Below are positions 1 to 64,000 of a stretch of DNA of 64,000 nt, piece by piece. Source of the DNA: Hyphomonas sp. (GTDB lineage: Bacteria; Pseudomonadota; Alphaproteobacteria; Caulobacterales; Hyphomonadaceae); contig PACZ01000024.1 of assembly GCA_002700305.1 (NCBI GenBank), forward strand, positions 124,001 through 188,000, given 5' to 3'. The notes below the pieces were generated by a model, which saw only the letters and a list, made by a program, of their open reading frames with translations, was not told the DNA's origin and did not search any database. Position numbers and translations under genes: made by a program. The stretch's first letter is position 1, and each line of letters starts with the position of its first letter.

Positions 1-325
1 TCTCTGCCGCAGCGCTGACACCATATCCAAGTCCCGATACGGTTTCAGCGATGTCTGAGGCGGGCAGGGGGCCTTGCCAGGTTATATTGAGTTTGCCCGT
101 GGAGAGGTTCAGGCGGGCCTCGGAGACCCCCTCCAGGGCGCTGACCGATTTCTCGATCTTGGCCAGACATCCTGCGCATTTCGCGCCCGAAACATGAAGT
201 TCCAAGTGCTGGGATTTGCCGCTTTTCTGCACAAAAGCGGACAGGCCCGAATATGGCGACTCCTGATCTGGTGTGTCGCTGAGGGACCAGTCACGCGTAT
301 GCGCGAGGACGTCCGTCGTGCTCAT
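1..325 (-). CDS. ccoI: CcoI/FixI copper-translocating P-type ATPase, N-terminal part (cut by window edge)
   Basis: Only the first 108 residues lie in the window; the frame is open to base 2. They form a heavy-metal-associated domain: residues 47-53 read GAKCAGC, with the CxxC copper site at C50 and C53, followed by a typical beta-alpha-beta pattern. In this family the protein is a P1B-type ATPase that exports copper for assembly of cbb3 oxidase. The ATG overlaps the ccoH stop codon as ATGA (322-325), so translation is probably coupled. The position after ccoG and ccoH supports ccoI rather than a general copper exporter. The ATPase core is outside the window and was not checked. Confidence 0.88.
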   Translation of the reverse strand, partial: MSTTDVLAHTRDWSLSDTPDQESPYSGLSAFVQKSGKSQHLELHVSGAKCAGCLAKIEKSVSALEGVSEARLNLSTGKLNITWQGPLPASDIAETVSGLGYGVSAAAE

Positions 326-831
326 GGGATGATCAGTTTCTTGCTCGCTGTAAACTCAACCTGATCTGTACCATAGGGAACGCTCGCTTGCACACGCGCT
401 TCCCATACGCCTTTCTCGAGCAGGCTGATGTCGGCAAAATAGTCGCCGTTTGCGCTGCGCTGAAGTTCAACCGGAACATCTTCAGCTCCGGTGACGGTGC
501 GGCGCAGTTGCGCCTGCACATCCTGTGTCGTGAGCGGGGCGTCCTCCTGAGTGAGAAAGCGTACAACCAACCGGTCGCCCGTTTCTGTCGGGGTCAGGCC
601 AATTTGTGCCGACCAGCCCTGTTCTTCCTGAATTCGGCGAGCCGAAATGGTCTCGTTGTAGTGGAGACCCTGAATGTAGGATTTCTGCTCGTCCTCACCG
701 GGAAATGAGCTCAGTGCTGCCCACAGGAAGATTCCGTTGACGATGAACATGAAGCCGAAGAATGCACACAGCATCAGGAAAACATGCCACCCATTCAGGC
801 GGAATTGTTTGCGGGTTACGGAAGCAGTCAT
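322..831 (-). CDS. ccoH: CcoH/FixH cbb3 oxidase assembly protein
   Basis: A 169-residue protein with one N-terminal membrane segment (about residues 14-36, after a basic RKQFRLNGWH stretch) and a periplasmic domain of mostly beta character, as expected for FixH/CcoH. CcoH is known to help assemble or stabilise the cbb3 oxidase. The assignment rests on size, topology and position: its ATG shares one base with the ccoG stop (TGATG) and its own stop overlaps the ccoI start (ATGA). FixH proteins diverge widely in sequence, so position carries much of the weight. Confidence 0.85.
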   Translation of the reverse strand: MTASVTRKQFRLNGWHVFLMLCAFFGFMFIVNGIFLWAALSSFPGEDEQKSYIQGLHYNETISARRIQEEQGWSAQIGLTPTETGDRLVVRFLTQEDAPLTTQDVQAQLRRTVTGAEDVPVELQRSANGDYFADISLLEKGVWEARVQASVPYGTDQVEFTASKKLIIP

Positions 832-2276
832 CAGTTCCCTCCCTGGACGAAAACAGCCGCTGCGTCTTCAGCTTCGCCGGTCTCTGTATCACGAACAATC
901 ACGGTGTAGTCGACCCGTGGTGCAGTGCCTTCAGGTGCACGGGTGACAAGCATGCGGAAGCGCTCCACACGATGCGCGCCAAGTTCAAACTCGACAACGC
1001 CGTTTTCTTCAGTTTCGAGTCCGATCATCTGAAGCGACGCGCCGTCCAGTCCCTCAATCTCAACCGCGACATGGCGGCGGCCTGAGGCCTTGTTGACCAG
1101 TTTGAGCGTGTAGCCATTGCGGATGTCGCCGCTGGACAGGCGGACAAATGGCGGTGACCGGTCTTTCAGAACGTTCACTTCGAATGTGGATTTGTTGAAA
1201 TACCCAAATCCGACCATGGATGCGATGATGAGCATCAGGGTGGCGTACAGGATCGTACGGACTCGGAAAATCTTGTAAGTCGGTTTGCGCCCGGCGGCTC
1301 TGTCAGCAACGGCGATATCCGTATCGTATGCGATAAGACCGGTCGGCCGTCCGACCTTTTTCATGATGTCATCGCACGCATCAATGCAGAGTGCGCAATG
1401 GATGCACTCAAGCTGGGCGCCGTCGCGGATATCGATACCCATCGGGCAGACCTGCACGCACTGTTTGCAATCGATACAGTCGCCGCGGCCTTCCCAGCTT
1501 TCGTTCTTGCGGTGCGGGCCACGCGGCTCACCGCGGTCGAAGCGGTAGGTCACGTTCAGCGCGTTCTCATCGGTCAGGGCGCCCTGAATACGTGGCCATG
1601 GGCACATATAGGTACAGACCTGTTCCCGCATCCAGCCAGCGAGAAAATAGGTTGTGAAGGTCAGAATGCCTGCGAAGAAATAGGCTGTGAGCGGAGCTTC
1701 GCCCGTGAACCAGCCTTTCGCGACAGTTGGTGCATCGTGCCAGTAAAGGACGAAAGCACCGCCCGTCCAGAATGCGATGACCAGCCAGATGAGATGTTTG
1801 CCCAGCTTCCGCCAGGCTTTGTTGAAGGACCAGGGTTGTGCATCGAGACGCATCCGGGCTGCGCGGTCGCCTTCGAACGCTCGTTCAACCCAGATATAGA
1901 GGTCGGTCCAGACCGTCTGGGGGCAGGTGTAGCCGCACCAGGCGCGGCCAAACAGAGACGTCACCAGGAACAGTCCGAGCGTGGCGACGATGAGCAGTCC
2001 GGCCAGATAATAGAGTTCCTGGGGCCAGATCTCGAACCAGAAGAAATAGAATTTCTCACCTGCAAAATCTGCCAGGACGGCCTGATCCGGAATACCCTCA
2101 CCGCGGTTCCAGCGGATCCAGGGAAGGGCATAATAGATGCCCAGGGTGACGGCCATCACGACCCACTTGATCATCCGGAATTTACCATGAGCAAGTTTCG
2201 GGTAGATCTGCTTCCGCCCTTCATAAAGGGACGGCGGCGTCGCGTTGGACTTCGTGTGATCGATGACAGTCGTCAT
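831..2276 (-). CDS. ccoG: CcoG/FixG polyferredoxin, cbb3 oxidase accessory protein
   Basis: 481 residues. Several membrane segments fill about residues 35-215 and include two NapH-type cysteine motifs (AWCGYTCP near 113-119 and CTYMCP near 221-225). Two cysteine clusters of the 4Fe-4S ferredoxin kind follow: CIDCKQCVQVCP (267-278) and CIHCALCIDAC (291-301). A soluble IgG-like domain makes up the C-terminus. CcoG is reported to reduce copper during maturation of the cbb3 oxidase. It follows ccoP after a 33-base gap and overlaps ccoH by one base, so it belongs to the same transcript. Confidence 0.96.
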   Translation of the reverse strand: MTTVIDHTKSNATPPSLYEGRKQIYPKLAHGKFRMIKWVVMAVTLGIYYALPWIRWNRGEGIPDQAVLADFAGEKFYFFWFEIWPQELYYLAGLLIVATLGLFLVTSLFGRAWCGYTCPQTVWTDLYIWVERAFEGDRAARMRLDAQPWSFNKAWRKLGKHLIWLVIAFWTGGAFVLYWHDAPTVAKGWFTGEAPLTAYFFAGILTFTTYFLAGWMREQVCTYMCPWPRIQGALTDENALNVTYRFDRGEPRGPHRKNESWEGRGDCIDCKQCVQVCPMGIDIRDGAQLECIHCALCIDACDDIMKKVGRPTGLIAYDTDIAVADRAAGRKPTYKIFRVRTILYATLMLIIASMVGFGYFNKSTFEVNVLKDRSPPFVRLSSGDIRNGYTLKLVNKASGRRHVAVEIEGLDGASLQMIGLETEENGVVEFELGAHRVERFRMLVTRAPEGTAPRVDYTVIVRDTETGEAEDAAAVFVQGGN

Positions 2277-2309
2277 TACCTGGGCACCAATATACTTCGA
2301 TTACTAGGT

Positions 2310-3197
2310 TTACTCACCGCCACCGAGGGAGTGCACGTAAACGGCCAGCGCCTTAATGGTGGCGTCGTCGAGACGACCCTGCCAAGCCGGCATATGGGAG
2401 TTACGGGCATTCGTGATGGTGGCACGGATGTCTTCCGGGTCCGAACCATAGAGCCAATCGGCGTCAGTCAGGTTCGGGGCGCCGACATCGCGGGAGCCTT
2501 CTGCGTCCATACCGTGACAGCTTGCACAGTTCGTCAGGAACAGTTCGTCGCCCCGTGCCACAGCCGCCGCGTTGGCTTCATGACCGCTGACGCTGAGAAC
2601 ATACTGCACCAGGTCATCGATCTGTGCTGAGGTCAGCAGGCCGTCGCGGCCGAAAGCCGGCATGGCGGAGAACCGGGTATCCGGATCTTCTTCATGACGA
2701 ATGCCGTGACGCAGCGTCTGCTCAATACCATCGAGCGTCCCGTCCCACAGCCAGACATCGTCTGCCAGCATCGGGTAGCCTTTGGCACCGCGGCCGCCAG
2801 AGCCGTGGCACGTGGCACAGTTATCGCCGAAGGCACTTTCACCCATGGCCATCGCAAATTGCTGCAGGTCCAGATTGTTCTGAATGTCCTGCAGAGACGC
2901 ATCCAGCAGCTGCGCCGAAGCGGCACTGCGTTCAGCATGCAGAGAGGCGACGCTTTCAGCGACCGCATCCCGGTCGGACATGCCGAGAACACCGGGAGTG
3001 TTGCGGCTTCCCATGCCCGGAAGCGACGGCAGGGCTGGCATGGCGATCATGTAGAGGATCGCCCAGAAGATCGTGCCATACCAGATATACAGCCACCAGC
3101 GGGGAAGGGGGTTGTTCAGCTCCTTGATGCCATCCCAGGAATGCCCGGTTGTTTCCACGCCGGACAGGACATCAACTTCCTTGTCGGTCTCACTCAT
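2310..3197 (-). CDS. ccoP: CcoP, diheme cytochrome c subunit of cbb3 oxidase
   Basis: From this start the protein has 295 residues: a CcoP N-terminal domain with one membrane helix (about 34-54) and two class I cytochrome c domains with heme sites CATCH (127-131) and CASCH (224-228). Methionine ligand candidates include SAMP (177-180) and SHMP (267-270). It carries electrons to CcoO and CcoN in the inner membrane. I chose the ATG at 3197 because AAGGGG sits 8 bases before it; an in-frame ATG at 3215 lacks such a site. The gene overlaps ccoQ by 8 bases in another frame. Confidence 0.96.
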   Translation of the reverse strand: MSETDKEVDVLSGVETTGHSWDGIKELNNPLPRWWLYIWYGTIFWAILYMIAMPALPSLPGMGSRNTPGVLGMSDRDAVAESVASLHAERSAASAQLLDASLQDIQNNLDLQQFAMAMGESAFGDNCATCHGSGGRGAKGYPMLADDVWLWDGTLDGIEQTLRHGIRHEEDPDTRFSAMPAFGRDGLLTSAQIDDLVQYVLSVSGHEANAAAVARGDELFLTNCASCHGMDAEGSRDVGAPNLTDADWLYGSDPEDIRATITNARNSHMPAWQGRLDDATIKALAVYVHSLGGGE

Positions 3198-3351
3198 CTC
3201 CAGGTTCCCCTTCATCGAGCGGCCAACGGGCCGCTGCTTGGAATTTTTCCTTGTTTGACGGCCACAATGCGTACGCGACAGCGACTGCGAACATCAGAAC
3301 GAAGAAGCCCAGGCCCCATGTCTGGGCAAATTTTGACAGAATCTCATACAT
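3190..3351 (-). CDS. ccoQ: CcoQ, small cbb3 oxidase subunit
   Basis: A 53-residue reading frame, too short for usual ORF cut-offs, lies exactly where ccoQ is expected between ccoO and ccoP. The translation begins MYEILSKFAQTW, continues with one membrane helix (about residues 13-30, ending YALWP), and has a polar tail with FQAAARWPLDEGE. Short CcoQ/FixQ subunits share this plan. It stabilises the oxidase complex in known systems. AAGGGGCAGGG lies upstream of the ATG. Its stop codon lies inside ccoP (8-base overlap), which suggests coupled translation. Confidence 0.9.
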   Translation of the reverse strand: MYEILSKFAQTWGLGFFVLMFAVAVAYALWPSNKEKFQAAARWPLDEGEPGDE

Positions 3352-3362
3352 GGCCCTGCCCC

Positions 3363-4130
3363 TTACCTGCGATTATCGAGGTCGTCGGCTTCGTAGGTGG
3401 AGAAGTCCACCAGCGTGCCGACCATCTGGAGGTAAGCGACAAGCGCATCGAGTTCCGTCACCTTCTCCGGATTGCCGTCATAGTCGGCGATCCGAACCGT
3501 GCCTTCGCGACCGGCAGCCTCTTCATAGCGGGCCACGAGCGCGTCCTGCGCGTCATAGTCTGCATCAGGATCGGCTTGCGCGATCAGGTCGGCCTGGGCG
3601 TTCTCGATCATCTCGTCGGTATACGGAACCCCTTCGAAACGAAGCGCCTTCAGGTGGTCGTCAATCGTTTCGAAGTGGAGCGTATTATCGGCGAGGAACG
3701 CGTAAGGCGGCATCACCGATTCCGGAACCATGGACTGCGGATCCTTGAGGTGATCCACATGCCAGGTGTCGGAATACTTGCCGCCGACGCGGGCCAGGTC
3801 AGGTCCTGTCCGCTTGGAGCCCCACTGGAACGGATGGTCGTACATGCTCTCTGCAGCCAGAGAGTAGTGACCGTACCGTTCGACTTCGTCCCGGAGCGGC
3901 CGCACCATCTGCGAGTGGCAGACATAGCAGCCCTCGCGGATGTAGACATTGCGGCCGGCCAGTTCGAGCGGCGTGTAGGGACGCATGCCTTCAACTTTCT
4001 CGATCGTGTTCTCGAGATAGAAGAGTGGTGCGATTTCCACGATCCCGCCGATGGCGACTGTAACCAGGATACCGAGCGTGAGTGCCAGAGAGTGACGCTC
4101 AAGCGTTTCGTGCTTTTTTATCAAGCCCAT
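3363..4130 (-). CDS. ccoO: CcoO, monoheme cytochrome c subunit of cbb3 oxidase
   Basis: 255 residues with an N-terminal membrane anchor (about 15-38) and one cytochrome c site, CYVCHSQM (C68, C71, H72), the form typical of CcoO, followed by [16 protein letters not shown] methionine in VMPPY is the likely second ligand. The protein passes electrons from CcoP to the CcoN catalytic subunit. It lies 11 bases after ccoN. It ends 11 bases before the ccoQ start. Confidence 0.97.
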
Positions 4131-4141
4131 GAGTAACTCTC

Positions 4142-5812
4142 CTATTCAGCGGGCTGAAGCGTCGCGGCGGCCGGTGCATCGACGGGACGGGTGCCTTCAG
4201 CGGCAGCGCCGTGGCCGAGAGCCGTGCGGACGAGGTTGTAGGCCATGATCAGCGCACCCGTGAGGTACAGGCTGCCGCCCAGGGCACGGATGATGTAGCT
4301 GACGTGCTTAGCCTCGACAGTTTCAATGAAGCTGTACTCAAGGAAGCCGTACTCGTTGTAGGCGCGCCACATCAGGCCTTCGAGGATACCGGCAAAGTAC
4401 ATCGCAACGATGTAGAAAAGGATGCCGATGGTCGCGAGCCAGAAGTGCCACTCAACAAGCTTCAGCGAGTAGAGGGATGGACGCTTCCAGAGCCACTGCG
4501 TTGCGCAGTAGAGCGCACCGAAGGAGATGAAGCCCACCCAGCCCATCGAGCCGGAGTGAACGTGGGCAATGCCCCATTCCGTATAGTGCGACAGCGCGTT
4601 GACGGCGCGGACGCTCATCAGCGGGCCTTCGAAGGTCGACATGCCGTAGAAGGCGAGGGCGACGACCATCATCCGGACAACCGGGTCAGTCCGCAGACGG
4701 TCCCAGGCACCCGACAGCGTCATCACGCCGTTGATCATGCCGCCCCAGCTGGGCATCCAGAGCATCACGGAGAAGGTCATGCCCAGTGTCTGCGCCCATT
4801 GCGGTAGTGCCGTGTAGTGCAGGTGGTGCGGACCAGCCCAGATGTAGATGAAGATCAGCGACCAGAAGTGCACGATCGACAGGCGGTACGAATAGACCGG
4901 CCGCTGCACCCGCTTCGGAATGAAGTAGTACATGATGGCCAGGAAGCCCGTCGTGAGGAAGAAGCCCACGGCGTTGTGGCCGTACCACCACTGCGTCAGA
5001 GCATCCTGAACCCCGCCGAAGAGCTGATAGCTCTTGGAGCCAGTCAGCGTGACGGGAAGAGTCAGGTTGTTCACGATGTGCAGCATGGCGATCGTGACGA
5101 TGAAGGAGAGATAGAACCAGTTGGCCACATAGATGTGGGGTTCTTTGCGTTTCCAGATCGTACCGAGGAAAACCAGAAGGTAAGCCACCCAGACAATGGT
5201 CAGCCAGAGGTCGGCATACCATTCCGGTTCAGCGTATTCCTTGGATTGGGTGACCCCCATCAGATAGCCTGTACCGGCAATCGCGATGAAGAGGTTGTAG
5301 CCCCAGAAAACGAACCACGGCCACATGCCGCCAGCCAGACGTGTCCGGCAGGTGCGCTGGACGACGTAAAAGCTGGTCGCGATGAGGACGTTGCCACCGA
5401 ACGCGAAAATGACCGCTGAAGTGTGCAGCGGACGCAGTCGCCCGAAGTTCGTCCAGCCAAGCTGTTCGAAGTAGAAGATGTTGGGGAAGGCCAGCTGGAG
5501 GGCGATAATCAGCCCGACCAGGAACCCGGCAATACCCCAGAACATTGAAGCCGTGACGCCGAATTTGACAATCGTGTCTTCATAGACCGTCTGATCGAAT
5601 GGATCCCGGTCACCCAGGCTGCCTGCCCAGAGTGCAAGTGCCAGGAGCCCTACCACGGCGAGGCCGAGGAAGAGCCAGGCATGTGCCCCCATAAGCGGAT
5701 CGGCAGCATGGCTAGCGATCAGCAATGCCAGGATGGCAAATATGCTGGTAAAAGCCGCGACACTGCCAATGCTGGCAAATGCCGAGGACCGTCTTTTTAG
5801 TAACGTGCTCAC
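4142..5812 (-). CDS. ccoN: CcoN, catalytic subunit of cbb3 cytochrome c oxidase
   Basis: 556 residues, about twelve or more membrane helices, of the heme-copper oxidase family C type. Recognisable blocks are [12 protein letters not shown] near the low-spin heme ligand, [10 protein letters not shown], and [12 protein letters not shown] in the CuB/heme b3 region. It reduces O2 to water at the inner membrane. I chose the GTG at 5812 because AGGGGG stands 8 bases upstream; an in-frame TTG at 5872 would add 20 residues without a good site. First gene of the oxidase operon. I looked for a TTGA(T/C)-N4-(A/G)TCAA FNR/FixK box upstream and saw none that fits. Confidence 0.96.
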
Positions 5813-5961
5813 GTTATTGACCCCCTGCGAGTCGTTGGAATTCTGGCGCCTAGATGCCGGTGTCGACTTCAAACCGGTATACGGTAAACTACGGATGGGC
5901 TTCGCTGTCGCATCCGCCTAGTTCACAAAGCGTATTCAAATCCACTCGAAGGAGCAAACAG

Positions 5962-6228
5962 ATGACAAAATGGCTTATGGCGGGAACAGCCCTTCTCGTG
6001 GCCGGTTTGTTGAAGATCTGGCAGCACACCAACGCTCCAATGACTCTGGAAGATTATCTCGCCTTCCGTTGCGGATCTGCGTCTGGCGCTGCTGGCGATT
6101 CCTTTCTGACATTCGCGGGGCATTGCTGGGGATGTCCGGTCGCCGCGATTGGTGCGGCGATGGTCGCTTATAGTGCGGTTATGATCATGGCATCGTCTCG
6201 CCGTCAGGCGCTTGCCGTCCGCCGTTGA
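5962..6228 (+). CDS. Small membrane protein with HCWGCP motif, unknown function
   Basis: 88 residues, ATG with AAGGAG 7 bases upstream, transcribed away from ccoN. Two hydrophobic segments (about residues 4-19 and 57-77) enclose a short loop. The second segment is preceded by FAGHCWGCPVAAIG, so a His-Cys-x-x-Cys-Pro motif sits at the membrane border, and another cysteine lies in the loop (FRCGS). I do not recognise a family. A CxxC beside cbb3 oxidase and its assembly genes could bind metal or take part in thiol chemistry, but that is only a guess from context. Confidence 0.75.
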   Translation: MTKWLMAGTALLVAGLLKIWQHTNAPMTLEDYLAFRCGSASGAAGDSFLTFAGHCWGCPVAAIGAAMVAYSAVMIMASSRRQALAVRR

Positions 6229-6283
6229 CCGGCCCGGTCGCGCGCGTTCCGCATTCTGATACGGCTTACTGGGTACCAGGCAC

Positions 6284-7435
6284 TTGACCGATTTTACCAG
6301 CGACGCGGTATCGACAGATCTTGAAGCGCTGCAGCTGCACCTGAGGTCGATTCTGGCCTCAGTGCCTGACGGCATGATTGTCATTGATGAAAAAGGAAAG
6401 ATCCTCGCCTTTTCCAGCGCGGCTGAAAAACTCTTTTCTTACAATGCAGAAGATGTGATTGGTGAGGATGTCAGCCTGCTTATGGGCGGGCACGACGAAG
6501 CCAACCACCAGACCTACGTCAATAATTATCTCGAGACCGGAAAGCGCCACATCATCGGCGTTGGCCGGGTCGTTACGGCGAAGCGATCAGACGGCGCGCT
6601 CTTCCCGGTCGACCTTAAAATCGGGGAGGCGAAGGTTGGTGATCACTACCTGTTTACAGCCTTCGTTCGCGACCTTTCCGAGCAGCGGCGCAATGAATTG
6701 CGCATGCAGGAAATGCAGGCCGAACTGGTCCATTTTTCCCGTATGAGCGCGGTTGGCACGATGGCCTCAGCGCTCGCCCACGAACTCAACCAGCCTCTCA
6801 CAGCCGTTGCGAACTACCTCGAAGCGGCGCGGGATTTGCTCGAATCCGACTCGGATAATGCGCGTGAGATTCTCCACGAGGCGCTGGATGAGGCCTCTCG
6901 TCAGGCTGTGCGAGCGGGTGAAATTGTCCGCAAATTGCGCGGCTATGTGTCTCGCGGTGAAATCGATGCCCGCTCCGTCACGCTCGCGCCTTTGCTCATT
7001 GATTCGATTGCCCTTGCCCGGATCTCCGGAGACATGGCAGATATCCCGATCGACAAGGACATAGAAGCGGACCTCGGCGCAGTTCTGGCCGATCCTATTC
7101 AGGTTCAGCAGGTGGTCATAAACCTGCTCCGCAATGCCGCTGAAGCGTTGAATGGGGTTGCATCACCCAAAATGCGGGTTGCCGCCCGGAAGCACCCGGA
7201 ATCCTTTGTGACCGTTGAAGTGTGCGACAATGGACCTGGCATGTCTGAAGAGGTCCGGAAAACCCTCTTCAAACCCTTCATGACTTCCAAATCCCAGGGC
7301 ATGGGCCTTGGTTTGTCCATCTGTCAGACGATTATCGAGGCCCATGGCGGGAAGATCGAAGCGACTCCAGCAGCTGAAGGTGGCACGTGTTTTCGGTTCA
7401 CACTCAGGCAGGATACCGCTAGTGGGAATTCATGA
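6284..7435 (+). CDS. fixL: FixL oxygen-sensing histidine kinase (heme-PAS)
   Basis: 383 residues with no membrane segment: a single PAS domain (about 20-135), a coiled linker, a HisKA domain with H-box AHELNQPL (phospho-His H166), and a HATPase_c domain (DNGPG, GMGLGLSIC). The PAS domain has H75 fourteen residues before HIIGVGR; this matches the spacing of heme ligand H200 to H214-I215 in Bradyrhizobium FixL, and R95 matches R220. Heme-based oxygen sensing is therefore likely. TTG at 6284 is the only start that keeps the whole PAS domain; its ribosome site is weak. The stop overlaps the fixJ start (ATGA). Confidence 0.93.
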   Translation: MTDFTSDAVSTDLEALQLHLRSILASVPDGMIVIDEKGKILAFSSAAEKLFSYNAEDVIGEDVSLLMGGHDEANHQTYVNNYLETGKRHIIGVGRVVTAKRSDGALFPVDLKIGEAKVGDHYLFTAFVRDLSEQRRNELRMQEMQAELVHFSRMSAVGTMASALAHELNQPLTAVANYLEAARDLLESDSDNAREILHEALDEASRQAVRAGEIVRKLRGYVSRGEIDARSVTLAPLLIDSIALARISGDMADIPIDKDIEADLGAVLADPIQVQQVVINLLRNAAEALNGVASPKMRVAARKHPESFVTVEVCDNGPGMSEEVRKTLFKPFMTSKSQGMGLGLSICQTIIEAHGGKIEATPAAEGGTCFRFTLRQDTASGNS

Positions 7436-8064
7436 GTGAACAAAGACTGATCCACCTCGTCGACGATGATGATGCTGTAAGGCATTCGGCCAGCTTCATG
7501 CTTCGCCATGCCGGATTCGCCGTAAAGACCTATTCAGATGGCGTGGCGTTTCTTGAAGTCGCCGACGATGCGCAAGCTGGCTGCATCCTGCTGGATGTAC
7601 AGATGCCGCGCATGGACGGACTGGAAGTTCAGGAGCAGCTCAACGCCAAGGGAATCGCCATGCCGGTCATCGTTCTGACCGGACATGGAGACGTGAATGT
7701 CGCGGTTAAAGCCATGAAGGCTGGCGCTGTGGATTTCGTCGAAAAACCCTATGAAAAACAAACGCTTGTTGAGGCGCTCAATCGCGCGTTCCAGCGTCTT
7801 CAGGAGCGCTCCGAACGCGATCTCCTAGTGGATGAGGCTCGTGGCAAGATAGAGCATCTCACACCGCGAGAGCGTGAGGTTCTTGAGGGCCTGGTTGATG
7901 GACACACAAACAAGTCCATAGCCGATACTCTGGATATCTCTCCTCGCACTGTTGAGATCCACCGGGCGAACTTGATGGAGAAACTCGGCGCGACCAGTCT
8001 CTCGGGTGTCCTGCGTATCGCCTTCGCGGCCGGGATTGGCTTTCAGGGCAAGGTTACGGACTAG
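7432..8064 (+). CDS. fixJ: FixJ response regulator (receiver plus LuxR-type HTH)
   Basis: 210 residues. The receiver domain (about 5-120) has the acidic pocket DDDD (11-14), phospho-acceptor D55 in LLDVQMPRMDG, T in VLTGHGD and K in EKPYEK. A LuxR/GerE helix-turn-helix follows (LTPREREVLEGLVDGHTNKSIADTLDISPRTVEIHRANLMEKL). In rhizobia FixJ is phosphorylated by FixL at low oxygen and activates fixK, nifA and related genes. Overlap with fixL by four bases indicates co-translation. No fixK-like CRP/FNR gene lies in the window, so its target here is unknown. Confidence 0.95.
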   Translation: MSEQRLIHLVDDDDAVRHSASFMLRHAGFAVKTYSDGVAFLEVADDAQAGCILLDVQMPRMDGLEVQEQLNAKGIAMPVIVLTGHGDVNVAVKAMKAGAVDFVEKPYEKQTLVEALNRAFQRLQERSERDLLVDEARGKIEHLTPREREVLEGLVDGHTNKSIADTLDISPRTVEIHRANLMEKLGATSLSGVLRIAFAAGIGFQGKVTD

Positions 8065-8130
8065 TACCTAAAGACAGAGACCGGCCGTTCCGCCAACATA
8101 CAGGCTCGATAATCCTGTTGTTGGGTGGCC

Positions 8131-8556
8131 ATGTCGAACGCTTTGCTGAACAGACCAAAAAATGTTGCCGTCATTGACGACAGCGATGCTGTGCGGCGGT
8201 CTTTATCACTATTGCTGACCGCAAGAGGCTACGCGGCGATGGCATTCGCCACAGGAGCCGAATTTCTCAAATCTCCACTGAAGGGATCCTTCGATTTCCT
8301 GTTGATCGATTACAAGATGGAAGATCTCTCAGGCGTCGATGTTTTGAACGCTCTCAGAGGGGAGGGCGTGGATACGCCGGCAGCAATGGTCTCGGGGTGG
8401 GAAACGTCGGGACTGGAGCGCCTGGCGATTGAGGCCGGATTTGCGGCATTCATTCGCAAGCCGATGCTGGACCATATTCTGTTCTCACTCATCGGTCCTC
8501 CGCTAGGCGGGGAAGGGGTGCCGCGCCGGCGCCCGAAAGCTGAAGGCGCAGCTTAA
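8131..8556 (+). CDS. Single-domain receiver protein, possible modulator of FixLJ
   Basis: 141 residues from the ATG at 8131; GTG at 8125 is an alternative and neither has a clear ribosome site. The sequence is one receiver domain: AVIDDSD acidic pocket, phospho-acceptor Asp in LLIDYKMEDLSG, Ser in place of the usual Thr (MVSGWET), and Lys in FIRKPM. A basic tail (PRRRPKAEG) follows and there is no output domain. It sits 66 bases after fixJ. FixT, a receiver-like protein, inhibits FixL in Sinorhizobium and Caulobacter; this could be an analogue, but it has no cysteines, unlike Caulobacter FixT as I know it. Confidence 0.8.
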   Translation: MSNALLNRPKNVAVIDDSDAVRRSLSLLLTARGYAAMAFATGAEFLKSPLKGSFDFLLIDYKMEDLSGVDVLNALRGEGVDTPAAMVSGWETSGLERLAIEAGFAAFIRKPMLDHILFSLIGPPLGGEGVPRRRPKAEGAA

Positions 8557-8711
8557 CAAAACCTTTCACGCTGATGTCCAGCCCGCATGTTGCCGGTGAG
8601 AGCTGCAGGCGCTGACCGCTGACTGCTTTGATGGCGAACAGTGCATGACGGGATCAGGCCGCTCGAACCGACAGCGATAAGGTCCGGATGTTGTTGGGCT
8701 TTTATATCCCC

Positions 8712-8739
8712 AAGTCGCATAATCATCATTATGGGAAAT
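8712..8739. other. Candidate dif site (XerCD recombination site at the replication terminus)
   Basis: A 28-base site with the layout of proteobacterial dif: an 11-base XerC-like arm AAGTCGCATAA, a 6-base centre TCATCA, and an 11-base XerD-like arm TTATGGGAAAT. Against E. coli dif as I remember it (GGTGCGCATAA and TTATGTTAAAT), the arms match at 7 of 11 and 9 of 11 positions, including the inner CGCATAA and TTATG. It lies in a 208-base non-coding gap between convergent genes. GGGNAGGG octamers change strand across it (see findings). XerCD would resolve chromosome dimers here. Confidence 0.85.
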
Positions 8740-8764
8740 TAGATTGTAGCGCGCAGTGGTGCTT

Positions 8765-9568
8765 TTATCTGATCTCTAAGATCATCCCGTCGAAGCCAGG
8801 CTCCACGGATTTGGGGAGCTCCCTCTTCAGCGTCTCATAATCCAGATCCACGTGCATATTGGTCAGCACGGCGGCTCGGGGTTTGAGTTCAGCGATCCAG
8901 TCCAGCGCTTTCGCGACGTTGGCGTGCGTCGGATGGTCGGTATAGCGCAGCGCATCGATCACCAGCGTATCCAGGCCTTCAAGCGCAGTTTTCGTACGCT
9001 CGGGCAAATCGCTGACATCATTGCAATAAGCGAAATTGTTTATCCTGAAGCCGAGGCAGCGGATGCGCCCGTGCTCCATGTCGACCGGCAATATCGTGAT
9101 ATTGCCGCCTGCTCCGGAAATCTCGAATGGCATGTACGGCGTTATATCGGGCTGAAGGTCGAGTATGGGTGGATAGCCGCCCATGCCTTCAAAGCAGTAA
9201 TCGAACCGCTTTGTCAGGATGTCCCGTGTCGCGGCATTCATGAAAGTTGGCAATGCAGCACGTTGGCGGATGACCAGCGGCCTGACATCATCTATCCCAT
9301 GCACCTGATCCGCATGCTCGTGAGTATAGACGAGCGCGTCCAAACGGGTGACGCCTGCGTCCAGAAGCTGTTCGCGCAAGTCAGGCGAAGTGTCGATGAG
9401 CACAGACGTTACGCCGCCGCTCCCGTCGTCCTTTTCGATCAGCACACAGCAACGCCGCCGCCGGTTTTTTGGTTCTTTCGGATCGCAAGCGCCCCAGTCT
9501 CCACCGACACGCGGGACCCCGCCGGAGGAACCGGTGCCGAGCAGCGTACAGCGAAATCCTGTACTCAT
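8765..9568 (-). CDS. MBL-fold metal-dependent hydrolase, PhnP-like
   Basis: 267 residues of the metallo-beta-lactamase fold. The N-terminus LLGTGSSGGVPR is the hallmark of the RNase Z/PhnP branch, and YTHEHADQVHGID (81-93) supplies the metal ligands H83, H85, D87 and H90, with VDMEHG and NMHVDLDY further on. Members cleave phosphodiesters, often cyclic nucleotides, but the substrate here cannot be read from sequence. It overlaps tatD by four bases (ATGA), a pairing known in alphaproteobacteria, and is the last gene of the dac-tmk-holB-tatD run. Confidence 0.88.
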   Translation of the reverse strand: MSTGFRCTLLGTGSSGGVPRVGGDWGACDPKEPKNRRRRCCVLIEKDDGSGGVTSVLIDTSPDLREQLLDAGVTRLDALVYTHEHADQVHGIDDVRPLVIRQRAALPTFMNAATRDILTKRFDYCFEGMGGYPPILDLQPDITPYMPFEISGAGGNITILPVDMEHGRIRCLGFRINNFAYCNDVSDLPERTKTALEGLDTLVIDALRYTDHPTHANVAKALDWIAELKPRAAVLTNMHVDLDYETLKRELPKSVEPGFDGMILEIR

Positions 9569-10341
9569 TGTTGGGTTACCTTGGCGAACAGCCGAACAGC
9601 ATTTTCATCCGTGATCCGCTTGATCTCATCAACAGGCATGTCTTTCAGGGTCGCCAGCGCCTCTGCCACATGGGCCAGGTAAGCTGGTTCGTTGCGCCGC
9701 CCGCGCATTGGGACTGGAGCTAGATAAGGGCAATCCGTTTCAAGAATAATCCTCTCGATCGGAACGTCTGCTATGACCGCCCGGACTTCTTTCGCGCTCT
9801 TGAATGAAAGAATTCCGGATACAGACACATAGGCGCCAAGAGACAGCGCTCTCTGAGCGAGTTCCGGGCCACCTGTGTAGCAATGCAGCAATGGTTGGAA
9901 TGGGCCCTTTTGAAATTCTTCCTCCAGTATATCAGCCATCAACTCGTCAGCTTCGCGCGTATGAAGGATCAGAGGCAGGCCAGTGTCCCGTGCAGCGGAT
10001 ATGTGTTTGCGCAGGCTGGTCACCTGGTCATCCTCAGCGCTGTACCCGTAGTGAAAATCGAGCCCCGTTTCGCCCATGGCAACCACTTCCGGATTCGATG
10101 CGGCCTGTATGAGCGTCTCAACCGTCAGGTCCGGAAAGTCTTTTGCGTGATGCGGGTGCACGCCGGCAGAACACCAAATGTCTTCATGAGAACGAGCGAT
10201 GGCCAGGACAGACTCGAAATTGTCAAACCGGTCGCAAATGGCGAGAAACCTTGTCACACCGGCTTCGCGGGCGCGTTCAAGCACCTCTTCCAGGTCGTCT
10301 GCGAAAGGTTCGCCGTGCAAATTGACGTGGGTATCAAACAT
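9565..10341 (-). CDS. tatD: TatD family metal-dependent deoxyribonuclease
   Basis: 258 residues of the TatD amidohydrolase-like barrel. Metal-binding blocks are visible: AGVHPHHAKDF, the catalytic Glu in MGETGLDFHYGYS, LILHTREAD, LLHCYTGGPE, and ILETDCPYLAPVPMRG near the C-terminus. The N-terminal motif is FDTHVNLHG rather than the usual DSHCHLD, so one metal-ligand position carries Asn. TatD enzymes are 3'-5' DNases or related hydrolases. It follows holB by 13 bases; metG, often placed between them in relatives, is absent here. Confidence 0.92.
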   Translation of the reverse strand: MFDTHVNLHGEPFADDLEEVLERAREAGVTRFLAICDRFDNFESVLAIARSHEDIWCSAGVHPHHAKDFPDLTVETLIQAASNPEVVAMGETGLDFHYGYSAEDDQVTSLRKHISAARDTGLPLILHTREADELMADILEEEFQKGPFQPLLHCYTGGPELAQRALSLGAYVSVSGILSFKSAKEVRAVIADVPIERIILETDCPYLAPVPMRGRRNEPAYLAHVAEALATLKDMPVDEIKRITDENAVRLFAKVTQQ

Positions 10342-10354
10342 GGGTCTCGATCAC

Positions 10355-11287
10355 TCAACGGCCAGATGCTGACAAAAGTCCGGAGATCAGTTTCGCTGCA
10401 GCCTGCTCGGGATCCATATTCAGTTCGCCAACCTCTCCGACCAGCTTCACGGTGCTCAGCCACACCCGGGACTTCTGAGGTGCCTCTGTTGCGTCTTCCG
10501 CAAGCTTTGCCAGCACTTCGTCCCGGAATGCCGCGAACGCCGTCTGGTCTATGCCCGCTGCCTGTATAGCCCGCGTTACGAGCGCGTCATTTGGCCGGGG
10601 CATGGAGGTCATCAGTGTGCGGGCGGCGTTGGCAGCGATGCGGCAGGTTTCGGAAGCTCTCTCCACAGCCAGTCCGGGACGGCCATGCCGGATTGCAGAA
10701 ACGTCTCCCTCATAGCCCTGAAGCTTCAATACCTCAGACATCTCTTCCTTGCTCAGAGTGTGGACCCGGAGCGTGCGGCAGCGCGAGCGGATCGTTGGGA
10801 GGACCGGGCGGGATCCGTGATTGACCAGAAACATGATAGCCGCCTTGGGCGGTTCTTCCAGTGTCTTCAGGATCGCGTTGGCGGAGTTCCGGTTCAGCTC
10901 ATCCAGAGAATCCACAATGCCGACGCGCCAGCCACCCATCGCTGGCCGATAGGTGAAAAACTCATTGAAGGCGCGGATTTGCTCGATTGAGATGTCCTGC
11001 TTCAGTTTTCCCTTGTCATTCAATTCACGCGTCAGGATGCGCAGGTCCGGGTGGCCGCCGGACAGGCAGCGCGACATGATCGGGTCATCTACAGACGCAT
11101 CGAATGGCGCATCGGCCGTTCCTCGTGCGCCAAGCAACCAGGCCGCACAGCGCATGGCAAACCGTGCTTTTCCGATCCCAGAGGGGCCTTCAATCATCCA
11201 GGCATGGTGCATCCGGCCGCTGGCGGCCGCTGCCTCAAACGTCCGCTCAGCGTCATTATATCCGATGAGAGGAAGCGCCGCAGTCAT
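10355..11287 (-). CDS. holB: DNA polymerase III delta' subunit
   Basis: 310 residues of the AAA+ clamp-loader family. The P-loop GPSGIGK (34-40) is intact, and the block VDSLDELNRNSANAILKTLEEPP is diagnostic for HolB, followed by LPTIRSRCRTLRV (sensor 1/SRC region). The four zinc-binding cysteines seen in many clamp-loader subunits are not evident. It takes part in loading the beta clamp. Its ATG overlaps the tmk stop (ATGA), so tmk and holB are probably translated together, as in many bacteria. Confidence 0.95.
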   Translation of the reverse strand: MTAALPLIGYNDAERTFEAAAASGRMHHAWMIEGPSGIGKARFAMRCAAWLLGARGTADAPFDASVDDPIMSRCLSGGHPDLRILTRELNDKGKLKQDISIEQIRAFNEFFTYRPAMGGWRVGIVDSLDELNRNSANAILKTLEEPPKAAIMFLVNHGSRPVLPTIRSRCRTLRVHTLSKEEMSEVLKLQGYEGDVSAIRHGRPGLAVERASETCRIAANAARTLMTSMPRPNDALVTRAIQAAGIDQTAFAAFRDEVLAKLAEDATEAPQKSRVWLSTVKLVGEVGELNMDPEQAAAKLISGLLSASGR

Positions 11288-11934
11288 GCGCGGGTCTCCT
11301 GGCTAATGCCCAGACGGATCTCGATCTCGTGCCACGCGCGTTCCGATACCTCTTCTGGCGCCCTCGACGCATCCAGCAGGACGCAACGCTCCGGTTCGCT
11401 TCGGGCAACATCTATAAAGGCCTGCCTCACGGCCTCGTGAAATGCCTTGTCCCTGAGTTCAAAAGCATCTGCTGCCCCGCCACGCTCGGCGCGCCGCTGG
11501 GCGGCTTGCTCCACCGGTGCATCCAGGACGAGCGTCAGGTCAGGTCGGCTGTCACCCAGCACAGCATTTTCCAGCATCTTCAGTATGGCCGGTCCGACGC
11601 CGCTCTGGACGCTTTGATAAACGCGCGTGGAATCGGCGAACCTGTCACACAGAACCCAGTGCCCAGCCTCCAGCGCCGGTCTGATCTTCTTTTCCAGATG
11701 ATCCGTTCGCGCAGCATTCATGAGAAGGGCTTCAGCCATCGAAGACCATCTCTGGTCCCCCGGCGGATGCAGCACGAGATTCCGGATGGCTTCGGCAAGG
11801 TCTGTCCCGCCTGGCTCTCGCGTCTGAACGACCGATTGGCCTGCCGCTTCCAGCTTCTCCCGCAAAGCTGCGAGCAATGTGGACTTGCCGGTACCTTCGC
11901 CGCCTTCCAGCGTTATGAAGCGTCCCCGTGTCAC
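11284..11934 (-). CDS. tmk: Thymidylate kinase
   Basis: 216 residues, normal length for dTMP kinase. It has the P-loop EGGEGTGKST (about 10-19), the DR(F/Y)-type substrate motif LCDRFADSTRVYQ, and REPGGTDLAEAIRNLVL in the dTMP-binding region. It converts dTMP to dTDP for DNA synthesis. It overlaps the dac stop codon by four bases at its 5' end and holB by four bases at its 3' end, the middle member of a coupled dac-tmk-holB set. Confidence 0.97.
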   Translation of the reverse strand: MTRGRFITLEGGEGTGKSTLLAALREKLEAAGQSVVQTREPGGTDLAEAIRNLVLHPPGDQRWSSMAEALLMNAARTDHLEKKIRPALEAGHWVLCDRFADSTRVYQSVQSGVGPAILKMLENAVLGDSRPDLTLVLDAPVEQAAQRRAERGGAADAFELRDKAFHEAVRQAFIDVARSEPERCVLLDASRAPEEVSERAWHEIEIRLGISQETRA

Positions 11935-13100
11935 GACTGGCTTTCACCACCTCCGAGCATCTGGCTCAGCCCTTCAATTGCGCGTCCAAAGAAGCCAAGC
12001 TTGCCGACGTCTGCGTCCGCGACGATTGGAGACTCCACCGGTTTCTGACCTTCGATGGTGACCACAAGACGGCCCAGTTGATCGCCCTTTTTGATCGGGG
12101 CTTCGACCGGTCCGGGAAGAACGATCTCGGCTTTTGCCTTTTCCATGCTTGCCTTGTAGCCAGCTAGGCGCAGATCGCCGGCGAGCTTTACCGGAACATT
12201 TTGTGTTTCCCCGAGCCAGACAGGCACATCCGGCAGGTCGACGGTGTCCGGTGTCAGCGTTTTCAGATCGAAGCTGCTAAAGGCAATTCGCATGAGGCGC
12301 TCACCCTCAGAGGCGCGCGCGGCCATGGTCGGCAAACCATTGATGACCACGGTTCGCCGAACCCCGTCACGGACAGCAGAAGCGGTCAGGCCATAGCCGG
12401 AGACTTCAAGGTGGCCGGTCTTCACGCCGTCGGCGCCGGAGACTTCCAGCAATGGGTTCCGGTTGGCCTGGGTGAAATCTCGCCACGTGTAAGAGGGCAA
12501 GGAGTACCAAGCATAGTATTCCGGGTAATTGTCGATCGTCAGCTTGGCCAGTTTTGCGAGATCTTCAGCGGAGATCACGTGACCAACGGCTTCAAGACCT
12601 GTGGCATTCAGGAAGTATGCCGAATTCAGGCCGAGCTCATGCGCAAGATCGGTCATCCTGCGGGCAAAGGCTTCTTCCGAACCTGAGATGTTTTCAGCGA
12701 GCACGATGCATGCATCATTGCCCGACATGATAATCACGCCGTGCAGAAGTTCCTCGACCGTTGGCGTGTCACCTGGCGCCAGGCCCATGGTCGACGTACC
12801 GGATGGAAAGCCTCCCTTGCGCCAGGCGTTTTCACTGACTGTGAACTTGTCACTCATGGAAAGCTCGCCGCGGCGGACCATTTCGAAGACCGTATAGGCC
12901 GTCATCATCTTGGTCATGGAAGCAGGGACCATGGGTTCCTGGCCGGCCTTGGAAAACAGAATTGCGCCTGTCTCATGATCCATGATGACCGCATGCGTCG
13001 CCGGCGTGTCCATCATCTGCGCGTTGGCGGCACACATTATGCCGGACAGGGTGAAAGCTGCTGCGGCGACAGTGTTTCTGGCGATCTTCGGCAAGTTCAT
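11931..13100 (-). CDS. D-alanyl-D-alanine carboxypeptidase (PBP5/6 type)
   Basis: 389 residues with a signal peptide ending near AANAQ. All three active-site motifs of the S11 family are present: SMTK (61-64), SGN (126-128) and KTG (227-229). A PBP5-type C-terminal domain and an amphipathic tail (GFFGRAIEGLSQMLGG) follow, suited to membrane attachment. It trims pentapeptide stems of periplasmic peptidoglycan. I chose the ATG at 13100 because GGAGG stands 8 bases before it; the upstream ATG at 13118 has none. It is followed by tmk with an ATGA overlap. Confidence 0.95.
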   Translation of the reverse strand: MNLPKIARNTVAAAAFTLSGIMCAANAQMMDTPATHAVIMDHETGAILFSKAGQEPMVPASMTKMMTAYTVFEMVRRGELSMSDKFTVSENAWRKGGFPSGTSTMGLAPGDTPTVEELLHGVIIMSGNDACIVLAENISGSEEAFARRMTDLAHELGLNSAYFLNATGLEAVGHVISAEDLAKLAKLTIDNYPEYYAWYSLPSYTWRDFTQANRNPLLEVSGADGVKTGHLEVSGYGLTASAVRDGVRRTVVINGLPTMAARASEGERLMRIAFSSFDLKTLTPDTVDLPDVPVWLGETQNVPVKLAGDLRLAGYKASMEKAKAEIVLPGPVEAPIKKGDQLGRLVVTIEGQKPVESPIVADADVGKLGFFGRAIEGLSQMLGGGESQS

Positions 13101-13128
13101 CAAAGGGGCCTCCAACATTCTGTTCGGA

Positions 13129-13179
13129 GGCCGGAATCAAATCCGGCCCAGTTTCCGATTACACAGGAAAAAGGGCCGG
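13129..13179. repeat. Overlapping CCGG-type inverted repeats between rlpA and dac
   Basis: Three complementary arms occupy the 111-base gap: GGCCGGA (13129-13135), TCCGGCC(C) (13142-13149) and GGGCCGG (13173-13179). The middle arm can pair with either neighbour, giving a 7-bp stem with a 6-base loop or a 7-bp stem with a loop of about 23 bases. In the minus-strand transcript this lies after rlpA and before dac. It has no long T run, so a plain terminator is not shown. Confidence 0.45.
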
Positions 13180-13211
13180 TTTGTGGTCGGGGTCAATGGC
13201 GGGGCGTGCGG

Positions 13212-14510
13212 TTATTCCCCTGTCACAATGCGCCCTTGCGCGATTCCGGCATAGGAGAGGTCTTGCCGGGCACGTTCGGCTTCTGACCGGCTGATCAATG
13301 GTCCGACACGGACACGGAAATAGTCAGCACCATTCACGCGGGCGGGAACAATCGTCACCGGGAGTGAGGCCTGTACGCGATTGCTCAGCGACTGTGCGTT
13401 CGAGATATCCGTGAAGGAGCCGATCTGAACGAAGAAATCGCCGGTCGGTGCTGCAGCCGGCTGAGGATCATAGGTGTAGGTGGGCCGGACTGCGCGTTGC
13501 GGCTCCGCCGAGACGGTTTGATAGGCAACCGGCTCCATGAAATCGTCCGCAGCGACTGGCTGCGGTGCAGCCTCTGCCGGGAACGCTGCTGCCTGAGCAT
13601 AGACCGCGTCCTTGGCTTGCGGTGCGGGTGTTGCGACAGCAGGGGCAGACCCCAGATAGCGAACCCGGAGCGTGGCCTTCCCTGCCCCGCCCATGCCAAG
13701 CTCATTGGCCGCGCGAGGGGAAACCTGAAGCGATGCGCCGTCTTCAAACGGACCGCGGTCATTGACCCGGAGCACGACTTCCTTGCCGGTCTCTTCGTTC
13801 ACAACCTGGATCAGGCTTGGAAGAGGCAATGTCGGGTGGGCGGCCGTCATGGCATCCGGAGCAAAGGTTTCGCCATTGGCCGTAGGCAGGCCGTTGAACT
13901 CGCTTCCATATACAATCGCGACGGCCGTTTCATCGAACACCGGGACAGGGTCGGCAGATACGGAATAGGACGCAGCCGGCGTCAGCTGGCGCGGTGCCTG
14001 CTGGAACTGCTGAGGTGCTGGCGCAGGGACAGGCTGAACCTGGATTGGCGCAGGCGCCGGCGCGGCAACTGCCTGCAGGCTTGGCAGCGCTTCGCTCTCT
14101 ACAGCGGAGATCGAACGCTCGGCTTCGATACGCGCAGCGGCGGCGCGGGCTTCGAAACTGTCGCCAGTGGAGACGGGCGTGCTGGCATAATTCGGGGACG
14201 GGGCCTTCGTGCTCGCATAGTCACGTCCCCCCTGCTCTGCCGGTTGGGCTTGCGGCGAGGGCGAAACGGGCGAACCCGGATAGCGGAATTGAATCCGCGC
14301 CTGCTTCTTCGCGGAGGCGTCTGCAGAACGGCTCGGCTCGATATACTGGGGCTTGCCGGCCGGATACGGCGAAGTTCCGGTCGCATAGACAATCGGTGCC
14401 GGATTGCGGCGGTCAGCATGCGCAGGTGCCACGACAGATATCGCGACCGCGCCAGCCAGGACCAGAGACGTCAGGTGCAGAGATTTTGAATCGGAAGAAA
14501 CGGTCTTCAA
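13212..14510 (-). CDS. rlpA: RlpA-family lytic transglycosylase-like lipid-free protein with SPOR domain
   Basis: 432 residues. A signal peptide ends near APAHA (residue 32). A long Pro/Ala-rich linker (about 35-195) leads to the RlpA double-psi barrel (NGLPTANGETF, ALPLPS-type strand, catalytic Asp in RVNDRGPF near 251), then another linker and a C-terminal SPOR domain (about 355-430, DFFVQIGSFTD) that binds denuded septal glycan. No lipobox cysteine is visible, so despite the family name it seems not to be a lipoprotein. The start is TTG with GAGGTGA just upstream; no better in-frame start exists before the signal peptide. Confidence 0.9.
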   Translation of the reverse strand: MKTVSSDSKSLHLTSLVLAGAVAISVVAPAHADRRNPAPIVYATGTSPYPAGKPQYIEPSRSADASAKKQARIQFRYPGSPVSPSPQAQPAEQGGRDYASTKAPSPNYASTPVSTGDSFEARAAAARIEAERSISAVESEALPSLQAVAAPAPAPIQVQPVPAPAPQQFQQAPRQLTPAASYSVSADPVPVFDETAVAIVYGSEFNGLPTANGETFAPDAMTAAHPTLPLPSLIQVVNEETGKEVVLRVNDRGPFEDGASLQVSPRAANELGMGGAGKATLRVRYLGSAPAVATPAPQAKDAVYAQAAAFPAEAAPQPVAADDFMEPVAYQTVSAEPQRAVRPTYTYDPQPAAAPTGDFFVQIGSFTDISNAQSLSNRVQASLPVTIVPARVNGADYFRVRVGPLISRSEAERARQDLSYAGIAQGRIVTGE

Positions 14511-14532
14511 GGTTCACCTCATTCTGAGCTGC

Positions 14533-14549
14533 GGGTCATTTGATGACCC
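14533..14549. repeat. Short palindrome between divergent rlpA and DUF2804 gene
   Basis: GGGTCAT (14533-14539) and ATGACCC (14543-14549) form a perfect 7-bp inverted repeat with a 3-base centre, 23 bases upstream of the rlpA start. The rest of the 257-base gap between the two divergent genes shows no other structure I recognise. It could be an operator or a 5' leader hairpin of rlpA. Confidence 0.4.
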
Positions 14550-14767
14550 TTTGGGACGGCTTTTCTGCCCTCCAGCGAACCCTCTGTAGCATAGTGTGGT
14601 GCAGGCCTTATGAACCTCACCTGAAGGATCCGGAGATTACGGTTACCGGTTGTTTACATCTTTTCAAGCTGCGCTCTTGCCGGATCCCGGAAACGCAGGT
14701 GAAGAGAGAGATCATCAATCAGAGCGAGCGAAGACCGCTATTAGCACGATCAGGGGGAACGACCGGA

Positions 14768-15787
14768 ATGCAACAAAGACTTGGAGAAGGCCCCCTGCTC
14801 GATGCGTGCGGCCGCTTGGTTGAGCGTGGTTGGTCCGCCGCAGAAGTTCGTCAATATGAGAGGTCTGCGATCCGGGCCAACGGCCTCCGGATCAAGGAGT
14901 GGGACTATTACTGTATCCTCACACCGGACTTCGGCCTTGCCCTGACTGTTGCCGACAATGCCTATCTTGGCTTTCTCGGCACGTCCTGGATGGACCTGAA
15001 GAGCGGGACGGCAGTGAATGACGGCGCTGTCATCCCTTTTCCCATGGGCCGGATGGGCCTGCCTGCGTCCGCCGACCGCGGCGACATCGTCCAGAAACAC
15101 AAAGACATGTCGCTGAGCTTTCTGCACGAGGAAGGTGGACGCCGCCTGATCGTGGATGCGCCTCGCTTCGATGGTGGGCGCGGACTGAAGGGGGAATTGT
15201 GGCTCGCCCAGCCTCAGATGGACCGTATGGTCATCGCGACGCCCTTCGCCAATGCGCCCAAGGCATTCTACTACAATCAGAAGATCAATTGCCTTCCAGC
15301 CACCGGAGAAATCAGGATCGGCAGTGATGTCCATCAGTTCACGCCGGACTCCGCCTTTGGCGTCCTGGATTGGGGGCGAGGCGTGTGGACTTACAGCAAT
15401 GTCTGGTACTGGGGCTCTGCCTCCGGGATGTGCGGCAACCGCTGCGTGGGCTTCAATATAGGCTACGGCTTTGGTGATACGTCCGCGGCGTCAGAAAACA
15501 TGGTTTTTGTGGATGGGAAGGCGCACAAGCTGGATCAGGTGACGTTCCATATGCCGGAAGGTCCGCCGGATTCGGCGCCTTGGCGCTTCACCAGTAATGA
15601 TGGCCGGTTCGAGCTCCACTTCGAGCCGATCGTCAATCGGCACCACACGACAGACCTCGGCTTGTTCAAAACTTCCCAGGATCAGGTGTTTGGTTTGTTT
15701 TCTGGGGACGTGATGCTGGACGATGGCTCGGTGCTGAAGATCGACGCCCTGCCCGGTTTTGCGGAAGAAGTGCGAAACCGCTGGTAA
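14768..15787 (+). CDS. DUF2804 domain protein
   Basis: 339 residues from the ATG at 14768 (AGGGGG upstream); an open frame extends further upstream but its sequence is not protein-like. The protein matches the DUF2804 pattern as I know it: paired beta-rich halves with IKEWDYYCILTPDFGLALTVADN, the FFYNQKINCLPATGEI-like centre and WTYSNVWYWGSASG. The fold is thought to resemble lipocalin-type carotenoid or lipid-modifying proteins, but the function is not known. No signal peptide. It stands alone between the rlpA operon and tRNA-Ser. Confidence 0.83.
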   Translation: MQQRLGEGPLLDACGRLVERGWSAAEVRQYERSAIRANGLRIKEWDYYCILTPDFGLALTVADNAYLGFLGTSWMDLKSGTAVNDGAVIPFPMGRMGLPASADRGDIVQKHKDMSLSFLHEEGGRRLIVDAPRFDGGRGLKGELWLAQPQMDRMVIATPFANAPKAFYYNQKINCLPATGEIRIGSDVHQFTPDSAFGVLDWGRGVWTYSNVWYWGSASGMCGNRCVGFNIGYGFGDTSAASENMVFVDGKAHKLDQVTFHMPEGPPDSAPWRFTSNDGRFELHFEPIVNRHHTTDLGLFKTSQDQVFGLFSGDVMLDDGSVLKIDALPGFAEEVRNRW

Positions 15788-15823
15788 AGCGAAAAGACGG
15801 GCCGCAGGAACAAATTATTTGCG

Positions 15824-15914
<91 letters not shown>

Positions 15915-16066
15915 GCAGCAAACGGCTGTTTTCACGATCCGGGCGCGGCAGGCAAGCCCTGATCTGCGCTCGCCTGCCCCGCTCTCTTTGCGGAAGGTCT
16001 GGCCATTCGGCCCGGAGTGTCCGAGAGTTGCCGGGAAAACGATAAGAATTCCGGAGGAGAGGTCCC

Positions 16067-17266
16067 ATGCTCGAGGGCATAAAGGTCATTGAATACGCGA
16101 CTTACATGGCAGCCCCGGGGGCAGGATCGATCCTCAGCGACTGGGGCGCCGACGTTGTAAAAGTCGAACCGCCAGGCGGCGATCCGATCCGGATTTTCTT
16201 CCGGACCCTGGGCACGGACCTTCAGGACAATCCGGTCTTCGACTTCGATAATCGCGGCAAGAAATCCATTGCCGTCGATACGTCGAAACCTGAGGGCCAG
16301 AAGCTGCTCCGTAAAATGGTGGAAGAGGCAGATGTCTTCCTCACCAATGTGCGTCCCGGCGGGCTGGAGCGGTCCGGCCTCAGCTATGAAGAACTCAGCA
16401 AGATCAATCCGAAGCTCGTTTACTGCTCGCTCACCGGCTACGGCCTTCAGGGCCCGGATGCCGACCGGCCGGGATTCGACGTGGCCAGCTTCTGGAGCCG
16501 TACCGGGGTTGGCGCGTTGACGGTTCCAAAAGGGCAAGAACCCTTCCCGCTCCGCACGGCATTCGGCGATCACACGACCTCAATGGCCACCGCTGCCGGC
16601 ATCTGTGCGGCGCTTGTTGAAGCCACACGCACTGGCAAGGGACGCCTGGTGGAGTCGTCGCTGTTCCGGGCGGGCCTCTATGCGCTTGGCTCCGACTTCG
16701 CGATCCAGCTCTTCTTCAACCGGGTCGCCTCGACGAAGAGCCGCCATGAGCAGAACGTGCCGATGACCAATTTCTTCAAGACGAAGGACAATAGCTGGAT
16801 TTGCATTGTTCAGCGTCAGGGAGATGTGGACTGGGTGCCGATGTGCAAGGTAATCGGCCGCGAAGACCTGATTGAAGATCCCCGTTTCACGAGTTCCAAA
16901 GCCCGCAGGCAGAACGCATCAGATCTGGTCGACATCATCGATGAGGGCTTTGCGAAATTCACGAAAGCGGAAATCTCGGCCCGCCTCGACGAGCAATCCA
17001 TTGCCTGGGCACCGGTTCAGACACTCGCGGAAGTGGCGGAAGACCCGCAGACGAAGGCCGCTGGCGCCATTGTCGAAGTGCCAAGCAGCAAGGGCGATGG
17101 CACCACCTTCCCCTCCCCGGCCTCTCCTGTGCGGTTCCCGGGCGCCGATGACGGCCCAAAGGGACCATCACCGAAACTGGGAGAGCACACACGCGCTGTG
17201 CTGGAAGACCTCGGCCTCACCGTGAGCGATATTGACGCGCTCTACGGCGAGGGAGTCGTGAAGTAG
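16067..17266 (+). CDS. CaiB/BaiF family (class III) CoA-transferase
   Basis: 399 residues. The N-terminus LEGIKVIEYATYMAAPGAG and SDWGADVVKVEPPGGDP are typical of formyl-CoA transferase relatives, and AFGDHTTSMATAAGICAAL carries the catalytic Asp that forms the acyl anhydride. GGAGGAGAGG lies just upstream of the ATG. The enzyme moves CoA between organic acids; the substrate cannot be told. It converges with an enoyl-CoA hydratase gene with only three bases between the stop codons, which suggests but does not prove a shared acyl-CoA pathway. Confidence 0.93.
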   Translation: MLEGIKVIEYATYMAAPGAGSILSDWGADVVKVEPPGGDPIRIFFRTLGTDLQDNPVFDFDNRGKKSIAVDTSKPEGQKLLRKMVEEADVFLTNVRPGGLERSGLSYEELSKINPKLVYCSLTGYGLQGPDADRPGFDVASFWSRTGVGALTVPKGQEPFPLRTAFGDHTTSMATAAGICAALVEATRTGKGRLVESSLFRAGLYALGSDFAIQLFFNRVASTKSRHEQNVPMTNFFKTKDNSWICIVQRQGDVDWVPMCKVIGREDLIEDPRFTSSKARRQNASDLVDIIDEGFAKFTKAEISARLDEQSIAWAPVQTLAEVAEDPQTKAAGAIVEVPSSKGDGTTFPSPASPVRFPGADDGPKGPSPKLGEHTRAVLEDLGLTVSDIDALYGEGVVK

Positions 17267-17269
17267 CCT

Positions 17270-18067
17270 TTATTCGCCTTTGAAGTCCGGCGTGCGCTTT
17301 TCGAGGATGGCGTTGACGCCTTCCATATGATCGTCCGTCTCGTGCATCAGAGCCTGCGCTGCGGCGGACATTTCCATGATCGTGTCGTACGAGGTCGTCG
17401 CGCCCTGACGCATCAGCGTCTTTGCAAGGCGCAGGGCCTGCGGCGGCTGTCCGGCAATCCGCTTGGCCAGGCTCATAGCTTCGTCCATCAGCTGGTCAGC
17501 CGGCACGACCTGAGAGACAAGCCCCCACTCGCACGCCGTCTGCGCGTCGATGACATCGCCGGTGAAGAGGAGCTGCGCCGCCCGGGACGAACCGATCAGG
17601 CGCGGAAGCAGCCAGGCGCCGCCATCACCGGGGATCAGGCCGAGCTTCAGGAACGTCACGCCCATCTTCGCTTTCTCTGAGGCGATGCGGATGTCGGCCA
17701 TACAGGCCACGTCACAGCCCAGGCCAATTGCCGGGCCATTGATGGCCGAGATCAGCGGCACTTCCAGATTATAGAGGGAGCGGACAATCACGTGGATATT
17801 CCGGCGGTAGCCTTCGCGGATGTCATGCGGCTTTCCGCCGAATGCGCCGGTCTTGTTCTGCATCGCTTTCACATCGCCGCCGGCAGAGAAGGCCCGGCCC
17901 GCACCTGTCAGGATGGCGCAGCGGATTTCGGGGTCCGCGGTGATTTCCGCGCATGCGGCGGCAATCGCCTTTCCATCTCCGTCCTGACCGAGCGCATTCA
18001 TCGCGTCCGGCCGGTTGAGTGTCATGATGACGATTGGGCCCTGTTTTTCGAGTTTGATGACCGACAT
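17270..18067 (-). CDS. Enoyl-CoA hydratase/isomerase family protein
   Basis: 265 residues of the crotonase fold. AFSAGGDVKAM is the oxyanion-hole region and GPAIGLGCDVACMADIRIAS the second signature; LKLGLIPGDGGAWLLPRLIG follows, with a Gly-Asp pair where many hydratases have the second catalytic Glu. It acts on acyl-CoA thioesters, probably hydration or isomerisation. I chose the ATG at 18067 (GGAGG 9 bases upstream) over one at 18124. The next gene upstream on the same strand is the TIGR03084-type protein, 81 bases away. Confidence 0.92.
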   Translation of the reverse strand: MSVIKLEKQGPIVIMTLNRPDAMNALGQDGDGKAIAAACAEITADPEIRCAILTGAGRAFSAGGDVKAMQNKTGAFGGKPHDIREGYRRNIHVIVRSLYNLEVPLISAINGPAIGLGCDVACMADIRIASEKAKMGVTFLKLGLIPGDGGAWLLPRLIGSSRAAQLLFTGDVIDAQTACEWGLVSQVVPADQLMDEAMSLAKRIAGQPPQALRLAKTLMRQGATTSYDTIMEMSAAAQALMHETDDHMEGVNAILEKRTPDFKGE

Positions 18068-18148
18068 CCGGTTTGCCTCCAATTTGCTGGCGCAGAACTG
18101 ACAGCCCCTGCCCGGCTTGTCCATGTCCGCACGTGTGGTGAATTCGTC

Positions 18149-18940
18149 TCAGGCAGTAACAGGGCTGCGAAAGCGCGTTCCCGGCGCGGGGGGATCGTTT
18201 CGCCCGCCTGCAAAACACTGCGCCTTGGACATCCAGTCTTCCGCAATCGGTCCCGTCACACGCAAGGCGGTGTCTTTGACGTTGCGCGTCTGTGTGACGA
18301 CCTGGCAGAATTCTGTTGCGCGGCCTTCAATAAGGTTTTCTCCATCGTCATCGCCAAACGTCCATTCGTCACCGGAGGGCGCGATCAGTCTGATGAAAGG
18401 CATCGGTCCGGGCGGCTGTTCCTGGCGGACCTGATAGGTCCAGCCATACGTGTTGACGCCGAGAACGACGATATTCCGGATCCGGTCATGATCGACCCGT
18501 GCGGCTCCCAGCACGTCATAAATCTCCTGCCCGTGCGCCCAGGTTTCCATCAGGCGCGCGGTGATGGATGACCGGGCACTCATCGACGGCCCGGCCCATT
18601 TCAGACGGGCTTTCGGATCGGCTTTGGTGAACGCTGCGGCGGTCGCCTGAGCCTGATCCCACCAAGCTGAAAGCAAGTCGCGTCCCGCCGCGTCTCCTGC
18701 ATGCGCCTGTTCGCGGTTACGCATGCCGTGCTTGCCTACCGCGGCCAGCTCGGTTTCCAGGCGCGCTTCGTCCGCCAGCTGCAGCTCCGCCATCCAGTTC
18801 CAGTAGTGAAGGTGCCGGAGCACGTCGTCGATTTGCCAGCCTTTGAACTGGGTCACTTTGCCGAAGTCCGCGTCTGGCCGGTTGACCAGCAGACCATAAA
18901 GCGCACGGCTTTCTTCGAGGAAGTCGCCAGCTTGTTCCAT
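18149..18940 (-). CDS. TIGR03084-type metal-binding protein (DinB/MDMPI-like N-terminus)
   Basis: 263 residues. The N-terminal half has the four-helix DinB/maleylpyruvate-isomerase pattern with likely metal histidines (LRHLHYWNWMAE near 50-60 and METWAHGQEIYD near 145-155). The C-terminal half (NIVVLGVNTYGWTYQVRQ onward) is the wing seen in TIGR03084 proteins. These are often found beside acyl-CoA metabolism genes, as here. The reaction is unknown. GGGAGG precedes the ATG at 18940. Confidence 0.85.
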   Translation of the reverse strand: MEQAGDFLEESRALYGLLVNRPDADFGKVTQFKGWQIDDVLRHLHYWNWMAELQLADEARLETELAAVGKHGMRNREQAHAGDAAGRDLLSAWWDQAQATAAAFTKADPKARLKWAGPSMSARSSITARLMETWAHGQEIYDVLGAARVDHDRIRNIVVLGVNTYGWTYQVRQEQPPGPMPFIRLIAPSGDEWTFGDDDGENLIEGRATEFCQVVTQTRNVKDTALRVTGPIAEDWMSKAQCFAGGRNDPPAPGTRFRSPVTA

Positions 18941-18993
18941 TGTATTTCCTCCCGGCCCTTTCCTAGGCCGGGACAAAAGCAATGGCTACAGGG

Positions 18994-19608
18994 TCAGCGC
19001 GTGAAAACGATGGAGAAAGTGACCGGCACTTCCGGTGTAATGCCCGGAAGGTTTGCCAACTCCCGCAGCTTTTCGACGCCGCCGTCCAACCCGAAGTCTG
19101 CAGCGTTGACGATGATCGGTACGCTCGTTTCGACCTGAACCTTGTCCGCCCCGATCCGCGTCACCTGCAGGTCGGTGTCGATTTCCTGCGTCTCGCCATG
19201 CAGGTCCAGGGTGGCAGTCACCGGTACATTCACCGCGTCGCCAATCGCCAGGTCTGTGAAGACGGCCGGGTTCAGTTTGGTTGTGACCGTCGCTTCCGGA
19301 TAGGTTTTCGTTTCGAACAGGAATTCGCGCATGCGCTCGTTCCGGATATCGATATTGGTCTCTACAGAGGAGAGCGGAATTTCGATCTCGGCATCGCCAT
19401 TGGCCATCACCGTGCCCATCAGGCCGCTGAAAGTGTGGGCCTCGGCCAGAGTGCCGGCTTTCACCGAAACGAATGAAAACCGGGACGCGCCGGAATCGAC
19501 GGTCCAGTCGCCATCCAGCGTGGACATTGCAGCGGGCGCCGGCGGCGAACAGGCTGCAACGCCAAGTGCAGCGGCGGCGAAGAGAGGGCGCATCAAAACG
19601 GTTTTCAT
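18994..19608 (-). CDS. YceI-family lipoprotein
   Basis: 204 residues. The N-terminus MKTVLMRPLFAAAALGVAAC with a cysteine after VAA is a lipobox, so the protein is probably a lipoprotein. The rest is a YceI lipocalin-like barrel (LDGDWTVDSGASRFSFVSVKAG, MREFLFETKTYPEATVTT), a family that binds isoprenoid or other amphiphilic molecules. The ATG at 19608 has AGGAGT 6 bases upstream; upstream in-frame ATGs would place residues before the signal. The gene reads toward the TIGR03084-type gene. Confidence 0.93.
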   Translation of the reverse strand: MKTVLMRPLFAAAALGVAACSPPAPAAMSTLDGDWTVDSGASRFSFVSVKAGTLAEAHTFSGLMGTVMANGDAEIEIPLSSVETNIDIRNERMREFLFETKTYPEATVTTKLNPAVFTDLAIGDAVNVPVTATLDLHGETQEIDTDLQVTRIGADKVQVETSVPIIVNAADFGLDGGVEKLRELANLPGITPEVPVTFSIVFTR

Positions 19609-19737
19609 GGGGGACTCCTGTCGTGAACTCAGGTGTTCTCGAATGTGGTGTATCGAAACAGAAGTGCCAGAGCATTCCAACACAAGTCTGCCTTACGATG
19701 CCGCAAACCGGCGCAAAGCCCCTGTTTCAGGCTGACG

Positions 19738-20187
19738 CTATTCCTCGAGTGCCTTGATCATGTCGACGCGCGTTCCGTGGCGTCCGCCTTCGAATTCGGC
19801 GGTCAGGAACGCGTCCACGATATCCAGGGCGAGGCCTTCGCCAATCACCCGCGCGCCGAGCGAGAGCATGTTCGCGTCATTGTGCTGGCGGATCATTCTT
19901 GCCGAGAAGGTATCGCTGCAAACGCCGCAGCGGATGCCTTTCACCTTGTTGGCCGCCATCATGATGCCCTGCCCGGTGCCGCAGACGATGATGCCGAGCT
20001 GGCACTCGCCGGAGGCCACTTTCTGAGCCGCAGCTTCGCCATGGATCGGATAGTGGGTGCTTTCTGACGTCATCGGCCCGATGTCGATCACGTCCCAGCC
20101 CTGAGCCGCGACATGCGCGGCGATCGTCTTGCGAAGTTCGATGTCAGCGTGATCGCTGGACACAACGATACGTTTATTGGTGTTCAT
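19738..20187 (-). CDS. rpiB: Ribose 5-phosphate isomerase B
   Basis: 149 residues, the usual RpiB length. SSDHADIELRK is the phosphate and substrate region, CGTGQGIMMAANKVKGIRC contains the catalytic Cys and anion loop, and FSARMIRQHNDANMLSLGARVIG is the family signature. It interconverts ribose 5-phosphate and ribulose 5-phosphate. It begins 10 bases after guaA on the same strand, so the two are likely one transcript linking pentose phosphates and purine nucleotides. Confidence 0.96.
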   Translation of the reverse strand: MNTNKRIVVSSDHADIELRKTIAAHVAAQGWDVIDIGPMTSESTHYPIHGEAAAQKVASGECQLGIIVCGTGQGIMMAANKVKGIRCGVCSDTFSARMIRQHNDANMLSLGARVIGEGLALDIVDAFLTAEFEGGRHGTRVDMIKALEE

Positions 20188-20197
20188 CGCGCGTACC

Positions 20198-21760
20198 CTA
20201 TTCCCACTCGATAGTACCGGGCGGCTTGGATGTCACGTCGTAGACAACGCGGTTGACGCCTTTGACCTCATTGATGATGCGCGTGGCGACGCGGCCCAGG
20301 AAATCGTGCTCGAACGGATAATAGTCCGCCGTCATACCATCTGTCGACGTGACGGCCCGCAGCGCGAGGACGGCTTCATAGGTCCGCTCATCGCCCATGA
20401 CGCCGACCGTATTCACGGGCAGCAGAACGCTGAAGGCCTGCCAGATTTCATTGTAGAGCCCGGCCTTCCGGATCTCCTCGATATAGATCGCATCGGCCTT
20501 GCGGAGCGTGTCGGCCTTCTCGCGCGTAATCTCGCCTGGGATGCGGATGGCGAGGCCAGGTCCCGGGAATGGGTGGCGGTCGACGAAGGCGTCGGTCAGG
20601 CCGAGTTCCCGGCCAAGCGCACGAACTTCGTCCTTGAACAGCTCACGAAGCGGCTCGACCAGTTTCATGTTCATGCGCTCAGGCAAGCCGCCGACATTAT
20701 GATGGCTCTTGATCGTGACGCTCGGCCCGCCAAGGGCTGAGACACTTTCGATGACGTCCGGATACAGCGTGCCCTGCGCCAGGAAATCCGCACCGCCAAT
20801 CTTCTTGGCCTCGTCTTCGAACACGTCGATGAACAGGCCACCGATAATCTTCCGCTTGCGCTCCGGATCGGTGACGCCTTCGAGCTTGCCGAGGAAGAGC
20901 TCCGAAGCGTCTACATGGACGAGCGGAATATTGTAGTGTTCGCGGAACAGGTTCACGACCTGATCGCTTTCCCCTGCCCGCATCAGACCGTGGTCGACAT
21001 AGACGCACGTCAGCTGGTCACCGATCGCTTCATGGATCAGAACAGCCGCGACCGAGGAATCGACGCCGCCGGACAGACCGCAGATCACGCGCCCGTCTCC
21101 GACCTGCTCGCGTATCTTCTGGACAGCCTCGGCGCGGTAGGCCGCCATCGTCCAGTCGCCTTTCAGGCCCGCAACGCCGTGCGTGAAGTTGCGGAGCAGT
21201 TGCCGGCCATGGGTCGTGTGGACGACTTCCGGGTGGAACTGCGTACCATAGAAGCGGCGCTCGGGATCCGCGATGATGGCGTAAGGCGCGCCGGGGGATT
21301 TTGCGATGACACCGAAACCGGACGCCATCTCGGCGACGTGTTCGCCGTGGCTCATCCAGACCTGCTCATGATCGCCGGCGTGGAACAGACCTTCGAGGAT
21401 CGGATTGTCGACAACTTTCTCGATGAAAGCCCGGCCGAATTCGCGGCTGGTGCCGCTTTCGACTTTGCCGCCCAGCTGTTCCATCATGACCTGCTGGCCA
21501 TAGCAGATGCCGAGGACCGGAACGCCGAGGCTGAAAACGGCATCGTCCGCGCGGGGGCTGTCGTCCCAGGTGACGCTGGACGGACCGCCGGAGAGGATAA
21601 TCGCCTGCGGGTCATAGTCTGCCAGAAAGGCGGCATCGACCTTGTTGAAGGGGTGGATTTCGCAATAGACGCCGCTCTCGCGAAGACGCCGGGCGATCAG
21701 CTGAGTCACCTGGCTTCCAAAGTCGACGATAAGGGCGCGTTCGTGTCTCTGGTCAGTCAT
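20198..21760 (-). CDS. guaA: GMP synthase (glutamine-hydrolysing)
   Basis: 520 residues. The class I amidotransferase domain (about 10-200) has the nucleophile C86 in LGICYGQQ and the His/Glu of QFHPEVVHT. The ATP pyrophosphatase domain has the P-loop SGGVDSS (near 235), and the C-terminal dimerisation domain ends in the conserved PPGTIEWE. It converts XMP to GMP. Full length with no missing catalytic residue. guaB, the preceding step of the pathway, lies at 26546-28003 and is not adjacent. Confidence 0.98.
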
Positions 21761-21860
21761 GGCGCCGCTTAGCCGAGGATGAGGGATTCGTCCATATCAA
21801 GATGCGGCTGCGGCGCTGCCAGCGCTTGACCCTGCTTCCGGACCGGCATTTCCTGCCCTT

Positions 21861-22925
21861 ATGACAACCACGCTTCCCCTTGAAAGCCGCAAACAAGCGG
21901 CATTCGAACATGCGCGCGCCGGCCGGTTTGACGCCGCCGCGGCCCTTCTGCTGTCGGTTCTGAGCGAAACGCCGAAAGACATCGGGACCTTGCTGCTTCT
22001 GGGCGATGTGCAGCACGCTGCCGGACGCACACAAGACGCAAGCCGGGCCTATTCCAGCGCGCTTCAGGCCATCCAGCTTTCCGGCGGCCAGGTCGCAGCG
22101 GGTTTCCAGCAAGGCGTTCAGCGGGCTCAGGCCAGGCTCGGCGAATATGCCCAGGGCTATGAGGCCTTCATCGAAGGCGAACTCCCGAAAGCGCAGCGGA
22201 CAAGCCGGTTTGACCAGTCGGTGGACATCCTGCTGGGCAAGTCCGGTATCTATCTTCAGCAGCCGACCAAATACTATTTCCCCGGCCTGCCGCAGATACA
22301 GTTCTATGACACGTCGGACTTCGACTGGGTGCCGGGCCTTGAGGCAAAGACGCCGGAGATCAAGAACGAACTCATGGGCGTTCTGTCTGATCATCAGGCC
22401 TTCCGGCCCTATCTGGAGCGGGCAAACAGCCAGCCGAATGTGAAGAGCCACAAACTTGTCGGCAATGACGACTGGAGCGCCTTTTACCTCTGGAAAGACG
22501 GCGAACGGGTTGAGGAAAACTGCGCGCGCTGTCCGGTTACCGCGGCGGCCTTCGACAAGATTCCGCTGGACCGCCTGCCCGGTCAGGCACCGTCGGTGCT
22601 GTTCTCCCTTCTGAAGCCCGGCGCGCACATTCCGCCGCATCACGGACTGATCAATACGCGGCTCATTTGCCATTTGCCAGTTCTTGTTCCCGGCCCGGCT
22701 TGGCTGCGGGTCGGCAGCGAGACCCGGCAGTGGAAGGAAGGCAAAGTCTGCATCTTCGACGACAGTGTCGAACATGAAGCGAAGAATGACGCGAGCGAGA
22801 CCCGCGTCGTTCTCCTGTTCGACATCTGGCGCCCGGAACTGACCCTCGAAGAACGCGAGGAAGTCACCAAATTCCTTGGTGCCATCTCCACTTATTCCGG
22901 CGAGAAAATCGTCAGCGGAAACTAG
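21861..22925 (+). CDS. TPR plus aspartyl/asparaginyl beta-hydroxylase domain protein
   Basis: 354 residues. A short TPR-like helical region fills about 10-75 and the aspartyl/asparaginyl beta-hydroxylase fold about 160-335. The iron-binding motif is visible as IPPHHGLINTRLICHLP and DDSVEHEAKN, with R in TRVVLLFDIWRPEL for 2-oxoglutarate. Family members hydroxylate proteins or modify lipid A (LpxO); the target here is unknown. No signal peptide. The stop codon overlaps that of the convergent methyltransferase through the palindrome CTAG (22922-22925). Confidence 0.88.
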   Translation: MTTTLPLESRKQAAFEHARAGRFDAAAALLLSVLSETPKDIGTLLLLGDVQHAAGRTQDASRAYSSALQAIQLSGGQVAAGFQQGVQRAQARLGEYAQGYEAFIEGELPKAQRTSRFDQSVDILLGKSGIYLQQPTKYYFPGLPQIQFYDTSDFDWVPGLEAKTPEIKNELMGVLSDHQAFRPYLERANSQPNVKSHKLVGNDDWSAFYLWKDGERVEENCARCPVTAAAFDKIPLDRLPGQAPSVLFSLLKPGAHIPPHHGLINTRLICHLPVLVPGPAWLRVGSETRQWKEGKVCIFDDSVEHEAKNDASETRVVLLFDIWRPELTLEEREEVTKFLGAISTYSGEKIVSGN

Positions 22926-24226
22926 GCTTTCCTGAGCACCGCGAAGAAGAACCCGTCCGTTTCTGCCCGGCGCGGCGTGAGCCGAACACTTCCGGACGGC
23001 CCGCGATAGTTGCGCACCATGGCTGCGCCTTCATCGGTCAGCAGGCCGGACGCGATGGCGGCCTCGGCGGCATCTTCCTCGGTGAACTCCGGATGGCCGG
23101 ACAGGAATTCCGAGACGCGGTCTTCATCCTCCTCCATCAGGAAGCTGCAGGTCGCATAGACCAGACGCCCGCCCGGCTTCACGAAGGTCGAGGCCTTGGC
23201 GAGAATGTCGGTCTGCTCCTGCTGGCGCTTGGCGAGCTGGCCCGGCTTCAGGCGCCACTTCGCATCCGGACGGCGGCGCCAGGTGCCTGTGCCGGTACAA
23301 GGCGCGTCGACGAAGACGAGATCCATCTGGCCGGTCAGGTCTTCCAGTTGCGTCGGTTCCGACGGATGGACGAGTTGCACATTGTGGGCGCCCGAGCGCT
23401 TCAGGCGCGGGATCAGCGCCGAGAGGCGCCGGCCGTCGATGTCATAGGCAAAGATCTGCCCCTTCCCCTGCATCTGGGAGGCCAGCGCGAGCGTCTTGCC
23501 GCCGCCGCCGGCGCAATAGTCCAGTACCTGCTCACCGGGCTGAGCATTGCCCGCCGCCGCTGCGATCTGGGAGCCGGCATCCTGAACCTCGACCCAGCCT
23601 TTCGAATAGGCCGGAATGCTTTCCAGGCTGGCCTCGCGCTGCGACGGGTCGCGGGCGGGAATGTGATAGGCATTGTGGAGCAGCCGCGACGGCTCGGCTT
23701 TCGCGCTTTTCAGCGGCGCGGCGGCCTTTTCGGCATCCACTTTCAGCGTGTTGACGCGCAGGTCGACATCGGCGCGCACCGACATGGCCTGGGCTTCGAC
23801 GACAGCCTCTTCCGCGAACACGCGCGCCAGGTGCGGCGCCAGCCATTCGGGATAGTCGCCCTGCACGTGCGGCGGCGCGGTCGGGTCCGGCGCCATGACG
23901 AGGCGCTCGCGTTCCTGCAGGGTCAGTTTTGACGGGGCATGTTCCTCGTCCATCGCCGCGTCGATCTCGCGGATATTCCAGCCCCAGGCATGAGCCAGCG
24001 CGCCGAGGATCAGGCCCCGGGGGCTGTCGTCGCCCATGGCATGGGCAATGGAGTTCCGCTTGCGCAGCGCGTCCAGCACGAGGCCGGAAACCCAGGCGCG
24101 GTCCTTGGCACCGGCATAGCGGGCGCGTTTGCCCCAGTCGCGGGCTGCCGATTTGACCGGCTGGTGGCGGTTCAGGACGTCTGAAATGACGTCGATGGCT
24201 GCCGCGATACGTCCGCCGTTGCGCAT
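22922..24226 (-). CDS. RsmB/NOP2-type rRNA m5C methyltransferase
   Basis: 434 residues. An N-terminal NusB-like helical domain (about 1-130) precedes a SAM-dependent domain: VQDAGSQIAAAAGNAQPGEQVLDYCAGGGGKTLALA (SAM site), FVDAPCTGTGTWRRRPDAKW and VYATCSFLMEEDED, which supplies the two catalytic cysteines of RNA m5C methyltransferases. Probably acts on 16S rRNA C967 like RsmB, but the exact site is inference. AAAGGAG lies 9 bases before the ATG. Confidence 0.92.
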   Translation of the reverse strand: MRNGGRIAAAIDVISDVLNRHQPVKSAARDWGKRARYAGAKDRAWVSGLVLDALRKRNSIAHAMGDDSPRGLILGALAHAWGWNIREIDAAMDEEHAPSKLTLQERERLVMAPDPTAPPHVQGDYPEWLAPHLARVFAEEAVVEAQAMSVRADVDLRVNTLKVDAEKAAAPLKSAKAEPSRLLHNAYHIPARDPSQREASLESIPAYSKGWVEVQDAGSQIAAAAGNAQPGEQVLDYCAGGGGKTLALASQMQGKGQIFAYDIDGRRLSALIPRLKRSGAHNVQLVHPSEPTQLEDLTGQMDLVFVDAPCTGTGTWRRRPDAKWRLKPGQLAKRQQEQTDILAKASTFVKPGGRLVYATCSFLMEEDEDRVSEFLSGHPEFTEEDAAEAAIASGLLTDEGAAMVRNYRGPSGSVRLTPRRAETDGFFFAVLRKA

Positions 24227-24299
24227 GATTTTCGTGCTCCTTTTGGGGAGGGCTGTGTTAGCGTCTCAAAAAACATAATGAAACCAGAAAGGGCGGAAG

Positions 24300-24917
24300 A
24301 TGCTGGAGATAGACCTGCCGGAGGGGCTGAGACGGGCCAGTGCGGCGGACTGGCGGCAAGTCGGGGACATAACCGGCGAAGCTTTCGAGTCCGATCCGGT
24401 GAACCTCTGGATCTTTGGGCGCACGCACGCGCTGAGACCGACTTTCTCCCTTCTGGCGCAGTCGATCTACCTGAAACACGGTATCTGCCACCTGGCGGGC
24501 GATGGCGGCGCAACGATGTGGATCGAGTCGCAGAACCGGAAAGAGCTCGGGCTGATACCGACGCTGCGCCTTTTACCAATCCTGATGTTCAAGGGAACGC
24601 AGGGGTCCATCTTCCGGGCCCTCAATGCCGGCAAGGTGATGGACGAACACCACCCGAAAGACCCACATGTCTACCTCTTCACGATTGGCACACGCCAGGC
24701 CGCGCGCGGCAAGGGACTGGGCAAGCTGATGATGGCGCCGATGAAGGCCGCCGCCGACAAGGCCCGTATGCCCCTCTATCTCGAAAACTCGAACCCGATG
24801 AATACCGGCTTCTACCAGAGCCACGGATTTGAACGGATGAAACTGTTCGAGATCGGCCCTGGCAGCCCGCCGATGGAAGCGATGTGGCGCGAGCCGCGTG
24901 ATATCCAGCACGTGTAA
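24300..24917 (+). CDS. GNAT family N-acetyltransferase
   Basis: 205 residues. The acetyl-CoA loop appears as YLFTIGTRQAARGKGLGKLMMAPM (RxxGxG type), followed by LENSNPMNTGFYQSHGFE, typical of GNAT motif B. The substrate cannot be predicted. AGGGCGG lies right before the ATG. The gene stands alone, divergent from the rRNA methyltransferase and convergent with the unknown gene at 24970. In the 52-base gap after it there is a GC-rich inverted repeat (GGGCC/GGCCC) without a T run. Confidence 0.9.
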   Translation: MLEIDLPEGLRRASAADWRQVGDITGEAFESDPVNLWIFGRTHALRPTFSLLAQSIYLKHGICHLAGDGGATMWIESQNRKELGLIPTLRLLPILMFKGTQGSIFRALNAGKVMDEHHPKDPHVYLFTIGTRQAARGKGLGKLMMAPMKAAADKARMPLYLENSNPMNTGFYQSHGFERMKLFEIGPGSPPMEAMWREPRDIQHV

Positions 24918-24969
24918 CCGGCGCGGGCCCTGGCCCGTCCGGCAATTGGGTGTTGGATAAGGTGTGGGA

Positions 24970-25563
24970 TCAGCTGCTGTCGATCCACCGGCCGAAGGCA
25001 TCGGCGAGGAGCATCGGAAGGCCCGCTGCGACGGCGCCGAGTTCCGGCTTCAGCCGGTGCGTCGGAATTGGCAGGCAGAGCGGACGCGAGGCCCCTGCCC
25101 GGCGCTGGCGCGCCATCACGCGGGCGACACGCACGGCATATTTCTCAGGATTGCGCAGGATGCGGGCGAGCGCCTCGAAGCGGCGCATGAGGCCGGCGAC
25201 CGGCACAGGCCCGGATGCGCCCGGCCCGCCATCGGGAATGTCCGGACCATCCAGCGTATAGACCTGCGTCTGGCCGCTCAGCGCAATGCTGTAAGGGGTC
25301 TGGCCCTTGGTGAGTACAGGATCCTCCTCAGGCTCGGCAGACTTCGCAGCACGCGGTTTCGGTGGATCGAGTGTCAGGCCGAGGGCCATCAGCATGATCA
25401 GACGACGGAGGATGATCGCCAGCGTTTTCACGCGCGTCCGCCACCACCGCGCCGCGGACTGCGGGACGGTGTCTGACGACCGGGTCAGCCCGGCATCATA
25501 TGTGGACTCTGCCAGGCTGACGCGAACCTGCTGCAGGGCGAAGACGATGTAATCTGTGCTCAT
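24970..25563 (-). CDS. Hypothetical protein with one membrane segment
   Basis: 197 residues that I do not recognise. A hydrophobic segment lies around residues 47-66 (LAIILRRLIMLMALGL), followed by a Pro/Glu-rich linker, a stretch with IALSGQTQVYTLDGP, and a helical basic region (MRRFEALARILRNPEKYAVRVARVMARQRR). The end (PIPTHRLKPELGAVAAGLPMLLADAF) may form a further helix. Its GC content and codon use resemble the surrounding genes. It lies 47 bases downstream of the CobT-like gene on the same strand, so co-transcription is possible. Confidence 0.7.
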   Translation of the reverse strand: MSTDYIVFALQQVRVSLAESTYDAGLTRSSDTVPQSAARWWRTRVKTLAIILRRLIMLMALGLTLDPPKPRAAKSAEPEEDPVLTKGQTPYSIALSGQTQVYTLDGPDIPDGGPGASGPVPVAGLMRRFEALARILRNPEKYAVRVARVMARQRRAGASRPLCLPIPTHRLKPELGAVAAGLPMLLADAFGRWIDSS

Positions 25564-25610
25564 GCGCGGAGATTACCGCGCGGGCTTATCCGGTTGGATT
25601 GGGCGGGGGA

Positions 25611-26516
25611 TCAGGCTTCGTCTGTAACGCTATTGGCCGGAACGCTCAGAAGCTTACAAAGGAATTGTCGGAGTTCGCCAGTATCTATAGGCAGGTCACC
25701 GAACCAAACGCTCGACGCATAATATTCCCGGCAATCATATCCAACACCAATCCCGCCAATTTTCCACCCGGCGCGCAGGCTAATTTCATCAACGGTCTTG
25801 AGCAGGTGGCGGACCAGTATATCGCCCTCGTTTGTGTACAATGTCATGTCGTCAACGGGCGCGCCATCCGAAACCAGAATGATGCGGTTCTGTTGCTTGC
25901 CGTGAGACTGCAAACGAGATCTGGCCCATTCAAGCGCTTCGCCATCGATGTTTTCCTTCAGGAGCCGGCCGTCGAGAATGGGCTCCATACGATTCGCGAG
26001 TAATGTACGGTCGGAAAAATCCCGATACACTATGTGCAGGAGGTCGCAGAGACGGCCGCAATATGGCCAATTGCTCAGCGTCCGCCACTTCTCCGCCGAG
26101 CGGCCGCCTCGCCAAGAGCTGGTTGTGAAGCCAAGCACCTCATGATCGATCCCCCATGATAGAAAGGTGCTGTCTAGGAGTTCCACAATCTTGCGGGCAA
26201 TGATGGCGTTCTCACCAGCCATAGATCCGGAATGATCGACGAGGATCGTGACCGCCAGATCTGCCGCAGGAATTGACGGCTCACACAGGCCTAACGGTTC
26301 AGACGCGCCCCGAGATGCTTCTTCGTACGCCACTTTCTGCGCTTCGAAATCGGATTCCGAGAACCGCTCGTCCAGATCGTAACTTCCGGCCAGGTCGAGA
26401 TAACTGACGGTCTGATCAAACTCGGTCGTATAGATGGTATACGGCCGTTCCGGCGGAGGCTGACGTGCGGGAAATATTTTCCTGAAGAGCCCACAGAGCC
26501 ATCGGTGGACTGGCAT
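25611..26516 (-). CDS. CobT-like VWA-domain protein lacking the N-terminal half
   Basis: 301 residues. From about residue 25 it resembles the C-terminal part of the cobaltochelatase subunit CobT: a YTTEFDQTV segment, the MIDAS motif DHSGS (94-98), LGFTTSSWRGGRSAEKW, LLKENIDGEALEWA (185-198) and LVSDGAPVDD (214-223). Full CobT is about 600 residues; the acidic N-terminal half is missing, and no cobS or cobN lies nearby. The ATG at 26516 has GGGAG upstream. Base composition is lower in GC than guaB next door. It may be a stand-alone metal-dependent adaptor, or a captured domain of another system. Confidence 0.82.
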   Translation of the reverse strand: MPVHRWLCGLFRKIFPARQPPPERPYTIYTTEFDQTVSYLDLAGSYDLDERFSESDFEAQKVAYEEASRGASEPLGLCEPSIPAADLAVTILVDHSGSMAGENAIIARKIVELLDSTFLSWGIDHEVLGFTTSSWRGGRSAEKWRTLSNWPYCGRLCDLLHIVYRDFSDRTLLANRMEPILDGRLLKENIDGEALEWARSRLQSHGKQQNRIILVSDGAPVDDMTLYTNEGDILVRHLLKTVDEISLRAGWKIGGIGVGYDCREYYASSVWFGDLPIDTGELRQFLCKLLSVPANSVTDEA

Positions 26517-26545
26517 GGATAGCTCTCCCAAGCGCAGATGTCAGC

Positions 26546-28126
<1,581 letters not shown>

Positions 28127-28164
28127 TTAGTTACAAATGAAAATAATTGCTCTGGGAGGAGCGT

Positions 28165-29334
28165 ATGTTGAGGCTTTCGGACTACGGGATGTCCCGTGAG
28201 AGAGGATTTCTTGCGTCATTTGATCCGGCGAAGGTGGAACTGCCCCCTGCCCTGAAACCGGCGCGTGACCTTGCCCTATCCATCCCTCAACTCGTCTGCA
28301 CCGGCCGCGTGCGGGCCTTGCTGGAACGGTTGCCGGTGATCGACCTCACCGATTTCTGCGCCACCGCCAGCGAGGCCGAACAGCGGATCGCCATGCTGCA
28401 CTATTCCTTCATGGTGCAAACCTATGTCTGGGGCGAGCCCGAGGCGCCGCGCGCCCTGCCCGCCTGTCTCGCCGTGCCGATCTGGCAGCTCAGCAAGAGC
28501 CTCGGCCAGCCGCCGCTGTTGCCTTACTCCTCCTACACGCTGGAGAACTGGGCCCTGATCGACGAGGCCGGCCCCATCGATCTTTCCAATGTCCGGGTCA
28601 TCCAGCACTTTGACGGCGGTATGGACGAAGCCTGGTTCATCCTGGTCCATGTCGCCATCGAGGCGCGGGCCGGCGAGATGCTGGACGAAGCGCTGTCGCT
28701 GATTGCGGCTGCCGAAGCTGGCGACGCCGAAGCAGCCGCCCGCAGCCTCTCTGTCATGTCGGCCGTGTGGGACGATGTAAACGCGATCTTCGACCGGATG
28801 CCGGAGCGTTGCGATCCATATTGCTATTTCCACCGGGTGCGTCCGTGGATCCATGGCTGGAAGGACAATCCGGCCCTTAGCGGCGGACTTGTCTATGAAG
28901 GGGTGGACGAGACCGGTGGTGCACCGCAGGCCTTCCGTGGGCAGACGGGCTCGCAATCCTCCATCGTGCCTGCGATGGACGCGCTGCTGAGCGTCGGCCA
29001 CGCGGCAGATCCGCTGCGCAGCTTCCTGGATGAACTTCACGCCTACCGCCCGCCAGCTCACCGCCGTCTGATCGAAGACATCCGCGCTGCCAGCAAGGTG
29101 CGGGCTTTCGTGGAGGGGTCCGGCGATGCGGCCCTGAAAACGCTCTATAATGAGAACGTTTCGAAGCTCGCCCGCTTCCGCACCCGGCACCTCGAATATG
29201 CAGCTAGCTACATCAACAAGCAGGCCAGCCACAGCGCAGGCAACGACCCCGACGTCGGCACGGGCGGAACACCCTTCATGAAATATCTGAAGAAGCACCG
29301 CGACGAAGCCGAGGCGCACCTCCTGCCGGTCTAA
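28165..29334 (+). CDS. Indoleamine 2,3-dioxygenase-type heme enzyme
   Basis: 389 residues, full length for IDO. Family blocks are clear: VRPWIHGWKDNPALSGGLVYEGV (226-247), FRGQTGSQSSIVPAMDALL (257-275) and FRTRHLEYAASYI with H342 as the proximal heme ligand. IDO opens the indole ring of tryptophan to N-formylkynurenine using O2. GGGAGGAG lies right before the ATG. No kynureninase or kynurenine formamidase lies in the window. IDO is much less common in bacteria than tryptophan 2,3-dioxygenase. Confidence 0.92.
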   Translation: MLRLSDYGMSRERGFLASFDPAKVELPPALKPARDLALSIPQLVCTGRVRALLERLPVIDLTDFCATASEAEQRIAMLHYSFMVQTYVWGEPEAPRALPACLAVPIWQLSKSLGQPPLLPYSSYTLENWALIDEAGPIDLSNVRVIQHFDGGMDEAWFILVHVAIEARAGEMLDEALSLIAAAEAGDAEAAARSLSVMSAVWDDVNAIFDRMPERCDPYCYFHRVRPWIHGWKDNPALSGGLVYEGVDETGGAPQAFRGQTGSQSSIVPAMDALLSVGHAADPLRSFLDELHAYRPPAHRRLIEDIRAASKVRAFVEGSGDAALKTLYNENVSKLARFRTRHLEYAASYINKQASHSAGNDPDVGTGGTPFMKYLKKHRDEAEAHLLPV

Positions 29335-29337
29335 CTA

Positions 29338-29760
29338 CTAGTCGACGCAGATTGTCTGGGTGGCTTTGCCGTTCTCGACACGGGTGTAGCAGCCGAAGGG
29401 TTCATCGCTGGCCTGGCAGATCCCCTCGGCTGGCGCGCCTGCCTCAATGGGCCCTGCCGTGTCATCCAGACGGCATTGGCCGAGACAGTCTTCGCTGCCG
29501 CGGCACGCCTGCCCGGCATCCGGATATGTCTGGATACAATGCTGCCAGCCGAGCATACCGGCTTGCCGGACCTCGCCGCCGGCCGCTTCACATCGCGCCC
29601 GTTCCGCGGGCGTCGCAAACTGCGATGCGAATTGAATCCGCTCATAAGGCGGCGCTGAGCTGCCAAAGTCCGGATTGGCGGCGTGATAGTCCCGAAGCGC
29701 GCTGCAGGCCGCGATCACGGTGACCGCCGCCCCTAAAAGGATCAGCCGCGCTGGCGTCAT
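29338..29760 (-). CDS. Cysteine-rich putative lipoprotein, unknown function
   Basis: 140 residues from the ATG at 29760 that overlaps the stop of the GFA gene (ATGA). The N-terminus ends in VIAACSAL, a lipobox, so lipid attachment is likely. The mature part has at least eight cysteines (ARCEAAGG, WQHCIQTY, QACRGSEDCLGQCRLDD, GICQA, FGCYT, TICVD), suggesting a disulfide-bonded extracytoplasmic domain. I do not know a named family. An ATG three codons upstream is an alternative start. It converges with the IDO gene, three bases apart. Confidence 0.78.
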   Translation of the reverse strand: MTPARLILLGAAVTVIAACSALRDYHAANPDFGSSAPPYERIQFASQFATPAERARCEAAGGEVRQAGMLGWQHCIQTYPDAGQACRGSEDCLGQCRLDDTAGPIEAGAPAEGICQASDEPFGCYTRVENGKATQTICVD

Positions 29761-30164
29761 CCGGGCCATCTCTCAAAGGCCGGAACGCCATCCGGAATAT
29801 GATGGAAACTCGGCGCATCGGCCGTCTGCATCACCACTTGCGGCTGTCCGAACAGGCTGGTGTCGTCGAGTGAGCCAACCTTCAGGATCACTGCATCCGG
29901 CAAGGCCGGGGAGCGTGTCAGAATGTGCGTCCCGCAGTTCGCGCAGAATTCCCGCGTCACCGCCCCTTGAAGGTCGCCCCGCTTGAAGCCCTTCGGCTCT
30001 CCTTTGGTGTACCGGAAACCCGCCGTGGGCATGGCCATGAAATCGTTCGCCTGGCCGCCGGTAATGTATTGGCATTCCCGGCAATGGCATTCGCCCTTCA
30101 TGACCGGTTCTCCATCCGCTTCGTAACGGATTTCGCCGCAATAGCAGCCGCCTGTGGTTGTCAT
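29757..30164 (-). CDS. GFA/CENP-V family zinc protein
   Basis: 135 residues with the full set of GFA zinc cysteines: GGCYCGEIRYEA (7-18), CHCRECQ (26-32) and FCANCGTHI. The family is named after glutathione-dependent formaldehyde-activating enzyme, though most members have no proven activity and several act as carbon-sulfur lyase-like or zinc-storage proteins. It has no signal peptide. It is translationally coupled to the lipoprotein gene that follows. Confidence 0.92.
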   Translation of the reverse strand: MTTTGGCYCGEIRYEADGEPVMKGECHCRECQYITGGQANDFMAMPTAGFRYTKGEPKGFKRGDLQGAVTREFCANCGTHILTRSPALPDAVILKVGSLDDTSLFGQPQVVMQTADAPSFHHIPDGVPAFERWPG

Positions 30165-30307
30165 CGTCTATCCTCCCAATGTGTTGCAGCAATTGTGGAA
30201 CGCCCGCCACGTTGGCGCAAGCGACAGTTAATTGGAACCTTTTCCGGGCCCCACGCATAGATCAGGCGGAGGGAGTAGTAGAGCCAGAACGGGAAAAACC
30301 TGCTCGC

Positions 30308-30610
30308 ATGCCTGTAGACTCCACCACCCGCCAGATCACCGGCACTTCGGATATTTCTGTCGACGACGCGATTGCGCGGGCGCTCTGCGTGGCGAGAGAC
30401 GGTTTTGGTGAGCCAGACTGGTTCGATGTCGTCACAGCGCGCGGCTTTATTTCGAACGGTCAGGTCACGCACTACCAGGTGACGCTGAACCTCGGCTACG
30501 AAAAAGCCCGGCACAGCGGTGGGATGTGTAGCAACGAGTACTATTTCCGGCGTGCCTGTGGCGGCGGCCGGAGTTTTTCAGGCCAGCACACGATCGAAGC
30601 CCGCCTCTGA
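30308..30610 (+). CDS. Dodecin-like flavin-binding protein with unusual C-terminal tail
   Basis: 100 residues. Residues 8-64 match the dodecin pattern: ITGTSDISVDDAIARAL, then DWFDVV with the stacking Trp (W38), and NGQVTHYQVTLNLGY with the flavin-contacting Gln (Q57). Dodecins are about 70 residues and form dodecameric flavin stores. Here about 30 extra residues follow, including EYYFRRACGGGRSF, which do not look like dodecin. A run of five A just after the GY codon could be a frameshift point. The start ATG has only a weak ribosome site. Confidence 0.72.
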   Translation: MPVDSTTRQITGTSDISVDDAIARALCVARDGFGEPDWFDVVTARGFISNGQVTHYQVTLNLGYEKARHSGGMCSNEYYFRRACGGGRSFSGQHTIEARL

Positions 30611-30825
30611 TAATCGTCCAGCAGTTGCACAGGCCTTCACCAGACATGTGTCAGTTCTGGAGTCCTTCTGGCCCCGGCTACCCCCGAACTAGGCCTCATC
30701 TTGTCAGCGAGAGCTGTCCCGGCCCTCTGAATCTGCTGTAAATACTACAGTTTCACCCTTGGCGTTGTCGCTCTGGTCCGGGAATTGCCAGTCGGAGTAT
30801 ACTTTTTAGGTATTCCAAGGGCAGG

Positions 30826-31788
30826 TTGAACTCCGTGCGAGGTCTAGGTCGTCTCAAACTCACATCTGTCGCGCTGGTGGATTACATCGCCGCGCAGCGG
30901 CTGAAGAATACCCTGCTGATCAATGGATTCTGGCGGAGCGGCACAACATGGCTGCAACAGACGCTTGTCGAAGCGCTCCATGCGAAATCGCTGTTTGAGC
31001 CCTTCTCCCCCGCGGCCGGCCACCAATGGGACCAGTTCCAAGGACGGGTCTCGGACGCCAGCCGCAATGTTTACATGCCCCTGTCGGCGGACTGCCTCAC
31101 GCCTCGCGACCGGGTAAAACTGCATCTCGCACTGAAGGGCGTCGGCACCCATGGATATACGCACTTCCTGAGAGGGCCAGGCGACAAGTCCTGGTCACGG
31201 GACCTCGTGGTCAAGTTTACCCAACTCGGTTTTGTGCTCGACGATGTGGCCGACACCTACCAGGTGCCGATCATCCATATCCGGCGCCACCCCGCTGCTG
31301 TGTTTGCGAGTTTCAGCGAGACCGACTGGTCCTGGCGTTTCGAGGACGTTCGCCTCAGGGAGCTTTACAGCCCGCAGGATTATTCAAAAGGTTCGCTTGA
31401 GCGGGAACGCGCCGAAACCCTGCTGCGCTTCGACCGATTTCCTGCACAGAGGCTGGCCGCCATGTGGAGTCTGAGCGAAAGGTCCGCCCAAAGAAGCATC
31501 ATTGCCGGCAAGGCTCATCTGGTACGCTATGAGGATGTTGTGGACCAGGGCCCCGGTATCCTGAACCGGCTGGAACTGTCTTCGGTGAATATTCCATCAA
31601 ACGACACAGCGAGCCCCGTAACAACGTCAGGCCGGGAACAATTGTCGGTTTCGCAGCGCCTGAACGACTGGCGGTCGCGCCTCACACGGACGGAAATCGA
31701 TACGATCGAGTCCGTCTGTAACGAACTCTTCCCGGACAATGGCTATTTCGACCGCGATGCGTCGAAGTCAGGCACCTATTCCCGCTAA
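30826..31788 (+). CDS. Sulfotransferase family protein
   Basis: 320 residues. NTLLINGFWRSGTTWLQQTL is the 5'-phosphosulfate loop for PAPS and VPIIHIRRHPAAVFASF the 3'-phosphate-binding segment, both typical of P-loop sulfotransferases. It ends with a helical region and NELFPDNGYFDRD, similar to carbohydrate or stf0-like sulfotransferases. The acceptor is unknown. The start is TTG at 30826 or GTG at 30835; the AAGGGCAGG stretch could serve either. The 215-base gap upstream shows only a short inverted repeat (CTGTA/TACAG at 30736-30750). Confidence 0.86.
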   Translation: MNSVRGLGRLKLTSVALVDYIAAQRLKNTLLINGFWRSGTTWLQQTLVEALHAKSLFEPFSPAAGHQWDQFQGRVSDASRNVYMPLSADCLTPRDRVKLHLALKGVGTHGYTHFLRGPGDKSWSRDLVVKFTQLGFVLDDVADTYQVPIIHIRRHPAAVFASFSETDWSWRFEDVRLRELYSPQDYSKGSLERERAETLLRFDRFPAQRLAAMWSLSERSAQRSIIAGKAHLVRYEDVVDQGPGILNRLELSSVNIPSNDTASPVTTSGREQLSVSQRLNDWRSRLTRTEIDTIESVCNELFPDNGYFDRDASKSGTYSR

Positions 31789-31806
31789 GCCGCGGGACAC
31801 CCCTGC

Positions 31807-32526
31807 TCACTTTGGCTGTGAGCGCCCTTTGAAGCCCTTTGCGACAACAAAGATTTCCGGACTGCCGGCGCGGCTCGCCGGCGGCTTGATGTGCTTCACG
31901 CTGGAGAAGTTCGCTTTCAGCAGGTCCAGCACTTCCTTGGTCGCGCCGCCCTGGAAAACCTTCGAGCAGAAGGTCCCGCCCGGCGCGAGATGTTCGACTG
32001 CGAACGCAGCCGCCATCTCAACCAGCGCGACCGTCCGCAAATGGTCGGTCTGTTTGTGGCCGGTTGTGTTGGCCGCCATGTCAGACAGGACCAGATCCGG
32101 CGCGCCAGTCAGCCCCTTGAGCAGCTCCGTGACATCTTCCGGATTGTTGATGTCACCCTGGACAATGTGAACGCCGGCCAGCGGCTCCACCGGCAAGAGG
32201 TCGATGCCGGCGATCTCGCTCGCGCCCTTGATCTGAGCGACCTGCATCCATCCGCCGGGCGCACAGCCGAGGTCGACCACGCGTTGTCCGCGGCGGAACA
32301 GGTGCAGTTTCTCGTCGATTTCCAGCAGTTTGTAGGCCGCGCGGGCACGGTAGCCTTCGGACTTGGCCTTCTGGACGTAAGGGTCCTGAAGCTGGCGCTC
32401 GATCCAGCGCTTGGAGCTTTCGTTCTTGGCGCGGTGGGCGATGATCTTGCGTTCACCCATGCGGCGTCCGGAGGATCCCTTTGTATCGGAGGGGCCTTTC
32501 CAGCGGCGTTTTTCGTCGTCTGTCAT
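31807..32526 (-). CDS. rlmE: 23S rRNA (uridine-2'-O) methyltransferase RlmE/FtsJ
   Basis: 239 residues. The RrmJ pattern is present: DPYVQKAKSEGYRARAAYKLLEIDEK with a conserved Lys, the SAM site VVDLGCAPGGWMQVA, LSDMAANTTGHKQTDHLR with the catalytic Asp, and GGTFCSKVFQGG with the catalytic Lys. It methylates U2552 of 23S rRNA in known cases. Basic N- and C-terminal extensions are present. Its ATG overlaps the ppx/gppA stop codon by four bases. Confidence 0.96.
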   Translation of the reverse strand: MTDDEKRRWKGPSDTKGSSGRRMGERKIIAHRAKNESSKRWIERQLQDPYVQKAKSEGYRARAAYKLLEIDEKLHLFRRGQRVVDLGCAPGGWMQVAQIKGASEIAGIDLLPVEPLAGVHIVQGDINNPEDVTELLKGLTGAPDLVLSDMAANTTGHKQTDHLRTVALVEMAAAFAVEHLAPGGTFCSKVFQGGATKEVLDLLKANFSSVKHIKPPASRAGSPEIFVVAKGFKGRSQPK

Positions 32527-33671
32527 GGGGAGGCCTCCGCTGACCGGTCATTGCTGTCATTCGGCGAAGCCGGGGCTGCATCGCTGGCGCCGCTCTGACC
32601 ATTCCGGCGGCGGTTACCGCGTCTGCGCTGACCTTTGCCGCCATACATCATCGACAACAACAGGCCCTCGCGCAGCCCCCTGTCGCCGACGCGCATGCGT
32701 TCGCCGGGGAAAGCATCCCAGATCGATTGCATGATCGCGCAGCCGGACAGCATGAGGCTGGCCCGCTCTTCTCCGATCGTCGGCAAGGTGGCGCGACCAT
32801 CCAGGCCCAGGTCGCGCAGGAGCTTGACCGCCGCGTCGGCCTCTTCGCGGCTCATCCAGCTGCCGTCGACCTTGTCACGGCGATAGCGTTCCAGCTTCAG
32901 ATGGACACCGGCAAGGCAGGTTACCGTACCGGACGTGCCGATCAGGTGTGAGCCGCGGGTTGCCATGGCGCGGCTGACGCGTTCCGTCCCCTTCCAGGCT
33001 TTGATCACCTCGCCGCAATGCGCAAGCATGGCCGGGAACGCCTCCTCTTCCGGCAAATGGCCGAAGCGCTCATGCAGGGTCACCACGCCCAGAGGCAGAC
33101 TCGTCCAGTCCTGAATGGGGGCACGCTTGACCAGGCCGTGCGAGCCGCCTTCGCGCGCTACTTTGGCGTTCACCCAGGAAAGCTCTGTGGAGCCGCCGCC
33201 TATATCGATCACAAGAACCGTTTTCGCGTCTTCCGCCATGAGGTCATGGCATCCGATGGTTGCAAGCCGCGCTTCTTCCTTGGCGTTGATGATCTTGAAG
33301 GTCAGGCCGGTTTCTTCCTGGACCCTGCGGATGAAATCCGGCCCGTTTTCAGCCTGCCGGCAAGCCTCCGTCGCGATGCAGCGCACCCGGCCGACGCCGT
33401 GGTGTTTCAGCTTGCGGCGGATGGCTTTCAGCGCGTCCAGCGCCCGCTCGATTGCGGCGTCAGACATGCGTCCCGTTTCGTGCAGGCCTTCGCCGAGACG
33501 CGCAATCTGCGAATGCGAATCAACGACGCGGAAGGACTTCCCCCACGGCTCCGCCACGAGCAGGCGGCAATTATTTGTTCCAAGGTCGACGGCCGCATAA
33601 AGCGGTCCGCTACGTCCCTTGCGCGAACCTCGCCGGTTACCCCGGCGGTTCGCCGCTTTTTTGTCAGCCAT
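32523..33671 (-). CDS. Ppx/GppA family exopolyphosphatase/pppGpp phosphohydrolase
   Basis: 382 residues from the ATG at 33671; an in-frame TTG at 33701 is the longer option. After a basic low-complexity leader (RRGNRRGSRKGR) the ASKHA phosphatase domain begins: AAVDLGTNNCRLLVAEP, later VLVIDIGGGSTELSWV and HLIGTSGTVTCLAGVH. The C-terminus is also Arg/Asn-rich (QRRRGNRRRNGQ). It may cleave polyphosphate or pppGpp; sequence cannot decide. Its length is that of the short alphaproteobacterial form without an HD domain. It is coupled to rlmE, a pair that I know from other alphaproteobacteria. Confidence 0.93.
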   Translation of the reverse strand: MADKKAANRRGNRRGSRKGRSGPLYAAVDLGTNNCRLLVAEPWGKSFRVVDSHSQIARLGEGLHETGRMSDAAIERALDALKAIRRKLKHHGVGRVRCIATEACRQAENGPDFIRRVQEETGLTFKIINAKEEARLATIGCHDLMAEDAKTVLVIDIGGGSTELSWVNAKVAREGGSHGLVKRAPIQDWTSLPLGVVTLHERFGHLPEEEAFPAMLAHCGEVIKAWKGTERVSRAMATRGSHLIGTSGTVTCLAGVHLKLERYRRDKVDGSWMSREEADAAVKLLRDLGLDGRATLPTIGEERASLMLSGCAIMQSIWDAFPGERMRVGDRGLREGLLLSMMYGGKGQRRRGNRRRNGQSGASDAAPASPNDSNDRSAEASP

Positions 33672-33722
33672 GATGTGGCCCAAACTTAAATCTTGAGGCA
33701 ATCTCTACCACAGGAGACGTAA

Positions 33723-34175
33723 ATGACTAGTAGACGTAGCCTCTTTGGATGGTTGACCGGGGGACGCGGCCGCAAGAGCAAGCCGTCCGCCGAGGCACCC
33801 TATGTGCTGGACCGCCCCGTTGACCGGAATGTCAGCTACAATGCCGTCTCCACCTTCACGGCAAAATACCAGATCGGACAGGTCGTCCGGCACCGTCACT
33901 TCCCGTTCCGCGGCATCATTTTCGATGTGGATCCGCAGTTCGCGAATACAGACGAATGGTATGAGGCCATTCCGGAAGAAGTGCGCCCCCGCAAGGATCA
34001 GCCCTTCTACCACCTGTTCGCCGAGAATGAGCGCACGCACTACATTGCTTACGTGTCGGAGCAGAATCTCGTTCCGGATGACTCTGCCCAGCCGCTGAAC
34101 CATCCCGACATCCAGGAATGGTTCAACCTGACATCGCGCGGCACCTACGAACTCAAAAAGGGCGTCGCAAACTAG
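33723..34175 (+). CDS. hspQ: HspQ (YccV-like hemimethylated DNA-binding domain protein)
   Basis: 150 residues. After about 45 residues of leader, KYQIGQVVRHRHFPFRGIIFDVDPQFANTDEWYEAIP and QPFYHLFAEN...YIAYVSEQNLVPDDS follow the HspQ/YccV domain closely. HspQ is a heat-shock protein that acts as a specificity factor for Lon and binds hemimethylated oriC DNA in E. coli. AGGAG lies before the ATG. It is divergent from ppx/gppA (51-base gap) and its stop is 3 bases from that of the small gene at 34179. Confidence 0.93.
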   Translation: MTSRRSLFGWLTGGRGRKSKPSAEAPYVLDRPVDRNVSYNAVSTFTAKYQIGQVVRHRHFPFRGIIFDVDPQFANTDEWYEAIPEEVRPRKDQPFYHLFAENERTHYIAYVSEQNLVPDDSAQPLNHPDIQEWFNLTSRGTYELKKGVAN

Positions 34176-34178
34176 GCA

Positions 34179-34364
34179 TCAGTTTGCCGGGCCTTCGGGC
34201 ACGTCGTCTCCGCTCCCCAGAATACGGATCACCTCGTCCCAGTGCGCCAGCGCTTCGGCATCGCCCTGCGCGGCGACTTCAGCGGCCCGCAGCGTTGCGA
34301 TCACCTCCGCATCCTCGCCATACTGAGCTGACAACTGGGCGGCGATTCTGGCGGCTTCGCTCAT
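34179..34364 (-). CDS. Small hypothetical protein downstream of hldE
   Basis: 61 residues (begins MSEAARIAAQLSAQYG), helical, acidic, no signal or membrane segment. The ATG overlaps the hldE stop as ATGA, and it ends 3 bases from hspQ, so the reading frame fills the available space exactly. This coupling and normal codon use make it likely to be real. I recognise no family; small helical proteins of this kind are often annotated as conserved hypothetical. Confidence 0.65.
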   Translation of the reverse strand: MSEAARIAAQLSAQYGEDAEVIATLRAAEVAAQGDAEALAHWDEVIRILGSGDDVPEGPAN

Positions 34365-35827
34365 GACTTGCCCGAATTGGCCCGGGCAATCGCCGCGGTC
34401 GTCGACTGTCCGTCCAGCACTGGCACGATGTGGACCGTGCCGCCCCTGGCCAGGACAATGTCCGCGCCGACAATCGTCTCCAGCGTATAGTCACCGCCCT
34501 TGACCAGAAGGTCCGGCTGGAGGGCTTCGATCAGGGCGGCGGGCGTATCCTCGTCGAACACGACGACGGCATCGACGGCACTGAGGCCCGACAGCACCCG
34601 TGCCCGGGATTCCGCATCGTTTACAGGACGCGTCGGTCCTTTCAGCCGCTTGACGGAAGCATCTGAATTGAGGCCGACGATCAGGCGCCCGCAACGGCTC
34701 TTGGCCTCTTCCAGCACTTTGAGGTGCCCGGGGTGCAGGATATCGAAACAGCCATTGGTGAAGCCGACCGTGAGACCGGCGTCGCGCCAGGCTGCGACCT
34801 GTGAGATAGCGGTCTCGAGCGGGATGTGGCTGACACCCCCATTGATGAGCCCCATTTCGAGCGCGCCCTTCAGTTCCGCGGCGGAGACGGTCGCCGTTCC
34901 GGACTTGCCGACAGCAATCCCCGAGGCCGCAATGGCGAGGTCCACGGCCTGGCTGAGCGTCCCGCCGCCCGCAAGGCCGAGCGCCAGCGCGGCAATGGAT
35001 GTATCCCCTGCTCCGGACACATCATAGACTTCTCGCGCCTTGCCAGCCCGGTGCGTCACCTCTCCCTCCTGTGTGATGAAGGACATGCCTTTGGCTGCGC
35101 GCGTGACGACAACGGCCTTCGCCGGAAGGGTTTTCGCAGCAGCGGCCAGTGCCTCAGCGGCATCCCGGTCAGTTTCTGTCGGCATGCCGAACGCATGCGC
35201 AAGCTCGTTCCCATTTGGCTTGAGCAGGTCGACCGCGCCATAGCGGCGGAAATCCCGGCCTTTCGGATCGGCGATCACCGGAATGCCAAAGGCCTCACCT
35301 GCATCCAGCGCAGCCTTGATCACGGCATCGGTCATCGCGCCCTTGGCGTAATCCGAGAGGATGATCAGGGCTGCATCCGCGGCAACCTGATGGATCGCGC
35401 CCGTCAGTTTGACTTCGATGTCCGGGCCGATACTTGCGACTTCTTCCGCATCGACGCGCAGCAATTGCTGGGAGCCGGCGACGAAACGGGTTTTCAGGGT
35501 GGTCGGCCGGCCACGCATGGCGATGAGATCGGCCTCGACATTCTGGACCTGCCCCATCAGAGACGCGAGTTCCCGGCCCTCTGGGTCATCTCCCACCACG
35601 CCGACCAGCGCAGTGAAAAGCCCCAGCGATGCGAGATTCCGGGCCACATTGCCTGCCCCGCCCGGCATGGACGCTTCCCGGGTGCGGCGCATGATCGGCA
35701 CCGGCGCCTCAGGCGAAATGCGGGACACGTCGCCATAGACGAACCGGTCGAGCATGACATCGCCGATACAGACGATTTTCCGGCCCGCAGCCGCATCGAT
35801 CAGATCAATCAGGGATGAGCGCGCCAT
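34361..35827 (-). CDS. hldE: Bifunctional heptose-7-phosphate kinase / heptose-1-phosphate adenylyltransferase
   Basis: 488 residues. The N-terminal ribokinase-type domain (about 1-325) shows CIGDVMLDRFVYGDV, MPGGAGNVARNLASLG and DVSGAGDTSIAALALGL with the catalytic Asp. The C-terminal nucleotidyltransferase domain (about 350-488) has VGFTNGCFDILHPGHLKVLEEAK with the HxGH motif. It makes ADP-heptose for the LPS core, so the cell has a heptose-containing core or uses ADP-heptose elsewhere. No other hld or waa gene is adjacent. Confidence 0.97.
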   Translation of the reverse strand: MARSSLIDLIDAAAGRKIVCIGDVMLDRFVYGDVSRISPEAPVPIMRRTREASMPGGAGNVARNLASLGLFTALVGVVGDDPEGRELASLMGQVQNVEADLIAMRGRPTTLKTRFVAGSQQLLRVDAEEVASIGPDIEVKLTGAIHQVAADAALIILSDYAKGAMTDAVIKAALDAGEAFGIPVIADPKGRDFRRYGAVDLLKPNGNELAHAFGMPTETDRDAAEALAAAAKTLPAKAVVVTRAAKGMSFITQEGEVTHRAGKAREVYDVSGAGDTSIAALALGLAGGGTLSQAVDLAIAASGIAVGKSGTATVSAAELKGALEMGLINGGVSHIPLETAISQVAAWRDAGLTVGFTNGCFDILHPGHLKVLEEAKSRCGRLIVGLNSDASVKRLKGPTRPVNDAESRARVLSGLSAVDAVVVFDEDTPAALIEALQPDLLVKGGDYTLETIVGADIVLARGGTVHIVPVLDGQSTTAAIARANSGKS

Positions 35828-35922
35828 CAGCCGCGAACCGTCCCGGCCAAAAGGGAATCGGACATGTTCTACTCCGGTTTTGAATGGATATAGCCGCTGG
35901 CAGGAGCCCGTAAAAGGCGAAG

Positions 35923-35955
35923 CCGCAGGATCGGTGGATCCAAACCGTCCTGCGG
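35923..35955. repeat. Imperfect inverted repeat between divergent hldE and photolyase
   Basis: CCGCAGGA-T-CGGT (35923-35935) and ACCGTCCTGCGG (35944-35955) pair over 12 bp with one bulged T around an 8-base loop containing GGATCC. It sits 41 bases before the presumed photolyase start and 96 bases before hldE. There is no T run on either side, so it is more likely an operator or a leader hairpin than a terminator. Confidence 0.5.
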
Positions 35956-35995
35956 TACGTATCTAACCCATAAGAGTAAAAGGAAGGAAGCTCCC

Positions 35996-37456
35996 CTGTC
36001 TGACGCATCGGCTCCCATTATCGTCTGGTTCCGGGAAGACCTGCGGCTTTCAGACAATCCGGCCCTGCATGCCGCAGTGCAGCAAGACTGCCCGGTGGTC
36101 TGCGTATATACTCACGCGGACGGATGCGAAGGCACGCGCCCACTGGGCGGTGCGTCCCGCTGGTGGCTGGACAAGTCACTCAGGGCGCTTTCTGACGATC
36201 TGGAACAGCTGGGTGGACGGCTGACGGTCCGGGCAGGCGATGGCAGCGCCTGCCTGGATGAGTTGATCGAAGAGACCGGCGCAAAGGCTGTCTACTGGAA
36301 CCGGCGCTATGGCAAGGCGGAGCGGGATATCGACGCCGCTATAAAGTCACGGCTGAAAGACCGGGACATTGACGTTCAGAGTTTCAACGGACGCCTGCTC
36401 GTTGAGCCCTGGGTCCTGAAAACGGGATCGGGCGGATTCTACAAGGTGTTTACGCCCTTCTGGAAGGCGCTGCGGGATTGTTACACGGCGCCAGCTGCCC
36501 TGCCCCGGCCGAATTCCCTGAAGGGCCCTCAACCCGATACACTCAAAGTCAGCGACCTTGGTCTGCATCCGACCAGGCCGGACTGGTCGACAGGGTTCGA
36601 TGCTGTATGGACTCCCGGAGAGGCGGGGGCCAACGCGCGCCTGAAAGCCTTTCTTGACGGACCGGTCGACGCCTACCCTGACGACCGCGATCTTCCGGGC
36701 AAGGAGGATGGCACCTCCGGCTTGTCTCCACACCTTCGGTTCGGGGAAATCGGCCCGGCGCAAATCTGGCGGGCGACGATTGCCGCAATGGAAGCGGGAA
36801 AGATTAAAGACGCAGGCGGATGGAAATTCCTTTCAGAGGTTGTCTGGCGGGAGTTTTCCTATGTCCTGCTCTACTACCGGCCAGACCTTGCCGACGAAAA
36901 CTACAATGGTGATTTCGATCATATGCCATGGCGGACGGACGAAGATGCCCTGAAGGCATGGCAGCGCGGCCAGACCGGTTATCCCATCGTTGACGCGGGC
37001 ATGCGGCAATTGTGGGAAACGGGCTGGATGCACAATCGGGTCCGGATGATTGTTGCGTCCTTCCTGACAAAGCATTTGTTGCTGCATTGGCGCCAGGGCG
37101 AAGACTGGTTCTGGGACACGCTGGTGGATGCCGACCCCGCCTCCAATCCTGCAAGCTGGCAATGGACCGCCGGCTCCGGCGCGGATGCCGCCCCCTATTT
37201 CCGGGTGTTCAATCCTATCACACAAGGTCAGAAATTCGATTCTGACGGTGCCTATGTCCGACGGTGGTGCCCCGAACTCGCGAACCTTCCGGACAAGGTT
37301 TTGCACGAGCCCTGGTCGGCTGACGAGGCAACCCTTCGCAAGGCCGGCGTGAAACTTGGAACGGATTATCCGCGTCCGCTCGTTGAGCATAAAGCCGGTC
37401 GGGAACGCGCCCTGGAAGCCTATGAAACCCTTAAATCTCAACGCTCAAGCAAGTAA
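35996..37456 (+). CDS. phrB: Deoxyribodipyrimidine photolyase
   Basis: 486 residues if started at the CTG codon at 35996. The N-terminal photolyase domain begins IVWFREDLRLSDNPAL, which lies upstream of any ATG, GTG or TTG in frame; the first such codon, GTG at 36077, would cut off the first beta strand. AGGAAGGAAG stands 5 bases before the CTG, so translation from CTG is the simplest reading. The FAD domain is complete (WREFSYVLLYY, GYPIVDAGMRQLWETGWMHNR, DPASNPASWQW). It repairs cyclobutane pyrimidine dimers with blue light. Confidence 0.9.
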   Translation: MSDASAPIIVWFREDLRLSDNPALHAAVQQDCPVVCVYTHADGCEGTRPLGGASRWWLDKSLRALSDDLEQLGGRLTVRAGDGSACLDELIEETGAKAVYWNRRYGKAERDIDAAIKSRLKDRDIDVQSFNGRLLVEPWVLKTGSGGFYKVFTPFWKALRDCYTAPAALPRPNSLKGPQPDTLKVSDLGLHPTRPDWSTGFDAVWTPGEAGANARLKAFLDGPVDAYPDDRDLPGKEDGTSGLSPHLRFGEIGPAQIWRATIAAMEAGKIKDAGGWKFLSEVVWREFSYVLLYYRPDLADENYNGDFDHMPWRTDEDALKAWQRGQTGYPIVDAGMRQLWETGWMHNRVRMIVASFLTKHLLLHWRQGEDWFWDTLVDADPASNPASWQWTAGSGADAAPYFRVFNPITQGQKFDSDGAYVRRWCPELANLPDKVLHEPWSADEATLRKAGVKLGTDYPRPLVEHKAGRERALEAYETLKSQRSSK

Positions 37457-37555
37457 GACAGGCCAGCCATGAAACAGGATAATCCGGAAGCCATTGGATT
37501 CGAGCGCTCATTCTGGCAAACTGGGGACAGTTCCCTATGGCCAGAGGGAGGCACC

Positions 37556-38782
37556 ATGACCGGGACGATACCAGCTTCGCCCAACACGATCCGGACCCTG
37601 AAAAATGTTCCGGCAAGCTTCAGGATCGCCTGTCTTGCCCTTCTGAACACCCAGCATGGTACATTGGAATTCCGGTTGCCGGATGACAGACAACTTGTGT
37701 TCAGGAACAAGCAACCCGGGCCACATGCAATAATCTCCGTGCACGACTACAATTTCGTGAAGCGGGCCATGGCCGGCGGCGATGTCGGTTTCGCCGAGGC
37801 CTATATGGATGGGGAGTGGTCGACACCTGACCTGACCGAAGTCCTGCGGTTCTTTTCCGCGAATTTCGAAGCGACCGGAAAACTGGCCGTTGGCGGGGCC
37901 GTGGTACGCTGGGTCAATATGGTGCGGCATGTTTTCTCCAGCCGCAACACACGCGAAGGCGCCAAGAAGAACATCATGGCGCACTACGACCTCGGGAATG
38001 ATTTCTACTCCCTCTGGCTCGATCCCTCCATGACCTACTCATCAGCAGTGTTCGAGAGCCCGAATGTTTCCCTGGAACAGGGTCAGTACGCGAAATACAG
38101 GAACATCTGTGACCGGATCGATGCCGGGCCGTCCAGCGAGATTCTCGAGATTGGGTGCGGCTGGGGCGGTTTTGCGGAATACGCCGCCAAACAGCGAGGA
38201 TCAAAGGTCACCTGTCTGACCATCTCCCCTTCCCAGCGTGACTATGCAATGGCGAGGATGCAGCGGGAAGGCCTGAACGAACGGGTTGAAATCCGGCTCG
38301 AAGATTACCGGGATCACTCAGGCAATTATGATGGGGTTGCGTCTATCGAAATGTTCGAGGCCGTCGGTGAGTCCTACTGGCCGAGCTATTTTGCAAAGAT
38401 CTTCGAGACGCTGAAGCACAATGGCAAAGCGGCCCTGCAGATCATCACGATCGATGACGACCTGTTCCCCAGATACCGCAAGCGTGTGGACTTCATCCAG
38501 CGCCATATCTTCCCGGGTGGCATGCTGCCGAGCGAGAAAGCGCTGAAAGAGCAGTTCCATCTGGCCGGGCTCCGCCATGACGGCGTCACCTATTTCGGAC
38601 AGGACTATGCCCGCACCTGCCGCGAATGGTCCCGCAGCTTCAACGATGCCTGGGACCAGATTTCCAAGCTCGGATTCGACGAGCCCTTCCGCCGCATGTG
38701 GAACTTCTACCTCGCCTATTGCGAGGCAGGTTTCGAGGGCGGCCGGATCAATGTCGGCCAGTTCCAGCTGTCAAAAGCCTGA
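37556..38782 (+). CDS. cfa: Cyclopropane-fatty-acyl-phospholipid synthase family methyltransferase
   Basis: 408 residues. A lipid-binding N-terminal region (about 1-120) precedes the methyltransferase domain: HYDLGNDFYSLWLDPSMTYSSAVF, ILEIGCGWGGFAEYAA (SAM site), CLTISPSQRDYA, IEMFEAVGESYW and FIQRHIFPGGMLPS are all CFA-synthase signatures. It converts unsaturated acyl chains of phospholipids to cyclopropane forms or a related methylated product. GAGGGAGG precedes the ATG at 37556. It follows the photolyase gene by 99 bases on the same strand. Confidence 0.94.
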   Translation: MTGTIPASPNTIRTLKNVPASFRIACLALLNTQHGTLEFRLPDDRQLVFRNKQPGPHAIISVHDYNFVKRAMAGGDVGFAEAYMDGEWSTPDLTEVLRFFSANFEATGKLAVGGAVVRWVNMVRHVFSSRNTREGAKKNIMAHYDLGNDFYSLWLDPSMTYSSAVFESPNVSLEQGQYAKYRNICDRIDAGPSSEILEIGCGWGGFAEYAAKQRGSKVTCLTISPSQRDYAMARMQREGLNERVEIRLEDYRDHSGNYDGVASIEMFEAVGESYWPSYFAKIFETLKHNGKAALQIITIDDDLFPRYRKRVDFIQRHIFPGGMLPSEKALKEQFHLAGLRHDGVTYFGQDYARTCREWSRSFNDAWDQISKLGFDEPFRRMWNFYLAYCEAGFEGGRINVGQFQLSKA

Positions 38783-38803
38783 TAGTCTCGGGACCAGTCA
38801 TCC

Positions 38804-41214
<2,411 letters not shown>

Positions 41215-41685
41215 TTATTGGGGATTGCCGCTTTCAGGTGCAGGCGTTTCCGGTTCAGGCTCAACCACTGCTGCGCCTTCGCCGTCTTCGCCCTCAGTCG
41301 CGGTTTCCGGAGCCACGGCGCTGTCATCCGACAGGCCGGCCTGCCCTGACAGCAGCGGAGCGGTCGGATCGAACAAGTCCGTCGGAGTGCCCGGCGCCGG
41401 AGCACCGTCTTCAGGCGCCAGTACGCGTTCAATGTCCGAACGGTTGTCGCCGCCGCGATTGGCCAGAGTGGTCAGCGCGAGACTGGTGATGAAGAAAATT
41501 GCACCGAAAATGATGGTCGAACGCACCACAGCCCCGGCAGCACCACGGCCAGACAGCAGCGAATTGGCCCCGCCGCCGCCACCGCCACCGATGCCGAGTC
41601 CACCGCCTTCTGACTTCTGGACCAGCACCAAGCCGATCATGACAAGGCTGGCGAGAATGTGAATCACAAGGATAACGTTCTGCAT
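41215..41685 (-). CDS. secG: SecG subunit of the protein translocase
   Basis: 156 residues from the ATG at 41685. Two membrane helices (about 3-24 and 52-72) surround the conserved LVQKSEGGGLGIGG loop, followed here by seven glycines in a row and SGRGAA. The C-terminal half is a long Pro/Glu/Ala-rich cytoplasmic tail, common in alphaproteobacterial SecG. It is part of SecYEG in the inner membrane. The upstream in-frame start at 41745 would add 20 residues without family support. The ribosome site is weak. Confidence 0.94.
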   Translation of the reverse strand: MQNVILVIHILASLVMIGLVLVQKSEGGGLGIGGGGGGGANSLLSGRGAAGAVVRSTIIFGAIFFITSLALTTLANRGGDNRSDIERVLAPEDGAPAPGTPTDLFDPTAPLLSGQAGLSDDSAVAPETATEGEDGEGAAVVEPEPETPAPESGNPQ

Positions 41686-41770
41686 GACAAATCCGATACG
41701 TTTCGTCCAAGGCGCCCGCATATAGGGAATGCGGGCGCAGGCCAAGTCCTGCCTTCAGTCAGAATAGCAA

Positions 41771-42514
41771 TCAGGCTGCGGCATAGATGGCGAGGAAGTC
41801 CGCCGCCTTCAAGCTTGCGCCGCCGATCAGGCCCCCATTGACGTTTTTAACCGCCAGGAGGTCCGCGGCATTGCCCGGCTTCATGCTGCCCCCGTAGAGA
41901 ATTGGGATGAGATCAGCATCCGCGCCGAACATGTCCGCCAGGCTGCTGCGCAGGGCATTATGCATTTCATCAACAGCTTCGACCGTCGCGACATTGCCGG
42001 TTCCGATGGCCCAGACCGGCTCATAAGCGATCACGAGACGGTCTGCAGCGGCGCCTGAAGGCAGAGAGCCGCGGAGCATGTTGGTCACGACTTCTATCGC
42101 TTTGCCGCTGTCTCGTTCTGCAGCGGTTTCACCGACGCAGATGATCGGCGTAAGGCCTGCCCGCAGCGCTGCAGCCGCCTGTGCGGCAACGATTTCGCTT
42201 GTTTCACCATGGTCCGCGCGGCGCTCTGAATGCCCCACGATCACATAGGCGGCGCCGGCATCTGCGAGCATTTCCGCCGAAATGTCGCCGGTATGGGCAC
42301 CGCTTTCGTTGTTGTGGCAGGTTTCACCGCCGATTTTCAGCGCGCTCTCACGCACCTGGTCTGCTGCCTGCATCAACAGGGTGGCAGGAACGCAGATCAG
42401 CGCTTCCACATTTTCCTTGGCTGGCGTGACGCCCGCAGCGATGGCAACAATTTCCTCAAGCGAGCTCCGAAGCCCGTTCATCTTCCAGTTCCCGGCAATA
42501 AGTGTCCGTGCCAT
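41771..42514 (-). CDS. tpiA: Triosephosphate isomerase
   Basis: 247 residues, usual length. IAGNWKMNG contains the catalytic Lys, VIVGHSERR the catalytic His, and AYEPVWAIGTGNVA the catalytic Glu with loop 6; ILYGGSMKPGN is the phosphate-binding segment. It interconverts dihydroxyacetone phosphate and glyceraldehyde 3-phosphate in glycolysis. It is divergent from the PpiD-like gene, with 83 bases between them. Confidence 0.98.
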   Translation of the reverse strand: MARTLIAGNWKMNGLRSSLEEIVAIAAGVTPAKENVEALICVPATLLMQAADQVRESALKIGGETCHNNESGAHTGDISAEMLADAGAAYVIVGHSERRADHGETSEIVAAQAAAALRAGLTPIICVGETAAERDSGKAIEVVTNMLRGSLPSGAAADRLVIAYEPVWAIGTGNVATVEAVDEMHNALRSSLADMFGADADLIPILYGGSMKPGNAADLLAVKNVNGGLIGGASLKAADFLAIYAAA

Positions 42515-42597
42515 CAGCGTTCCCTATCTTGATTGACATTGCCGGGTCGCCTAGCAAGCACTGAGCCATCCTGCAAATAGTTGAAAGTACACGCCTC

Positions 42598-44514
42598 ATG
42601 CTCGCGCTCATGAAACGCCTGACCCAAACGATTCTTGGCAAGTTCATTGCCATGATCATCATTGCTGGCATGGCGTTCTGGGGCGTGGACCAGGTTTTCA
42701 ATCAGGTTCGCAACGGTCTTGGCTCCGATCTGCTGGCAGCAGGCAGATCTTCGGTCACCGTGGACGCCTTCGACCGGCGGATTGAAGTCATGTTGCGCAA
42801 CGTGAACCAGCAGTCTGACGACCCGATCACCAAAGAACAGGCGATCGAGCGCGGCATGGTCGATCAGGTGTTCCAGCTACAGCAATCGCAAACAACGATG
42901 CTCGGCTTCGCATCCAAGATCGGCATTGCGCCTTCTACAGACGCCGTGCTGGCGGAGTTGAAAAAAACGGACGCCTTCAAGAATCCCCTGACCGGCGAAC
43001 TGGATCTTGCGACGTATCAGCGGGTTCTGGCCCAGAATCGGTTTTCCCAGGCAGAATACGAGGCTCAGCTGAAAAGCGACCTGACCCTGCAGGCCCTGCA
43101 AGCCGGAACGCTCGCCGGACTGATGCCGCCGGACGTGATGAAAGCCATTCAGACCCGCTATCTGGCAGAATCACGCGATGTCGCCTGGTTCATTCTGGAC
43201 GCTGCCGACATTCCCGAGCCCGCCGCCCCCACCGAAGAAGACGTTCTCGCCTTCTACAATGAGAATCTGGATGCGCTGAAACAGCCAGAGCGGCGCTCCA
43301 TCGACCTTCTGAAAGTGTCTGCTGACGACTTCCTGAGCCAGGTCGAGGTGACAGATCAGGAAATCGCGACAATCTATGAAGCCAGCAAATCGGAGCGTTT
43401 TTCGGAGCCTGAACAGCGTACTTATGTTGAGTTGATGTTCGGCTCGCGCGATGCGGCCCGGGATGCGTTCGCAGCGCTCGCCGGCGGGGCGGATCCCTCG
43501 ACGCTCCAGGGGATCGTTTCCCGGGAGTCCAGGACATCGCTGGCAGAGGATGTCGAAGACCAGTTGCTGCGCGATGCGATGTTTGGCCCGGGCCGTCAAA
43601 GCGGCGCTCTCTTCGGGCCGAAAGACATGGGCGATGGACGCTGGCTGGTGGCACGCCTGGTGTCGATCCAGCCGGGCGCCGTTTTCCCGCTGGAAAGCGT
43701 CAGTGATGAAATTCGCTCAGGCCTCGCACGTGAACGTGCCACCCTTCTGCTCTACGACAAGCTTGAAGCGCTGGACCGTTCGATCAACGCCGGTTTTGAC
43801 CTGAAACAGATCGCAGAAGAGGTCGGCGTACCGGTCATCTCTTTCGAGCCAGTCGACAAGAATGGCTACACGGAAGACGGCCTGCCGATGATCGGCCTTC
43901 TGGAAGCTGGTGACGCATTCCAGCAAGCTTTCCTGATGAACGTCGACGACACATCAAACCAGTTCACCAAGGATGATGTGACCTATGTGATCTCGACCCG
44001 CGAAATCGTACCGCCATCTACTCCGGCATTCGATGAAGTGAAGGATGACGTCCGGCAGGCACTGGTTCTGCGGAATGAGGGCGAAGCTGCGCAAACCCTC
44101 GTCAACGAGATCAAGGACCGCATCACCAGCGGTGCCTCCACCCTCGAATCCGAAGCGCAAGCCGTGAGCGCCCCTGTTGAAACACCTCCGGCGGCAATCA
44201 CCCGCATGACCGCCGAAGAGAGCGGCCTGCCGAATTCAGCCATCGGCGGCGTTTTCTCCGGCAAGCCGGGCGATGTCTTCACCTATCCTAACCGGACGGG
44301 CGACAAGTACATGATCGTGCAGCTTCAGGCCGTGAATGATCCATCGACAGAAGCTCTGGCTGCAGCGGACCCGAACGCGTCGAGCTCTCTTGTCTCCTCG
44401 CTCGATTCAGATCTGGCCACGGCAATGGAAGCCGAAATGGCGGGCGCGGTGAAGCTGAAGGTGAACGGCGCAGCCTACAACGCCTACAAGGCATCGATTT
44501 CGTCAAACCAATGA
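42598..44514 (+). CDS. PpiD/SurA-type periplasmic peptidyl-prolyl isomerase family chaperone
   Basis: 638 residues. One N-terminal membrane anchor (about 12-32, ILGKFIAMIIIAGMAFWG) is followed by a SurA_N-like helical domain (about 45-200) and a parvulin-like central region that is poorly conserved (about 240-380), then a long periplasmic tail. PpiD-type proteins help fold outer-membrane and secreted proteins at the SecYEG exit. Isomerase activity is doubtful from sequence. Its stop overlaps the trpE start (ATGA), so it may lead the trp operon transcript, as seen in related bacteria. Confidence 0.88.
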   Translation: MLALMKRLTQTILGKFIAMIIIAGMAFWGVDQVFNQVRNGLGSDLLAAGRSSVTVDAFDRRIEVMLRNVNQQSDDPITKEQAIERGMVDQVFQLQQSQTTMLGFASKIGIAPSTDAVLAELKKTDAFKNPLTGELDLATYQRVLAQNRFSQAEYEAQLKSDLTLQALQAGTLAGLMPPDVMKAIQTRYLAESRDVAWFILDAADIPEPAAPTEEDVLAFYNENLDALKQPERRSIDLLKVSADDFLSQVEVTDQEIATIYEASKSERFSEPEQRTYVELMFGSRDAARDAFAALAGGADPSTLQGIVSRESRTSLAEDVEDQLLRDAMFGPGRQSGALFGPKDMGDGRWLVARLVSIQPGAVFPLESVSDEIRSGLARERATLLLYDKLEALDRSINAGFDLKQIAEEVGVPVISFEPVDKNGYTEDGLPMIGLLEAGDAFQQAFLMNVDDTSNQFTKDDVTYVISTREIVPPSTPAFDEVKDDVRQALVLRNEGEAAQTLVNEIKDRITSGASTLESEAQAVSAPVETPPAAITRMTAEESGLPNSAIGGVFSGKPGDVFTYPNRTGDKYMIVQLQAVNDPSTEALAAADPNASSSLVSSLDSDLATAMEAEMAGAVKLKVNGAAYNAYKASISSNQ

Positions 44515-45938
44515 GCCGCGCAAAGCTGATCGTTCGCCGACGGATCGGGGATGTCGAAACGCCCGTCGGCGCCTTGCTGAAACTGGGTGACGACACACCC
44601 GGCACGTTCCTGTTCGAGTCGATTGCAGGCGGTGAGCGGCTGGGCCGCTATTCGTTTATTGGTGGGGCACCACAGGTCTGGTTCCGCATCAACAATGGCG
44701 TCGCCGAAACCGCAACGACGGCAGACTTTTCAGACGCCTCTCCCGTTGAAGGCACCCCGGTCGAAGCTCTCAGAGCGTTCGTTGAGGCTGCCCGAGCAGA
44801 GACGGAAGACGACCTGCCGCCGATGGCGTCCGGTGCGTTCGGATATGTCGGCTATGACATGATCCAGCATGTCGAACCCGTTTCGATCACAAAGCCGGAT
44901 GCGCTCAACGTGCCGGAAGCCCTGCTCGTCATTCCCAAAGTGGTGATCGTTTTCGACCATATCTATCAGGAACTGCTCCTGATCGGCCGGGTTGAGAACG
45001 GCAATGAAGACGAGATCAATCAGCAACTCGATAAAATCGAAGAACAGCTTCAAGCCCTGCCCGTCCTGCCACCAGCAGATCAATCCGCAGAGCCTGTCAC
45101 GCTAACCTCGAATACCAGCAAGGAACGGTATTTCGAAATTGTCGAGAAGTGCCGGGACTACATCAAGGCGGGCGACATTTTCCAGGTTGTTCCGAGCCAG
45201 CGTTTTTCGACGCCATTCAACAAAAAGTCGATCAGCTTCTATCGCGCCCTGCGCCGTCTGAATCCGTCTGCGTTCATGTTCCACATGAATTTGGGCGATG
45301 TACGCCTCGTGGGATCGAGTCCAGAAATTCTTGTGCGTGTACGGAATGGCCGGGTTGCCATCCGCCCGATCGCCGGCACCCGTCCCCGCTCAGGAGATCC
45401 GGTCGAGGATGCGAAGCGCGCCGAGAGCCTGTTGAACGATCCGAAGGAGATCGCTGAACACCTGATGTTGCTTGACCTCGGCCGTAATGATGTCGGCCGG
45501 GTTGCGGCATATGGAAGTGTTCAGGTCACCGAGCAATTCATCGTCGAACGCTACAGCCATGTCATGCACATCGTCAGTCATGTTGAAGGCGACCTGCGCC
45601 AAGGGCTCGACGCGGTAGACGCGCTGTTTGCGGGATTTCCTGCAGGCACTGTCTCCGGTGCACCGAAAATCCGCGCCATGCAGATCATCGACGAGATGGA
45701 AACGAATGCCCGTGAAATTTATGGCGGTGCCGTCGGTTATTTCGGGTGGAACGGAGATCTCGACACCTGCATCGCCCTGCGGACCGCTGTGCTGAAAGAT
45801 GGCCAGCTGCACATCCAGGCGGGCGGCGGCGTCGTGCTCGATTCCAACCCTCAGTACGAATATGACGAAACCCAGCACAAGGCTGGCGCGCTTAAGCGGG
45901 CCGCAGAACTGGCTGCAGCTTACGAGTTCGACCAATGA
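44511..45938 (+). CDS. trpE: Anthranilate synthase component I
   Basis: 475 residues. The feedback-site region is FLFESIAGGERLGRYSFIG, and the chorismate-binding domain contains VVPSQRFSTPF, IRPIAGTRPRSGD, LLDLGRNDVGRVA and FAGFPAGTVSGAPKIRAMQII. With TrpG it makes anthranilate from chorismate and glutamine. It overlaps the PpiD-like gene and trpG by four bases each. I saw no leader peptide or attenuator immediately before it, so regulation may occur upstream of the PpiD-like gene or through TrpE itself. Confidence 0.97.
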   Translation: MSRAKLIVRRRIGDVETPVGALLKLGDDTPGTFLFESIAGGERLGRYSFIGGAPQVWFRINNGVAETATTADFSDASPVEGTPVEALRAFVEAARAETEDDLPPMASGAFGYVGYDMIQHVEPVSITKPDALNVPEALLVIPKVVIVFDHIYQELLLIGRVENGNEDEINQQLDKIEEQLQALPVLPPADQSAEPVTLTSNTSKERYFEIVEKCRDYIKAGDIFQVVPSQRFSTPFNKKSISFYRALRRLNPSAFMFHMNLGDVRLVGSSPEILVRVRNGRVAIRPIAGTRPRSGDPVEDAKRAESLLNDPKEIAEHLMLLDLGRNDVGRVAAYGSVQVTEQFIVERYSHVMHIVSHVEGDLRQGLDAVDALFAGFPAGTVSGAPKIRAMQIIDEMETNAREIYGGAVGYFGWNGDLDTCIALRTAVLKDGQLHIQAGGGVVLDSNPQYEYDETQHKAGALKRAAELAAAYEFDQ

Positions 45939-46513
45939 GCCGGAAGAAGATCCTCGTCATCGACAATTATGACAGCTTTACCTGGAACCTGGTCCATTAC
46001 CTGGAAGAACTTGGTGCCGACACAACAGTTGTCCGGAATGATGAGCTGACCGTCGAGGAAGCGCTCGCAAGCGGCGCGGATGGCGTTCTCCTCTCCCCCG
46101 GCCCCTGTACGCCGAATGAGGCTGGCATCTGCGTGGACCTGATCCGCAATGCACCGGAAGATCTGCCGATCCTGGGTGTGTGTCTCGGACACCAATCCAT
46201 CGGCCAGGCCTTCGGTGGGAAAGTCATCACGGCGCGGGAAATCCGCCACGGCAAGCTTTCAGACATCCATCAGACCGGCGGGGATCTCTTTCAGGGGCTA
46301 CCGGAGACGTATCGTGTGGTGCGTTACCACTCTCTGGCTGTCCGCCCGGAAGATCTGCCGGAAGACCTCGTCGCCGATGCCTTCACCGATGACGGTGAGA
46401 TCATGGCACTGCATCACAAAACCCGTCCGGTGTATGGGGTGCAATTCCACCCGGAAAGCTTTCTGACCGAACACGGCCATGCCTTGCTCAAAAACTGGCT
46501 GGACAGGCTCTGA
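45935..46513 (+). CDS. trpG: Anthranilate synthase component II (glutamine amidotransferase)
   Basis: 192 residues of class I glutamine amidotransferase: IDNYDSFTWNLVHYLEELGA at the start, LLSPGPCTPNEAG, nucleophile Cys in GVCLGHQSIGQAFGG and the His/Glu pair in GVQFHPESF. It feeds ammonia to TrpE; it may also serve aminodeoxychorismate synthase. The ATG overlaps the trpE stop. A 50-base gap separates it from trpD. Confidence 0.97.
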   Translation: MSRKKILVIDNYDSFTWNLVHYLEELGADTTVVRNDELTVEEALASGADGVLLSPGPCTPNEAGICVDLIRNAPEDLPILGVCLGHQSIGQAFGGKVITAREIRHGKLSDIHQTGGDLFQGLPETYRVVRYHSLAVRPEDLPEDLVADAFTDDGEIMALHHKTRPVYGVQFHPESFLTEHGHALLKNWLDRL

Positions 46514-46563
46514 TCTTCCTCCGCTATTGAGCCCGCCAGTCAAGACCGCTATCGGTTTCGGCA

Positions 46564-47601
46564 ATGACCGACACACCTCCTCTCTCCCATGCGCTGCAAG
46601 CGCTCGCGCGGCGCCAGCCGCTTGAAGACGATGTTCTGAAGGGAGCGTTCGATACACTTCTGTCAGGCGACGCTGCTCCAGAAGAAATTGGCGCATTCCT
46701 TATGGGGCTCGTGGTACGCGGTGAGACTGCGGACGAGCTGACGGCCGGCGCGACGATCATGCGTCAACATGCACGCAAGGTACCAACAACCGGTCCCTTG
46801 CTAGATACTTGCGGAACCGGCGGCTTGCCATGGAAGAGCCTCAACACGTCAACGGCATGCGCCATCGTTATTGCAGCTGCCGGTGGGCGCGTTGCCAAGC
46901 ACGGCAACCGATCCGTGCCGCCTAAAACCGGATCCGCTGATGTCCTGGAAGCCCTCGGCGTGAACCTGGAGATCAGCGAAGAGGAGTTTACCAATTGCCT
47001 CGACGGCGCGGGCGTTGCTTTCCTCTTTGCACGTAGCCATCACAGCGCCATGCGCCATGTCGCGCCCGTTCGGGCACAGCTTGGCATCCGGACGATCTTC
47101 AACCTTCTTGGGCCGCTGACCAATCCGGCCGGAGCGTGTCATCAGGTCCTCGGCGTATTTGCGCCCGAATGGGTTGAGCCGATAGCTGAGACGCTCGGCA
47201 GGCTCGGCACGGAGCGGGCCTGGGTCGTTCATGGCCTCGATGGCATAGACGAACTTTCTATCGCCGGTCCGAGCAAGGTGTGCGAAGTACTTGAGGACGG
47301 GACGCTCAACGAGTTTGAAGTCCACCCGTCCGATGCCGGGCTGGGCACGCATCCGCTCTCAGCGCTGGAGAGTGAAGACGTTGCAGGCAATGCGCTTGCG
47401 ATCACCGAACTTCTAGACGGACATGAGAACCCCTTCCGGGAAACAGTTCTTCTGAATGCGGCGGCAGGGCTGCATGTCCATGGCAAAGCCTCAGACCTGA
47501 AGGAAGGCGCTGCCATGGCGGCAGAAGCGATCGACTCCGGCGAGGCAAAGCAGACATTGCGCAAGCTGGTGAAGCTTTCGCGGGGCGAACCGCTCGAATG
47601 A
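46564..47601 (+). CDS. trpD: Anthranilate phosphoribosyltransferase with altered PRPP-loop motifs
   Basis: 345 residues, normal length. The glycosyltransferase family 3 fold is clear: GTGG (84-87), KHGNR (112-116), ARSHHSAMRHVAPVRAQLGIRTIFNLLGPLTNPAG and GIDELSIAGPS. Two stretches that are nearly invariant elsewhere differ: GTGGDGxxTFNIS is here GTGGLPWKSLNTS, and the RAVSSKSGSADV-like segment reads RSVPPKTGSADV. The fold and context still argue for TrpD, which joins anthranilate to PRPP. It overlaps trpC by four bases. Confidence 0.92.
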   Translation: MTDTPPLSHALQALARRQPLEDDVLKGAFDTLLSGDAAPEEIGAFLMGLVVRGETADELTAGATIMRQHARKVPTTGPLLDTCGTGGLPWKSLNTSTACAIVIAAAGGRVAKHGNRSVPPKTGSADVLEALGVNLEISEEEFTNCLDGAGVAFLFARSHHSAMRHVAPVRAQLGIRTIFNLLGPLTNPAGACHQVLGVFAPEWVEPIAETLGRLGTERAWVVHGLDGIDELSIAGPSKVCEVLEDGTLNEFEVHPSDAGLGTHPLSALESEDVAGNALAITELLDGHENPFRETVLLNAAAGLHVHGKASDLKEGAAMAAEAIDSGEAKQTLRKLVKLSRGEPLE

Positions 47602-48401
47602 AGACAGCGCTCGACAAGATCATCGACTACAAACACGGCGAAGTGGCTGAGCTGAAGCGGCAGATCAGCTTTTCAGCCATGGATGAGCAGGCCCGTGCAG
47701 CATCCCCTCCGCGAGGGTTCTCTTCAGCACTGTCCCGCGTTGCCGCTGAAGACCAGAACGCGCTGATTTGCGAGCTGAAACGCAAAAGCCCCTCGGCGGG
47801 AGAGATCCTGCCAGGTGCAGATCCGGTCCAGATCGCAAAGGAATATGAAGCCGGCGGCGCAGCGTGCCTCTCGGTGCTGACCGATGGCCCGAGTTTTGGT
47901 GGTTCCCTCACGGATTTCGCGGCAATCCGGGAAGCCGTTACCATTCCGATGTTGCGCAAGGACTTCATGATAGACCCGATCCAGGTCGCAGAGGCGCGCG
48001 CCTGGGGCGCGGACTGCATTCTGGTCATCATGGCCAGCCTGGACGATGCACAGGCCGCCGAACTGACCGACTGCGCCATGGGTTATGGCATGGATGTTCT
48101 GGTGGAAACGCACAATGAGGCTGAACTGGAACGAGCGCTGCGCCTGCCCTCACCGCTGATCGGTATCAACAACCGGGACCTGAAGCGCATGGTCACCGAT
48201 CTGTCGACAACTGAGCGCCTTGCGCCGCTTGTACCTGCCGATCGTCAGATGGTTGCCGAAAGCGGAATTTCGTCTACCGCGCACATCGATCGCTTGCGTC
48301 AGACCGGGGCACGCCGCTTCCTGATCGGCGAAAGCCTGATGAAGCGCGAATCGGAACGCCAATCGGCTGTCAGCGAGTTGCGAACAACTTCCGGCAATTG
48401 A
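47598..48401 (+). CDS. trpC: Indole-3-glycerol phosphate synthase
   Basis: 267 residues, single-function Trp[17 protein letters not shown] contains the catalytic Lys, [29 protein letters not shown] the next two barrel strands, and [12 protein letters not shown] the phosphate region; VAESGI and FLIGESLMK close the barrel. It forms the indole ring from CdRP. In many alphaproteobacteria moaC and moeA stand between trpC and lexA; here lexA follows directly. Confidence 0.97.
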
Positions 48402-48404
48402 CCC

Positions 48405-48436
48405 GAACAGTGAACACATGTAGAACACATGTGAAC
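48405..48436. promoter_or_regulatory. LexA (SOS) box upstream of lexA
   Basis: GAAC (48412-48415), seven bases, GAAC (48423-48426) gives the direct repeat GAAC-N7-GAAC known as the alphaproteobacterial SOS box. Two further GAAC units flank it at 48405 and 48433, with spacings of 3 and 6 bases. The site begins three bases after the trpC stop and 52 bases before the lexA ATG, as expected for autoregulation of lexA. Confidence 0.9.
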
Positions 48437-48463
48437 AAAGATTCGGACCAGAGGCGGCCCAAC

Positions 48464-49147
48464 ATGTTGACCAATAAGCAAAAAGAGCTCCTGCTCTTCA
48501 TCAATGAGCGGATCAAGGAGACAGGCGTCTCTCCCTCTTTTGACGAGATGAAGGAAGCGCTCGATCTCGCTTCGAAATCCGGTATCCACCGTCTTATCAC
48601 CGCGCTCGAAGAACGCGGCTTCATCCGCCGTCTCGCCCACCGTGCCCGGGCCCTGGAAGTTCTGAAATTGCCGGAATCGGCTGTCGCGTCTGCAACGCCA
48701 CGCGGACGGAAGGACTTCCGCCCCGCCCTGGTTTCTGCGGGTCGGCCGGCGGCTGAAGCGTCGCCGCGCACCGTTCCCCTGATTGGCCGGATCGCCGCAG
48801 GTCTTCCGATTTCCGCAATCCAGCAGGATAACGGGCATGTGAACGCCCCGGATGGGCTATCCGACAGCGAAGAACACTTTGCACTCGAGGTGCAGGGCGA
48901 CTCCATGATCGATGCAGGTATTCTGGAGGGAGATATCGTGATCTGCCGCCGGACTGAATCGGCCAGTACCGGGGATATTGTCGTGGCGCTCATTGATGGT
49001 GAGGAGGCGACGCTGAAACGCCTTCGCCGCAAAGGGGCTTCCGTCGCACTGGAAGCAGCCAACCCGGCCTACGAGACGCGTATATTCGGGCCTGACCGGG
49101 TCGCAGTCCAGGGCCGTCTGGTGGCGCTGGTCCGCCGGTACGACTAA
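48464..49147 (+). CDS. lexA: LexA repressor
   Basis: 227 residues. A winged helix-turn-helix (about 1-65, [32 protein letters not shown]) is joined by a linker to the S24 autoprotease domain. The cleavage site is Ala-Gly (A112-G113 in IAAGLP), the catalytic Ser is S147 in GDSMIDAG and the Lys K185 in ATLKRL. RecA-stimulated self-cleavage turns on the SOS response. The ATG at 48464 follows GAGGCGG; an in-frame start at 48398 would run through the operator. It converges with comEC with a four-base overlap (CTAA). Confidence 0.97.
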
Positions 49148-51219
49148 TTACATGCCCGCCAGGGCCGTTTTCCACACTCCGGAGCGGTCAGGCGCTTTGG
49201 GCCTTTCTGTCCCGATTTTATGGTTATGCCGCCGGATGTGATGACGTCGGCCCAATCCAGTCTGAGATGAAGGTCGTCGAGGCGGAGTTCGACAGCCGGT
49301 ACTGCGTCACCGTCCCGGTAGAAAGTCGCGGCTCCGTCGGTAACCCCATTCCCCACAACAGGATAGGTGCACGTTGGGGCGGTACACGGCGCGCCCGGGT
49401 TAGCATTAGAGTACCGAAGCGGTGACAATCCATCGCCATCGATCATTTCAAAGCGGACGATTTCTCCATTCCCGCTCTTCAGGAACAGCTCACCGGAAGG
49501 CGCCCAATGGGCAATAACGTCTTCTGACCGCACCCACAGGATAACTGCAGGCAGGATCAGCAAGACAGAGAGCAAGATGCGCGCGCTTCCCCGCGCCGCC
49601 ATCGCACAGGCGATTGCGCAGGAACTGAGTACCAGCGTCGCGGCTGGCATCGTCTTGGGGAGTGTATAGGCAGCATTTGGCAGGGAAGCGCACCAATGAG
49701 CCACCGCCAGGACAGCTTCCAGCGACAGTCCGAACAATCTCAATCCTGTATCCCCAAACCCAAAGGGCGTCAGGATCAGGGATAAGGCCGCGAGCGGCGC
49801 ACTGACGAAAGATATGATCGGCATCGCCAGCAGATTGGCGAGAAGGCCAAACCCCGCCAACCGGTCAAAGTGATAGATGGCGAATGGCGCGGTGGCGGCA
49901 CCCGCCACCAATGACGTCACGAAGAGGGATGCCCAGCTAAAGCTCATCGATCCAAGAATGCGTTCTCGCTCTGCCCGGCGCCGCGACCAGGCATCATAGG
50001 TCGCGATCAAGGCCCCGGACGCAGCGAAGGACATCTGGAACCCTGGAGTCATCACACTTTCAGGCTGTAGCAAGACCACTAGAATCATCGCGATTGCATA
50101 GGAGCGTAAACTGAGCGCCGCCCGGTCTGCGAGTACGGCACCGAAGACAACTGCAGACATGATGAATGCCCGCTGCGTAGAAACGCTAGCCCCTGAAGTG
50201 ACGAGGTAAACGAAGCTCGCTGACAAGGCCGCGATCGCCGCAGGTTTCTGAACGGCTATACGTAATGCCAGCGGTTCGATGAAGGCCAGACCGCGCCTTA
50301 CAAGCAGGAAGACAAGCCCCCCAACCATGGCCATGTGCAGCCCTGAAATGGCAAGGAGGTGCGACAGGCCGGATGCCCGCAACGCTTCCTGATCCTCCAT
50401 CTTCATGAAGCTGCGGTCCCCGGAAACGAGGGCCGCTGCGAACCCGCCTGCTCGCGAGCCGGCTGCTTCATTCACATGTTCGGCAAGCCGCCTGCGGAAC
50501 GCAGCCACACGGAGGTCCAGCTGTTTCATCCGGCTGTCGGGGGCGCCAAGCGTGCCGCCTCTGCAACGTCCCATCACATACCCGACGCCGCCCAGCTGTT
50601 CGAACCAGGCTTGCCGCCGGAAATCATAGTCACCGGGCAGCGACGGCGATGGTGGAGGTCGCAGAAGCGCGAAACATCTCACGAACCGCCCCGGTGCAAC
50701 CTGCAGGTCCAGCCGATGCGTGACCCGAACAAATTTCGGGGTTTCTTCTGCGCTAACGCCGGAAAGCGCATGAACCTCTATGCGCAGCCGATTCCCCTTT
50801 GCCCCCGGTTCCACTTCACGGATCCATCCTTCCAGCATCAGGGGCCGCATCCCGGAACTGATGACAGGCGCTTCAACAGAAGCGGTTCTAAAGGTCGCTG
50901 CGGTGAAACCTCCGATCAATCCAAGAAGGACGAGTGCCGGAAGATTGATGGCCGACATCCACCAGACCCATCTGGTGGAAATGTAGAGGATACCTGCCAC
51001 AAATGTTGCAATGAGACAGGGCCAGATCAGCGGCTCGTTTGACAGGGTAAAATAGACGATTACTCCCCCACAAAGGGAAAAGCCGAGCAGCAACGGGCGC
51101 GAGTCTATTTCCGCAATAGACCAAAGGCTGCCCCACACGGCTGCAATAGCTGGCGCCAGCCCCTTGCCTTCAGCAGCAACCTTGTGTTTCTGCCAGCCAG
51201 GACGCCTGAATTGCAGCAT
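49144..51219 (-). CDS. comEC: ComEC/Rec2 family DNA-uptake membrane protein
   Basis: 691 residues with an N-terminal membrane hairpin, a DUF4131 soluble segment (about 100-230) and the Competence domain of many helices (about 260-560): [30 protein letters not shown] and [17 protein letters not shown]-like blocks are characteristic. The C-terminal beta-lactamase-like domain of full ComEC is absent; a short soluble tail (about 590-691) remains, as in many alphaproteobacteria. It would carry single-stranded DNA across the inner membrane. Only 21 bases separate it from divergent gltX. Confidence 0.9.
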
Positions 51220-51240
51220 TAAGCGGAGCCCTCACGAGAC

Positions 51241-52716
51241 ATGGACGTTGTCACGCGGTTTGCCCCCTCTCCCACTGGCATGCTCCATATTGGAGGCGCC
51301 CGGACTGCACTTTTCAACTACCTTTTCGCGAAACACAACAACGGGAAGTTTCTTCTGAGGATCGAAGACACTGACCGCGAACGTTCGACGCCGGAAGCGA
51401 CTGCCGCCATCCTTGAGGGGATGGACTGGCTTGGGCTCACGCCTGATGAGCCGCCGGTGATGCAATTCGAGCGCGCCTCCCGGCATGCCGAAGTCGCAGA
51501 AGAGATGATCCGCCGCGGCACGGCATTCCGGTGTTATGCGACTCAGGAAGAGCTGCAGGCGCGCCGGGACCTCGGCGAAGAAAAGCGGAAAGCTGCGAAA
51601 GCGGAAGGCATATCCGATGAGGAGAAAGCCTCCCTGCTTGAAGAAGCCCATGCCTTGCTGGCGCCTTACCGGTCTCCCTGGCGGGACGGTGCCCCGCCGC
51701 CCTCGCCCGACGCCCCCTACACTGTGCGCCTGCGGGCGCCGGAGAGTGGAGAACGTATCCTTGAGGATGGTGTTCAGGGCACAGTCCGCATTCAGGCAGA
51801 CGAGCTGGATGACCTTATCCTGCTGCGCGCCGATGGCACGCCGACCTATATGCTGGCTGTCGTCGTCGACGATCACGACATGGGAATCACGCACATCATC
51901 CGTGGCGACGATCATTTGCGGAACGCTTTCCGGCAGATCCCGATTTATGAGGCGATGGGCTGGGACGTTCCGTTCATGGCCCACGTTCCGATGATCCACG
52001 GTGCCGATGGTGCGAAACTCTCCAAACGGCACGGGGCCCTCTCGACGCTTGCTTACCGCGAGATGGGGTACTTGCCCGAAGCGATGCGGGCATATCTGCT
52101 GCGTATCGGCTGGAGCCATGGTGATCAGGAAATCTTCACGGACGAAGAGGCTGTCGCCGCTTTCGATGTCTCCGGCATCAACCGTGCCCCCGGACGGCTG
52201 GACCTCGACAAACTCGGCCAGGTCAACTCGCACTTCCTGCGCCTGGCAAGCGACGAGCGTCTGTTTGATTTGCTAAAGCCCTACTGGGAGGCAGAAGCGC
52301 CGATCGGAGATGCCGAATCCCGGTTGCGAGCAGCCCTGCCCCACATGAAAGACCGGGGCACGACATTGCCGGAACTTGCACAGGCATTTTCGTTCCTGTT
52401 GGCCAAAAGACCGCTGGAAATGAACAAAAAGGCCAGAAAGGCAGTTCGCGGTGAGGGACTTGACCGTTTGCGTAGCTTGCGCGACGAACTGCAGCAGCTG
52501 TCGGATTGGACGGCTGAACAGATTTCTGTGACGATTGCTTCTTATTGCACTGCACAAGGCCTATCTATGGGGCAGATAGGCCCTCCGTTGCGCGCTGCGC
52601 TCACAGGCGGACTGCCAGCACCGGATATTGCACCGGTACTGGAATGGCTCGGCCGGGACGAAGCGCTTGGAAGAATTGAAGATCAACTGGCGCCGGAAAA
52701 TGCTCCGGGCGCCTGA
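51241..52716 (+). CDS. gltX: Glutamyl-tRNA synthetase
   Basis: 491 residues, class I synthetase. The HIGH-type motif is RFAPSPTGMLHIGGARTALFNYLFA, followed by LRIEDTDRERS and GADGAKLSKRHGALS (KMSKS-type). It charges tRNA-Glu; non-discriminating activity on tRNA-Gln is possible in this group but not shown here. The gene precedes gltA by 30 bases, a common alphaproteobacterial pair. Confidence 0.97.
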   Translation: MDVVTRFAPSPTGMLHIGGARTALFNYLFAKHNNGKFLLRIEDTDRERSTPEATAAILEGMDWLGLTPDEPPVMQFERASRHAEVAEEMIRRGTAFRCYATQEELQARRDLGEEKRKAAKAEGISDEEKASLLEEAHALLAPYRSPWRDGAPPPSPDAPYTVRLRAPESGERILEDGVQGTVRIQADELDDLILLRADGTPTYMLAVVVDDHDMGITHIIRGDDHLRNAFRQIPIYEAMGWDVPFMAHVPMIHGADGAKLSKRHGALSTLAYREMGYLPEAMRAYLLRIGWSHGDQEIFTDEEAVAAFDVSGINRAPGRLDLDKLGQVNSHFLRLASDERLFDLLKPYWEAEAPIGDAESRLRAALPHMKDRGTTLPELAQAFSFLLAKRPLEMNKKARKAVRGEGLDRLRSLRDELQQLSDWTAEQISVTIASYCTAQGLSMGQIGPPLRAALTGGLPAPDIAPVLEWLGRDEALGRIEDQLAPENAPGA

Positions 52717-52746
52717 GAAACAAGAAGGGTTTGAAGGTTAAGGCTG

Positions 52747-54051
52747 ATGGAAAACAAGACGAAACAAACCGGCACCGCAAAACTGGATGTTGCTGGTAAC
52801 TCCTACGAACTGCCGGTCCTGTCCGGAACACACGGCCCCGACGTAATCGATATCCGTCGGGTGTACGCGGAAACGAACCATTTCACGTTCGATCCGGGCT
52901 TCACCTCCACAGCCAGCTGTGAAAGCCAGATTACGTTCATCGACGGGGATGAAGGCGTGCTTCTTCATCGCGGCTACCCGATCGGCCAACTTGCTGAACA
53001 GTCCACCTTCCCGGAAGTCTGCCATCTGATCCTGTATGGCGAGCTGCCGACAAAGTCTGAGCTCGAAGACTTCAACGATACGATCAAGCAGCACACCCTG
53101 CTTCACACCCAGATGGATCGCTTCTTCGAAGGGTTCCGGCGCGACAGCCACCCAATGGCGATGCTGACAGCAACGGTTGGCGGACTTGCCTCCTTCTATC
53201 CGGGCGCCATGGACAGCGAGGACCCGGAAGAGCGCCGTCTCAACTCGATCCGTCTTCTTGCAAAGATGCCGACCCTCTGTGCCCGTATCCTGAAGTACAA
53301 TCTCGGCCAGAAATACGTCGATCCGCGGAACGAGTACTCGTACGCAGAGAACTTCCTGAACATGTGTTTCTCGGTTTCAGCCGAGGACTACAAAGTCGAC
53401 CCGGCAATCGCCAAGGCGATGGACCGCTTCTTCATCCTGCACGCTGACCACGAGCAGAACGCGTCGACTTCGACCGTCCGCCTCGCCGGCTCGTCGGGCG
53501 CTCACCCGTTCGCCGCTGTCGCTGCAGGCGTGGCCTGCCTCTGGGGCCCCAGCCATGGCGGCGCCAATGAAGCCTGCCTCAATATGCTGCACCAGATTGG
53601 CTCGGCAGACCGGATTCCGGAATTCATCGAGAAGGCCAAGGACAAGAACGACCCCTTCCGCCTCATGGGCTTCGGCCACCGCGTGTACAAAAACTACGAT
53701 CCACGCGCCAAAGTGATGCGCGAGTCAGCCCATGAAGTGCTCGACCTGCTCGGCCTCAAGGATACGCCGATCCTCGAAGTGGCGATGGAGCTGGAACGTA
53801 TCGCACTCGAAGACGAATACTTCATCGAGAAGAAGCTCTACCCGAACGTCGACTTCTATTCCGGCATCATCCTGGATGCCATCGGCTTCCCGAAGCAGAT
53901 GTTCACTGTGCTGTTCTCGCTCGCCCGCACCGTCGGCTGGGTCGCCCAGCTGAACGAAATGATCGACGACCCGACCCAGCGTATTGGCCGCCCGCGCCAA
54001 ATCTATACCGGTGCGGCGAAGCGGGATTATGTTCCGATCGATCAACGCTAA
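52747..54051 (+). CDS. gltA: Citrate synthase
   Basis: 434 residues, hexameric-type length. [31 protein letters not shown] opens the fold, [28 protein letters not shown] contains a catalytic His, [15 protein letters not shown] another, and [15 protein letters not shown] with [15 protein letters not shown] the catalytic Asp. It condenses acetyl-CoA and oxaloacetate. An intrinsic terminator follows. Confidence 0.98.
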
Positions 54052-54073
54052 GGCACGTTGAGATGAATATGGA

Positions 54074-54109
54074 AACGCCACCTGCCGCGAACAGGTGGCG
54101 TTTTCTTTT
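54074..54109 (+). terminator. Rho-independent terminator after gltA
   Basis: CGCCACCTG (54076-54084) and CAGGTGGCG (54092-54100) form a perfect 9-bp stem around a 7-base loop, followed at once by TTTTCTTTT. It lies 25 bases after the gltA stop and separates gltX-gltA from purQ. Confidence 0.93.
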
Positions 54110-54171
54110 CTGCGTCACCAGAAGAATTTCCCCGTTCCCTTCAGCCCCGACTCCTTGCTAAAGGCTGCCTC

Positions 54172-54840
54172 ATGAAAACCGCTGTCATTGTCTTTCCTGG
54201 TTCGAACTGTGATCGTGATGCCCACGACGCGCTCCTCAAGGTTACCGGCAAGGCGCCGGCCATGGTCTGGCACAAGGACGGGACGATCCCCGAAGGCACG
54301 GACTTCGTGATGGTGCCGGGAGGCTTCTCCTACGGAGACTACCTGCGCTGTGGTGCCATGGCAGGCAATTCTCCGGTCATTTCCCAGCTGATCGCTCATG
54401 CCGAGCGCGGCGGCTATGTTCTAGGCGTCTGCAACGGGTTCCAGATCCTGTGCGAGACAGGACTTTTGCCTGGCGCATTGATGCGCAATGCATCGCTGCA
54501 CTTCGTCTGCAAACCCCAGCCGTTGACAGTCGAGACCTCCAATACGGCCTTCACCAGTGCGTATCAGGGACGCAGTGAAGTCGTCATCCCGATCGCCCAT
54601 CATGATGGCAACTACTACGCAGATGACGCCACGCTCGACCGGATAGAAGGCGATGGCCACGTGGCATTCCGTTATGCGGCCGGCGAAAACCCGAATGGTT
54701 CAGCCCGCGATATCGCCGGCATCCTCAGCCAGAACGGGCGCGTTCTTGGACTCATGCCTCACCCGGAGCGGGCCATTGGCGGCCATGAAGGTGGTGATGA
54801 CGGTCTCGGACTGTTCGAGAGCCTGCTGAGCGCAGCCTGA
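54172..54840 (+). CDS. purQ: Phosphoribosylformylglycinamidine synthase subunit PurQ
   Basis: 222 residues. [17 protein letters not shown] at the start, [19 protein letters not shown], nucleophile Cys in [11 protein letters not shown] and [10 protein letters not shown] with the His/Glu pair define the PurQ glutaminase. It supplies ammonia to the small form of PurL, which also needs PurS. The usual purS gene is not upstream here, where a terminator and a 60-base gap stand instead, and I found no purS-like frame in the window. Confidence 0.97.
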
Positions 54841-54879
54841 AGCGCTGGTCAGCACCTGCCCGCCCCGGTATGAGGCGGT

Positions 54880-56358
54880 ATGACTTCTTCTGTTGATCCG
54901 AATAAATTGTCGGCCCGCCTGTCCGAAGCGTCTGCGCTTCGCAATGCTGGACGCGTTCCCGAAGCGATTGCCGCATATCGCGACGTCCTCGCCATGGAAC
55001 CCAACCTGCCGGACAGCTGGTACAATCTTGGCTGGCTGCTCCGCCGCAATGGGCAACCTTCCGACGCCCTGAAAGCTTATGAAGAAGCACTGGCAAGAAA
55101 CATTACGGGCCCCGAAGAAGTCTGGCTCAATATTGGCGTTTTACACGCAGATGATTTCCTGAAACCGGATGCTGCCATTGAGGCTTATGAGCAGGCACTG
55201 AAGCTCAAGGAGGACTTTGTTCCAGCCCTCTTCAATCTGGCAAACACGCATGAAGACCTTGGACAGGTCGAACGCGCTGTCGCGCTCTATCAGAAGATTC
55301 TGGAAGTTGCGCCCATGGAAGCCGAGCCTTTGGCGAGGATCGCCAATATCAGCCGGCCGACTTCGCTGGACGACGGGATCGTCAAACGTGTCGACGAAGC
55401 CCGAGTCCGGCAGGACATCCCTGCAGCGTCCCGCGCCAGTCTTGAATTTGCCTTTGGCAGAATGCTCGACTTCCTTGGCGAATATGATGCTGCCTTCGCC
55501 GCTTATGAGCGCGCAAACCAGGCTTCAGAGTCCGTGCGTCCGCCGAATTATCCGGGATTTAACCAAGGCAGGAGCGAAGCCATTGTAGATGCGCTTAAGG
55601 CAATGCCGGCCCCATCGGCTGGGAAGCTGCCCTCTTCCCCGATACAGCCGGTATTCATCCTCGGACAGTTCCGCTCCGGCTCGACTTTGCTGGAACAGAT
55701 CCTCTCCGGCCACAGTCAGGTTTCGACCATGGGTGAGCTGCCCTTGCTGGCTCAGATCGGTGCCAAGCGGTTTTCTCCATACCCTGCAAAGCTTGCAGAC
55801 GCTTCAGAAGAAGAGCTGGCAAATGCGCGGGGAGAATACTTCAAAGGTCTCGAAGACCGCCGTTCGGGTCTCTCAGGTATTGTGACCGATAAGCGCCCGG
55901 ACAACTATTTTCACGTCGGGATGATCCTGCGCCTCTTTCCGGAAGCCAGAATTCTTCACACGGTGCGGGATTCGCGGGATGTTTGCCTGTCGACGTTCTT
56001 TGCCCATCTTGATCTTCATCAGGTGCATGCAACGGACCTTAAGAATATCGCCCGGCACTACAGGGCTTATGAACAGCTCATGGCCCATTGGAAATCACTG
56101 GCGCCAGATCAGATTCTCGATGTCCCCTATGATACGCTTGTAAACGAGCCCGAACAGGAAGTGAGAAACATCCTCGATTTCCTGGGCCTGCCTTTCGAGC
56201 AGGCCTGCCTCGAGTTTCATGCATCCTCCGCACCCGTGAAGACCGCCAGTGTCTGGCAGGTACGTGAGCCGCTTTATACACGCTCCTCCGGACGCTGGCG
56301 GAACTATGAAAAGCATCTCGGCCCAATGATGGAGGTTCTCAATGGCACAACACGCTGA
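54880..56358 (+). CDS. TPR-sulfotransferase fusion protein
   Basis: 492 residues. TPR repeats fill about residues 8-150 (AIAAYRDVLAMEPNLPDSWYNLGWLL, DALKAYEEALARN). The C-terminal half is a P-loop sulfotransferase: VFILGQFRSGSTLLEQIL (5'-phosphosulfate loop), ILHTVRDSRDVCLSTFF (3'-phosphate region) and LDVPYDTLVNEPEQEVRNILDFL. It probably sulfates a protein or glycan, with the TPR part binding a partner. It overlaps the deaminase gene by 17 bases in a different frame. Similar fusions are frequent in marine alphaproteobacteria. Confidence 0.9.
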   Translation: MTSSVDPNKLSARLSEASALRNAGRVPEAIAAYRDVLAMEPNLPDSWYNLGWLLRRNGQPSDALKAYEEALARNITGPEEVWLNIGVLHADDFLKPDAAIEAYEQALKLKEDFVPALFNLANTHEDLGQVERAVALYQKILEVAPMEAEPLARIANISRPTSLDDGIVKRVDEARVRQDIPAASRASLEFAFGRMLDFLGEYDAAFAAYERANQASESVRPPNYPGFNQGRSEAIVDALKAMPAPSAGKLPSSPIQPVFILGQFRSGSTLLEQILSGHSQVSTMGELPLLAQIGAKRFSPYPAKLADASEEELANARGEYFKGLEDRRSGLSGIVTDKRPDNYFHVGMILRLFPEARILHTVRDSRDVCLSTFFAHLDLHQVHATDLKNIARHYRAYEQLMAHWKSLAPDQILDVPYDTLVNEPEQEVRNILDFLGLPFEQACLEFHASSAPVKTASVWQVREPLYTRSSGRWRNYEKHLGPMMEVLNGTTR

Positions 56359-57343
56359 GCTGATCGCGAGCCTTCCGAAAGCCGAACTGCACCTTCACAT
56401 TGAGGGTAGTTTTGAACCGGAAATGATGATGCAGATTGCGGAGCGCAATCGGGTCGAAATTCCGTTTAAAACTCTGGAAGACGCAAAAGCTGCCTACAAT
56501 TTCTCGAACCTTCAGGAATTTCTGGACCTCTATTATCAGGGCATGAACGTCCTGCGCACGGAGCAGGATTTCCACGACCTGACCTGGGCCTATCTCAAAC
56601 GCGTAAAAAACGACAATGTCCGGCACGTCGAGATGTTCTACGACCCGCAGGCCCATACCGGTCGCGGCGTCGCATTCGGAACAGTGACTGAGGGAATTCT
56701 CTCCGCTCTGGAACGCGGTGAAAAAGAACTCGGTATCAGTTCGATGTTGATCATGAGCTTTCTTCGACACCTTTCGGAAGAAGACGGCTTTGCGCTGCTG
56801 GAGGAATCAAAACCCTGGCATGACAAGTTCGTCGGCGTTGGCCTCGACAGTTCGGAGGTCGGTCACCCGCCCCTGAAGTTTGAACGCCTTTTTGCCCGAT
56901 GCAGGGAACTTGGCTTCAAACTCTGCCTGCATGCCGGTGAAGAAGGTCCGCCCTCCTATGTCAGGGAAGCGCTTCTGGACATTGGCGCGGACCGGATCGA
57001 TCACGGGAACCGGTCCATGGAGGACGCTGGCCTGATCGAGATCCTGCGCGATACGCAGACCCCCCTGACCAACTGCCCGCTGTCCAACCTCGCCCTTTGT
57101 GTAATTGATGATCTGAAGAAAAGCCCCCTCAAGGCGCAACTTGAAGCAGGCCTCCTCGTGACCGTGAATTCAGACGATCCGGCGTATTTTGGCGGTTACA
57201 TTGGAAAGAACTTCGAACAGATCAGCGAAGCGCTCGACCTGTCTTCGGAGCAGATAATTCAGCTGGCAAAGAACAGTTTTACGGCGTCGTTCCTGCCGGA
57301 AAACGTGCGCTCACAATTCATACGGGAAATAGAAGGCGCTTGA
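56342..57343 (+). CDS. add: Adenosine/adenine deaminase family protein
   Basis: 333 residues. The metal-dependent deaminase motifs are ELHLHIEGS (15-23), LHAGEEG, DRIDHGNRS and TVNSDDPAYFGGY. The last, together with the length, resembles the adenine deaminase (ADE) branch of the family more than classical adenosine deaminase, so the substrate is open. It converts adenine or adenosine to hypoxanthine or inosine, feeding the IMP-GuaB-GuaA route. It is translationally overlapped by the sulfotransferase gene. Confidence 0.92.
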   Translation: MAQHAELIASLPKAELHLHIEGSFEPEMMMQIAERNRVEIPFKTLEDAKAAYNFSNLQEFLDLYYQGMNVLRTEQDFHDLTWAYLKRVKNDNVRHVEMFYDPQAHTGRGVAFGTVTEGILSALERGEKELGISSMLIMSFLRHLSEEDGFALLEESKPWHDKFVGVGLDSSEVGHPPLKFERLFARCRELGFKLCLHAGEEGPPSYVREALLDIGADRIDHGNRSMEDAGLIEILRDTQTPLTNCPLSNLALCVIDDLKKSPLKAQLEAGLLVTVNSDDPAYFGGYIGKNFEQISEALDLSSEQIIQLAKNSFTASFLPENVRSQFIREIEGA

Positions 57344-57420
57344 GCCCTATCCCCTAATCCATTGATCCGCAGGAAACCGGGTGGGACTTGATTCACACCC
57401 CAGGATGCAATTTGCAGCAC

Positions 57421-57446
57421 GAGCGCTCAATTTAGAGTCACTCTAA
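57421..57446. promoter_or_regulatory. Palindromic operator candidate upstream of the TonB receptor
   Basis: TTAGAGT-C-ACTCTAA (57432-57446) is a perfect 7-1-7 palindrome in the 237-base gap before the TonB receptor, preceded by the 8-base palindrome GAGCGCTC (57421-57428). The form TTTAGA-N5-TCTAA resembles the Irr-type iron control element of alphaproteobacteria as I remember it. Regulation by iron is inference. Confidence 0.5.
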
Positions 57447-57580
57447 GTGTGCTTCTGTCATCACAGTTTTATAACAATATAGGTCTGGCGGGCAATATTC
57501 TTCCAATACTCCCTGTTTCCGGGGCCGATTCGGCATTAACTGGCCCAGTGAGGTTAAAAAACAGACAGGAGTGTAGAATT

Positions 57581-60001
57581 ATGACCAAGGTCAGATCACT
57601 ACTTTTGACGGCATCGACCGTCGCATTGGCCGCAAGCTTTTCGCCAGCTTTCGCCCAGGAAGATACCGATACGAACGCGAGCGAGCTTCGCCAGGGCCAG
57701 GTCGTCGTGACGGGTACCCGTACCGCCAATCGCACCGCGCTTGAGACAGCCGTACCGGTCGACGTTTTCCCGGTTGAGGAACTGACAGAAACGGGGCGCG
57801 TGGAACTCAACCAGATCCTCAGCACGACCGTTCCGAGCTTCAACTTCAACCAGACCGCCATCAATGACGGTACTGACATCATCCGCCCGGCCACTCTGCG
57901 CGGCCTGTCTCCTGACCAGACGCTGGTTCTGGTGAACGGCAAGCGCCGTCACTCCTCCTCCCTGGTCAACATCAACGGTTCGGTTGGACGCGGCTCTGCC
58001 GCTGTTGACCTCAACTCCATCCCGACCAGTGCCATTGGCAACGTCCAGGTCCTGCGTGACGGCGCGTCGGCACAGTACGGTTCCGACGCAATTGCCGGCG
58101 TCATCAACGTTATCCTCCGCGAAGACGATCACGGCGGTGGCCTGAATGTCCGTTACGGCGCAAACGTCACAGATCCGGAAGGCCTGAACCGCAGCGAAAT
58201 CGACGGCCAGACGACCACGATCGGCGGCTGGACCGGCTTTGGCCTCGGTGACAATGGCTTCCTGACCGTGTCGGGCGAGTATTCCCTTCGCCAGGCATCG
58301 AACCGGGCCGGTCTCGACCCGCGCCAGCAATTCCCAGACGATCCGGCCTATGCCGAAGTCGAACGTAATTTCGATCGCCTGAACCACCGCTACGGCAACG
58401 GCCGTGCGGAAAACGTAAGCTTCTTCTTCAATTCCGGTTACACGCTGGATAGCGGTGTCGAACTCTACGCGTTCGGTGGCGTTCAGGATCGTGAGGGTGA
58501 AAGCCCCGGCTTCTATCGCCGTGCCCTCGACTCCCGCAACGTACCGGAAATCTATCCGGGCGGCTTCCTGCCAGTCATCGGCGGTGATGTAACCGACTAC
58601 TCTCTCGGCGGCGGTTTCCGCGGTGTCGCGGGCGGCTGGGACTATGACGTGAGCGCGGTCTATGGCTCCAACGAGCTGGACTACTCGGTCAACAACTCTC
58701 TCAACGCCTCGATCGGACCGACCAGCCAGACGTCGTTCAATGCCGGCGCCCTGGCCTTCGACCAGGTCACCGTGAACGCCGACATCGTCAAAACCTTCGA
58801 CAACCTTCTGCCGGGTGAAACCTCGCTGGCATTTGGTGCCGAGTACCGTGATGAGAGCTTTGAGATCACGGCTGGCGAACCAGCCTCCTACATCCAGGGC
58901 CCGCTTCCGGCAGCAGCCGGCAGCCAGGTCTTCCCGGGCTTCACGCCGGAATCCGCAGTCGACGTCAGCCGCGATGCTGCCAGCATCTATGGCGAAGTCG
59001 AGTGGGTGCCGAACGCGCAGACCCTGATCTCCGCAGCTGTTCGTTACGAAGACTATTCTGACTTCGGTGACGCTGTGACCGGCAAGCTTGCCGGCCGCTA
59101 CGACTTCACGGATCAGGTCGCTGTCCGCGGTGCCATCTCGACCGGCTTCCGCGCACCAAGCCTGCAACAGCAGTACTTCACGGCGATCTCGACGAACTTC
59201 ATCGACGGCGTTCCGTTCGAAGTCGGCACCTTCCCGGCCACGTCTGCAGCCGCAGTCGCCCTCGGCGGTGGCCAGCTCGACGCCGAAGAATCGACCAGCT
59301 ACTCGCTCGGTCTCGTTCTGACGCCGACCAATGACTGGTTCGTCACAATCGACGCCTACCAGATCAATATCGACGACCAGATCTTCCTGACGGAAAACCT
59401 GGGCGGTGATGACGTTGATGATGTTCTCGCCGCTGCCGGTGTGACTGGCGTGCAGCGCGTTCGCTTCTTCCAGAATGGTATCGAGACCGAATCCAAGGGT
59501 GTCGACATCGTGACGAAGTATGCGTTCGACTTTGGCGATATGGGTACGCTCGACGCCTCTGCGGCGTTCAACTACTCGAAAACGGAAGTCACGCATGTTC
59601 CGGACAACACGGTAATTCCGGACCTGACGCTGTTCAGCCGCTCCAACACGCTGACGCTGGAAGAGAGTGCACCGGAAACGAAGTTCATTCTTGCCGGTAA
59701 CTACACCTACCAGCAGGCTGATTTCGTTCTGCGCGCGACGCGCTTCGGTGAAGTTCTGGTTCCGTCGAACAACCCGGACAACGACTTCACGCTGGATGCG
59801 GACTGGATCATCGATGCGTCTGTGAACTTCAACGTCACTGACAAGTTCAGCGTTGGGATCGGTGCAGACAACCTGCTCGACGAATATCCGACGATGACGC
59901 CCGATGGCCTGAACTTCAACGGCATCTTCCCGTATTCGAGCCGCAGCCCATTTGGCTTCTCGGGCCGCTTTGTCTACGCCCGCGCCAGCTATAACTGGTA
60001 A
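57581..60001 (+). CDS. TonB-dependent outer-membrane receptor
   Basis: 806 residues from the ATG at 57581 (AGGAG upstream). A signal peptide ends near SPAFAQ (about residue 26). The plug domain follows: GQVVVTGTRTANRTALETAVPVDVF, TLRGLSPDQTLVLVNGKRRH and VQVLRDGASAQYGSDAIAGVINV. The rest is a 22-strand type barrel ending in ...FVYARASYNW with a terminal aromatic residue, the BAM signal. It imports an iron complex, vitamin or sugar using TonB energy; the ligand is unknown. A palindrome upstream may be its operator and a terminator follows. Confidence 0.95.
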   Translation: MTKVRSLLLTASTVALAASFSPAFAQEDTDTNASELRQGQVVVTGTRTANRTALETAVPVDVFPVEELTETGRVELNQILSTTVPSFNFNQTAINDGTDIIRPATLRGLSPDQTLVLVNGKRRHSSSLVNINGSVGRGSAAVDLNSIPTSAIGNVQVLRDGASAQYGSDAIAGVINVILREDDHGGGLNVRYGANVTDPEGLNRSEIDGQTTTIGGWTGFGLGDNGFLTVSGEYSLRQASNRAGLDPRQQFPDDPAYAEVERNFDRLNHRYGNGRAENVSFFFNSGYTLDSGVELYAFGGVQDREGESPGFYRRALDSRNVPEIYPGGFLPVIGGDVTDYSLGGGFRGVAGGWDYDVSAVYGSNELDYSVNNSLNASIGPTSQTSFNAGALAFDQVTVNADIVKTFDNLLPGETSLAFGAEYRDESFEITAGEPASYIQGPLPAAAGSQVFPGFTPESAVDVSRDAASIYGEVEWVPNAQTLISAAVRYEDYSDFGDAVTGKLAGRYDFTDQVAVRGAISTGFRAPSLQQQYFTAISTNFIDGVPFEVGTFPATSAAAVALGGGQLDAEESTSYSLGLVLTPTNDWFVTIDAYQINIDDQIFLTENLGGDDVDDVLAAAGVTGVQRVRFFQNGIETESKGVDIVTKYAFDFGDMGTLDASAAFNYSKTEVTHVPDNTVIPDLTLFSRSNTLTLEESAPETKFILAGNYTYQQADFVLRATRFGEVLVPSNNPDNDFTLDADWIIDASVNFNVTDKFSVGIGADNLLDEYPTMTPDGLNFNGIFPYSSRSPFGFSGRFVYARASYNW

Positions 60002-60043
60002 GCAGCGCCGCCGGTATTCTGCCGGATAGCGGATATAATTTGA

Positions 60044-60078
60044 GATGGGCCTGCCTTTTTTGGGCAGGCCCATTTCTT
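60044..60078 (+). terminator. Rho-independent terminator after the TonB receptor
   Basis: ATGGGCCTGCC (60045-60055) pairs with GGCAGGCCCAT (60063-60073) over 11 bp around a T-rich 7-base loop; TTCTT follows. It stands 43 bases after the receptor stop. The T tract after the stem is short, but the stem is strong. Confidence 0.85.
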
Positions 60079-60161
60079 ATCCGGGCCTTATCTCAGGTCA
60101 GCCGCAAGTTTGATGGCAATAGATGCTGGCGACTCGTGGCATTTGCCGCTAAAGCCCGGCC

Positions 60162-62438
60162 ATGACCGATAAGACTGAGATCCTCGACCATCTTACAGCC
60201 GAGCAGGATGAAGCTGCCGGCCTCGAACACGGCATCAAGGCAGACGAGTGGGAACGCCTCGTCACGCGCCTGAACCGTAAGCCCAATCTGGTTGAATTGG
60301 GCATCTACTCGGTGATGTGGTCGGAGCACTGCTCCTACAAATCGTCCCGCCGACACCTGTCCAAATTCCCGACGAAAAACGACAGGGTTATTCAGGGACC
60401 TGGCGAGAATGCGGGCGTGATCGACATCGGTGACGGACAGGCCGCCATCTTCAAGATGGAGAGCCACAACCACCCGTCCTATATCGAGCCCTATCAGGGT
60501 GCAGCGACCGGCGTTGGCGGCATTCTGCGCGATGTCTTCACAATGGGCGCGCGGCCGATCGCGCTGGTCAACGCGCTGCGCTTTGGCGCGCCTGACCACC
60601 CGAAGACCCGCAGCCTTGTGGCTGGTGTTGTCGCAGGCATCGGCGGATACGGTAACTGCGTCGGCGTGCCGACCGTGGCTGGCGAAACCCAGTTCGATGA
60701 AGGCTACAACGGAAACATCCTCGTCAATGCGATGGCCGTCGGGCTGGCGGATCAGGACAAGATTTTCTATGCCCGTGGCGCGACTCCCGGCAATCCGATC
60801 TTCTATGTCGGCTCCAAAACCGGCCGCGACGGCATCCACGGCGCCACAATGGCGTCGGCCGAATTCTCCGAAGGCGATGAAGAGAAGCGCCCTACCGTCC
60901 AGGTCGGCGATCCGTTCACAGAGAAGCTGCTGATCGAAGCCTGCCTTGAGCTGATGGCAACGGACGCCATCCAGGCCATTCAGGACATGGGCGCAGCCGG
61001 CCTCACCTCCTCCTCCGTCGAGATGGCAGCATCCGGCGGTGAGAATGGCGAAGGCATCGGCGTGGTCATGGACCTTAATAAGGTGCCTCAGCGTGAGGAA
61101 GGCATGACAGCCTACGAGATCATGCTGTCGGAGAGCCAGGAGCGCATGCTGATGGTGCTCTATCCCGACAAGATCGATGTCGCGAAAGCAGTGTTCGACA
61201 AGTATGATCTCTCCGCAGAAGTCATTGGCCACACAACTGATACGGGCCACCTTGTACTGACGCAGTTTGGCGAAACGGTCTGCGACATTCCAGTCGCCCC
61301 ACTTGCCGAAGATGCGCCGAACTATGATCGCCCCTGGAATGAGCCGCCCAAGCGCACGGCTCTGGATATTTCTAAATATCCGGAACCGGCGGATTATGGT
61401 GAGGTGCTGGTCAAGCTGATGTCCTGTCCCGACATGGCGTCCAAACGCTGGGTCTGGGAACAATATGACCGCCACGTGATGGGTGACACGATCGACTCTT
61501 CCCAATCCGGTGGCGATGCGGCGATAGTCCGTATACATGAGACAAGCAAGGCCCTGGCCATCTGTTCGGATTGCAATCCGCACTATGTGGCTGCTGACCC
61601 TTATGAGGGCGGCAAGGCCGTGGTGGCGGAAGCTTATCGCAACCTGTCTGCTGTCGGTGCGACGCCGATTGCGATTACGGACAATCTCAATTTCGGTAAC
61701 CCGGAAAAACCGAACACGATGGGTTATATCGTGAAGGCGATCGAAGGCATGGCGGAAGCCTGCCGCGAACTCGACTTCCCGGTCGTCTCCGGCAATGTGT
61801 CACTCTACAATGAGACCGACGGCGTTGCGATTCCGCCGACACCAGTAGTTGGCGGCGTGGGCCTGATCGAAGATCTGTCGAAAACAGCTACCCTCAAAGG
61901 CGCGCAACCCGGCGATACGCTTTACGTCATCGGCGAGACCAAGGGCGCCCTTGGCGCTTCACTGTATGCGCGTGTCGTCCTGGGCCTTAAAGGCGAAGAT
62001 GCTGGCGCACCTCCGCCTGTAGATCTGGCCGAAGAAGTTCGCATTGGCGGGTTTGTACGGAGCCTGATCCAGCGGGGGCTCGTCAACGCCGTCCACGATG
62101 TCAGCGAAGGGGGCATTGCCTGCGCCGCGACTGAAATGGCCATGGCTTCAGCCTGCGGTGTGACGCTGGTGCCGGACCGCGAACCAGAGACCGAGCGCGC
62201 CGAACCCGGCCTGTTTGGCGAAGATCAGGGCCGCTACCTGATCGCCGCGAATGAAGACCAGGTCCGCGAATGGCAATCCCAGGGTTTCCTGCCGACCGCG
62301 CTGGGCAAGTTCGGCGGTGACAGTGTCGTCCTCAGAACCGGTCTTGGCCAGGACGGCGCGGAATTCTCGGTACTGCTCTCCAAGCTCCGTGAAGCCCATG
62401 AGGGCTGGCTGCCAGCCTATATGAACTCCGTCGACTAA
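60162..62438 (+). CDS. purL: Phosphoribosylformylglycinamidine synthase subunit PurL (small form)
   Basis: 758 residues, the small PurL that works with PurS and PurQ. Visible blocks are [15 protein letters not shown] (catalytic His), [57 protein letters not shown] and [16 protein letters not shown]. It forms FGAM from FGAR in purine synthesis. purQ lies 5.3 kb upstream on the same strand, separated by three unrelated genes and a terminator, so the two are not in one operon. Confidence 0.97.
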
Positions 62439-62565
62439 ACGCACCGTCTCCCCGATCTCATCGGAGAGGGGGCAGCATATTAGTTCAGCCCGGGCGCGGC
62501 TCAGGCATGCTTACGCTCTGCACACTGAATTAGGTGGTGGAACCAATGGCCGAGTCCTGAAACTT

Positions 62566-63585
62566 CTACTCCGTGGGAGAGGTCTCTTCCATCGGCCGCG
62601 CAGCCGTGTCGAGTTCATCCAGCGACTGGTCTGCCGCTATGGCGGCCTTGACCAGCGTCTCTGCTGAACGGACGAAGAAATCAATCGGGATCGCATCATA
62701 ATCATCCGTCGGCTTATGATAGTCCGGATGATCTTCGACGCCGAAATATATGAATGGAATGCCGGCATCATGGAATGCCGCCTGGTCCGACAAATTCGTC
62801 CAGTCGTCTGGTCCCTGCTCTGGCCGGTCATGGCCCATCAATATTGTCACCGGTGCTTCGGCGGCGATGCTTTCGACAAACGGCACCAGCCCCGGATAAT
62901 GATAGGTTCCTGAGGCATATAGCTCATCCTTGTCAGACCGGCTTACCATGTCGAAATTCAGGTTCAGTGCTATACGGGACAGATCGATCTCCCCAGACCT
63001 GACCAGGGCGCGCGCGCCCAACTGCCCCGGTTCCTCTCCGTCGACGAGGGCGAAGAGAATGTCATGCTGCGGCTTGTGCTGGCTGAACCAGTCCGCCACG
63101 GCAATCAGCGCCGCTACACCGGAGGCGTTGTCGTCCGCTCCGTTGTAAATTTCGCCATCCACAATTCCGAGATGATCGTAGTGAGCTGAAATCACCAGCA
63201 TCTTGCCGCCGGGATTTTGGCCCTCGATAAGCCCCAGAAGGTTCACACCCTGTATCGGCTCGTCACTCTCGGAATCAGGGAGCGGCAGGGCCGTGAAAGG
63301 ATGTTCGTAGGAATTTCCGATTTTCGTCAGGTTCAGCGTTTCAAATCGCTTGCGCAGAAAGCCCTTCGCGGCCTCATTGCCAGGCGTGCCGATGCGGCGG
63401 CCTTCCAACGCATCATTCGACAGGAGTTCTGTAAGGTGCAGCAATTCTCCCGCATCGAGATAATCGGATTGTGGGAGCGCGACTGTCTGCGTTGGAGGAT
63501 GTTTGGGTGTGTTCAGGTACCAGACCAGCCCGAAAGCCAGGAACGCCAATAGCCCCGCCGCAATCGTCCAGACATGTTTTCTCAT
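62566..63585 (-). CDS. M28 family zinc aminopeptidase, membrane-anchored or secreted
   Basis: 339 residues. One N-terminal hydrophobic segment (about 6-23) is a signal anchor or signal peptide. The M28 zinc ligands are visible: ISAHYDHLG, YNGADDNASGVAAL, LVDGEEPGQLGARAL and NLNFDMVSRSD, with FIYFGVEDHPDYHKPTDDYDAI near the end. It probably removes N-terminal residues from peptides in the periplasm. Convergent with purL across a 127-base gap that holds only a weak inverted repeat (near 62446-62469). Confidence 0.93.
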   Translation of the reverse strand: MRKHVWTIAAGLLAFLAFGLVWYLNTPKHPPTQTVALPQSDYLDAGELLHLTELLSNDALEGRRIGTPGNEAAKGFLRKRFETLNLTKIGNSYEHPFTALPLPDSESDEPIQGVNLLGLIEGQNPGGKMLVISAHYDHLGIVDGEIYNGADDNASGVAALIAVADWFSQHKPQHDILFALVDGEEPGQLGARALVRSGEIDLSRIALNLNFDMVSRSDKDELYASGTYHYPGLVPFVESIAAEAPVTILMGHDRPEQGPDDWTNLSDQAAFHDAGIPFIYFGVEDHPDYHKPTDDYDAIPIDFFVRSAETLVKAAIAADQSLDELDTAARPMEETSPTE

Positions 63586-63711
63586 GGAGGGCTCCGCAGA
63601 ATCTCAAGCAGGACGCTAGAAGCCGCGTCAAGCCGGTGCAAGGCTTCCAGTGTCACGCTTGACGGGTGTGCCTCAGCAGCCCAAGTGAACCCGGATTGTG
63701 AGGAGAACCCC

Positions 63712-63942
63712 ATGGGCATGTCGCGCGAAATTCTGATGGAGCACCTGACGGAAGCCTTCCCTGAGGCCGAAATCATTCTCACCGATCTCGCAGGCGACAA
63801 TGACCACTGGCAGGCAGAGATCGTCAGCCCGCAATTCGCCGGCATTCCGCGCGTGAAACAGCATCAGATGGTCTATGCGGCGCTGAAGGGAAAGATGGGC
63901 GGCGAGCTGCATGCGCTTGCCTTGAAAACCCGCGCGCCCTGA
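63712..63942 (+). CDS. BolA/IbaG family protein
   Basis: 76 residues from the ATG at 63712 (AGGAG 7 bases upstream); ATG at 63718 is an alternative. The pattern fits the BolA fold of the IbaG type: MEHLTEAFPEAEIILTDLAGDNDHWQAEIVS, RVKQHQMVYAALKGKMGGELHALALKT, with the conserved His in KQHQMVY region. Such proteins bind a [2Fe-2S] cluster with a monothiol glutaredoxin. grxD usually follows in alphaproteobacteria; only 58 bases remain in the window, so I cannot tell. Confidence 0.93.
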   Translation: MGMSREILMEHLTEAFPEAEIILTDLAGDNDHWQAEIVSPQFAGIPRVKQHQMVYAALKGKMGGELHALALKTRAP

Positions 63943-64000
63943 CACAGCCTGAAGATTGACCTTACGAAGGGTTCACGGTCTTCTCCGCCTAAATTGAGGA

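Follow-up and report, generated by a model that had tools for sequence, protein, structure and literature searches.

The window, as we call the whole stretch of 64,000 nucleotides of Hyphomonas DNA that was analysed, carries a 28-base sequence, AAGTCGCATAATCATCATTATGGGAAAT, at positions 8712-8739 of the plus strand (C32:132712-132739 in the genome). It lies within a 208-base gap between two convergent open reading frames, a response-regulator receiver gene on the left (8125-8556, plus strand; PF00072, E = 1.3e-16) and a gene for a metallo-beta-lactamase-fold hydrolase on the right (8765-9568, minus strand; PF12706, E = 2.4e-32), both of which are outside the sequence itself. The 28 bases read AAGTCGCATAA-TCATCA-TTATGGGAAAT and have the 11-6-11 layout and conserved inner arms of a dif site, with a left arm that is predicted to bind XerC (8712-8722), a central hexamer that is the predicted strand-exchange region (8723-8728) and a right arm that is predicted to bind XerD (8729-8739), all given on the plus strand. 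Further to the left, positions 3363-8064 of the window hold genes that resemble those of cbb3 oxidase subunits, along with one for a PAS histidine kinase and one for a FixJ-like regulator.

The assembly of this genome consists of 56 contigs and 3,518,857 bases and is 99.93% complete. With up to three mismatches allowed, the 28-mer was found once and its control not at all, in a search that covered the 56 contigs and not the gaps between them; there is a small chance that an extra copy lies inside such a gap. We also used a core pattern of 14 bases (CGCATAA, TTATG and AA), which is expected by chance 9.8e-5 times per window and 0.0054 times per genome (both strands, base composition of the host contig). 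The site is the sole core match without mismatches in the assembly, and the next-best matches have two. When up to three mismatches were accepted, the core gave 77 matches (40 + 37) versus 92 (38 + 54) for the reversed control, and the weaker matches are therefore regarded as noise. A better dif site elsewhere in the assembly was rejected, since no other core match was free of mismatches.

Comparison with published sites revealed clear likenesses. The dif of E. coli K12 is given as GGTGCGCATAATGTATATTATGTTAAAT in Table 1 of PMC2731167, and shares with the Hyphomonas site its 28-bp length, the 11-6-11 layout, the identical inner bases CGCATAA and TTATG, an intergenic position and a place in the terminus region, while it differs in the right arm (TTATGTTAAAT versus TTATGGGAAAT), the outer bases of the left arm and the centre. 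According to the same source, the centre of dif is weakly conserved between species. The Agrobacterium site in that table, TAATCGCATAAGATATATTATGGAACTT, has the same form, and the dif of Agrobacterium, Brucella chromosome I, Mesorhizobium and Bradyrhizobium share the TCGCATAA left arm and the TTATGG start of the right arm; these four continue with TTATGGAA, whereas the Hyphomonas site has TTATGGGAAAT, a right arm that is not among the rows of the table (PMC2731167). The dif of Caulobacter crescentus (AAGATCGACTTTGTAATTTATGTAAAGT, Table 1 of PMC2731167) is less similar. No Hyphomonas dif was found in the literature searched, and the genus is not named in the main texts of PMC2731167 and PMC3025954, the supplementary tables of which may list one. 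The preliminary description, made from the letters of the window, had proposed a candidate dif with 11-6-11 arms around TCATCA, inner bases identical to those of E. coli and a setting between convergent genes, and had expected it to be single-copy; all of these points hold in the assembly. None of the three outcomes that it named as refuting (a better dif match, further copies or a distant skew switch) was observed.

We further analyzed strand composition around the site. Across the first 400 kb of the host contig, GC skew was +0.0427 to the left and -0.0330 to the right, in agreement with the predicted difference between the two sides. The cumulative skew reached its maximum at C32:152,237, which is 19.5 kb to the right of the site (about 28.2 kb in the window) and corresponds to 0.55% of the genome. 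The curve forms a plateau, with a value of 3437 at the site versus 3542 at the maximum, and the span of positions above 95% of the maximum (129,114 to 158,215) takes in the site. An offset of 0.00-1.39% of the genome (1 sigma) between dif and the skew shift is reported in PMC3025954, so the expectation of a skew extreme near 8.7 kb stood as far as the published offset goes, while the maximum itself lay further right. The claim that the site fixes the terminus was sound in placing the terminus region and slightly too strong in its wording, as the end of replication is, according to PMC3025954, not bound strictly to dif.

KOPS-type octamers on the whole host contig numbered 20 on the plus and 1 on the minus strand to the left of the site, and 9 on the plus and 58 on the minus strand to its right (Fisher P = 6e-12). 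The motif counted, GGGNAGGG, is the E. coli one. The best single polarity switch falls between -202 and +4968 of the site, closer than the skew maximum, with 78 of the 88 octamers agreeing and 10 disagreeing. Its left border is the octamer at 8510-8517 (plus strand), the last plus-strand one before the switch and 202 bases from the site; another at 8359-8366 (plus strand), 353 bases to the left, also points at the site, and the first minus-strand octamer on the right is at 13680-13687 (+4968).

We then considered the position of the site relative to the origin. All eight Hyphomonas genomes searched, including the one under study, have a pair of perfect parS sites spaced by about 520 bases; the reversed-pattern control for the parS consensus yielded between 0 and 3 matches on each strand of the Hyphomonas genomes when up to one mismatch was allowed. 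The distance from the dif-type site to the first parS, as a fraction of the circle, was 0.503 (G016), 0.510 (G020), 0.509 (G019; worked from 3,070,785, 1,249,688 and 3,580,092) and 0.498 (G036), which places the site opposite the replication origin in these four relatives; their chromosomes are taken as one contig each (stated for G036 and G019, inferred from the rounded genome size for G016 and G020) and are assumed to be circular. These ratios leave out G004, in which the contig covers 2.74 of 3.7 Mb, as well as G012, G023 and the fragmented genome under study, in which the contig with dif is not the one with parS. When G036 was sampled at twenty even intervals, 20 kb at a time, GC skew was positive in 10 of 10 from parS to dif and negative in 10 of 10 of the others, so that its sign agrees with the parS-to-dif division in 20 of 20. 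KOPS-type octamers in the same genome numbered 46 plus and 1 minus between parS and dif, and 2 plus and 37 minus in the other samples.

Gene order around the site was compared in 23 same-genus loci (L017-L039) rather than in all 35 relatives, and one of them (L031, an odd place in G030 without such a site) was set aside. In the remaining 22 loci, the one under study included, the metallo-beta-lactamase-fold gene and then a TatD gene adjoin the site without exception. The gene on the left varies more: the response-regulator query was matched in 9 of the 22, and a FixJ-like match likewise lies near the site in 9 of the 22 (both counts including the locus under study). This constancy bears on the possibility that the sequence is a Xer-type attachment scar, or a plasmid-type resolution site, left by an integrated element. 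Sites resembling dif can occur on phages and plasmids, and three viral contigs do match the dif pattern; the site in question is nevertheless single copy, keeps the same right-hand neighbours in every one of these loci, lies opposite parS in relatives and sits at the KOPS-type switch. A mobile-element scar was rejected on the strength of the synteny across the genus, and the reading as a whole seems very improbable to us.

Conservation was assessed with the pattern TCGCATAA-N6-TTATGNNAA at up to one mismatch, one place matched on both strands being counted once. The pattern was matched in 48 of 61 genomes: the one under study, 35 of 36 relatives from its genus and 12 of 24 genomes from its order, where several matches were weak ones with one mismatch; G031 (same genus, 90% complete) gave no match at this threshold. 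Exact matches at the usual site were seen in 28 of the 35 relatives, the right end reads GGGCA in G016, G035, G008, G030 and G034, and the left arm differs in G021 and G010. In an alignment of 15 loci (the one under study included), picked by hand from the 22 with the site, positions 5-13, 17-24, 26 and 27 of the 28 were invariant and positions 4, 25 and 28 nearly so; the left arm thus has an invariant CGCATAA, a nearly invariant preceding T and three variable outer bases. The upstream flank had no invariant column while the arms were nearly constant, and the downstream metallo-beta-lactamase-fold gene was moderately conserved. Beyond these genomes, the right arm is exactly TTATGGGAAAT in 88 of 103 contigs with TCGCATAATNNNNATTATGGGA, although its last three bases are absent from the search pattern, and the contigs concerned include Henriciella, Asticcacaulis, Kordiimonas and Stella. 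The centre varies across the 103 contigs, with TGTATA in 30, TCATCA in 15 and TCAATA in 14. Ten contigs with labels far from alphaproteobacteria (L046, L063, L081, L088, L093, L099, L108, L118, L122 and L128) are kept in these counts, and some of them are probably chance matches or misbinned.

The same data weigh on the idea that the quasi-palindrome acts on the two convergent genes, as an intrinsic terminator or as the binding site of a regulator. The inverted arms TCGCATAAT and ATTATGGGA, which are 89% complementary over 9 bases and lie between convergent genes, would suit such a role. Against it, the AT-rich arms are kept nearly base for base in the 15 loci despite variable upstream flanks, the sequence fits published dif (PMC2731167) and is present in other alphaproteobacterial genera, and its uniqueness in the assembly speaks against a general signal, so that we find this explanation hardly credible. 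Chance resemblance is less credible still and was rejected, since a site picked by eye from 64 kb would have to match 14 core bases expected 9.8e-5 times per window and then be conserved in 35 of 36 relatives.

The genome also encodes the proteins that would act at such a site. An FtsK with a gamma domain is encoded at C29:36,628 (PF09397, E = 3.8e-27, over the cut-off), where a 511-residue part scores 550.5 against an NCBIfam cut-off of 1566 that belongs to a full-length model. A XerD-like recombinase is encoded on the same contig (C29:17,804; TIGR02225, 289.8 bits versus an equivalog cut-off of 329.6), which also carries parS, and a XerC-like recombinase on C3 (TIGR02224, 304.8 bits versus 335.15). 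Of the two NCBIfam models, each recombinase scores better with the one expected for it, both below the equivalog cut-off; the tyrosine recombinase subfamily cut-off of 279 is passed by the XerD-like protein (308.8) and missed by the XerC-like one (243). Six further, weaker tyrosine-recombinase-like matches were found in the genome. The KOPS-type convergence and the XerC-like, XerD-like and FtsK-gamma genes are features shared with the XerCD-FtsK system of E. coli.

We interpret the 28-base site as the chromosomal dif of a Hyphomonas species, with a probability of about 0.97, because it is unique in the assembly, conserved, opposite parS in relatives and at polarity switches, and because the three protein families are present. 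By homology, XerC and XerD are predicted to bind the arms as assigned above and to recombine at the site. Dimer resolution by FtsK and XerCD is established knowledge in E. coli. On that model, an odd number of crossovers would join two sister chromosomes into a dimer, and the septal translocase FtsK would pump the DNA along the KOPS polarity until dif is met. The gamma domain of FtsK would then activate XerD at the right arm (TTATGGGAAAT), XerC at the left one (AAGTCGCATAA) would complete the exchange round the central hexamer, and the dimer would be converted into two monomers before division. The site is an ordinary chromosomal dif of a known kind, and it leaves the picture of dimer resolution unchanged. 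For this genome, it locates the region of the terminus and sets the polarity of the replichores. Hyphomonas, a budding bacterium that serves in studies of chromosome segregation, thereby gains a well-supported dif, and the GGG of its right arm offers natural variation with which the co-evolution of XerD and its arm could be studied.

Among same-genus relatives, a second, different place was found in G030 only. This dif-like site (G030:C12:2168-2195; L207) is of the TTATGTTAA type, with an E. coli-like right arm, TTATGTTAAGG. Its neighbours are ordinary metabolic genes, such as those for acyl-CoA dehydrogenase and biotin carboxylase, and the genome is fragmented and carries the usual site as well; the second site is taken for chance or a foreign contig.

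Two of the viral contigs share 25 identical bases of Hyphomonas-type dif with the centre TATCTA (L192, 12585-12612, minus strand; L194, 8785-8812, plus strand). Each has a match to a terminase large subunit, and blastn (E = 1e-5) found no other DNA similarity between them in the stretches compared. The centre TATCTA occurred in 0 of the 103 pattern-bearing genome contigs. These sites are candidate Xer-dependent attachment sites; alternatively, the contigs could be prophage ends with host DNA. Given the occurrence of the TTATGGGAAAT form in Hyphomonas, Henriciella, Asticcacaulis, Kordiimonas and Stella and the 25 bases shared by the two viral contigs, we entertain, without favouring it, the idea that this form may be a dif class of its own, common to many alphaproteobacteria and exploited by tailed phages, which would perhaps integrate via the host XerCD.

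A RepA-type (PF10134) replication protein is encoded on another contig of the genome under study (G000:C31:31951-32643), so that a plasmid is likely in this genome; the 28-mer was not found on this contig with up to three mismatches. Two dif-type sites with different centres were present in three same-order genomes (G038, G046 and G054), the last of which has a third, weak match as well. In G046, the first site has 13 plus-strand octamers on the left and 13 minus-strand ones on the right within 40 kb. The second site (about C9:132,845; L199-L201) is on the contig that also holds a RepA-type (PF10134) gene, at C9:112,988, and has 10 plus-strand octamers and then, further left, 4 minus-strand ones on one side and a single minus-strand one on the other. 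KOPS-type polarity on this contig flips close to repA, between 110,945 and 113,261, and a second time at the site, where GC skew showed no clear switch. In G054, too, the second site (C42, position 4,608; L204) and a RepA-type (PF10134) gene are on one contig; gene and site are separated by about 20 kb (G046) and 31 kb (G054). A further RepA-type gene lies on C10 of G046, and that of G038 is on a different contig. The second sites of G046 and G054 possibly mark a secondary replicon with its own dif, perhaps using XerCD; among the matches listed, there was no literature on Phycosocius replicons, nor on Aquidulcibacter or chromid.

Both sites of G038 (C30 and C71; L205, 1-142, and L206, 1-141) are accompanied by the same repeat of about 142 bases, which ends 12-13 bases from the left arm. 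IS1202-family elements target dif at 5 bp from the XerC arm (PMC10132070), and the likeness to the G038 repeat lies in the adjacency to dif, while the spacing and apparently the transposase differ. A similar copy of the repeat elsewhere encodes, as judged by eye, an IS30-like transposase.
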